A stretch of DNA of 33,729 nt from a virus. The stretch's first letter is position 1. Each line of letters starts with the position of its first letter. The notes beneath the pieces are model-generated. The model made no database searches. It was given only the letters and a program-made list of their open reading frames with translations, and was not told where the DNA came from. Shown in pieces: positions 1-33,729 of this stretch. The stretch covers positions 1 to 33,729 of IMG/VR virus record IMGVR_UViG_3300014880_000077. One strand, written 5' to 3'. Made by a program: the position numbers and the translations under genes.

Positions 1-298
1 AACAGACACGACCGTTAGCTTGCAGTCTGTGCTCCCAATCGATAAGTTGGTCATCAAGTGAAGCGAAACTATTTGCCAGCGTGCGAGGTGTAAAAGCCCG
101 GCCACGCTGGTTAACGGCTGGTAAGGAATGACAAAGTTTGAAAGGGAAGTAAGCAAGATGTTCTGAATTGCTCAACTTGATTTTCGGAAACCGCTTGGCT
201 GCGACTTCCACGGAAACAAAATTCATGCTAGCCGCTTCTGCCACAAATCGTTCGTGAGCAAGGGCAGGATTGGCAATTAGGTCATCAATGTATGGCAT
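1..298 (-). CDS. Partial phage protein, possibly prohead-protease-like
   Basis: This is the N-terminal 99 residues of a gene that runs off the left end. Translation starts at an ATG at 298 (MPYIDDLIANPALAHERFV) and stays open to base 1. The stretch SLPAVNQRGRAFTPRTLANS followed by FASLDDQLIDWEH resembles the 'N-x-N-G-x-x-F/T-x-x-x-L-x-x-S-x-x-x-L-x-x-x-x-x-x-W-x-H' pattern near the start of phage head-maturation proteases. No catalytic residues are visible in the part present, so this is only a suggestion. It would be the last gene read after the LamG protein gene, with one exact copy of the dispersed palindrome (325-339) in the 46-bp gap between them. It could equally be an unrelated structural protein. 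Confidence 0.6.
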   Translation of the reverse strand, partial: MPYIDDLIANPALAHERFVAEAASMNFVSVEVAAKRFPKIKLSNSEHLAYFPFKLCHSLPAVNQRGRAFTPRTLANSFASLDDQLIDWEHRLQANGRVC

Positions 299-324
299 GG
301 AAGATCGCCTTTATTTTTGGTTTT

Positions 325-339
325 GTTTCCAGTGGAAAC
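325..339. repeat. Dispersed palindrome, exact copy, centre G
   Basis: GTTTCCAGTGGAAAC lies between the LamG gene and the partial left-end gene. It is intergenic, 6 bp downstream of the LamG stop codon. Confidence 0.95.
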
Positions 340-344
340 TAGGG

Positions 345-2246
345 TTAGTCAATGATCTTAATCCATCCGTCAATCTGACGAATGCGAGTGCGTGTTCCTT
401 GTTGAGTATTAGCTGACCACTGAGTCTTATAAAATTGGCCAGCTTGCCCACCTACGCAACGGAACGTCACGTCGGCTGCTACCTCCGTGATATCGGTGAT
501 GTTCATATCAAACTCTGCACCTTCCGTTATCGTGGGATACCACGTCACAGTAGGTGTCCCAATGATTACTTCGTTCTCTTGAAGAAGAGGGCTAAACGGC
601 ATGGTGAAGAATGTCGATTCACCCGGTTGCTTCACCAAGGTATTTTCAGCTTGGACTTTAGATTCAACCATAGCTTTATGGGGTAAGACTTTCCATTTTT
701 CTTCACGAGAAACAACAATCCATAGATCACCTGTCGTGGCTTCAATATCAGTAGCGGAAAAAGTTACGCCACCGATTACCAGACCTGCTGTTGCGTTGAA
801 ATGTCTTTCGAAGAAAAACCCAGCCGAGAACTCAGCACCGCCGCTAATCAGAGAAACCGTACTGGCGAAGTCACCACTATCGAAAGCTGAAGCTGAGGCA
901 AAATCAACTCCACCACCAGTAAAAGAACCGGTGAATGTAAAGAGGACGTTAGTGTAATTAACAGCGGCAGCAAATTGCGTACCAGATTGATTTAAGGTAG
1001 CAGTGGATGTGTATACTGGTGCAACAAAGAATCCAGTAGCGGCGAAGTCTGCTCCAGCAGTCACGGCGGGAAGGGTAAGGACATGCAATTTAATGCTGGC
1101 CGCTGTGGCGGCGAAGTCTGGTCCGGCAGTGGTGAGAACGCTAGTGGAAGTGTATTGCGGTGCTACGAAAGCCACGCTAGCGGAGAAGTCTGTGCTACCT
1201 GTGGTCAGAGCAGCAGTTGCCGTGTAGGTTGGGGTGATCGTGTTTCCAGTGGAAACTAATTCAACGTTTCCAGTGGTTGCTGTCAACGTGCCTGCGAAGA
1301 TTGGGTCAGCAGAGGCTGCTGTGGCTAAGAAGTCATGATCTGGGATTGTGAAGACTGCTGTTATATTGAAGTCATGCTCGAATTGTGAAGTAGCAGAGAA
1401 GTCAGCATTAGGAGAACCAAAGCTGCCCATCGCATTGAAAACATCTGCTCTGTGAGTAAAGTACCAGTACGTTCTTTCTTGCAGAAGCAGTTCTTCGTTT
1501 CCATCGCGAGAGATTTTGTAGTAGTCTTTTGCTTGACGGAATGTAAGTGGTACGTTCCAAGTGCGAACGTCGTTGATCATGCCTCGGTAGAAATTGAAAT
1601 TGCCTGCCTGCTTCATCTTACTAGCAAAAGTGAAGTTATTGATAACCTGAGTGTTTCCACTGGAAACACTGGCTGCTAGTTCTCCGTTGATAAGAAGATA
1701 CATGTCTGTTGCAGTTTTAATCCGCATGACATGAAATAAGGTATCTGGAGTGTAGGCAGCACCGCACTTCGTTTCTACTCCAGTCCAATTGTAAGCCCAG
1801 ATTTTATTTCCAGTGGCGTCTGTATTTGCGATGACGATTCCCCAGTAACCGGCATTCTCTACATCACCAGCTACCATCTGTCCCGTAAATACTGGAACTT
1901 CAGGAGCAATTCCTGTCGGGCGAATCCAGGCTGAAACTGTACTAATCCCGGTTGTTGGCTGAATAAAATTGGTGCTGTGAACATCAACACGAATGTCTGT
2001 ATCAGTACCTTTTAACTCATAGCCAGTTTTGTTGCCTTGTTCAGTTATCCATCCAGAACCTGAAGTCAGGACATCAATCACAGTCGCATGAAATTTATTG
2101 AGGACGCTACGAAATACTACACTGCCGCGAGTCTTATCAGACCCTAACCACCATCCCGTTAAACAAGTGTTTAACGGGTGTTTCGGATTGATTCGGTACG
2201 TCAGCTTGTGGCTACGCTGACGTGATTTAGCCAGCAGCGCAGGCAT
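345..2246 (-). CDS. Virion protein with LamG-like domain and beta-repeats
   Basis: This 633-residue protein is probably an exposed virion or tail protein. Residues about 25-260 look like a LamG/concanavalin-A-like lectin fold (CLTGWWLGSDKT near the start, then ISTVSAWIRP and FHVMRIKTATDMYLLINGEL), a fold common in phage adhesion and decoration proteins. Residues about 275-501 hold roughly nine imperfect units of 23-25 residues, with a G-x-D-F-x-A-T start and a P-x-Y-T-S-T-A-x-L end, suggesting a beta-rich array. The last 130 residues (PGESTFFTMPFSP, TVTWYPT, VTFRCVGGQAG) resemble the Ig-like C-terminal domain found in many phage fibre or tail-adaptor proteins. Two palindrome copies are read in frame as VSSGN (193-197) and VSTGN (331-335). 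Its start codon shares one base with the upstream stop codon (TAATG). The family-level call is reasonable; the exact role is unknown. Confidence 0.85.
   Translation of the reverse strand: MPALLAKSRQRSHKLTYRINPKHPLNTCLTGWWLGSDKTRGSVVFRSVLNKFHATVIDVLTSGSGWITEQGNKTGYELKGTDTDIRVDVHSTNFIQPTTGISTVSAWIRPTGIAPEVPVFTGQMVAGDVENAGYWGIVIANTDATGNKIWAYNWTGVETKCGAAYTPDTLFHVMRIKTATDMYLLINGELAASVSSGNTQVINNFTFASKMKQAGNFNFYRGMINDVRTWNVPLTFRQAKDYYKISRDGNEELLLQERTYWYFTHRADVFNAMGSFGSPNADFSATSQFEHDFNITAVFTIPDHDFLATAASADPIFAGTLTATTGNVELVSTGNTITPTYTATAALTTGSTDFSASVAFVAPQYTSTSVLTTAGPDFAATAASIKLHVLTLPAVTAGADFAATGFFVAPVYTSTATLNQSGTQFAAAVNYTNVLFTFTGSFTGGGVDFASASAFDSGDFASTVSLISGGAEFSAGFFFERHFNATAGLVIGGVTFSATDIEATTGDLWIVVSREEKWKVLPHKAMVESKVQAENTLVKQPGESTFFTMPFSPLLQENEVIIGTPTVTWYPTITEGAEFDMNITDITEVAADVTFRCVGGQAGQFYKTQWSANTQQGTRTRIRQIDGWIKIID
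1242..1256. repeat. Dispersed palindrome, exact copy, centre G
   Basis: Inside the LamG/beta-repeat gene, read as VSTGN. A partial copy (GTTTCCAGTGG, 1265-1275) follows at once and is read as part of TTGNVEL. Confidence 0.95.
1653..1667. repeat. Dispersed palindrome, exact copy, centre C
   Basis: GTTTCCACTGGAAAC lies inside the LamG domain gene and is read on the minus strand as VSSGN. Confidence 0.95.
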
Positions 2247-2776
2247 TATGTTGGGCCTTCGAGAATGCGACGGTAGTAAGGCGTGACAGTGATCTTGTGG
2301 TTAGCAGCAGTGCTAGTCAGAGCTTGCCCTGATTTATTAACAACAGCCGGTGAGATAAACTCGCATGCAGGTTGATAGCAATGCCGTTGCCGTTGCACGC
2401 CAGTTCCTAATGAGTTAGCAAGAGTTAAAGCACCAACAAAATTAAGCTGGGCTTTGATTTCATCTGGACTAGAAAGTGAAACATCTGTACCAGATAAGCC
2501 ACCAGGGTTCCCGGTACCCGCAGTAGCAGAAACGCTCTCGCTAAAATACAATTCAATTTCCTTACCGTTAGTAGCAGCAGCGGCAACTGCTGACTCAATC
2601 AGCACATCCAGAAATTCTGGACGACCTTTAGTGGCGTGAATGAGAGAAGCGCTCTTAACACCCTGTCTGCCAGCATCACTGCCTAGTGAAGTAAGCGTCA
2701 GAGCATGCGTACCACCAGACGCTTCCCAGGTAAAGGGAGTTCCGGCTTCTACATCAGAAAAATCAGGAAAGGCCAT
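2246..2776 (-). CDS. Hypothetical phage structural protein
   Basis: This 176-residue protein has no motif I recognise. It is rich in Ala, Gly, Ser and Thr and starts MAFPDFSDVEAGTPFTWEAS. A stretch of predicted beta character (KITVTPYYRRI) closes it. The start has AAGGA about 8 bases upstream. It sits between the tailspike/structural genes and the LamG gene, with a TAATG overlap to the latter, so translation of the two is probably coupled. Its position and composition suggest a virion component; the function is unknown. Confidence 0.75.
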   Translation of the reverse strand: MAFPDFSDVEAGTPFTWEASGGTHALTLTSLGSDAGRQGVKSASLIHATKGRPEFLDVLIESAVAAAATNGKEIELYFSESVSATAGTGNPGGLSGTDVSLSSPDEIKAQLNFVGALTLANSLGTGVQRQRHCYQPACEFISPAVVNKSGQALTSTAANHKITVTPYYRRILEGPT

Positions 2777-2795
2777 TGTGTATGTCCTTGTTTAA

Positions 2796-3170
2796 TTATG
2801 GTACGTCACGGTCGAAACCCCAGTAGGTTAACCGTTTTTCGATTCTTGGTCTCTCGTTTGCCAGCAGGGAGTTATAACGAGCGTCGATCTTATTTCGCAG
2901 GGCAACGAGTGTCTCGCCAGGATTCGTATCCATTTGCTCGACATGTTCGTAAATCTCCCCATTGGTAATTTGATCCATCTCCTGCTGGGTAATTAATCCA
3001 GGTCCAATGCCAACCGTCATTATGCTTTTGCCACCAATCCCGGTGTTCAAAAGTAAAGTTCGCAAGTTTATACCTGCCCTGTTTAGTGTGGCAGCAGGAA
3101 CGGGAAGATGAAAGATTACTTCAAAAGAGTTCCCGTCAGCAGCGCCTGCACGGACATGGTAGCTTGACAT
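2796..3170 (-). CDS. Hypothetical phage protein
   Basis: The protein is about 124 residues. I chose the ATG at 3170 (MSSYHVRAGAADGN) because AGGTGA lies 5-6 bases upstream; an in-frame GTG at 3179 overlaps that ribosome site and is less likely. The N-terminal half (FEVIFHLPVPAATLNRAGIN) reads like a beta-sandwich. The C-terminal half (QQEMDQITNGEIYEHVEQ) is helical and charged. No family is recognised. It lies in the structural module between the tailspike-like gene and the gene ending at 2246, and an exact palindrome copy lies 25 bp upstream of its start. Confidence 0.75.
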   Translation of the reverse strand: MSSYHVRAGAADGNSFEVIFHLPVPAATLNRAGINLRTLLLNTGIGGKSIMTVGIGPGLITQQEMDQITNGEIYEHVEQMDTNPGETLVALRNKIDARYNSLLANERPRIEKRLTYWGFDRDVP

Positions 3171-3194
3171 AAAAATCACCTGTGAATCTGTGAA

Positions 3195-3209
3195 GTTTCC
3201 AGTGGAAAC
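3195..3209. repeat. Dispersed palindrome, exact copy, centre G
   Basis: Lies in the 38-bp gap between two structural genes. Its last base is also the final base of the TAG stop codon of the tailspike gene (3209-3211). Confidence 0.95.
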
Positions 3210-4912
3210 TAGGTGCCGGAATTGACCACAAAGAAATGAACTCTAACGTTTCCATTCCATGCTACTGGGCCAGTGTTTTTGAAAGAAACCCAGAATCCAC
3301 CAGTATAAACCAATACTTCCTCAATGGTATACTTAAAGGAAGCATTTTCGGTTCCTCGTGTAATACTAGCAAACACACGGCTGTTAGCATTTATCAACGA
3401 ATTGGTAATATCAACATTGTAAACAGCACCGACGATTCCAGTTAAGTTTGGTGTCGTGATAGTGCCACTTTCAGCATGCAAGGTAGCTGTCGCCACTACC
3501 GTATTAAGTGTTACCGCAGTAGCTGATGATGGATAACCACGATTACCGTTTGCGATATTTCCTTGCGTGTAAACAATTGGAGTTCCGTTTACCAATTCAT
3601 AAACATTGCAGTTCTGGATAACGTCGTGGATGCCAAACGCAGATGCCACAATGCCATTAGCACCTGATGCCAATCGACAAACAGTACAATTGCGCACCGT
3701 GGTAAGCGACAAACGAATTCCGTGCCCAGCCGTCAAGTTCAATCCATCAATATGCACATTATTGAGGTCGCATTGCTGACTTGTAAAGTCAATGCAAGCT
3801 TGGCCAGCAGCAGCAAGAGGCCAATGCATAAAGATATCACTGATCTTGTTGTGAATACCACCTACAATGATTCGACCTGCGGCGTAGATAAAAATGCCAG
3901 ATATCGTACACCAATTTGACAATAGCTCAATGGATGGCCCTGTTTGCGAGATGCTTTTGAAAGCACAGTTCTCCACTACCGTTAACTGAGCACTAGCAAG
4001 AATCTTGAGTGTACTGTTCGCCCCCGGAGTGTTGTTGAATAGGCAATTCGTGATTCTTGGCCCAACGTTTCCGACAGGCGTTGCGCCAATAATCACACTC
4101 GTAGTTCCAGTGGAATTAAATTGACAGCGATCTAGCCGAACTAAACCAACCGTGCTGTCAATGAAGAGGTATGTACTTGATGAACTATTTTCGAAATACA
4201 GAGCGTGACCATGTAGCAATCCAGCGGCTGTTAAAGTGATTCCAACGTATTGAGACGCTTCCAGGAAAAGGTTGTAAGCCCACATGAACGCCACGCCAAC
4301 CACGCCACCATGCAATTCGATTACCGGCCTACTCGTACCTGCATCACCGCAACTATTCCAATGGCAATTCCCATCTACGGTCACTACAACACAAGAGCCA
4401 ACACGAAGTGCGCTCCCTTTGATCCACTGGATAATAGTATCCCTGATACTAAAGTAAGATGCTTCGTCAATGTTGATAGCGGCTTGAATTGCAAAATTAC
4501 GAGCTTGACTTGTTCCTATCCAGTCTGCAATTGAAAGACCTTCGATTCCCCCACCAGAAGTTTGAACGAAATCGGTAGCACCCACTGCTCGCTTCCAAGA
4601 AAACATGTAGGTGAGCGAGTTCTTTGGCCTGATAACAGCATGCGTAGCATCTGTAAGTCCAACCGCACCAGGCAACGCCTTGTTCCCCATGTAGGATTTC
4701 AGCCAAATAGGAAACTTGCTTCGGATTGTTACCTCAGAAGCCATTGCGTAGACATTGCCAGGAGGAAACCAGACAACGCCACCAGTTGCCTCAATCGAAC
4801 TGACAGCTCGTTGAATAGCAGGAGAATCATCGGCGTTGCCGTCACCGGTAGCGCCGAAGTCCATGATGTTCACAAACGTCTGTCTCGGAATCTTTACGAC
4901 TTCACTGGGCAT
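3209..4912 (-). CDS. Tailspike-like protein with pectate-lyase-type beta-helix
   Basis: This 567-residue protein opens with the classic Pectate_lyase_3 signature: VNIMDFGATGDGNADDSPAI at residues about 14-33, then VVWFPPGNVY. In phages this motif marks right-handed beta-helix tailspikes that bind or degrade surface polysaccharide. The centre contains many short N/V/I-rich rungs, for example LVRLDRCQFNSTG, PRITNCLFNN and LTVVENCAFKS, as expected for parallel beta-helix coils. The last 100 residues (TLHAESGTITTPN, SFKYTIEEVLVYTGGFWVSF) look like a separate beta domain. No signal peptide is present. Polysaccharide-degrading activity is an inference from the fold; catalytic residues cannot be assigned from sequence alone. 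It is 4 bp from the upstream gene. Confidence 0.85.
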   Translation of the reverse strand: MPSEVVKIPRQTFVNIMDFGATGDGNADDSPAIQRAVSSIEATGGVVWFPPGNVYAMASEVTIRSKFPIWLKSYMGNKALPGAVGLTDATHAVIRPKNSLTYMFSWKRAVGATDFVQTSGGGIEGLSIADWIGTSQARNFAIQAAINIDEASYFSIRDTIIQWIKGSALRVGSCVVVTVDGNCHWNSCGDAGTSRPVIELHGGVVGVAFMWAYNLFLEASQYVGITLTAAGLLHGHALYFENSSSSTYLFIDSTVGLVRLDRCQFNSTGTTSVIIGATPVGNVGPRITNCLFNNTPGANSTLKILASAQLTVVENCAFKSISQTGPSIELLSNWCTISGIFIYAAGRIIVGGIHNKISDIFMHWPLAAAGQACIDFTSQQCDLNNVHIDGLNLTAGHGIRLSLTTVRNCTVCRLASGANGIVASAFGIHDVIQNCNVYELVNGTPIVYTQGNIANGNRGYPSSATAVTLNTVVATATLHAESGTITTPNLTGIVGAVYNVDITNSLINANSRVFASITRGTENASFKYTIEEVLVYTGGFWVSFKNTGPVAWNGNVRVHFFVVNSGT

Positions 4913-4916
4913 GTTG

Positions 4917-5453
4917 TTATGGCGGTAAGAGGTAGTTGACAGTAGTTCTGTTGCCTGCTGATGTTGCGTCCACAGTTACTCGATCAGTCACTCCGTCCAG
5001 TCCTTTGAATGTTTCTGTCGGACTGCCAGCACCAGATACCTTTCCAGCGATAATTGCTCCGATGATCATCATGGCTTGCTGAAGAGTCTTGCCATCAATC
5101 GATATTTGATCAACGAAGCCATCCGTGATGACAGTAGACCCAGTCCAAGCAAACTCGATGGTAGCCCAAGGAGTTTCTGTATACAGCGGTGTTACGGAAG
5201 TATACAGATCAAGATTGTAGTCTCCTTTTACTAACGCTGGAATAGTAAAGTATCTCCATCCAGTGTTCACTCCACCAGAAAACTGAATGTTAGTGGGAGT
5301 GAGTTTTCCATTGCCATAGTTTCCACTGGAAACTGAACCAATCGTTGTTGTGGTCGTTCCACCAGTTAAAATCAATTGCCTGCTATTACTCCACAAAATA
5401 GCAGAGTTAACAACTGAACTGGGATCGTAGAACGTGATTCGATTGGTAGCCAT
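4917..5453 (-). CDS. Phage structural protein, tail/virion accessory
   Basis: This 178-residue protein has a C-terminal part (KTLQQAMMIIGAIIAGKVSG, TETFKGLDGVTDRVT, AGNRTTVNY) that matches the 'L-x-x-x-x-A-x-x-x-G-K-x-S-G ... V-T-F-x-x-x-x-x-x-x-D-R-V-x-x-x-x-x-x-x-G-N-R-T' pattern repeatedly seen at the ends of phage virion and tail-associated proteins. The N-terminal part (ATNRITFYDPSSVVNSAILW) is beta-like. A palindrome copy encodes VSSGN at residues 41-45. It sits directly upstream of the tailspike gene and may help attach it; that role is inference. Confidence 0.75.
   Translation of the reverse strand: MATNRITFYDPSSVVNSAILWSNSRQLILTGGTTTTTIGSVSSGNYGNGKLTPTNIQFSGGVNTGWRYFTIPALVKGDYNLDLYTSVTPLYTETPWATIEFAWTGSTVITDGFVDQISIDGKTLQQAMMIIGAIIAGKVSGAGSPTETFKGLDGVTDRVTVDATSAGNRTTVNYLLPP
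5319..5333. repeat. Dispersed palindrome, exact copy, centre C
   Basis: Inside the structural gene at 4917-5453, read as VSSGN in a Gly/Thr-rich stretch. Confidence 0.95.
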
Positions 5454-5482
5454 CTAGAAATTCTGGTAAGAGTTTCAGTAAA

Positions 5483-5497
5483 GTTTCCAGTGGAAAC
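5483..5497. repeat. Dispersed palindrome, exact copy, centre G
   Basis: Intergenic, in the 53-bp gap between the genes at 5507-5839 and 4917-5453. Confidence 0.95.
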
Positions 5498-5506
5498 AAA
5501 ACCAAG

Positions 5507-5839
5507 TCAGCAACTAAAATCACGCTTCCGTAATCTCTGAAGATATGCAAGCTCTTCAGAGAAACGTTGGTGATCGCAAGGCTCTAAAGGAGGATTGGTT
5601 TTTGCCAACTCCCCCTCTAGTTTAGCCAAGCGGTTGTCAACCATTTCCAGAGTATAGGAACTGCTAGACTGAGCTTCGACAACAGGATCAGCCAAGTGCA
5701 GTTTAAGGAGTTCAATTAACTTGACACGACGCTCTTCGGTAGCTTCTAATGTTGGCAAATGCGAAACATCGGATTGCGGAAGAGCGTAATGACAATCAAT
5801 ACTACCTTGAGTTTCCGGTTTGTGATTTTCTGAATTCAT
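5507..5839 (-). CDS. Small hypothetical protein, predicted helical
   Basis: This 110-residue protein is charged and mostly helical. Residues about 33-50 (EATEERRVKLIELLKLHLAD) and 66-80 (EMVDNRLAKLEGELAKT) form heptad-like stretches, suggesting a coiled coil. I recognise no family, and no strong ribosome binding site is visible before the ATG at 5839. Its place among structural genes suggests a minor virion or assembly factor, without proof. Confidence 0.65.
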   Translation of the reverse strand: MNSENHKPETQGSIDCHYALPQSDVSHLPTLEATEERRVKLIELLKLHLADPVVEAQSSSSYTLEMVDNRLAKLEGELAKTNPPLEPCDHQRFSEELAYLQRLRKRDFSC

Positions 5840-5866
5840 GATTGCTAGATTATTGGACTGGCAGTA

Positions 5867-6283
5867 TTACTGAACCGGCACTGTCACGGTCATCGCTGAG
5901 CAGGAGATAGTCCCGCCCGCCACGATGGACTTATTATCAAACACCATGTCTGGTGTATCTCCCGCATTTCCAGCGGTGCCTTGGAAGATCGTAGTTCCAG
6001 CACCACTCTTGACACGGAAATGCCCAGCGTCACCAGATGCATCAGCATTCGTATCGCTGGTAATCGTGTTAGCAGTTGCGGTGCCGCTAGAAGATGTTCC
6101 AAAAGCAGTTGCCGCAAATAGAAGCGTACCTAGGAGTGTGCCGGTATCTGCGTCAGCCACATTCGCCGGTGGAGCACCAGTGCGGATCGCACAACTACCG
6201 GCACCGCCTACGTCGATAAGATCGACGATGGCGTTGCACGCCGCATCTCGTGATGCCGTAGAGATTTTGAAGTTACTCGCCAT
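5867..6283 (-). CDS. Conserved phage structural protein, beta-rich
   Basis: This 138-residue protein begins MASNFKISTASRDAACNAIV and continues DLIDVGGAGSCAIRTGAPPA. It has a middle Phe/Ala/Gly/Thr block and later GHFRVKSGAGTTIFQGTAG. This layout (short helix with 'R-D-A-x-x-x-x-I-V-D-x-I-D', an 'I-R-x-G-x-x-P' strand, 'F-R-V-x-x-x-x-G-x-x-x-F-x-G-x-x-G', beta-rich ending in V-T-V) is common among small phage virion proteins near the portal and head genes. The function of this family is not settled. It starts a few bases after the upstream gene and probably shares its transcript. Confidence 0.75.
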   Translation of the reverse strand: MASNFKISTASRDAACNAIVDLIDVGGAGSCAIRTGAPPANVADADTGTLLGTLLFAATAFGTSSSGTATANTITSDTNADASGDAGHFRVKSGAGTTIFQGTAGNAGDTPDMVFDNKSIVAGGTISCSAMTVTVPVQ

Positions 6284-6289
6284 AACCGG

Positions 6290-6640
6290 TTACGCTCCTT
6301 TTTCCTGAAGTTCACCTTGTTCGGTTTTTACGGGAGGAGCAGAGAGCGCTTCCCGCAAGGCCGGCTTGTTGATAGCCTTGTCAATCTCTTCCGGAGTCGC
6401 CCGCGCAAAGTTCTTCATGCGGGTGATCCGTTCGTGACGACGCCCGATTTCAGTTTCGATGGAGTTTCGGATTTCTTGAGAGTGATGGATTTCTTGGCCA
6501 AGCGCACTCGCAATTGCGTGCAGTTGTTCTAAGCTCATTTCATGGAGCTTCTCAACATTTTCCGGAGCTACGAGCTTTTCGGATAATGCCAGGACAGTTT
6601 CCACTCTTTCTGTGGTAGCTGGAGCTGGGGTTTTTGCCAT
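6290..6640 (-). CDS. Hypothetical coiled-coil protein
   Basis: This 116-residue charged protein is predicted helical from about residue 10 to 75 (ERVETVLALSEKLVAPENVEK, then LHEMSLEQLHAIASALGQE, then IRNSIETEIGRRHERITR), followed by a loose Pro/Lys/Glu-rich tail. AAGGA lies upstream of the ATG at 6640. It lies directly downstream of the portal gene, a place where scaffold or head-completion proteins can occur, but no family resemblance supports either role. Confidence 0.65.
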   Translation of the reverse strand: MAKTPAPATTERVETVLALSEKLVAPENVEKLHEMSLEQLHAIASALGQEIHHSQEIRNSIETEIGRRHERITRMKNFARATPEEIDKAINKPALREALSAPPVKTEQGELQEKGA

Positions 6641-6662
6641 AAGGAAATCTCCAAAATAAAAA

Positions 6663-6677
6663 GTTTCCAGTGGAAAC
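6663..6677. repeat. Dispersed palindrome, exact copy, centre G
   Basis: Intergenic, in the 43-bp gap between the portal stop codon (6684) and the next start (6640). Confidence 0.95.
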
Positions 6678-6683
6678 TACAGG

Positions 6684-8474
6684 CTAATCACTCTGGCTAC
6701 GACTTCCCGCTGGCGGTTGGAGGCGGGTCTCTTCACTCGTTGTGGTACCAGGATTAGCAGGACGACCACCAAGATTGCCGTTAGCGGAGCCTTCGTTCTG
6801 CCCACCAACGCCTTCCCATACTTGCAAATCCTCGTTCTCTTTGCGGGATTGTATGGTACTGGATTTGAGACTATCAGGGTCTCGGCCAAGTTCGCGAGCC
6901 GAAGTACGCGGATCGCTGACCTTACTATCGAAGAGGAACCTGACTTCTTCTAGAAGCTGTCTCGGTTCCTTCAAGATGTTTTCATCAAAGACAACTGAAA
7001 TCAGATGTTTCTCAGGTGTCTTGATTAGTTTAGAGACGCTAGGATGCCTAAAGAAATCGTAGAAGAGTAGCTTAATCTGACGGCGAGCCTGCTGGATATG
7101 AGCGATAAGTTTCTTGATACCAAGAAAGCCACCGCCATAATTCTGCCCGTCTCCTGTCATGAGTGCTCGAACGATTCCCACCCAATTGAAGATGCGATTT
7201 TCTGGAGAAACGAATTTCTCATCATCGAACATTTCCTTAGGCGGAAACACAAATTCGATTTTTGTAGTATGATTCACTGCGGCCCGCATGGCCTTAGCCA
7301 CTACTGTAAACTTCTTCAGTAGCTCGCCAGCGTCCTTCTTCGTCAACCAATTCTTGCGAGTACCAGCGATGGGACCAGTGTCTACTGACTCACCTTGTTT
7401 GATAAGCATGATGAAATGCTTCATCATAAAGGCCGCACTGAATTCCCCCTCCACTAACATCTGGCGTTGAGCTAAGCTTAAGAAGATTTTCTGCATCGAT
7501 GGATTAGCAAGGCCATGATAACGGCGATTCTTGGTGCGGACAATCCAGTAGTCGCCATCTTCATTACGTAACTGGACCTGCGTGGCCCCTGCTAGCACAG
7601 CCTCAATCCACTTGATACCAAAACCTTTTTTAATCAGGTCTTCAGTGATCTTGGCATCCGGAATCTTCGGCCTGACATTCCTGCCATTCTGGAAAGCGTT
7701 TTGGATTTCAGCAATGACCGCCTTCGGGATATCCACTAAGAGTACATCACGCCCTAAAGAATTGTCCCAGTCGATTTCTGCTGGGTTAAGCGTGCAGATA
7801 TCCGAGATTCCAGGTAAGCCGTAACGACTTGGCTGCACAGAGCTTGGGTCAGTATCTTCCCCTACCCGCCCTTGGCTGTCAGTGCTCCCATCTACCTTCC
7901 AGTAAAGCACCATGTTATCTGTGATGAACCAATCCTTAACAACGTCCATCACTAACTTATCTAAATCCATATCCAGGTGCAGAAAATCTAACTGCTCCTG
8001 GAATGACATTAAATCTGTTTGCTCTTGCTTCTCATTGGAATAGGTGAGTGGTGGGTGATCACGTAAAGCTAATCCAGCCATCGTGAATTCGATTTTTACA
8101 TCGATCAAGTCGGCTAGAAGATCATCTTTTTCATAATAAAACTGCGAACGAACCACTTGGCCACGACGATCCTTCGGGATTTCGCGGTTCATTAAAACCG
8201 AGAGACTGCCCGCTTCCGAGTTTCCAGTGGAAACTTGTTCGCGAATAGACTCAGGATTTGCCATTGCCGGAGCTACGACAAAGGCCAAGTCGCCAAGTAG
8301 AGCGTCTAATTCCTTGGCCTCTTCCTTAGTGAGACTGGAAATTTCATCTTCCAGTTCTTTATTAAGGTTAGTGATGCGGTTAACGTGTCCGTTAACCTTA
8401 GGCTTTGGTTTCCGAGAAGCCACTTCATTGGCTAAAGAAACACCATTACCGTTAGCACGAGCTTTTCGCACCAC
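6684..8474 (-). CDS. Phage portal protein
   Basis: The portal forms the dodecameric DNA channel at one capsid vertex and docks TerL. The protein is about 596 residues. I chose the GTG at 8474 because GGAGG (8481-8485) lies six bases upstream; an upstream in-frame TTG at 8498 has no comparable site. Supporting stretches are VKIEFTMAGLALRDHPPLTY, the following charged helices with KDWFITDNMVLYWKVDG (a typical portal wing strand), WIEAVLAGATQVQLRNEDGD, IFNWVGIVRALMTGDGQNYG, and a C-terminal SDPRTSARELGRDPDS. Length and gene order (directly after TerL) fit a large portal. A palindrome copy gives VSTGN at residues about 81-85, in the N-terminal region before the core. Confidence 0.85.
   Translation of the reverse strand: MVRKARANGNGVSLANEVASRKPKPKVNGHVNRITNLNKELEDEISSLTKEEAKELDALLGDLAFVVAPAMANPESIREQVSTGNSEAGSLSVLMNREIPKDRRGQVVRSQFYYEKDDLLADLIDVKIEFTMAGLALRDHPPLTYSNEKQEQTDLMSFQEQLDFLHLDMDLDKLVMDVVKDWFITDNMVLYWKVDGSTDSQGRVGEDTDPSSVQPSRYGLPGISDICTLNPAEIDWDNSLGRDVLLVDIPKAVIAEIQNAFQNGRNVRPKIPDAKITEDLIKKGFGIKWIEAVLAGATQVQLRNEDGDYWIVRTKNRRYHGLANPSMQKIFLSLAQRQMLVEGEFSAAFMMKHFIMLIKQGESVDTGPIAGTRKNWLTKKDAGELLKKFTVVAKAMRAAVNHTTKIEFVFPPKEMFDDEKFVSPENRIFNWVGIVRALMTGDGQNYGGGFLGIKKLIAHIQQARRQIKLLFYDFFRHPSVSKLIKTPEKHLISVVFDENILKEPRQLLEEVRFLFDSKVSDPRTSARELGRDPDSLKSSTIQSRKENEDLQVWEGVGGQNEGSANGNLGGRPANPGTTTSEETRLQPPAGSRSQSD
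8220..8234. repeat. Dispersed palindrome, exact copy, centre G
   Basis: Inside the portal gene, read as VSTGN followed by SEAGS. The same S-E-A-G follows the copy at 14093. Confidence 0.95.
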
Positions 8475-8517
8475 GAGAAGCCTCCAACGGCAGAGCAAGG
8501 AAGGAGATTAACGGAAC

Positions 8518-10272
8518 CTAGATCGGTTCCATTTCGACAGCCACATCTTCATTATCGTCCGAACTGTCAGACGTTATCCCTTCCTTCATCATCCAGCGAT
8601 AAAGCAAGCAGCCAAAGTAGCCGTAAACCAAAGTGTAGGCTGAATCTTTCTTTTCTTTGCTTTCGAATTTGTACATCCCAAAGCTGTCAATCTTCGGTGT
8701 CCCGTCACGGTTATGAGCGTAATCGACAAGGATAAGCTGGTCTACCGCTAAATCCATCTCAGCCTTGATTTTATCTTGCTCACTTAAATGAGCATGCTGG
8801 TTCAACCATTCCCTTTTACCAGCCACGTCCCACATTGCCTCGTTCTTTTGCCAGCCATCCCAGGTACCGGAAAGAGCTACATTTTGATTTTCAATCGCCC
8901 CCCTAAATTCAGTATGTAATTTATTCACAATAACACTATCACTTGCCATCTTGCCCCACATCAACTTTACATAGTAATCCGAGCGATCAAACATAACTAA
9001 CTTCGGGTTACCAAGGACACCAGATGGATCAGTAACAGTCACGATTGGCGTGGCCTCGGTTTGATTGTTATCAATAAGCTGCTTGTCATTACGAAGTTTA
9101 TCTTTCACGAACAAACCACCGCCACCAGGATCACCAACTACTAAAGCGAAGTTGAAAATCCGATCATACTTATGAATTAGACCAGACATTTGGATATCAC
9201 TGATCTTATTATAGCGAGTCGTCAGGCAATGGATTGGTAGATAATCCGGAGCACGCATGCGCCATACACTCAAGGCAAAGTCGTCACCACTTCTAGCCGA
9301 ATTATCTCCACCGCCCGCCGCTGTATCAAATGCAGCAATGTAGATATCATCAGGGTGCGTCCGATGCAATGTCAGAATTGCCGAACTCAATCGACATTGC
9401 GATACTGCCTTGGAGTTATACCATGTTGCAGAATCTTCTTCCCAAATTCCATCAATTTCGGTTCTAACGAAACCTTTAGGTAGAGTTGTCTGCATATGGT
9501 AAATGATATCCTCATTCAAGAGGAAGTCCCACTGCTCAGTAGCCGGGACATGTCTCCAATTACAAGTGAAGTGTCCGTAGTTATGATTTCCACGGGCAAT
9601 ATGCCGATCTACTCTTCGCACCATCTTATAAGCTGGATGGTGCTTGAACTTAGGAGTAGAAGCTAAATGTACGTGATTCCTGCGAACATCACAATTCTTG
9701 AAGTTATTTGTTTTCGTTACGCGGCCAATGATCGTAGTGTTGAGAGCTTGAAAGTTTCCATACGTCACCCATTCATCCAGGAAAGCGTCGTTCCAGCGTT
9801 CAGAACGCAGTCGTTCAGCATCATGCATAAAGTTCGGCGGTAAGACTCGAATCTCTGAGCCACCCCGAAACAAGGCTGTCCATGCTTCGTTACCATGCAA
9901 GAGTCTCGGCTTCCCACCAGCATGAGAAACTGTCGAGCGAAAAATGGGGCTAGTATTGTACCAGCGATCCAGGTTGGCGAAGATTAGCTTACCTTGGGCG
10001 AAGGTCTTCGAAAGAATACCGCACGTGCGTTCAGTCATTAACACACAACGCATGGCAGCTACTAGAGCATACGTCCAAGACTTTCCAGTGGAAAATCCAG
10101 AATCGTCATTAGTGTAATAGCTTGTCCACATCCACAGAATGCGGAGTTCTTCATGCGGAGGAAGGCGAACACGAAAGATAACCTTGGCTGCTAAGATCGG
10201 ATTGAAGAGCATGTCTTCAACCATCATAGCAGTTAGCTTTCGATCAACTTTCCATCTGTTCTGGCTCGCCAT
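8518..10272 (-). CDS. terL: Terminase large subunit
   Basis: The ATPase-nuclease motor packages phage DNA into proheads. This 584-residue protein has an ATPase part with a Walker A-like SGFSTGKS at residues 58-65 and a Walker B-like NDAFLDEWV at about 165. The nuclease part has AAFDTAAGGGDNSARSGDDF with its first acidic residue, then FALVVGDPGGGG (second acidic residue, with the Gly run usual in this fold). Total length suits the family. The start at 10272 has a GAGGA-type site 5-6 bases upstream. The gene overlaps the end of the Cys-rich gene upstream by 29 bp and is followed by the portal. The stretch encoding F-S-T-G-K resembles the dispersed palindrome but is better explained by the Walker A motif. 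Confidence 0.92.
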   Translation of the reverse strand: MASQNRWKVDRKLTAMMVEDMLFNPILAAKVIFRVRLPPHEELRILWMWTSYYTNDDSGFSTGKSWTYALVAAMRCVLMTERTCGILSKTFAQGKLIFANLDRWYNTSPIFRSTVSHAGGKPRLLHGNEAWTALFRGGSEIRVLPPNFMHDAERLRSERWNDAFLDEWVTYGNFQALNTTIIGRVTKTNNFKNCDVRRNHVHLASTPKFKHHPAYKMVRRVDRHIARGNHNYGHFTCNWRHVPATEQWDFLLNEDIIYHMQTTLPKGFVRTEIDGIWEEDSATWYNSKAVSQCRLSSAILTLHRTHPDDIYIAAFDTAAGGGDNSARSGDDFALSVWRMRAPDYLPIHCLTTRYNKISDIQMSGLIHKYDRIFNFALVVGDPGGGGLFVKDKLRNDKQLIDNNQTEATPIVTVTDPSGVLGNPKLVMFDRSDYYVKLMWGKMASDSVIVNKLHTEFRGAIENQNVALSGTWDGWQKNEAMWDVAGKREWLNQHAHLSEQDKIKAEMDLAVDQLILVDYAHNRDGTPKIDSFGMYKFESKEKKDSAYTLVYGYFGCLLYRWMMKEGITSDSSDDNEDVAVEMEPI

Positions 10273-11203
10273 ACTGTTCCTCGTTGTCTCGCTCTAAATC
10301 AGATTCTTGCAGTAATGGGGAATCTGGCGGTAGAGCGTATTCCTGCCGTGGCCGAAAACCAAACCATTCCGCCATTTCCAAAGCATTCATATTCTCTGGT
10401 GGAATTTCGATCTTGGAAATAGCTTCTTCGATTTCAATAGTGTTGTAGCCAAGCTTCTTCAACAGTAAATTCAAATCCAGCGGGAAGGGGAGAATTGGTG
10501 CTAACGCAATCGCGGCTGGACTCAGAATACGAGATATCCCACGGCACCTTGTTTTGCCAAGTTCTTCGATGTAAGCTTGATACATAGAGTTAATGGCCTT
10601 CTCGTCATCCATTAAATCCTGAGCTTCTTTTTCTGGCAGTAGTTCGTGCCAGTTTTTCAGCATCACCGCTGACTGTTGTCGCTCACGGTAAGTTTCAAAC
10701 TGCAACTGCCCCTTGGTTTCTATCATCTTCTTGTTGAGGTAATTAAGGCAGATTTCCTCCAAGATGATCATATGACAGACATGAAAGGAAGCTGGTGAGC
10801 GGTAATGCCCCTTGTAATCTTCCCAGCGTTGCTTGTAGTAATCCCTTTCTTCCAAGGAAAGTTCTGGGGGAGGTACGCCGGGGGACGTAATCGTCACTTC
10901 CCGTGCAGCGCCATTTCCGGAGTTTCCACTGGAAACTGGATATTTTCCAGCCTCGATGGATTGACGTTTTTCACGGACGATCTTGGCAATAATGTCTGGC
11001 CGATTACCTAGACAAGTTTTGCAAGCCATTTTCCCTTGGTCGTATTCATACAACATGCGATTCTGATCGCACAGTGGACATGGTGTAAATTCTTTACACT
11101 CGATAGCTTGGCACATGACCGGACGTTCTAGTACCGCCACCTTTTGACAACTCTTGCAAACACCCTTATATTGACAAGGGTTCTGCTGTCCCTCTTGACT
11201 CAT
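10244..11203 (-). CDS. Cys-rich zinc-ribbon-like protein upstream of TerL
   Basis: The protein is about 319 residues from the ATG at 11203, chosen for AAGG 6 bases upstream. The first 66 residues hold about ten Cys arranged as pairs (C-x5-C-x2-C, VMCQAIEC, CPLCDQN, CKTC), suggesting two zinc-binding modules. A Gly/Pro-rich linker containing palindrome-encoded VSSGN (90-94) leads to a helical domain (YKQRWEDYKGHYRSPASFHV, then charged helices to about 235) and a hydrophobic C-terminal part (ALAPILPFPLDLNLLLKKLG). It overlaps TerL by 29 bp and the RuvC-like gene by 38 bp. Small terminase subunits usually occupy this position, but I see no small-terminase signature, so its packaging role is an inference from context only. 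Confidence 0.8.
   Translation of the reverse strand: MSQEGQQNPCQYKGVCKSCQKVAVLERPVMCQAIECKEFTPCPLCDQNRMLYEYDQGKMACKTCLGNRPDIIAKIVREKRQSIEAGKYPVSSGNSGNGAAREVTITSPGVPPPELSLEERDYYKQRWEDYKGHYRSPASFHVCHMIILEEICLNYLNKKMIETKGQLQFETYRERQQSAVMLKNWHELLPEKEAQDLMDDEKAINSMYQAYIEELGKTRCRGISRILSPAAIALAPILPFPLDLNLLLKKLGYNTIEIEEAISKIEIPPENMNALEMAEWFGFRPRQEYALPPDSPLLQESDLERDNEEQYGEPEQMES
10922..10936. repeat. Dispersed palindrome, exact copy, centre C
   Basis: Inside the Cys-rich gene, read as VSSGN in the linker between the zinc-ribbon-like and helical parts. Confidence 0.95.
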
Positions 11204-11792
11204 ACGGCACCTTCCACTTTCGCGAATGCCATTGCTGAATTGCATAGATGCCAATGTTCAGGGCATCAGCAGTGTTGTGATCTTTCTGCTTAAGCTTCCG
11301 CTGTACATCAAGATACCGAAGAACTCCATTCGCTTTAATTAAGGAAACTTTCTTAGAATCGCCAACTTCCAAATTACCCAGTAAAGCGCTTTGCCAAACT
11401 TTCGGTTGCACCGTGCGTGCATAAATCTGGAATGATTCAAAGTAACCCAGTAAGCCATAGCAAGCGGCAAAGAGTTTCAAGATTCCAGCTAAGAAAGATT
11501 TGTTCTTATTATACAATGCTAACGCTGGCTCTTCGGCAACAACGACATTTATGTTATGCGTAGAGATAATCGGTTTAAGCTGCTGTATAAGCGAACGTAA
11601 GCGAGTTTGATTGTCTAGCTCAGGATCAGTAGACAATGTGTCAAACTGCAAAATATTGAAACCAAAGCATGGCTTAGGTGCAATGCGAAATACTGCGAAT
11701 CCAGTAGCCGCGAGAGCGATATCAAGACTCAACAGATTCAGGTTGACTGGAGTCTTGTTTACTGGAATCTTGCAGTTCAGAGATTCGCTCAT
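11166..11792 (-). CDS. RuvC-like Holliday junction resolvase
   Basis: This 208-residue protein has the RNase H-fold resolvase layout. LLSLDIALAATGFAVF gives the first catalytic Asp (about D24), VVVAEEPA the Glu pair (87-88), VQPKVWQSALLGN the 'P-x-x-W/V-K' step, and KDHNTADALNIGIYA the final acidic cluster with DxxxxD spacing near residues 168-175. RuvC-type enzymes cut four-way DNA junctions; in phages they resolve replication intermediates before packaging, which fits its position just before the terminase. The start at 11792 lies 71 bp inside the end of the glycosyltransferase gene. A later start is possible because the domain only begins near residue 18. Confidence 0.85.
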   Translation of the reverse strand: MSESLNCKIPVNKTPVNLNLLSLDIALAATGFAVFRIAPKPCFGFNILQFDTLSTDPELDNQTRLRSLIQQLKPIISTHNINVVVAEEPALALYNKNKSFLAGILKLFAACYGLLGYFESFQIYARTVQPKVWQSALLGNLEVGDSKKVSLIKANGVLRYLDVQRKLKQKDHNTADALNIGIYAIQQWHSRKWKVPYESRGTAEPLSI

Positions 11793-13401
11793 AGAATTCT
11801 TGTCGGCGAGATTGTACTAAATCGTTGATGCGAGTAAAGATAGCATCCCATTTGTCTCGCTGTTCGCTAGGATTGTTCCAGGAATACTCCAAGGAAATCC
11901 GCTTTCGCAGATTCCTGCCAAGCTTAATGCGTAGGTCCACGTCTTTGATAAGCTTCTCAATGGCATCCTTCCATCCAGTTTTATCGCCCAAGCTGATCAG
12001 GATGCCATCTTCATAGCTTTTAAGTATAGAGTAAGGCCCGTAATCTGTAGCGATTACCGGAATACCAAATGCCCCTAGCTCTAAGATTTTCAGTGATGAT
12101 TTACTCAGATTAAACTGATCTTCTGTAAGTGGACAAATTGCAATGTCTGGATCAATCTCCCGAAGCGCAGCTAGATACTTATGAAATGGCACTGGATCAA
12201 CGTAGTAGATCAGATGTTGATATTCTGGTTTGACCACAAATTTTGGCTTTGTATTTCCAGCTAAGGTGATTGCTTCCAAGAACTGATTTGGACAGTAACC
12301 GAAGAACACAAAGACCACCGCTAAGCCGTATTTGTTTCCAATGGAAACTACCACATCTACGATATCCTGTAAGTCTTCATCGTGCGTATTACTACCAGTC
12401 CACAAGATGCGGATTGGGTTCTTCGCTGACTCCGGAAATTCATGAAGCATCGGCTTTGTAGGGTGGATAAATTCAATGCGCGGCTGTGATCTTGTTTTTG
12501 ATTCCGTGATTTTTGCTTTATAACCAAGAACCTGCTGATTAATCTGTCTAGAACATTCCAATGCTAACCCAATGTCCTGCATATCAATTAAATTCGGTCC
12601 AACCATTGCTGCTTCTGGTTTATTACAAACCTCAACAAGCTGCTCTGTAGAACAAATAATAATGTCCGCTAGCTTCATTCCCACCCTAGCTCGCTCTAAA
12701 GCTTCGGCGGTGTGACGAGACTGGTTATGATTCCAATCAGGAATATTAAACAAGTCATCATCAAATTCGTAAACAATCACCTTGCCCGCCGCACTCAAGT
12801 TCTGAGCAATCGCAAGTACGTAATCCAGTGGCACACGATGAATAACAAAGCAATCAAACCACGCCATTGAGTTGTAGTTAGCGAACTCTGTACTTTCGGA
12901 AAAGAAAGAATCATTGCTCTGTTGGTAAGCATGTGGCTTGCGTGATCGGTACCATCCACAAGCCGTGATATCCGGAACCACCCAAAGCATGCGACTTTTT
13001 TCCAGTGGAACATCATAAAGCTGAATCGCCACGTCCCGGCAAAACTCCATGCCATTAATAATGAAATCTGGTTCGTAACGTAGCTTCTGTGCTACTTCCG
13101 GTGACAAAGCTATGCATTTTCCAGATGCTTCAAGTTGAGACTGAATGCATTGCTTGGCAACTTCACGAATGAATTTGAAATTGGAGATATGAAGAACGTA
13201 TTCGATTCCTTCGAATACTATTTCGACATAATCCGAACGACCACGTGGAGCTTCAACCACCTTGGCCCCCAATACCAACCGCATAGCGTAGCTCGGAACT
13301 TGCTGAATCAGACTCACGCGAGACCATTCAGGCTCTATATAGGCACCAGGGAATGTATCTTGTGAAATTGCTTGGGTCTTGATTTTAATGGGACCAGACA
13401 T
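11722..13401 (-). CDS. Glycosyltransferase, GT4-like C-terminal domain
   Basis: The protein is about 559 residues from the ATG at 13401, which has GGAG six bases upstream; a longer in-frame start at 13443 overlaps the previous gene. The first 100 residues are an unidentified beta-rich domain. Then VPDITACGWYRSRKPH, FDCFVIHRVPLDYVL and VIVYEFDDDLFNIPDWN match the N-terminal half of GT-B enzymes often found in phages (the 'Y-x-x-D-D-D-x-x-x-I-P' motif). RILWTGSNTHDEDLQ, DIAICPLTEDQFNLSKSSLK and ILELGAFGIPVIATDYGPY form the C-terminal donor-binding half with the usual E-x-G-A-x-G-x-P-V. The acceptor (DNA, virion or host glycan) is not visible. Embedded between replication and packaging genes. 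A near-copy palindrome lies at 12334-12348. Confidence 0.85.
   Translation of the reverse strand: MSGPIKIKTQAISQDTFPGAYIEPEWSRVSLIQQVPSYAMRLVLGAKVVEAPRGRSDYVEIVFEGIEYVLHISNFKFIREVAKQCIQSQLEASGKCIALSPEVAQKLRYEPDFIINGMEFCRDVAIQLYDVPLEKSRMLWVVPDITACGWYRSRKPHAYQQSNDSFFSESTEFANYNSMAWFDCFVIHRVPLDYVLAIAQNLSAAGKVIVYEFDDDLFNIPDWNHNQSRHTAEALERARVGMKLADIIICSTEQLVEVCNKPEAAMVGPNLIDMQDIGLALECSRQINQQVLGYKAKITESKTRSQPRIEFIHPTKPMLHEFPESAKNPIRILWTGSNTHDEDLQDIVDVVVSIGNKYGLAVVFVFFGYCPNQFLEAITLAGNTKPKFVVKPEYQHLIYYVDPVPFHKYLAALREIDPDIAICPLTEDQFNLSKSSLKILELGAFGIPVIATDYGPYSILKSYEDGILISLGDKTGWKDAIEKLIKDVDLRIKLGRNLRKRISLEYSWNNPSEQRDKWDAIFTRINDLVQSRRQEFYERISELQDSSKQDSSQPESVES
12334..12348. repeat. Dispersed palindrome, near-copy, centre A
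   Basis: GTTTCCAATGGAAAC lies inside the glycosyltransferase gene and is read as VSIGN. Both arms are intact and only the centre base differs. Confidence 0.8.
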
Positions 13402-13432
13402 GATGAACTCCAGGTAAATAGTAAATAAGAGT

Positions 13433-14185
13433 TTAAGCAGCAACCTGACTACGTAGTAACTCTAGCTCCTGTCTTTCTGCAATCGTTCGCATCTTCTGTG
13501 CTTCGGTAATCTCCCGCTGAAACTGACCCCAATCCAGCCACTCTGGTTTCAAGAACTCCTTATGTACTCCTTCTTCCAGTTCTTCAACATGCAGTGGCAT
13601 AGATAGCTTGGCTAAATTATCCACGATTTCCTGCAACATCTTGTCACCCTTCTCTTGAGAATGCACATCACAGTTTGGACGTTTATTTTTCTTCCAGTCT
13701 AGCCCCTTATTAAATCGTGCTCGCAAAACAAGCACTCCTGTCATATAACGAGAGTCTTCTTCAGTAATGATGCCACCAAACTCTTTGATTGCCTGCTGAA
13801 AGAACTGATTGCTTAAATCAATTTTCGCCCGATAAGCAGTATCTGCTTCATGAAAACTCAATGCTAAGGCAAAGGCGGGAAGAGGATGGTTGGCAGATAC
13901 TGGATTAACAGCTATTTGCTGTCTGCGTTCCAGGGCTTCCTTTAAGGTGGGAACGGTGATCCAGTTATGACTCGCAGCATATTCAATCGCTCTTTGGAGA
14001 TATGGCCGATCTGTAGGTAATGCAAAATTGTGTTCCAGGGTCGCACGTGTCGGATCGAATGTAAGTACAGCCTTCTGGTTTCCTGCTTCCGAGTTTCCAC
14101 TGGAAACTTTCTGTATCCCCGGTAGCACGGCAGGCGTGGTGGCATTCGTGTTTTGTTCCTTCTTGTCCAAGAAATCCAGGTCCAT
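13433..14185 (-). CDS. Hypothetical protein, predicted helical
   Basis: This 250-residue protein is not recognised. After a loose N-terminal 35 residues that contain palindrome-encoded VSSGN (27-31), it is mostly helical and charged (QRAIEYAASHNWITVPTLKE, ALERRQQIA, SFHEADTAYRAKIDLSNQFF). It closes with long Glu/Arg-rich helices (EITEAQKMRTIAERQELELL) that suggest a coiled coil. It sits 11 bp downstream of the primase-helicase gene and 31 bp before the glycosyltransferase start. Its place suggests a replication or recombination accessory role, but nothing in the sequence proves it. Confidence 0.7.
   Translation of the reverse strand: MDLDFLDKKEQNTNATTPAVLPGIQKVSSGNSEAGNQKAVLTFDPTRATLEHNFALPTDRPYLQRAIEYAASHNWITVPTLKEALERRQQIAVNPVSANHPLPAFALALSFHEADTAYRAKIDLSNQFFQQAIKEFGGIITEEDSRYMTGVLVLRARFNKGLDWKKNKRPNCDVHSQEKGDKMLQEIVDNLAKLSMPLHVEELEEGVHKEFLKPEWLDWGQFQREITEAQKMRTIAERQELELLRSQVAA
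14093..14107. repeat. Dispersed palindrome, exact copy, centre C
   Basis: Inside the hypothetical gene 13433-14185, read as VSSGN followed by SEAGN. Confidence 0.95.
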
Positions 14186-14196
14186 ATACTCCCCCC

Positions 14197-17100
14197 TTAC
14201 CTATCAAAGAAAGTGTCTGAAGCATAATCCTCTACGCCATGTTCTTCATAAGTGCTCTGGCCAATCTTTAGCCGAGCGACATCAATCATCTGTTCTACCC
14301 CTTCTATCATTTGCCAACGATGCATGAAGAGATTAAACTTACGGGTAATCTTGTAAGCGGAATTCTTAAACTCCACTAAATCATGCGATAAGAGAACCGC
14401 CATGTTCCGTTGAACCCACCTCACCCCGCAACCTAACTGTTGTGCTAAGTCTTGGAGCCTGATAGACTGTTGCTGCTGTAGTAACCAGATAATCTGCAAA
14501 AAGTGGTCGCATTCACGAATTCTCGCATCCGGAGAGCTTCGTCCGTTACGAACCTGCTGGGTTATGGCCTTTTCGATAATGTCAAACTCATCAATGTCCC
14601 CTAGTTTTTGCAAGACTTTCCTGCGACCACTGTTTTTGGCATGCTGCTTAAGATTGCATGCAGTGGAAGAGTAGACCACATCTAAGAACTTCGCAATCTT
14701 TTCCACGTGCTCTGGTTCCACCTTGACGCCAGTGTAGTTGTTCACAAAGCTGCCACTCAGGATGGCGTAAGCCGTAGCTAAACGAGCTAGGTTGTTACGA
14801 AAATCTTGCGGATTCACTAACGGCACATCGTCCGCATTGCCATAAACCCCAGACATTTCTACTGCCAAATCTAAGCATCGTGTTGTCGTTTCCTTGCTCC
14901 AGAAAACTTCATCATGGCTCCGTGTCCAAGCCCAGTAGATTAAACTGCGCATGGCCTCTGGCTTCAGCTTCATCGGTACATCCGTAGCCACGCCGTTATG
15001 CTGATTATAGAAACGAGGGTCTTCCTTTCCAGTGGAAAAAACAGCCACATCCAAGCGGCGAATAAACATAGGATGAAAGCAATCGATTAGCGCCTGACAC
15101 CCATACGGGAAGTCTGATATCTTCTTATTGAACTTTGGATTCATCAGGAAGAGTGCCCGCGTCTCCGTTTTATAGCCGCCGGATGCAACTTGACTAACGT
15201 CAAGCCATCCTTCGTCCATTGCTTTCCCCATTTTCTTAATCTCTTCGGGGTCTGCTTCCTGCGTTTCATCCACTCCAATAATCTTGCCAGAAGACATGAC
15301 ATAGCGGCCAACCTGGACATACCATTCCACTCCTTTCTGTTTAATAGCATATAGTAATCCAGTTCTTGTGCCACTCAACATCGAAAAGATGTCACCGACT
15401 TCAACCCACTCAGCAAATTTAGAGTAGGTTTTCGTCTTACCGGTCCCGGTGTCACCAATGATGCAGGCATTAATCCAGCCACGTAAGATCGCACCGTTAA
15501 ATGTAAAATAGCGGGGAGATAGGTACGTTAATAACACAGTCAGCATAATCTCACGAGCTTGGTGGATATGCGTGACTCCGTTTGCCAGTTCATCTAGAAT
15601 TTGCGTGACCCTCTCGAAAGATTGGATGAGTCTTAAATGCCCGATTGATTTCTCATTGACCTCGAAATTCTTCCAATCTTCGGCAATCGGTTCTAAGTGT
15701 TCTACAAATAGGCAAGCTTGCCTAGTATTCGGGTGACTCCGGACGTAGCCAGTTGCGATATAATCTTGTGGGGTGATGTCCTGATTCTTTTCAGGTTGTA
15801 AAACATAAACGGGAACTTCAATCAATTCCTGAGAGTTCACCATCCTGCCATCTTTATCCTCATGCACCGTCATGCGCTTGATTTGCTGGTGAGCAAAATA
15901 CTCTTCGCACACTACCTTCTCGACTTCTTCAATCTTGCATGGCTTGTTCTTGATACAAGCTACGCGACTCAGACACTCATTGATATGCCGACGATTCGCC
16001 ATGCAAGATTCAATAAACGATTCGTCTCCGTAAGGGATCGTAATCAAGTCTGTCGCACAGCAGGTTTCCTCTTTCATGGCTGGACAGTCAATAACCTTGA
16101 TCACCCGTGTCGCATGATACAGTCGTGTAGTGCGACCGCTAATGGTGAGTGGTACACGAACACGCTGGTCGATAAACTGCCTGTCTTTAATACAGGCAAT
16201 AAGATTATCCACTTCGATGCAAGGAGCAACTAATTCCTGATTGTTGACACCGCCCTGCTCTAAGACTGGTGTCTCTTCAATAACGGTAAGTAGCGACTCC
16301 CAAGTTCCGTTATCTTTTATGAAGAAATCAGTGATATCTTTGTCTTCTTTGGTACCTTGAACTGGAAGGTGGACAATCTTTACGCTCTTGATCTTTCCAC
16401 TGGAAACTGCGGGGAGAAGCCGCTCCGTTGCAATCGTATTAGCCCACATCTTACCAGGAGAGTCAGCATCAAATAAGAAGATCGCTTCCGCCCCAAACAG
16501 CAACTCTGTCCAGTCTGGTTCCCAAGTATTACAACCAGCGGTATTCGTAATTGCTAACCATCCACCCAAGAGCTTCTGTTTCTTCAACTCCTGGTTCAGT
16601 AGCATGCAATCAAACTCGCCCTCAGTAATGATGATCTTCTTTGGTTTCTTGTTGATTAACCATTGTAAAGGAAATATTCGTGGCGGAGAACCGAATCCTT
16701 TGGTGTTAATCATCTTTGCCCCTGATGGAGCATCAGCCGAATAAACCCGAATATTCCGTAGCTCACCTTCCTTGTTGAAAATCGGAATCGTAAACTTTCC
16801 TTGAATCGTGTCCCCTTGTTTATTACGGTACTTCTGCTTATGATTCCAACCAATATGGAATTCTTCAATCGTATCGTCTGTCAACCCTCGCTGAAAACGC
16901 AGGTACTTATAATGCTCTGGCTTGAGGGCCAATTGATACTGCTTAACCAACTCTCGGTCCATTGCTGGCGTCCGCTGATCTACCGCCTCTGCTCGACGGA
17001 TTTGCGGAGCATAGTTCTTCGGTGTCGGTGTCATGGTGTTTGACAAGACACCAGGTCTCGGACGCTCGTCACCAATGTTGATACCAGCCAATCCAGCCAA

Positions 17101-17427
17101 AGCAATCAGAGCATCCTGAAAAGCAGCCTTTGGCTCGCGACCATTTAAGAGACACCAGAAATCAAATATCGAACCAGCCTTACCACAAGCGAAGCACTTA
17201 AAGCCCCCAGTATGAATATTAAGAGAAAGGTTAGGCTTACCAGTATCGTTGTGAATAGGGCAAAGCACATGCTCTGTCCAGCCATCAGCCTTGACCTTGG
17301 GGAGTTTGTGTTTGATGTAGCCTTCATAGAAAACTACTACATCCAGCTTTTGGATAATCTCAGCCTTCAAAGCTGCCAAGTCGGCGGCTGTCCGCCTGCC
17401 CTTTGGCTTATTTTGGTCTTCAGGCAT
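14197..17427 (-). CDS. Primase fused to MCM-like helicase
   Basis: This 1076-residue replication protein has three recognisable parts. A CHC2-type zinc finger holds C56, H59, C78 and C81 (LCPIHND ... FKCFACGKAG), the DnaG-like template-binding module. A TOPRIM domain follows (IIITEGEFD with E269; FLFDADSPG with D320 and D322). After a middle region with about ten Cys (448-507), an AAA+ motor has Walker A GDTGTGKT (658-665) and Walker B IIGVDE (D720, E721), followed by a sensor-like ALFLMNPKF. The motor reads as MCM-like rather than DnaB-like. The C-terminal end (LQDLAQQLGCGVRWVQRNMA) is a winged helix or HTH. It should prime and unwind at the phage fork. It lies 9 bp downstream of the RecD2 motor gene. 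A one-mismatch palindrome at 16393 encodes VSSGK (341-345). Confidence 0.88.
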   Translation of the reverse strand: MPEDQNKPKGRRTAADLAALKAEIIQKLDVVVFYEGYIKHKLPKVKADGWTEHVLCPIHNDTGKPNLSLNIHTGGFKCFACGKAGSIFDFWCLLNGREPKAAFQDALIALAGLAGINIGDERPRPGVLSNTMTPTPKNYAPQIRRAEAVDQRTPAMDRELVKQYQLALKPEHYKYLRFQRGLTDDTIEEFHIGWNHKQKYRNKQGDTIQGKFTIPIFNKEGELRNIRVYSADAPSGAKMINTKGFGSPPRIFPLQWLINKKPKKIIITEGEFDCMLLNQELKKQKLLGGWLAITNTAGCNTWEPDWTELLFGAEAIFLFDADSPGKMWANTIATERLLPAVSSGKIKSVKIVHLPVQGTKEDKDITDFFIKDNGTWESLLTVIEETPVLEQGGVNNQELVAPCIEVDNLIACIKDRQFIDQRVRVPLTISGRTTRLYHATRVIKVIDCPAMKEETCCATDLITIPYGDESFIESCMANRRHINECLSRVACIKNKPCKIEEVEKVVCEEYFAHQQIKRMTVHEDKDGRMVNSQELIEVPVYVLQPEKNQDITPQDYIATGYVRSHPNTRQACLFVEHLEPIAEDWKNFEVNEKSIGHLRLIQSFERVTQILDELANGVTHIHQAREIMLTVLLTYLSPRYFTFNGAILRGWINACIIGDTGTGKTKTYSKFAEWVEVGDIFSMLSGTRTGLLYAIKQKGVEWYVQVGRYVMSSGKIIGVDETQEADPEEIKKMGKAMDEGWLDVSQVASGGYKTETRALFLMNPKFNKKISDFPYGCQALIDCFHPMFIRRLDVAVFSTGKEDPRFYNQHNGVATDVPMKLKPEAMRSLIYWAWTRSHDEVFWSKETTTRCLDLAVEMSGVYGNADDVPLVNPQDFRNNLARLATAYAILSGSFVNNYTGVKVEPEHVEKIAKFLDVVYSSTACNLKQHAKNSGRRKVLQKLGDIDEFDIIEKAITQQVRNGRSSPDARIRECDHFLQIIWLLQQQQSIRLQDLAQQLGCGVRWVQRNMAVLLSHDLVEFKNSAYKITRKFNLFMHRWQMIEGVEQMIDVARLKIGQSTYEEHGVEDYASDTFFDR
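16393..16407. repeat. Dispersed palindrome, near-copy, one mismatch
   Basis: CTTTCCACTGGAAAC lies inside the primase gene and is read as VSSGK between the TOPRIM domain and the middle region. Confidence 0.7.
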
Positions 17428-17436
17428 TTGTTATCT

Positions 17437-18807
17437 TCATGCCGCCAGCAGTCTGCGTAATTCATCACTCAAGCTGGTACGACGGCGATTAGAGATTGTA
17501 TTCTTGATAGCAGATTGAACTGTCTCGTACTCCCCCACTAGCACCGCCAATGATTTTCCACGTGTCAAGCCAGTGTAAAGCAAATTTCTGGTTAGCAACC
17601 TCGTGTGACACCGATGCACGGGAAATAAAGCAATCGGAAATTCTGATCCTTGACTCTTGTGAACCGTCTGAGCAAAAGCCATTTGCAATCGTTGTAGCAT
17701 TTCGCCCTTGAATTGTACGATGCCATCCAAGTTAGGACCGGTATTAGGCCCAAAATCTACTGTCACGTGCCAGCCATTATTCCCGTGAACGATTTCTTTG
17801 ACAAAGCCAGTGTCACCATTTACCAGATACAGCTTCTTATCGTTCTTCAAATTAATAAGCTTGTCACCGACTCGATAAGGACCGGATGCATTCTTCTGAG
17901 CAGGGTTCAAGGCATCGCGAAGAACTTTATTAAGGTTCTTCCTGCCCACCACCCCTTCCTTGCCGGGTGTCATGACTTGAATATCATGAATAGGATGTAC
18001 CTTACGTTTAGTAGGCAAATCCTCGGTAATCCATTTCACCAAAGCTTTGACAGTCGCTTCCTGACTATCTTTCTGCACAAAGAAAAAGTCTTCAAAAATG
18101 TTTCCAATGGAATCTTGCTTAGAAATTTGCTGTCCACGCAGAATGAGATTGGCGTTATAAGTTATGCCGCTATTAACGCCAGTCCGCAACACAACATCAA
18201 GTTCAACTTTCGGTATAGCATCCACTTCCATCAAATCGCGAGCAATGTTCCCTGGTCCAACGGAAGGAAGCTGATACTGGTCACCACACAAGATAACTCG
18301 TGTACGTCCAGGCTGAATTGCCTCAATGAAATCACGCATGAGTTCGCAATCTGCCATCGAAAATTCATCCATGACGACTACATCATACGGCAAAAAGCAA
18401 AATCGATTGTATGAAAACCCACCAGTGCCACCATCATACCGCAAACCAGTATGCACAGTCGCACACTCGACTCGCTCAACAAAACTCTTACCGGCATTGA
18501 CAACTTCATTAGCCCGCTTGGCTGCCTTGCCAGTTGGCGAGACAATAAGAACCCGCAATCCAGCCTGGATAAAAGATTCGACTACCATCTTCAAAGTCGT
18601 CGTCTTACCAGTCCCTGGTGGACCAGTAATGATGGATAGCGCCCGCGTGCAGGCATTCACAACCGCCTCTGGCTGCTTGTGCAATAAGGTGGCGGTAAGG
18701 GAAGGAATCTCTTTCACCTTGCTACGGTGTAGCCTAGCCAAGAAAAAAGCTAGCTCCTTTTCGGCTACGTACATTTCAGGGGTGTAAAGCTGGAGTGAAG
18801 TGTTCAT
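17437..18807 (-). CDS. recD2: RecD2-type helicase, C-terminal motor part (split gene)
   Basis: This 456-residue SF1B helicase motor has motif I GPPGTGKT (62-69), motif Ia-like VLIVSPTGKAAKRAN, motif II VVMDEFSM, motif III LCGDQYQLPSVGPGN, then IQVMTPGKEGVVGRKNLN, GDKLINLKND, FAQTVHKSQGSEF (motif V) and LYTGLTRGK (motif VI). RecD2 enzymes are normally about 740 residues, with an OB/HhH region before this motor. Here the N-terminal sequence (LYTPEMYVAEKELAFFLARL) begins exactly where the 'Y-x-x-E-x-x-x-A' segment after the HhH region lies in RecD2. The missing part is the separate gene at 20451-21410. It overlaps the upstream small gene by ATGA. Confidence 0.9.
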   Translation of the reverse strand: MNTSLQLYTPEMYVAEKELAFFLARLHRSKVKEIPSLTATLLHKQPEAVVNACTRALSIITGPPGTGKTTTLKMVVESFIQAGLRVLIVSPTGKAAKRANEVVNAGKSFVERVECATVHTGLRYDGGTGGFSYNRFCFLPYDVVVMDEFSMADCELMRDFIEAIQPGRTRVILCGDQYQLPSVGPGNIARDLMEVDAIPKVELDVVLRTGVNSGITYNANLILRGQQISKQDSIGNIFEDFFFVQKDSQEATVKALVKWITEDLPTKRKVHPIHDIQVMTPGKEGVVGRKNLNKVLRDALNPAQKNASGPYRVGDKLINLKNDKKLYLVNGDTGFVKEIVHGNNGWHVTVDFGPNTGPNLDGIVQFKGEMLQRLQMAFAQTVHKSQGSEFPIALFPVHRCHTRLLTRNLLYTGLTRGKSLAVLVGEYETVQSAIKNTISNRRRTSLSDELRRLLAA

Positions 18808-19100
18808 TTTTTGGTTTTCTTGACTCGTGAGTTTCCAGTGGAAACTTTTTTCAGGTTGCGAATTTGGCCCATTTCCCGCTTGGCCGCACCGGAAAAATAA
18901 CCAACACAGTCCTTTTCGAACATTGCACGGTGCTTTTCGAAAGCAGCATGCATTCTTTCTTTGTGATGCTCAACCGTTTGGCCGGTCACTTCTAACATAC
19001 GCTCGAAGTTTTCCTGAGCGGCACGCACATCGTCAGGATTCCTCGTCCTCATCATCGGTGTCCCAATCTCCCCCTCGCTGAGAACCCTGTACAGTTCCAT
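18804..19100 (-). CDS. Small hypothetical protein, basic tail
   Basis: The protein is about 98 residues from the ATG at 19100, chosen because GGGAGG lies six bases upstream. A longer in-frame start at 19196 would overlap the DUF3820 gene far more. The middle (DDVRAAQENFERMLEVTGQT, then VEHHKERMHAAFEKHRAMFE) is a long charged helix, likely coiled coil. The C-terminal tail contains palindrome-encoded VSTGN (86-90) and ends SRVKKTKK. It sits between the two RecD2 halves and overlaps both neighbours. Not recognised; possibly a partner of the split helicase, which is inference. Confidence 0.65.
   Translation of the reverse strand: MELYRVLSEGEIGTPMMRTRNPDDVRAAQENFERMLEVTGQTVEHHKERMHAAFEKHRAMFEKDCVGYFSGAAKREMGQIRNLKKVSTGNSRVKKTKK
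18831..18845. repeat. Dispersed palindrome, exact copy, centre G
   Basis: Inside the small gene 18804-19100, read as VSTGN close to its basic C-terminus. Confidence 0.95.
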
Positions 19101-19305
19101 GCTCTGCCTCCCTTTCACGTTGGATATTAGGTTCGTTGAGATATTCCGTGAGCGTATCAAAGAACTCTGGATATCTGGTTGTCCAGTCTTCGCCATCCTC
19201 CCATTGTGTAATCAGCCAGTCAATGTACCTGAAACTAAGTTCATTCAGGACACGCCCTTTATGTTTACCAAATGGAACTGTTGCATCACCAAACTTCGTC
19301 GGCAT
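19033..19305 (-). CDS. DUF3820 / ExoX C-terminal-like protein
   Basis: This 90-residue protein has VPFGKHKGRVLNELSFRYID then WLITQW, the core of the DUF3820 family, which is also found as a C-terminal module of exonuclease X and in many phage replication clusters. The function of the domain is not settled; a nucleic-acid-related role is usual by context. The C-terminal 25 residues are very acidic (DTDDEDEES). GAGG lies six bases before the ATG at 19305. It overlaps the HNH gene end by 20 bp and the next gene by 68 bp. Confidence 0.8.
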   Translation of the reverse strand: MPTKFGDATVPFGKHKGRVLNELSFRYIDWLITQWEDGEDWTTRYPEFFDTLTEYLNEPNIQREREAEHGTVQGSQRGGDWDTDDEDEES

Positions 19306-19723
19306 TGGATACCTCGTTCATTCCATTATGGAGGTTGTGATGTTCTTCGATAGTGACAAGCTGCAAGTTAAGCAACCCGTTGTGCAGTCTGTTGCGGTTT
19401 TTGTGATGCACTAAGTATCCTTTCGGAATTTTGCCGTGTGCCGCAATCCAAACCAGTTTATGAACCCTGATTTTGCGGCGACGATAAACAACTAATTTCT
19501 CCCAATGTCTCGGATAACTGACACAGCAACGAAAAATCGTTACAGAATAATACTCATACCCTTTCCTTCCAGACAAATGTCTTTTAACCTCCTTCCATTT
19601 CTTTTTACGCTTATGGTATGAATAGACTCTGCCAGTATTAAAGTTAACCTTCAAGGTTCCCTCTTCCAAGCGTTTATACACAACATCGAGAGTTCCAGGC
19701 AGGACTTCTGGCCACGGTTTCAT
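19286..19723 (-). CDS. HNH endonuclease, homing-type
   Basis: The protein is about 145 residues. I take the ATG at 19723 (MKPWPEVLPG) because the longer frame to 19858 would overlap the NUDIX gene by over 100 bp. RRRKIRVHKLVWIAAHGKIP then KGYLVHHKNRNRLHNGLLNL then QLVTIEEHHNLHN is an HNH nuclease core with the H-H pair and the trailing N and H. The N-terminal part (LKVNFNTGRVYSYHKRKKKW) resembles the DNA-binding lead seen in phage freestanding homing endonucleases. Such enzymes nick phage DNA and spread their own gene. It lies between the two RecD2 halves. A palindrome near-copy fills the 23-bp gap before its start. Confidence 0.82.
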   Translation of the reverse strand: MKPWPEVLPGTLDVVYKRLEEGTLKVNFNTGRVYSYHKRKKKWKEVKRHLSGRKGYEYYSVTIFRCCVSYPRHWEKLVVYRRRKIRVHKLVWIAAHGKIPKGYLVHHKNRNRLHNGLLNLQLVTIEEHHNLHNGMNEVSNADEVW

Positions 19724-19728
19724 GGTAT

Positions 19729-19743
19729 GTTTCCAATGGAAAC
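19729..19743. repeat. Dispersed palindrome, near-copy, centre A
   Basis: GTTTCCAATGGAAAC is intergenic, 5 bp upstream of the HNH start and 3 bp downstream of the NUDIX stop. Confidence 0.8.
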
Positions 19744-19746
19744 TTT

Positions 19747-20439
19747 CTAGATGCCACCTCCGTTCCAACCCCACAGCAATGCAGGAAAAATTATCCTGCT
19801 CCAGCTTTCCAGGCTTGAAGTAGCTGCCTCTTGCTGTAGTTGTAGGTAATCGAGCCATCGCACATCTGCCAATTCATCTTCAAGAAGCTCGATAGACTCT
19901 ACTTCGCTTGTTATTAAATCCAGGCAGTACACAACTCCAAAATGTATCAAGCCTACGTCGTCCGTATCGTCGTTAACATATCCAACCTGCCGAATGCGAC
20001 CATGCTTGCCGTGCTCGGACCATTTAATAGATACTTCCTCGTTGAATTCACGGATCATCGCCATTCGGATAATGTCTAGAAACGTTAATCCTGGCTTGTT
20101 GTCTATCTCTTCCTTAATGTGACCGCCAATGCCAATCGAAATGCGGTTGTGCAGTCTCTGCTCACTACCTTTTACAGTCCGGCGATAAGTAAGGAGTTGT
20201 CGGTTGTGTCTTAAGCAAACATAAGGGATGATCTGCTTCAATTCGAACCGCTGCTCTACCGTATCCCTTGCCACCCACTCCACTTGGTCAATAGAATGGT
20301 AGCGATAGTAGGAATTAGGGACGAAGCCATTGAAATAATGGCTAGCCAGTAACCTGCTCTTGGCCACAACCATGATGTTTTTGTCTAGCTTATTTCCACT
20401 GGAAATTTCCGGATTTGTACTAGAATTCGACACTGACAT
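19747..20439 (-). CDS. NUDIX hydrolase, phosphoesterase-like
   Basis: This 230-residue protein carries a NUDIX box variant. GIGGHIKEEIDNKPGLTFLD is followed by a helix with MIREFNEEVSI, giving the R-E-x-x-E-E core that binds metal and the diphosphate. The extra residues between the GHI start and the REFNEE helix are typical of the COG4112-like phosphoesterase branch often seen in phages. Then VGYVNDDTDDVGLIHFGVVY is the usual following strand. The substrate is unknown; nucleotide clean-up fits its replication-gene neighbours. Start at 20439 with AAAGGGGG upstream. A palindrome variant gives ISSGN at residues 12-16. Confidence 0.85.
   Translation of the reverse strand: MSVSNSSTNPEISSGNKLDKNIMVVAKSRLLASHYFNGFVPNSYYRYHSIDQVEWVARDTVEQRFELKQIIPYVCLRHNRQLLTYRRTVKGSEQRLHNRISIGIGGHIKEEIDNKPGLTFLDIIRMAMIREFNEEVSIKWSEHGKHGRIRQVGYVNDDTDDVGLIHFGVVYCLDLITSEVESIELLEDELADVRWLDYLQLQQEAATSSLESWSRIIFPALLWGWNGGGI
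20392..20406. repeat. Dispersed palindrome, variant with both ends changed
   Basis: ATTTCCACTGGAAAT lies inside the NUDIX gene and is read as ISSGN. The outer bases changed G to A and C to T together, so the dyad is kept. Confidence 0.75.
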
Positions 20440-20450
20440 CAGAACCCCCT

Positions 20451-21410
20451 TTAGGAAAGAACGAGGCCGTTTGACTCCGAATATGCCTTCCAGTCTGTTT
20501 CGTTTGTTAATAACTCACCTTTTTTGATCATGGCTTCTAGGACAGGCTCGATGGACTGCTGTCCAATCTCACATAAGATCGCCACTTCGCGGATTAGCTC
20601 GCTCGCTGGTAGATGAGTGTGCCCACCTTCTTCGCAGGATTCATTGAGTTGGTATAAAATCGCTGCTTTGATACGACCAGGGTCTGTTTTCGGAACTCCC
20701 AATAGGTCGGCAATCTTAGCTACTGTCTTAAAACCAAAGCCTTTGATTTCCGTAAGGCTAAAACAATCCTTGCGAATTTTCTCTTCCGCATTGTGTCCAT
20801 ATTGATTAATGACCTTCTCAACCTGATTCGGTAACATTCCGATCGCGTACAACCTCTCTTTGAGTTGCAGATTACTGCGCTCTGCCTTCGCCCACTCATT
20901 GACTGCTAGAGCAATATTCTGCGAAACCCCTGCTACTAAAGTCAAGGAAGCTGGATCAGTACATAAGACGTGCATTGTCTTATCGCCGAATTTATTAACC
21001 AGTCTGCTGGCTAACTGCGGCCCAATATGCTTACACTCTCGCACGAGAAGTTCTTTCAAACCGTGCTGAGAGTTAACGAAGCATTCATAAGACTTGAAAA
21101 CAAACTGCCAGCCACCGAACTTTAAGTTCTCTTCCCATTCTCCGGTTAGTAGATACTCAGCCCCCACGTTAGCTTTTGGGATAACCCCCACACACGTCAC
21201 TCCCCCGATTTCACAAACCGTAAACCCACCGTCATTTCGAAACTTGACTCGCTGGAGAGGTCCACGATGCTGGGTTTGTGTGGTATCAAACTGCCGACCC
21301 TTGATTTTTACTATCATTGATTTTACTATAGTTGCTTTTCCCGAACTCATCAAGTTGGGGGGGTGCGCAGTTGAATCTTCGTTGATGCCAGTTGAGGCAG
21401 ACTTGGACAT
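20451..21410 (-). CDS. recD2: RecD2-type helicase, N-terminal OB/HhH part (split gene)
   Basis: This protein of up to 319 residues matches the non-motor N-terminus of RecD2: an OB-like start (RGPLQRVKFRNDGGFTVCEI), then LTGEWEENLKFGGWQFVFKS, then tandem helix-hairpin-helix segments (KHIGPQLASRLVNKFGDKTM, ASLTLVAGVSQNIALAVNEW) and EIKGFGFKTVAKIADLLGVP with DPGRIKAAILYQLNE and EEGGHTHLPASELI. It ends near the family's domain boundary (VLEAMIKKGELL ... NGLVLS) with no motor after it; the motor is the gene at 17437-18807. The first ATG at 21410 overlaps the previous gene by 125 bp. A later start, such as the Met before IVKIKGRQFD, would remove most of that overlap, so the true start is uncertain. 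Confidence 0.82.
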   Translation of the reverse strand: MSKSASTGINEDSTAHPPNLMSSGKATIVKSMIVKIKGRQFDTTQTQHRGPLQRVKFRNDGGFTVCEIGGVTCVGVIPKANVGAEYLLTGEWEENLKFGGWQFVFKSYECFVNSQHGLKELLVRECKHIGPQLASRLVNKFGDKTMHVLCTDPASLTLVAGVSQNIALAVNEWAKAERSNLQLKERLYAIGMLPNQVEKVINQYGHNAEEKIRKDCFSLTEIKGFGFKTVAKIADLLGVPKTDPGRIKAAILYQLNESCEEGGHTHLPASELIREVAILCEIGQQSIEPVLEAMIKKGELLTNETDWKAYSESNGLVLS

Positions 21411-21651
21411 AAGGATCGCTCTCTTGAAAGTTTTTAAGATATCGATACACTGCTTGATGGATTCCTTTCTTAGCAGTACGTTCTTTCTTCTCCTCTTCCG
21501 CTACCATATTAGTGTTCCGCCACACTAAATAGTAATATGCCCACATCCCATCAGGCAGCCGAAAGTGAATGAACGATTCGGCATCGAAAACTAAATGATT
21601 TCCTTTCGCTGGACCATCTTTGCATTGAATCAAGTACATGGATATCCCCAT
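21286..21651 (-). CDS. Hypothetical protein
   Basis: This 121-residue protein is not recognised. The start (MYLIQCKDGPAKGNHLVFDA, with ESFIHFRLPDGMWAYYYLVW after it) is beta-rich; a basic helix (AVYRYLKNFQESDPYVQVCL) follows. Two starts are possible, 21651 or 21639; the second has GGGGA 6 bases upstream. It begins 2 bp after the sigma-factor stop codon and its end overlaps the RecD2 N-terminal gene. A small accessory role is likely; nothing more can be said. Confidence 0.65.
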   Translation of the reverse strand: MGISMYLIQCKDGPAKGNHLVFDAESFIHFRLPDGMWAYYYLVWRNTNMVAEEEKKERTAKKGIHQAVYRYLKNFQESDPYVQVCLNWHQRRFNCAPPQLDEFGKSNYSKINDSKNQGSAV

Positions 21652-21653
21652 TA

Positions 21654-22574
21654 CTACTTCATGTCATTTGCGAAAACTTCATCCAGGCGAAAAGCTTTCC
21701 GGAGTTTCCGTAATCCTTCTGTTTTTTTGTCCGAGACCCAAGTTGAACTCTTCTTAAGGTCTTTGGCGATCTTTTCAGAAGTCATTTCCATGAAGAAATA
21801 ACGGTATATCACCATCTGTTCTTCCGGGAAGGGGGAGAGAAACTTTAGTATCTTGTCTCTCAGCCACTCGCGATGGATGTTCTCGGAAGGCGTGCGTGGT
21901 GAATTTGGATTACGCCGCTGCAAGCATTCCTCGAAAACTGTGTATTCGTTTCCAGTGGAAACTTGTTCTTCCCCGTAACCTTCGCTGCCATGACTCTCAC
22001 TAAATACGGCTGCAAAGATTAATGGGTCAGGCAGTAAATCCCGTAAGGGCATCCCAAAGAATCCGCCGATCATGAAATCGCCGTAGTGTTCTTTCAGATC
22101 AAACGGAGAAGGCTTACGGCCTAAGCGATGCCACAACTCTTCAATTAAAGGCTTAATCTCGCGACGTACCTGAGCCGTGCGGCGAGGAAAGTCCTGTAAA
22201 TTGCGTATGCCATCGTAGATACGACCACGAACAATCGTCGTCGCATACGTCGCAAACGCGGTGTTGTCGTCTAAAGTGAAGTCGTCGATGGCTTTTAATA
22301 AGCCAAAGGCGGCATCATTGTGTACGTCCCCTGGTTCAACCAGTGGGCGGTACGGAAGTCGGCGGATTATCCAATCCGCGGAATCCCTGGCAATATAGTC
22401 ATAATGAAAATAGAGCGCATGTCGAAGATCAATATCCTGGGTTGATTCGTATTGAGACCAGACTTCGAATTCATCGAGCGTTCCAATCTTCTTGACAGTC
22501 TGGCTAATACTAACGCAACCGCTTAATTGAACTCCGCACTGGCTCTGGCCGTCGTAACCAGATAGTGCGTGCAT
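21654..22574 (-). CDS. Phage sigma factor, FliA/WhiG-like
   Basis: This 306-residue protein would direct RNA polymerase to phage promoters. Region 2-like sequence spans DIDLRHALYFHYDYIARDSA, ADWIIRRLPYRP, DVHNDAAFGLLKAIDDFTLD and TAFATYATTIVRGRIYDGIR, followed by FPRRTAQVRREIKPLIEELW and LGRKPSPFDLKEHYGD (region 3-like). Region 4-like LSPFPEEQMVIYRYFFMEMT and SEKIAKDLKKSSTWVSDKKT closes it as an HTH. This is the flagellar/sporulation-type sigma layout. Palindrome-encoded VSTGN (205-209) lies in the linker between regions 3 and 4. AAGGA lies 5 bases before the ATG at 22574. It follows the ParB-like gene after a 256-bp gap. Confidence 0.85.
   Translation of the reverse strand: MHALSGYDGQSQCGVQLSGCVSISQTVKKIGTLDEFEVWSQYESTQDIDLRHALYFHYDYIARDSADWIIRRLPYRPLVEPGDVHNDAAFGLLKAIDDFTLDDNTAFATYATTIVRGRIYDGIRNLQDFPRRTAQVRREIKPLIEELWHRLGRKPSPFDLKEHYGDFMIGGFFGMPLRDLLPDPLIFAAVFSESHGSEGYGEEQVSTGNEYTVFEECLQRRNPNSPRTPSENIHREWLRDKILKFLSPFPEEQMVIYRYFFMEMTSEKIAKDLKKSSTWVSDKKTEGLRKLRKAFRLDEVFANDMK
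21948..21962. repeat. Dispersed palindrome, exact copy, centre G
   Basis: Inside the sigma-factor gene, read as VSTGN in the linker before region 4. Confidence 0.95.
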
Positions 22575-22830
22575 AAGTTCCTTCTCAAATGCTGACTCTT
22601 ACCCCCTAAAAATCCTTCCGAATATTTAATTCCATTTTTCCCACTGTTTATGTGCTTCTTCTGCTACCTATTAGTTTCCAGTGGAAAGTCAGAAGCAAGA
22701 GTCGTGAAGTTCGGAAACAAGAAATGGCGAGAGCTGTAAAACGGAAAGTGGTAAGGGTGAAAAAAGAAAAGCAGGAGGAAGAGAGTAAGCGGGTGAGCCA
22801 AACTCTCTCCCTCCGCCTTACACCGAAAGG
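22575..22830. other. Non-coding gap between ParB-like and sigma genes
   Basis: This 256-bp gap holds the sigma gene's ribosome site and a palindrome near-copy at 22674-22688. I see no consensus promoter or clear terminator on either strand. A plus-strand open frame crossing it is a shadow of the ParB-like gene. Confidence 0.6.
22674..22688. repeat. Dispersed palindrome, near-copy, last base changed
   Basis: GTTTCCAGTGGAAAG is intergenic, about 100 bp upstream of the sigma-factor start. Confidence 0.8.
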
Positions 22831-24252
22831 CTACGCGGTGACAGCCTGCTTTTCGGCGGCAGGAGCATTGGCCGCTTCCGGTTGGCCTGCGGCTTCAGCC
22901 TTGGCCTTCTCGGCAGCTTCCTTATCCTTGCGAGCCTTCTCGCGGGCAGCATTGTCGCGTGCCTTCTTCTCAAGATGCTCCGCATGTGCCTTAGTGATAT
23001 CAGCCATGAAGGCTTCGACATCAGGCACCGGGAAGGAGACAGCATCCTTATCGTCACTGGAACGAATGTGCTTCTCCGGCAACCCAGCTTTCTTGCCCTC
23101 GGCCAAGGCAGAGACGACGGACTCTTTGACCTTGGCGAGCGCACTAGGCAGAGTTGGCATCTCGCGTTTCGGATTCGGCTTTCCGTTCTCCAGGAACGCA
23201 GGCGGAATCGATTTTAATTCCGTCTCGATCGCAGTCACGGACTTCCGAATGTACATCTTCCTAGCAGTCGCTTCCTTCTCGGCGACTTTTTGGGCCTCGG
23301 CTTCCTTTTCCAGCTTTTCCTCCCACGGCTGGAGTTCGGCAGCCAGAGAAGTGCCCTGCTGCTTCAGGAAAAACTTCGCGGCATCGACGCGAGTCTCCCA
23401 CTTAACCTTTTCCGGACCTTTTGCCTTCGTGGCCTGCTCTTCGAAGTGCGGGAGATATTTCTCCTTCACTACGTTGGCCCGAATGGACTGATCAAGCTTC
23501 TGCGTGCCAGTCGCAGCAGTTGCTTCGCCGTTTCCAGTGGAAACTGTCGTGTCGCCTTCCTGCTTGAACTTCTCAGGATAGGTCTTGATCAAATGCGCAC
23601 GGAACTTCTCCGGCGTCATGTCCGCACCAAGCGCCGCCAACTGCTTCTGCTCTTCCGCAGGTAACCGCAACGCTTCAATCTCGCGTCCGTTCGACCAGGA
23701 GAGTTTGCTTTGGGCAATCAAATCCTGGACAGACGAATCAAGATCAGTCATTCGCACATAGTTGCTGATGGTCGCCTTCGGCCATCCAGTCATCCGGTGC
23801 AAATCGGTCTGCGTCAGTTCCTTGTCGTCATCCAACAACATACGGAACGTGCGAGCCGTCTCCATGTTGGTCATGCCTTTACGTAGTAAATTCTCGACCA
23901 ACTGATCGACCTTCCCGCGAATCGGACTCTCGTCCTCTTTCGCGATTACAGGAACGTGCGTCACCCATCGCTCATCCCCAGTCGTTTCGGCTAGGCGAGT
24001 AAGTGCTTTCACCCGCCCGAAACCGTATTTGAGTTCATACGGCTTGTCGTGCTCGGTCTGACGAATCTTGGGAGTTCGTCGAACACCGATGGGTTGCAAT
24101 AACCCATTCGCTTCCTCAATCGACGCCGCGAGTTGCTCAATCTCTTCCGCCGTATGGCGTGACTCTTCGCGGGAGTTCAGTTCATCGTCGATGTAGACCT
24201 CATCACGAACGTTCATGTACACCATCTGTCCTGCATCTGCTGTGGCAGCCAT
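22831..24252 (-). CDS. ParB-like DNA-binding protein
   Basis: The protein is about 473 residues from the ATG at 24252 (MAATADAGQMVYMNVRDEVY), chosen because AGGAG lies 8 bases upstream. The ParB/KorB-type N-terminal domain spans about 26-140: AEEIEQLAASIEEANGLLQP then IGVR, the box-II equivalent YELKYGFGRVKALTRLAET, and LVENLLRKGMTNMETARTF. A helix-turn-helix follows (ELTQTDLHRMTGWPKATISN, 145-164) and then a long Lys/Glu/Ala-rich helical C-terminus. ParB proteins bind palindromic parS sites, spread on DNA and act in segregation. Palindrome-encoded VSTGN lies at 237-241 and another copy (24329) upstream. I see no ParA partner in this window. The match to parS-like repeats is discussed in the findings. 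Confidence 0.88.
   Translation of the reverse strand: MAATADAGQMVYMNVRDEVYIDDELNSREESRHTAEEIEQLAASIEEANGLLQPIGVRRTPKIRQTEHDKPYELKYGFGRVKALTRLAETTGDERWVTHVPVIAKEDESPIRGKVDQLVENLLRKGMTNMETARTFRMLLDDDKELTQTDLHRMTGWPKATISNYVRMTDLDSSVQDLIAQSKLSWSNGREIEALRLPAEEQKQLAALGADMTPEKFRAHLIKTYPEKFKQEGDTTVSTGNGEATAATGTQKLDQSIRANVVKEKYLPHFEEQATKAKGPEKVKWETRVDAAKFFLKQQGTSLAAELQPWEEKLEKEAEAQKVAEKEATARKMYIRKSVTAIETELKSIPPAFLENGKPNPKREMPTLPSALAKVKESVVSALAEGKKAGLPEKHIRSSDDKDAVSFPVPDVEAFMADITKAHAEHLEKKARDNAAREKARKDKEAAEKAKAEAAGQPEAANAPAAEKQAVTA
23530..23544. repeat. Dispersed palindrome, exact copy, centre G
   Basis: Inside the ParB-like gene, read as VSTGN between the HTH region and the C-terminal helical region. 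Confidence 0.95.
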
Positions 24253-24328
24253 AGTAGAATCTCCTAGACTTTCAAAAGTGAGACTTTCAGTAAAAAACAC
24301 ACAAAACTCAGCCACTTCTCAAACCCAA

Positions 24329-24343
24329 GTTTCCAGTGGAAAC
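24329..24343. repeat. Dispersed palindrome, exact copy, centre G
   Basis: Intergenic, in the 107-bp gap about 77 bp upstream of the ParB-like start codon, so possibly a self-regulation site. Confidence 0.95.
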
Positions 24344-24359
24344 TTTTTGGACGACTCCA

Positions 24360-25496
24360 TCAAAACGCTGGTTCGTCCGTTGACCCCGATGTGTCGCCTC
24401 CTTCCCCCCCATCCTGCATACCAACCTCGGAGTCACTGTCGAATACGGCAGCGTTGATATACAGTTCTTGTAGATACCGTCCCTTGCTAACCTTTGAATC
24501 ACCATCACTGGGACTTGGATCGGAAAGTGCTTTAGCTTCCGCAAAGCACTGGCGAAACAAATCCTTCATTTCCTCTGGATCAGTTCCGTACTCCAACAAT
24601 TTCGGCCCGTCCGCAAAACGTAAGACATACCAAGTCTGCGTATTCTCAGTATGTTTCTCTGTAAACAGCCACTTCACTCTCCCCCAAAACGGTAGCTTAG
24701 ACATGCGCTGGGCAATGCAACTAGAAACCAGTCGTTGGCCAGTCCGGAAAGAAGTCTTGGAAAACGAGGCAATCATTAATCCCGTTCGCAAGCTCCCATC
24801 ATCGTTTAGGCCATAACCCAAGATATTCAGGTGCTCGGTAACTGGCGGTGCGGCACCTTTCACTGGTGCTTTCCAGGTTCCTTTAGGTGGCCATAGCCCT
24901 TCTCGCACCCGCTGAATCATAGGGTCCAGTTCTTTCCAGTGGAACATCGTCTGCCCCTGTTGCCGCTCTTCTTTATTCGGCCAAAGGCAGTATTCACTGG
25001 GCAGCCGCATGATCGGCACAAACGGCAGGTAATGCACAGCCGCCACATCACTTTCCGCAACACCTTTCCGCAGCAACCAAGGCGCTTTCCCTTTGATACT
25101 AATAACCTCGCGGTTTAAGTTATCAAAAAGCACGCCACCTTCCCACCCGCCAATCCGCTCGCCTGCCAACTCTTTAGTCGTCGGCTGACCAATAGAGATT
25201 CGGGAAATCTGAATCTCCCCGACGCCAACATTCTCTTGCGTAGCATCCTCGATAGTCTGCATGTCCTTATCCCAGCTATCGGGAAGGTCAAGGCCGTCTG
25301 CCTCGTACTTTGACTTAACGATAGCAGTTGCCGCAGTATTAGTCACAGCAGTAGATGCGGTGGCGATGGCAGTTGTCGCAGGTGGATCAACTGTCTTTTC
25401 CGTAGAAACTGTCTTTTCAGTGGAAACTGGCGAGATGCGATCCACGTCCTCTTTAATCTCGTTTTGTTCTTCAGTTGCTGCTACTTTTTTAGCCAT
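24360..25496 (-). CDS. Candidate SSB-like phage protein, acidic C-terminal tail
   Basis: The protein is about 378 residues from the ATG at 25496, which has AGGAG 7 bases upstream. After a loose Ala/Thr-rich N-terminus (including VSTEKTVSTEKTV, two degraded palindrome-like units) a folded core runs from about 95 to 330 (EIQISRISIGQP, EGGVLFDNLNREVISIKGKA, VHYLPFVPIMRLPSEYCLWP). This layout resembles a broad family of phage proteins that may bind DNA or act in recombination. The tail is strongly acidic and ends with an aromatic tip (GSTDEPAF), as single-stranded DNA binding proteins do. The SSB idea rests on that tail and the position with replication genes; no OB fold is proved. First gene after the strong promoter. 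Confidence 0.7.
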   Translation of the reverse strand: MAKKVAATEEQNEIKEDVDRISPVSTEKTVSTEKTVDPPATTAIATASTAVTNTAATAIVKSKYEADGLDLPDSWDKDMQTIEDATQENVGVGEIQISRISIGQPTTKELAGERIGGWEGGVLFDNLNREVISIKGKAPWLLRKGVAESDVAAVHYLPFVPIMRLPSEYCLWPNKEERQQGQTMFHWKELDPMIQRVREGLWPPKGTWKAPVKGAAPPVTEHLNILGYGLNDDGSLRTGLMIASFSKTSFRTGQRLVSSCIAQRMSKLPFWGRVKWLFTEKHTENTQTWYVLRFADGPKLLEYGTDPEEMKDLFRQCFAEAKALSDPSPSDGDSKVSKGRYLQELYINAAVFDSDSEVGMQDGGEGGDTSGSTDEPAF

Positions 25497-25508
25497 TTGT
25501 GAACTCCT

Positions 25509-25523
25509 GTTTCCAGTGGAAAG
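25509..25523. repeat. Dispersed palindrome, near-copy, last base changed
   Basis: GTTTCCAGTGGAAAG lies in the leader between the strong promoter and the SSB-like start codon at 25496. Confidence 0.8.
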
Positions 25524-25642
25524 TTTTTTGAAAATATGTTTCTCACATACTTTCCTTATCGACCGGAAACTTGGCTTTCTCCATTTAGGCTTGTTGAGGT
25601 TGTTCAAGGCAGCTTAATCGCAATCAAACTAGCACGGCCTTC

Positions 25643-25715
25643 ATTATACCATATTGATTCCTGCTTGTCAAGGGGTTTAGAAAAATATTTCAAAAATATT
25701 TTTTATGATATCGTA
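25643..25715 (-). promoter_or_regulatory. Consensus sigma-70 promoter with A/T-rich upstream element
   Basis: On the minus strand, TTGACA (25671-25666), a 17-base spacer and TATAAT (25648-25643) match the bacterial consensus exactly. Directly upstream (about 25680-25715) lie A- and T-tracts (AAAAAATATTTTT) that look like an UP element. Transcription would start near 25636 and leave a leader of about 140 nt, containing a palindrome near-copy, before the SSB-like gene. Confidence 0.88.
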
Positions 25716-25721
25716 GACACT

Positions 25722-26696
25722 CTAATCTAAAATATCACCAAGTTCGGATTGCACATCTTCTGGAGGAAGAGCTTTCGCAAGTTCTTTGCTCTCCTGTTCT
25801 TCTTTTTCAGCTAACACTTCCCCGATATCAGGTATCCCACTTTCTTCCATTGCCACAACGTGTTCCAGTTGTGCCTCAACCCAAGTTTGTGGATTGAAAA
25901 CTTCCTCTTGAGCTGGCTCGTCAAAGATAGGGTTCCCAATAGCAGGGTCAATCCGTACAGGAGGAGGCGGAAAGGGATGGGAGATTTGGGCTGCGGCTGA
26001 GTCGGAGTTTCCAGTGGAAACTTCTTCGTCTGCTAAGTCCCCTGGATATCCTTTCGGCTTCACAACTTTAGCTGGTCCCACGCTCTTCTCTAAAGAAGAT
26101 AAGACATCCATATCAATGAGGCAGGAGTAATCATCTTCATGGAAAGCTGTGGCAGGAATGGCAAGATAAAGCTGTCCGTTGATGCACTGCCACTCTCCTT
26201 TGCGGAGAATGCTGGCAGTCGCAGTATCTCGATCGATTCTGGCATTGTGCTTGGTCGCCCTATGTCGCTTGTTCAAAGAAGCCACAAGCCGAATGACCGG
26301 TATCTTACTCATACCGACATTAACACACTGCTCAACAATGTCCTCGGCCTTCCAGCCGATCTTCCACTTCTGCCAGACAATGTAGAAATTGTCTAAAGAA
26401 AGTTCCATAGTGTCAGCGAACTCTTTACGCTGCTCGCATTTCTTTCCTTGGCGTTGCGTATAGAGAATCGCATAGATATCACACAGCGAGATAGCCGCTA
26501 AGCGAATCCCGTTGCACTTTTGCCGAATCGAGTCTAACGGGATGCCGTTCTTATACCACGCGAGAATACGGGTAATAGCAAGGTCGCTAACCTCATCTTT
26601 GCGGAAACGCAGATGAACTTGTTTAGGTTTCAAATGCGCTACGCGCATGTTTTTATGGTAGTCAGGACGAAAGTATTTCGGATTGGAAGGTTTCAT
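25722..26696 (-). CDS. Hypothetical protein with possible HTH
   Basis: This 324-residue protein is basic in its first half (NMRVAHLKPKQVHLRFRKDE), then has helices that could form an HTH (ILAWYKNGIPLDSIRQKCNG). The region to about 190 is folded (VWQKWKIGWKAEDIVEQCVN). The C-terminal 100 residues are Pro/Glu-rich and disordered-looking, with palindrome-encoded VSTGN (226-230) at the boundary. It overlaps the gene upstream by ATGA and is the last gene before the strong promoter. No family recognised; a DNA-binding regulator is possible but unproved. Confidence 0.7.
   Translation of the reverse strand: MKPSNPKYFRPDYHKNMRVAHLKPKQVHLRFRKDEVSDLAITRILAWYKNGIPLDSIRQKCNGIRLAAISLCDIYAILYTQRQGKKCEQRKEFADTMELSLDNFYIVWQKWKIGWKAEDIVEQCVNVGMSKIPVIRLVASLNKRHRATKHNARIDRDTATASILRKGEWQCINGQLYLAIPATAFHEDDYSCLIDMDVLSSLEKSVGPAKVVKPKGYPGDLADEEVSTGNSDSAAAQISHPFPPPPVRIDPAIGNPIFDEPAQEEVFNPQTWVEAQLEHVVAMEESGIPDIGEVLAEKEEQESKELAKALPPEDVQSELGDILD
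26007..26021. repeat. Dispersed palindrome, exact copy, centre G
   Basis: Inside the gene 25722-26696, read as VSTGN between the folded part and the Pro-rich tail. Confidence 0.95.
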
Positions 26697-26890
26697 ATTA
26701 TAATAAATTTGGTTTTGAGAAGCTTGAGAATCTTTTCGGCTTCACCCGGTAAAGTGGAGTTCAAAAGCTTCTCTAGTTCGTCTCGTTTTCCGATAAACGA
26801 AAGTTCGGTTAAGTTGTCAATTAACTTCCCCCACGGAGTTACTTGACGACCAGGGAATTGTGGTTCGCTTGCTAATTGTTCTCGGCTCAT
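26693..26890 (-). CDS. Small hypothetical protein
   Basis: This 65-residue, predicted helical protein (WGKLIDNLTELSFIGKRDEL then EKLLNSTLPGEAEKILKLLK) has no recognised family. It overlaps both neighbours by ATGA, so the three genes are probably translated in a coupled way. Confidence 0.65.
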   Translation of the reverse strand: MSREQLASEPQFPGRQVTPWGKLIDNLTELSFIGKRDELEKLLNSTLPGEAEKILKLLKTKFIII

Positions 26891-27609
26891 AATAAAAACT
26901 TCCTTGTTTCTCCGTTAACAGAATGAACTTTGAGGCTATGTATGACATTTCCATACACACTGAAAGGTAAGGAAAGGTGAGTTGTCTGTACGCAGACTTT
27001 AGAAACCAATGTCAAAGGGATACTCCAGCCGATCCCGTAACTGCTGCTGCGGAAGCCGTAAGGTAGGTTCGTTCCGGTTGGTAGCTGATTCCCCTTCCCG
27101 TACCCCAAACGTTTTGAGGAGTTTTCGCCACTCCGAATCATACTGGTGTTCAATACTTTCAATGGCCGATTTGCCAACAAGCTTGCCAGTACGGATTGCG
27201 GAAGTACATAGAGACAGTTTAGAGTGTGAGCTAATCCCTCCCGCAATCTTATTAAATCTGGACATGATTTCACGGAGCACTGGTGTTGCCAAAACCAATA
27301 GTAAATACGACAATGGTTCTTTTTCTGCCAGTGCAAGTCCTTTAGCCAGCGATTCTGGTAGATGATGCCATGCTTGGTCAAGCCCACCGACTTCACTTCG
27401 AAAAAAATCTTCCGATCCTGCTTCCATCTGAGGTCCGGACATACCTTTACCCTCGCGTCTGTGCAGTAACGAACAGCCCCAGTGGCTACGCTGGTCGCCT
27501 CTTCAAAGAAATCGCCACACCAATTCCGTGCGGAAGCACGGGTAATTAAGGTTTCCAGTGGAAACAAAGTTGATTGAATTTCAGTTGTTTTCTGTCTGGG
27601 AAGTAACAT
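26887..27609 (-). CDS. PD-(D/E)XK nuclease-like protein
   Basis: In this 240-residue protein, residues about 28-110 read as a restriction-endonuclease-like core: WCGDFFEEATSVATGAV, then KVCPDLRWKQDRKIFFEVKS, giving the P-D and E-x-K catalytic signature. RWLKDLHWQKKNHCRIYYWF then gives the following helix and strand. This is the Holliday-resolvase/VRR-type nuclease layout. The C-terminal 120 residues are not recognised. A shorter internal open frame (26999-27442) in another phase lacks such a motif. A palindrome copy near the N-terminus encodes FPLET (16-20), one of two copies read in a different frame. The substrate is unknown. Confidence 0.7.
   Translation of the reverse strand: MLLPRQKTTEIQSTLFPLETLITRASARNWCGDFFEEATSVATGAVRYCTDARVKVCPDLRWKQDRKIFFEVKSVGLTKHGIIYQNRWLKDLHWQKKNHCRIYYWFWQHQCSVKSCPDLIRLREGLAHTLNCLYVLPQSVLASLLANRPLKVLNTSMIRSGENSSKRLGYGKGNQLPTGTNLPYGFRSSSYGIGWSIPLTLVSKVCVQTTHLSLPFSVYGNVIHSLKVHSVNGETRKFLL
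27551..27565. repeat. Dispersed palindrome, exact copy, centre G
   Basis: Near the 5' end of the nuclease-like gene, read in the second frame as FPLET. Confidence 0.95.
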
Positions 27610-27611
27610 AT

Positions 27612-27938
27612 TTAGTCAGGAAGTTCCACTGGCTTAATTAGTTCCAGTACAAAAATGTTTAATTCGCGGTAGCTTTCGTACTTAAGCTGTTCGGTTTCGT
27701 GGATTTTCTGTGTGATATGATCCAAGTCACACCCTTCCGTAGCGTATTGATAGAACGGAATGACCGCTTCGCACCGCTTAATTGCCAAATAAGCAGGATG
27801 CCGGAGCATTTGCTGAGCGATAAAGCGGTCGCACTGGATGCAGACAATCGCAGAGACGAGTGGCAGGTAATCAATGCGACCAACTGATTCCGTAGAACCT
27901 TCAGTAATATCAGTGGCACCGCAGCGTTCGCATTGCAT
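27612..27938 (-). CDS. Small zinc-ribbon-like protein
   Basis: This 108-residue protein has CERCGATD at residues 3-6 and VCIQCDRF at about 33-36, giving two C-x-x-C knuckles that suggest one zinc site. Further C and H residues follow (RCEAVIPFYQYATEGCDLDH). The rest is helical. No family recognised. It ends 2 bp before the nuclease-like gene and could be a partner of it, which is only a context inference. Confidence 0.65.
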   Translation of the reverse strand: MQCERCGATDITEGSTESVGRIDYLPLVSAIVCIQCDRFIAQQMLRHPAYLAIKRCEAVIPFYQYATEGCDLDHITQKIHETEQLKYESYRELNIFVLELIKPVELPD

Positions 27939-27942
27939 TGGA

Positions 27943-28245
27943 TTACTTTGTTAATTTAGCATGACCTGATGGTTGATACTTCACTGTAGTAGTTTCAACT
28001 ACCCAGCGGTCACTATAGCTTCCATCACACCACATTTTCTTAGAAATTTTATCCGGCAGTGTTGGTGATTCGATATCTTCAGCAAGTACAGAAGCATAAT
28101 TGCTAATTGAATCAGCAATATTATCGCATTTCGATCCAAAGCACCACTCATGAACGCGATCTATAGCACCAATGACTATCAAGATTGCCAGTAATGCCAA
28201 CTCAATCAACGGTAGCCACCAGATATCAAACCAGAACCATAGCAT
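27943..28245 (-). CDS. Small membrane protein
   Basis: This 100-residue protein opens with a strongly hydrophobic segment (WFWFDIWWLPLIELALLAIL, continuing IVIGAI), residues about 3-28: one membrane helix or signal anchor. The rest is soluble, with Cys at about 35, 40 and 72. GGAG lies seven bases before the ATG at 28245. A phage inner-membrane or superinfection-related role is possible but no family is seen. Confidence 0.65.
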   Translation of the reverse strand: MLWFWFDIWWLPLIELALLAILIVIGAIDRVHEWCFGSKCDNIADSISNYASVLAEDIESPTLPDKISKKMWCDGSYSDRWVVETTTVKYQPSGHAKLTK

Positions 28246-28260
28246 GACAAATCTCCTGTG

Positions 28261-28289
28261 CTAACTATCGTATATACTAACTATCGTAT
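28261..28289. repeat. Short tandem duplication at a stop codon
   Basis: CTAACTATCGTAT occurs twice, at 28261-28273 and 28277-28289 (offset 16 bp). It covers the stop codon of the DUF4031 gene; the gap to 28246 otherwise holds nothing visible. Confidence 0.8.
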
Positions 28290-28732
28290 GGCGAAGTAGG
28301 ACGGGAAGTGTTACTAGTAGCGATGCCAGTTAGCACTGGTGGAATGGACGGAGCGGGAAGGGTGGAAGTAGCTGTGGTAAGTTGTGATGTAAGTTCCAGT
28401 GGTTGTTGGCTAACGGGAACCTCTTCCACCTCATGCAGAATGATTTCAGGATGGGTTTTTAACAACCACTCTCTAGTTGTAGTGGTTTTGGCACCAAGAC
28501 GCAATGCCTGAAGTCGTTTGTTCGGAGTTAAATCGAAGTGGGCAGATGGTGTCCCTAGCTTTTGGACCCAGGCCCGTTTCAGTCCCAGCTTCTCACCAAA
28601 GGCCAGTAACTCGGCTTCCGAGTCGGCCCACATATGGCACCACTTACCGCCAGTTTTCCTGGCAACAGCACGAGCGGCATGGGCGGTAGCTTCAATCGGC
28701 CACGAGAAAACCTCGTCCACATAAACAGCCAT
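28277..28732 (-). CDS. DUF4031-family protein
   Basis: This 151-residue protein matches DUF4031, a small family widespread in phages and bacteria: MAVYVDEVFSWPI at the start, GGKWCHMWADSEAELLAFGE then KLGLKRAWVQKLGTPSAHFD, and PNKRLQALRLGAKTTTTREW. The W-C-H-M-x-A-D and H-x-D-L/I-x-x-x-x-R-x-x-A-x-x-x-G-A runs are the family core; its biochemical role is not known. The C-terminal 45 residues are Pro/Thr/Ser-rich and probably disordered. It ends at a short tandem duplication. Confidence 0.82.
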   Translation of the reverse strand: MAVYVDEVFSWPIEATAHAARAVARKTGGKWCHMWADSEAELLAFGEKLGLKRAWVQKLGTPSAHFDLTPNKRLQALRLGAKTTTTREWLLKTHPEIILHEVEEVPVSQQPLELTSQLTTATSTLPAPSIPPVLTGIATSNTSRPTSPYDS

Positions 28733-28733
28733 G

Positions 28734-29246
28734 TTACTTCTCCGGTATAAGAGCCTTAGTTTCCACTGGAAACTTTTTTGGACGTTCCTTAATTAACCCT
28801 CTTCGCCACATAACTTCCGGCAATTCCTTTTTATCACCAAGAAAGTAATCTGGTTGCGGAGTATAGGTTAATGCATTATGAAACATATGGCCTTTCTCGT
28901 CATCAGTCCATGATATAGTACGGCAATGCTGACCAGGATTGTATGATTCACCACCATTTTGAGACCAATGTCCATCGTAAGCCCATTCAGGAAAACGGTC
29001 GATGGCAATAAAGAAACCGTCTTTACCACGCAACTCCCAAGTATAATGTGTGATAGTTACTCCATGAGATTTTAGGATTTCTTGTACACTTTGTTCCTTA
29101 CCACGTTCAAAGCCATGTCTGTAAACACCAAGTAAACATCCCAACCCACAAATAAAACCAAAGAGATGAGTGAGCGTAAAGCGGGGAGCTGGGATATACC
29201 AGCCGCATAACAGGAATGCGACAGAAGAAATACAAGGTAGCATCAT
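28734..29246 (-). CDS. Predicted membrane protein
   Basis: This 170-residue protein has two hydrophobic segments at about residues 3-18 (LPCISSVAFLLCGWYI) and 24-42 (LTHLFGFICGLGCLLGVYRH), joined by a short loop, suggesting a small hairpin in the membrane. The remainder (TITHYTWELRGKDGFFIAID and RFPEWAYDGHWSQNGGESYN) is soluble and aromatic-rich. A palindrome copy near the C-terminus encodes FPVET, in a different frame from most copies. Not recognised. It ends one base before the DUF4031 start. Confidence 0.65.
   Translation of the reverse strand: MMLPCISSVAFLLCGWYIPAPRFTLTHLFGFICGLGCLLGVYRHGFERGKEQSVQEILKSHGVTITHYTWELRGKDGFFIAIDRFPEWAYDGHWSQNGGESYNPGQHCRTISWTDDEKGHMFHNALTYTPQPDYFLGDKKELPEVMWRRGLIKERPKKFPVETKALIPEK
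28759..28773. repeat. Dispersed palindrome, exact copy, centre C
   Basis: Near the 3' end of the membrane-protein gene, read in the second frame as FPVET. Confidence 0.95.
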
Positions 29247-29253
29247 AGTTTAT

Positions 29254-29568
29254 TCACCCGTTCTGGTCTACAATAAACATGGTTCGTTCCTCGCCTGACG
29301 GCGTTTCCCAATCTTTAGTTTGGTAATTAATCTTTCGATCACTCAGGAAACCAGTCATCTGAAGGAAATCAATGGCTCTGTTAACATTTTCGTGATGCAA
29401 AGGTATTTCGAAATCACGCCCAGTTTGCACGGCTGCAACGAAAGTAGAAAACTCATATCCTAACACGAAAATCACTCTCGAATCAGAAATGTCCTTGAAA
29501 TCTTCGTTCTCAATTCCAAAAGGAATTTCCATTTCGTTGTCATAATCATCGCCAGCCACGTTAGTCAT
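29254..29568 (-). CDS. Small acidic hypothetical protein
   Basis: This 104-residue protein has a very acidic N-terminus (DDYDNEMEIPFGIENEDFKD), then a beta-alpha stretch (SRVIFVLGYEFSTFVAAVQT). No family recognised. Its start lies 8 bp inside the end of the gene upstream, so translation is probably coupled. Confidence 0.6.
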   Translation of the reverse strand: MTNVAGDDYDNEMEIPFGIENEDFKDISDSRVIFVLGYEFSTFVAAVQTGRDFEIPLHHENVNRAIDFLQMTGFLSDRKINYQTKDWETPSGEERTMFIVDQNG

Positions 29569-29950
29569 CCCCTCCCATCCCTATCTCATCGCTGATATCA
29601 ACATCCAGACTGGGCGGTAAGATAAAGATTTGGTCTACGTTGGTCAGCGGCATCGGCTGTGTTTGAATTTCTCCATTGCTAGTCTGTAGGTAGGCTGCGT
29701 CTCCAGTTTGTAGGAAATGCAGTAGCCGATACTCCGCCGAAGGTTCGAAGAAGTATTCGTGGGCTTCGTACTTCGTCTTCCAGAAATCCAAGAACTCGTG
29801 TTCCGGACGTGGTTCGAGGGTCACTAGCCAATCCATAAGGATGTGGCCGCGAGCCTGATAAAATGGCGTGCGGTCACCCTGGTAGAGCGTGGAGATTAAC
29901 TGCTCCGCTCCTTGTGGTTTGCAGAAACAGAGGTAGTGGTGGAGTGGCAT
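29561..29950 (-). CDS. Hypothetical protein
   Basis: This 129-residue protein opens MPLHHYLCFCKPQGAEQLIS. It contains FYQARGHILMDWLVTLEPRP and EFLDFWKTKYEAHEYFFEPS, aromatic and mixed alpha/beta. The acidic end (SLDVDISDEIGMGGDD) overlaps the next gene. No family recognised. Confidence 0.6.
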   Translation of the reverse strand: MPLHHYLCFCKPQGAEQLISTLYQGDRTPFYQARGHILMDWLVTLEPRPEHEFLDFWKTKYEAHEYFFEPSAEYRLLHFLQTGDAAYLQTSNGEIQTQPMPLTNVDQIFILPPSLDVDISDEIGMGGDD

Positions 29951-29955
29951 GGATG

Positions 29956-30474
29956 TTATTTTTTGAAGTGACCGTGCTCTTCAGCATACTCGATTGCTTG
30001 GTCCATCCAGGTTTTATCTTTCTTTTCGTTTAAGTTTCCAGTGGAAACTTCTGGCGTCCCATCAACTTCAAATTTCTGTTTTCTGTTTATCTCGGTATTT
30101 ACTAACCAGAGTAAACAGTACGCCCCTAAATCCCTGACTGTATCTTCGACTGACTCACGGACTTGCGAAGTTCCGTTCTTCAGTAAAGTCTCTAGCCTAT
30201 CAATCTTATCGGACATACGGGTTCTGATCGCTGCATCTGCTGGTAACTCAGGGGCAAGACGTGGTGAAAGAAAGACTGTGCTTCCGTAATCTGCGTTTTT
30301 GCAGAGAAGTAAATCAATCCACTCAAGCCCCACGTTAGCAATCTTACATTGATCCACCGTAACTGGTGGCAAGTCATTGTGGAAGCGAACACCCAAGGCT
30401 CGCAAGACACGTAATAATTGATGACTCCGTGTCTCATCTACATCCAGCTTAATCACGATTTCCTTGTAGGTCAT
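29956..30474 (-). CDS. MazG/Nmad1-like nucleotide-modification-associated protein
   Basis: In this 172-residue protein, residues about 50-130 carry LLLCKNADYGSTVFLSPRLA, then AAIRTRMSDKIDRLETLLKN and RESVEDTVRDLGAYCLLWLV. The pattern K-N-x-D-Y-G ... R-x-x-D-K-x-x-R-L-x-x-L ... E-x-x-x-D-T-x-x-D-L-x-x-Y matches the DUF1599/Nmad1 branch of MazG-like folds, whose members are tied to nucleotide hydrolysis or base-modification pathways. The helices with E/D pairs fit metal binding. Palindrome-encoded VSTGN (143-147) marks the start of the loose C-terminal tail. It overlaps the upstream gene by TAATG. The substrate is unknown. Confidence 0.75.
   Translation of the reverse strand: MTYKEIVIKLDVDETRSHQLLRVLRALGVRFHNDLPPVTVDQCKIANVGLEWIDLLLCKNADYGSTVFLSPRLAPELPADAAIRTRMSDKIDRLETLLKNGTSQVRESVEDTVRDLGAYCLLWLVNTEINRKQKFEVDGTPEVSTGNLNEKKDKTWMDQAIEYAEEHGHFKK
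30034..30048. repeat. Dispersed palindrome, exact copy, centre G
   Basis: Inside the MazG/Nmad1-like gene, read as VSTGN before its charged tail. Confidence 0.95.
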
Positions 30475-30875
30475 TACTCTCCCCCTTGTTTGGCTAGTTG
30501 TTTGCGTTCAATCACTTTATTCGCAATCCACTCCCGCATGATATCCTCAATTTTTTCACACCAAGCCGCATACACTTCTTGATCACGAAGAATCTCCTCG
30601 TCTATCCGTAACAACGTGGCGGGAAGGAGAGAGTAATCTGCTTCCTCTAACCAGCCGGACAGCCGACGTGGTGAGCGGCAAACATGGGCTTTGAAGAACG
30701 ATTCCGGGTGGATGTAGTATAGGTAGATATCTTCATTGTCGGCAGGGCTGTCGGTAAGCTGGTCTAAAGCATCCCAGGTTTTCGTTTCCCTGTTCTGCAC
30801 AACCCTCAAAAGCATCGGTGCTCGACGAAGAGACAAGGAAACACCAGCAGCGGGACCGTCTAGGAATTTAGCCAT
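30474..30875 (-). CDS. Conserved phage hypothetical protein
   Basis: This 133-residue protein begins MAKFLDGPAAGVSLSLRRAP then MLLRVVQNRETKTWDALDQL. This 'F-L-D-G-P-A-x-G-x-x-L-x-L-R-R-x-P' opening is common in small phage proteins of unknown role. The C-terminal half is helical (ATLLRIDEEILRDQEVYAAW and on). It begins the MazG-like gene's translation unit through a TAATG overlap. Confidence 0.65.
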   Translation of the reverse strand: MAKFLDGPAAGVSLSLRRAPMLLRVVQNRETKTWDALDQLTDSPADNEDIYLYYIHPESFFKAHVCRSPRRLSGWLEEADYSLLPATLLRIDEEILRDQEVYAAWCEKIEDIMREWIANKVIERKQLAKQGGE

Positions 30876-30876
30876 G

Positions 30877-31077
30877 TTACTTAATCACCTTTTCGATATC
30901 TTTGAAGTCCACAAAGAGATTATCTACAAGTCGGTGAATAATCTCAATCTCTTCACAGTCAATCTCATCCTTAGCTGGTTCCAGATCGCCCTTAGCTTTT
31001 AAGGACTTCGTGGCGACTGCACGCAAACGATTACAGAAGACAGAATTCAGATAAGCACGAATGTTGTGGTCGGTCAT
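30877..31077 (-). CDS. Small protein, tandem paralog set, member 1
   Basis: This 66-residue helical protein (IRAYLNSVFCNRLRAVATKS, then EIEIIHRLVDNLFVDFKDIE) shares a layout with the next two genes: a hydrophobic start helix, an Arg/Lys-rich A-x-x-x-L turn and an E-I-x-I-I-x-x-L-V final helix. The resemblance is weaker than between the other two. It ends 1 bp before its neighbour. Function unknown. Confidence 0.6.
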   Translation of the reverse strand: MTDHNIRAYLNSVFCNRLRAVATKSLKAKGDLEPAKDEIDCEEIEIIHRLVDNLFVDFKDIEKVIK

Positions 31078-31085
31078 TTGTAAGT

Positions 31086-31277
31086 TTAATCACCAGAAAG
31101 AGTTTGTAAGATTGTAAAGCAAAACATCTTAGTCACAATCCGGCATTCCTTATTCAGAAGGTCTGCTGGGATTTCAATATTGAAACCGTGTCTACTCTTA
31201 AGCCGCATAATGGCTTTACGTTCTATCTCAGAGCAGACTTCTTCTAGGATGATTTCTTTATTGTTTTTATCAACCAT
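31086..31277 (-). CDS. Small protein, tandem paralog set, member 2
   Basis: This 63-residue protein aligns with member 3: EIILEEVCSEIERKAIMRLK with DIVLNEFATLVELKAMARLA, and NKECRIVTKMFCFTILQTL with RKECLVVTRLAVQELLKDL. It is helical with two conserved motifs, E-x-K-A-x-x-R-L and K-E-C-x-x-V-T. No known family. It lies 8 bp before member 1, in the same orientation, so it probably shares the transcript. Confidence 0.65.
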   Translation of the reverse strand: MVDKNNKEIILEEVCSEIERKAIMRLKSRHGFNIEIPADLLNKECRIVTKMFCFTILQTLSGD

Positions 31278-31303
31278 GCCTTACTCCAAATCCGGAACAA
31301 AAA

Positions 31304-31318
31304 GTTTCCAGTGGAAAC
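31304..31318. repeat. Dispersed palindrome, exact copy, centre G
   Basis: In the 40-bp gap between paralogs 3 and 2. Its last base is also the last base of the TAG stop codon of member 3. Confidence 0.95.
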
Positions 31319-31503
31319 TACAAGTCTTTTAGAAGTTCCTGAACAGCAAGCCGAGTAACCACCAAACACTCTTTGCGACGCTCGTTATCTGATGGACTGT
31401 ATATTCCGTTACGAGCAAGCCGAGCCATTGCTTTAAGTTCCACAAGAGTTGCGAACTCATTCAAAACAATGTCTTCGTTGCTTAAGTGGTCGTTGCCAGC
31501 CAT
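31318..31503 (-). CDS. Small protein, tandem paralog set, member 3
   Basis: This 61-residue protein clearly resembles member 2 (E-x-K-A-x-x-R-L and K-E-C-x-V-V-T in the same spacing). It ends at a TAG that shares its last base with a palindrome copy. Function unknown; the tandem arrangement points to local gene duplication. Confidence 0.65.
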   Translation of the reverse strand: MAGNDHLSNEDIVLNEFATLVELKAMARLARNGIYSPSDNERRKECLVVTRLAVQELLKDL

Positions 31504-31530
31504 TTATTCCTCCTTACTGTATTTTTCCGG

Positions 31531-32865
31531 CTATTCGCCGAACGGATCAATCGTCGCCACGTGTTCGTTTAGTCTCCCAACATCCAATTCCTGCACCTCA
31601 GTCTCCAACATCCCTAAGCACGGCTCGCGATGCTTACACCAATACTCACAGTGCTCCCCTTCATTCCGATAGAACCGGCCATCCCGAATCATCCCCGCTA
31701 AACGCAGTATATCCGCTGACCTAGCCTGCAAGAAAGCCCACGGACGATCCGTCACAATATGTCCCGGCCCAGCTTGCTCCCCCTTCTTATAGCCATGTAT
31801 CCACTTATCGTTGATCACCTGCTTCTTGCGCATGCGACCGGTGTCAGGGTTCATCTCCTTCCCGCCGGCAGGATCATCCACGTACTTGGTGTACTGGTCC
31901 TTCTGCCTAGGCATATAATCCCGCATCCAGATCAGCACGGTCTTTTGTGGGATCAGCATTGGCCACTTCGAAGTTCCAATCAAGCTCTGACAAACCGAAC
32001 AGGGGCCAGCATAAACTAGCTCGCCCTCGTCACTATATTTCGGACGGCACTCGGAACATGAAGGGACACCTTTATGAACTGCAAAGCCATACAGCGTGAG
32101 TTGGAGGTCCAGCTTGGCAGCAGTCGGCCCAGGTCGAAAATCGTTAATACGGAACTTAATATCTCGAAGGGCGAATACTCCGTCGTCATAATATCCAGCT
32201 TGGTCAATCGTTCCTGTAAAGTAGAATGTGCGGGAGAATTCATCTTTAAGTTCCAGTACAAAAGACTGTTCGAGAATCGTAGCATGGAAAGTCTGGTTGT
32301 CCTTGTGCCGCTGGTACCCCAGGAGCATTGTACAATACTCTGGACAGACGGCCTGTGCTTGGGCGCGGAGAGTCGGATACTTAGCGGAAAGGCGGGGTGG
32401 AATTTTCGAGTCGCGGCAAGCGGTGTCGAACTCACGGAGGAATAGTTGCATGATGTCTACGTATGTAATCGCAAAATTCCGCGACTCGTGCATATGTTGA
32501 ATCACGCGGTGCCCTGCCGTCCCCATGACAGCCGCAAAGAAGGTATCCTCTTCCTCGTGGCCAATCACCCAGCGATAAAGGAACATCATCGGACACTTGC
32601 GATAATCTTGGAGCATGGACTGGCGGAAGTATAGGTTACCACAGAGGTCAGCGATAGCCGGGGAGTAGTTCAGAACGTTGCCACCGTAAGTGGGTTCGTT
32701 GGTGAGAGCTTTCAGTTCAGCGAGGGCGATGAGCCGGTCAGCCGACTTGGCATCCTCTTCGGAAAGTAGGCGAGTAGTGGTATGCTGCGAGCCATCCGGT
32801 TTCGCAACGTCGCCCAGCGAATCAAAGCCATCAGGGTCAGCAGAATTATAGTCGGCGAAAGGCAT
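31531..32865 (-). CDS. PD-(D/E)XK nuclease, Cas4/RecB-like
   Basis: The protein is about 444 residues from the ATG at 32865 (MPFADYNSADPD). LQDYRKCPMMFLYRWVIGHE gives the first Cys and helix, then FAAVMGTAGHRVIQHMHES, TFYFTGTIDQAGYYDDGVFA followed by LRDIKFR, and KLDLQLTLYGFAVHKG, matching the PDDEXK_1 / Cas4-RecB nuclease layout (D ... D-x-K ... Q-L-x-x-Y). An internal zinc-ribbon-like insert (CSECRPKY ... CSVCQSL) and a final Cys group (EHCEYWCKHREPCLG) could hold an Fe-S cluster with the first Cys, as in Cas4-like enzymes; that is inference. A role in DNA end processing or recombination is likely. A palindrome near-copy lies just upstream. Confidence 0.82.
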   Translation of the reverse strand: MPFADYNSADPDGFDSLGDVAKPDGSQHTTTRLLSEEDAKSADRLIALAELKALTNEPTYGGNVLNYSPAIADLCGNLYFRQSMLQDYRKCPMMFLYRWVIGHEEEDTFFAAVMGTAGHRVIQHMHESRNFAITYVDIMQLFLREFDTACRDSKIPPRLSAKYPTLRAQAQAVCPEYCTMLLGYQRHKDNQTFHATILEQSFVLELKDEFSRTFYFTGTIDQAGYYDDGVFALRDIKFRINDFRPGPTAAKLDLQLTLYGFAVHKGVPSCSECRPKYSDEGELVYAGPCSVCQSLIGTSKWPMLIPQKTVLIWMRDYMPRQKDQYTKYVDDPAGGKEMNPDTGRMRKKQVINDKWIHGYKKGEQAGPGHIVTDRPWAFLQARSADILRLAGMIRDGRFYRNEGEHCEYWCKHREPCLGMLETEVQELDVGRLNEHVATIDPFGE

Positions 32866-32869
32866 ATTA

Positions 32870-32884
32870 GTTTCCACTGGAAAT
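32870..32884. repeat. Dispersed palindrome, near-copy, last base changed
   Basis: GTTTCCACTGGAAAT is intergenic, 4 bp upstream of the Cas4/RecB-like start codon. Confidence 0.75.
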
Positions 32885-32896
32885 TCTGTTTATCTA

Positions 32897-33094
32897 TTAT
32901 CTGTCAGGTCGAACTGGTATGACGATGTACCCCTTTGAACAAACTTCCTCAGCCCGCTTTCTGTCCGTGTAAATCATCAAGGGGTAGGTGTGTGTGTTCA
33001 GGCGGCCAATGGTATCGATGACACCGGAGTCGGTACGGCAGACGACGTACCAACAACCATTTGAATCAGGTGCGAAGTAGAGAGGTGGATTCAT
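32897..33094 (-). CDS. Small hypothetical protein
   Basis: This 65-residue, beta-rich protein (PLYFAPDSNGCWYVVCRTDS, then YPLMIYTDRKRAEEVCSKGY) is of a type common in phages. The function is unknown. It overlaps the upstream gene by ATGA. Confidence 0.6.
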   Translation of the reverse strand: MNPPLYFAPDSNGCWYVVCRTDSGVIDTIGRLNTHTYPLMIYTDRKRAEEVCSKGYIVIPVRPDR

Positions 33095-33498
33095 TTTGGA
33101 AAGAACTTCTTTCTAGCGGCTTGGCGAGTTTTCCTGGTAATCCTGAAGTTACCACGCACTTTCTTTTTTACCGACTTGTCGATTTTCCTCGCTGGTCGAT
33201 CAATCCGGCTAATGAGTTCCTGCTGTTCACGTTGGGAAATCACTACGTTGTAATAAGACCAGCTAAGGATCGCAAATCGCCGCATGGCATCACACATAGC
33301 CTGCTGCTCTTTCTTTGGCCGCTTAAGTCTGTCTTTATCGTAGACTAAAGCTGTATAAAAAAGCGGGTCTTGCTCTTTAATAGCCTCAAAAGCCTCAGCG
33401 AGTAGTACCTTCTCCACGGTGACAGGAAGGGTGGGGAGCATTTTAGCCGCAGTTTGTTTAGAGTCTGGTTTGCGGAGTTTGGGAGGTTTATGTTTCAT
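33091..33498 (-). CDS. Basic hypothetical protein
   Basis: This 135-residue protein is strongly basic (HKPPKLRKPDSKQTAAKMLP at the start; RPARKIDKSVKKKVRGNFRI then RKTRQAARKKFFPK at the end), with a helical middle (EAFEAIKEQDPLFYTALVYD). Nucleic-acid binding is plausible from charge alone. It overlaps the partial gene upstream and the small gene downstream by ATGA. Confidence 0.62.
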   Translation of the reverse strand: MKHKPPKLRKPDSKQTAAKMLPTLPVTVEKVLLAEAFEAIKEQDPLFYTALVYDKDRLKRPKKEQQAMCDAMRRFAILSWSYYNVVISQREQQELISRIDRPARKIDKSVKKKVRGNFRITRKTRQAARKKFFPK

Positions 33499-33729
33499 GG
33501 GAATTCCTCATCAATGATTGTTTCCAGTGGAACTTTCTGTCCCGCAAATTCGTGTGTACAATCTCCTTGGAAGTGAAGGATTCCTTCCGTTAATATAAAA
33601 TGGCAACGCGGTGTTTCCACGACATTTTTATTCTCGTCAAACGTTTTGTGTGGATAGGCGAGCGTTTTGTGTGGATAGGCGAGCGTTTTGTGTGGATAGG
33701 CGAGCGTTTTGTGTGGATAGGCGAGTAAC
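33495..33729 (-). CDS. Partial DUF6527-like protein with in-frame heptapeptide repeats
   Basis: This open frame enters from the right edge and ends at TGA 33495-33497, overlapping the next ATG (ATGA). Only the last 77 residues are here. The end reads PRCHFILTEGIL, then HFQGDCTHEFAGQKVPLETI. This matches the closing pattern C-H-F-x-x-x-x-G-x-I/L-x-F-x-x-D-C-T-H-x-x-A-G-x-x-V of DUF6527 proteins (function unknown). Before it, LAYPHKT is repeated four times, encoded by the perfect 21-bp tandem repeat at 33642-33725. A degraded palindrome (GTTTCCAGTGGAACT, 33520-33534) encodes the VPLET part. The start codon is outside the window. Confidence 0.7.
   Translation of the reverse strand, partial: LLAYPHKTLAYPHKTLAYPHKTLAYPHKTFDENKNVVETPRCHFILTEGILHFQGDCTHEFAGQKVPLETIIDEEFP
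33520..33534. repeat. Dispersed palindrome, degraded copy
   Basis: GTTTCCAGTGGAACT lies inside the partial DUF6527-like gene. The right arm has two changes, so it may be chance. Confidence 0.45.
33642..33725. repeat. Four perfect 21-bp tandem repeats
   Basis: Four identical 21-base units (CGTTTTGTGTGGATAGGCGA plus G) run to within 4 bases of the right end. They are read in frame on the minus strand as LAYPHKT. The array may continue past the window. Confidence 0.95.

Follow-up and report, generated by a model that had tools for sequence, protein, structure and literature searches.

The stretch of DNA considered here, referred to below as the window, is the whole of IMG/VR record IMGVR_UViG_3300014880_000077, a single metagenome contig of 33,729 bases that is possibly a fragment. 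It carries genes of a tailed phage (that is, a virus of bacteria), and the minus strand holds all the main ones. Among these are a putative terminase and portal region at 6684-10272, where the names are a reading of the sequences, a gene for a ParB-like protein at 22831-24315 and an exonuclease gene at 31531-32877. The genes of principal interest form a block, also on the minus strand, whose members are closely spaced or overlapping; in transcription order these are a small gene (21651-21286), the gene for a RecD2 N-terminal chain (21410-20451), a NUDIX-like gene (20439-19747), an HNH gene (19723-19286), a DUF3820-like gene (19305-19033), a second small gene (19100-18804), the gene for a RecD2 motor chain (18807-17437) and a primase gene (17427-14197). 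The small gene at the head of the block overlaps the N-chain gene and matches no family in Pfam or PHROG. The primase gene, next after that for the motor and part of a replication module, encodes a primase-helicase (phrog_47, DNA primase) of 1076 residues that combines a CHC2 zinc finger and primase region (PF01807), an MCM-like ATPase (PF00493) and a C-terminal winged-helix-like stretch.

RecD2 is normally a single long DNA-unwinding enzyme chain. Here, judged from the sequences, its two parts are encoded by two genes, both of which look intact: an N-terminal chain of 319 residues that comprises an OB fold, an HhH region, the HHH_RecD2 domain and the first part of the wing, and a motor chain of 456 residues that comprises the last helix of the N-terminal domain (NTD), two RecA domains, an SH3_13 domain and the SF1B motifs. 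Both open reading frames were confirmed at these coordinates and are free of internal stops. The RecD2 profile TIGR01448 (713 positions) matches the N chain over positions 3-262 (140 bits) and the motor over positions 269-710 (381 bits), so that its coverage passes cleanly from one chain to the other with almost nothing missing, and E-values of 7e-41 and 9e-114 exclude a chance match for either. Neither chain alone reaches the curated cut-off of 500 bits, and the sum of 521 bits is no formal score; the unsplit phage RecD2 proteins of loci L003 and L092 also fall slightly short of this cut-off (488 and 486 bits). PHROG 4412, a single family of 743 residues, likewise matches both chains (34-275 for the N chain and 327-738 for the motor). 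The initial annotation, which had proposed that an OB/HhH N-terminal part and an SF1B motor here make up one RecD2, is thus borne out, and the alternative that the parts belong to different families does not hold.

Searches at the level of domains and structures agree. In Pfam, the N chain exceeds the cut-offs for the RecD2-specific NTD families OB_YrrC (PF23139, 38 bits) and HHH_RecD2 (PF14490, 81 bits), while the motor matches AAA_30 (PF13604)/AAA_19, SH3_13 (PF18335) and UvrD_C_2 (PF13538). When the sequences are compared with those of solved structures, the motor matches Deinococcus radiodurans RecD2 (3e1s, E 3e-43) and the end of the N chain matches the preceding part of that same chain (E 2e-12). 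AF2 predicts a compact fold for each (mean pLDDT 86.7 for the N chain and 90.7 for the motor); residues 1-30 of the N chain score below 50, and since these roughly 30 residues are predicted to be disordered, translation may actually begin at an in-frame ATG further downstream. With Foldseek, the best match of the N chain model is RecD2 in 3gp8 (136 columns, E 1.4e-6), ahead of RuvA and some weaker matches to OB folds, and that of the motor is again 3gp8, a RecD2-DNA complex (TM-score 0.82). Every invariant column of the Walker A/B, GD-QLP, H--QG and YT--R motifs is kept in the motor when it is aligned with 29 relatives (30 sequences in all), which, taken with the uninterrupted reading frames, bears out the earlier view that both parts look intact. 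Codon use in both genes is like that of the phage core genes (correlations 0.76 and 0.80). When all ORFs of the 33.7-kb record were searched with N and motor profiles, just one ORF of each type was found, leaving no second RecD2 within it.

The two genes are separated by 1.6 kb containing four genes, whose identities (NUDIX, HNH, DUF3820 and a small gene) agree with those first given. The NUDIX-like gene comes first, with an SD-like GGGGG ahead of its ATG; its match to PF00293 is weak (20.8 bits against a cut-off of 21.1), that to phrog_8902 stronger (E 1e-33). Next is a homing-endonuclease-like HNH gene (PF13392, HNH_3, E 1.2e-11, as well as several PHROG HNH families), overlapped by the gene for a small DUF3820/PF12843-like protein that lies barely above its cut-off (22.4 bits against 22). 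The small gene directly ahead of the motor has no match in Pfam or PHROG, and its stop codon overlaps the start codon of the motor gene (ATGA). Placed on a shared profile of 715 columns, the window break lies at about 273/268, within the wing and ahead of the last NTD helix. This position, in the wing/linker that connects the HHH domain to the first RecA domain, agrees with the domain border first described and leaves both main folds unbroken.

In order to place this arrangement among its relatives, profile-guided scans of viral contigs were made, yielding 11 and 80 loci; all their ORFs were searched with the N and motor profiles and the junctions inspected. After removal of near-duplicates there remained 83 phage loci besides the window, six of which lack an N part (some being cut by contig ends), leaving 77 as the base for counting splits. 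A division between the HHH domain and the motor was seen in 14 of them (L002, L006, L021, L028, L030, L031, L032, L057, L063, L073, L075, L076, L079 and L089), a proportion that is not a population estimate, as the phage set was picked by similarity to the window motor. Bacterial genomes searched in the same way gave 80 loci, of which 78 are unsplit, two are cut by contig ends and none is split. Unsplit relatives, whose existence had been one of the points to check, thus occur among both the phage and the bacterial loci sampled, while the supposition that separation of RecD2 is uncommon did not survive: it is recurrent in these phages. On plasmids, going by annotation, RecD2 genes are mostly whole. 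Literature searches found no paper describing a split RecD2; the pieces are, however, already annotated in one GenBank record, that of Virus Rctr197k (KX853510, here L006), as recD2_1 and recD2_2.

In all 15 split loci, including the window, the two parts share a strand, and the N part lies upstream. In 13 of the 14 other split phages the break falls in a single linker, the N part ending at columns 291-309 and the motor starting at 310-322, the exception being L006 (240/247). The window break therefore precedes the usual one by some 30-45 columns, and the last NTD helix (YVAEKELAFFLARL) is on the motor chain in the window, as against on the N chain in most split relatives. The halves are adjacent or overlapping in most of these relatives, four of which (L002, L028, L030 and L031) show 4-nt stop/start overlaps, an arrangement typical of coupled translation of partners. 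Six others have 0.4-2.1 kb between the halves: in L075 this holds solely an HNH gene (HNH_3 with HNH_repeat, a homing-endonuclease-associated repeat), in L073 a DUF7768 gene and others, the last of which, adjoining the motor, is of GIY-YIG type, in L057 a DUF7768 gene and a small ORF, in L032 an MT-A70 methyltransferase, and in L063 and L089 no clear ORF or just a tiny one. A nuclease gene thus lies between the halves in three of the seven gap-bearing loci (the window, L075 and L073), being in the window one of four genes there. No intron was matched in Rfam in the whole window (at the gathering threshold), in its gap (at a relaxed threshold) or in the six other gap loci.

Some other forms of RecD2 were seen in the course of the survey. 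In L088 (ORF 3499-6939) and L094 (ORF 4864-8505) the protein reaches 1147 and 1214 residues; in each, some 400 of these are extra, lie within the motor region and are probably inteins. In L007 (Alicyclobacillus phage KKP_3916, 3686-5888) RecD2 is divided within the motor, in overlapping ORFs, unlike the splits between NTD and motor; a frameshift, either programmed or an error, is a candidate explanation.

As to the history of the split, a tree based on the motor alone implies at least four changes of state. In a tree of concatenated N and motor sequences, 11 split loci and the unsplit L092 form one group (support 88/65, or 98/85 without L002), which the window joins at 79/64, while L075 lies inside an unsplit clade with L038, L044 and L066 (100/99). 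A single origin of all splits, L075 included, is rejected (p-AU 0.00015). On these grounds one large split lineage, probably old, is indicated, and there is on the sequences at least one independent split, that of L075, in which an HNH gene alone has been inserted and whose sisters are unsplit. L031 is probably another, as the loci closest to it, L052 and L069, are unsplit, and L092 may represent a re-fusion. Membership of the window in the older split clade is probable rather than certain; given the weak placement of the window there and its different break point, its split could be of separate origin. Distances between N parts and between motors are correlated among the split loci (r 0.62, a value equalled or exceeded in three of 5000 permutations), as they are among unsplit ones (0.70). 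For both chains of the window the nearest relative is L002 and then L021, both split, and L021 also has distant relatives of the window primase and exonuclease. The closest relative shares about 40% identity in the motor and about 30% in the N part; exact-peptide scans found no close relatives through the motor or primase and only distant ones (~31%) through the N gene, while that with the terminase gave a sole relative, the 4.8-kb contig L100 (62%).

The best reading of these sequences is of a two-chain enzyme, and we consider it likely overall that this is a RecD2 assembled non-covalently, that its split is probably old, and that the gap genes arrived later by way of the HNH gene. What counts for this reading is the complementary coverage of the profiles, the AF2 folds and their matches to solved RecD2, the kept motifs, the recurrence of the division in phages, the correlation between N and motor, the lack of any Rfam intron, the count of no splits among 80 bacterial loci, the homing-type nucleases between the halves in the window, L075 and L073, and the precedent of the split NrdA and gp43 described below. 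What counts against it is that the motor might act alone, that the window is weakly placed in the split clade and has a different break point, and that no more than three of the seven gap-bearing loci hold a nuclease. One RecD2 would then be encoded as two polypeptides, a DNA-binding N chain (OB, HhH and HHH) and an SF1B 5'-3' motor chain, both made from one gene cluster. The chains would most likely associate non-covalently to give a working RecD2-like helicase, in which the N chain would dock on the motor and supply the NTD contacts, and at phage forks the pair would stand in for a single RecD2, serving phage DNA replication or recombination beside the phage's own primase-helicase. The NUDIX, HNH, DUF3820-like and small genes would have gathered later in the junction, with the HNH gene, being of homing type, as the likely agent; such is the order of split and insertions that we infer for this phage.

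That the two parts might instead have become functionally parted, the motor being a Dda/Pif1-like helicase in its own right and the N chain an independent DNA-binding or adaptor protein, is the strongest of the competing explanations, and we regard it as unlikely. D. radiodurans RecD2 remains active as a translocase in vitro when its first 150 residues are removed (PMC12143592), implying that the window motor might act alone, and contigs with only a motor do exist: L093 and L095 encode RecD2-like motors of about 440 residues and have room upstream, where no N part was found. These two, however, form a clade of their own apart from the split loci, all 15 of which keep both parts in the same order and on the same strand; in addition, the divergence of N and motor is correlated, and the window motor keeps the last NTD helix. 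Decay of a gene broken by insertion and heading for loss is much less probable again. Unrelated genes have indeed been inserted between the halves, but both ORFs are intact, with core-like codon use and all motifs present, and the same division is common to diverged phages. A still smaller chance attaches to an intron or similar element that interrupts one RecD2 and is rejoined at the RNA level, as might be suggested by the HNH endonuclease between the halves, such genes being found in many group I introns; against it, Rfam finds no intron in window or gap, the four genes in between have their own starts, the N gene terminates in a stop codon of its own, the motor gene starts at a separate ATG that overlaps the small-gene stop, and the 4-nt overlaps in relatives leave an intron no space. 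Least credible is an artefact of assembly or sequencing, for which nothing specific speaks beyond the window being a single metagenome contig, since the halves are separated by 1.6 kb that holds intact genes and the division recurs in 14 other records, among them KX853510.

A two-chain RecD2 can usefully be set against several known systems. Bacterial RecD2 (TIGR01448; e.g. D. radiodurans 3e1s/3gp8 and Bacillus subtilis YrrC) has its domains in the same order and equal motor motifs, the D. radiodurans enzyme being about 30% identical to the window over the motor, but it is one chain, where the window has two chains with four genes between. The split-RecD2 phages (L002, L021, Virus Rctr197k and 11 others) share the division and the upstream position of the N part, and differ from the window in that most lack genes between the halves. 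The motor of RecD in RecBCD is a related SF1B motor that acts with partner chains, its short N-terminal domain binding RecC (PMC12143592); the window motor scores higher with TIGR01448 than with TIGR01447 (381 against 217 bits), and no RecB or RecC was recognised among the window proteins scanned, which are part of the ORFs of a record that is possibly a fragment. Finally, in the split genes of T4-type phages (nrdA with mobE in Aeh1, 43A/43B in Aeromonas phage 25, and 39/60 with mobA in T4) a replication enzyme is encoded as two pieces whose junction holds a homing-type nuclease, as here. Two such chains can form a working enzyme: the split NrdA of Aeh1 is fully active, and gp43A and gp43B of Aeromonas phage 25 co-purify with polymerase activity (PMC2988022). 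The window concerns a different enzyme, which is divided at a domain border, and the nuclease is accompanied by further genes between the halves. A nuclease may also invade a gene that is already split (PMC2988022), which fits the window, its HNH gene being only one of four insertions.

The NTDs of RecD2 are thought to bind DNA, and recent work suggests a part in strand switching, B. subtilis RecD2 often switching strands at forks, likely by way of its NTD; RecD2 has also been linked to SSB and RecA (PMC12143592). A natural two-chain RecD2 would be of value here, as the NTD could be added or omitted at will using native proteins. In addition, the recurrence in phages, the absence from the bacterial sample and the nucleases at several junctions extend the T4-like theme of split enzymes to a repair/replication helicase. 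A more far-reaching proposal, which we put forward as doubtful, is that a widespread phage clade has a RecD2 that truly consists of two subunits, with its motor regulated by an exchangeable N chain and the ratio of the chains setting helicase behaviour (strand switching, fork remodelling and choice of partner), with several origins reflecting an advantage. If true, this would be a two-subunit RecD2 freed from 1:1 covalent linkage, a helicase tuned by chain ratio.

Separately from the RecD2 genes, the palindrome GTTTCCA[C/G]TGGAAAC is dispersed across the whole window in 35 copies with at most two mismatches, against 1.2 expected, at a mean spacing of about 1.2 kb (examples being at 326, 1243, 1654, 3196, 5320, 14094, 18832, 20393, 24330 and 33521). 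Of 28 near-exact copies 18 are inside genes, and 17 of these 18 share one reading phase, in which they encode V/I-S-T/S-G-N. In bacteria the palindrome is almost missing: 26 diverse genomes contain none, and of 398 genomes from one phylum five contain a single copy each. Five copies occur in L100 and between four and eight in each of the phage contigs L103, L106, L109, L111, L123, L125, L131 and L142. The half-site, as we take it, resembles parS, and one idea is that the palindromes could be parS-like sites, the ParB-like gene being in the same phage. A 21-bp unit, CGTTTTGTGTGGATAGGCGAG, repeated four times in tandem, closes the record (33642-33725).
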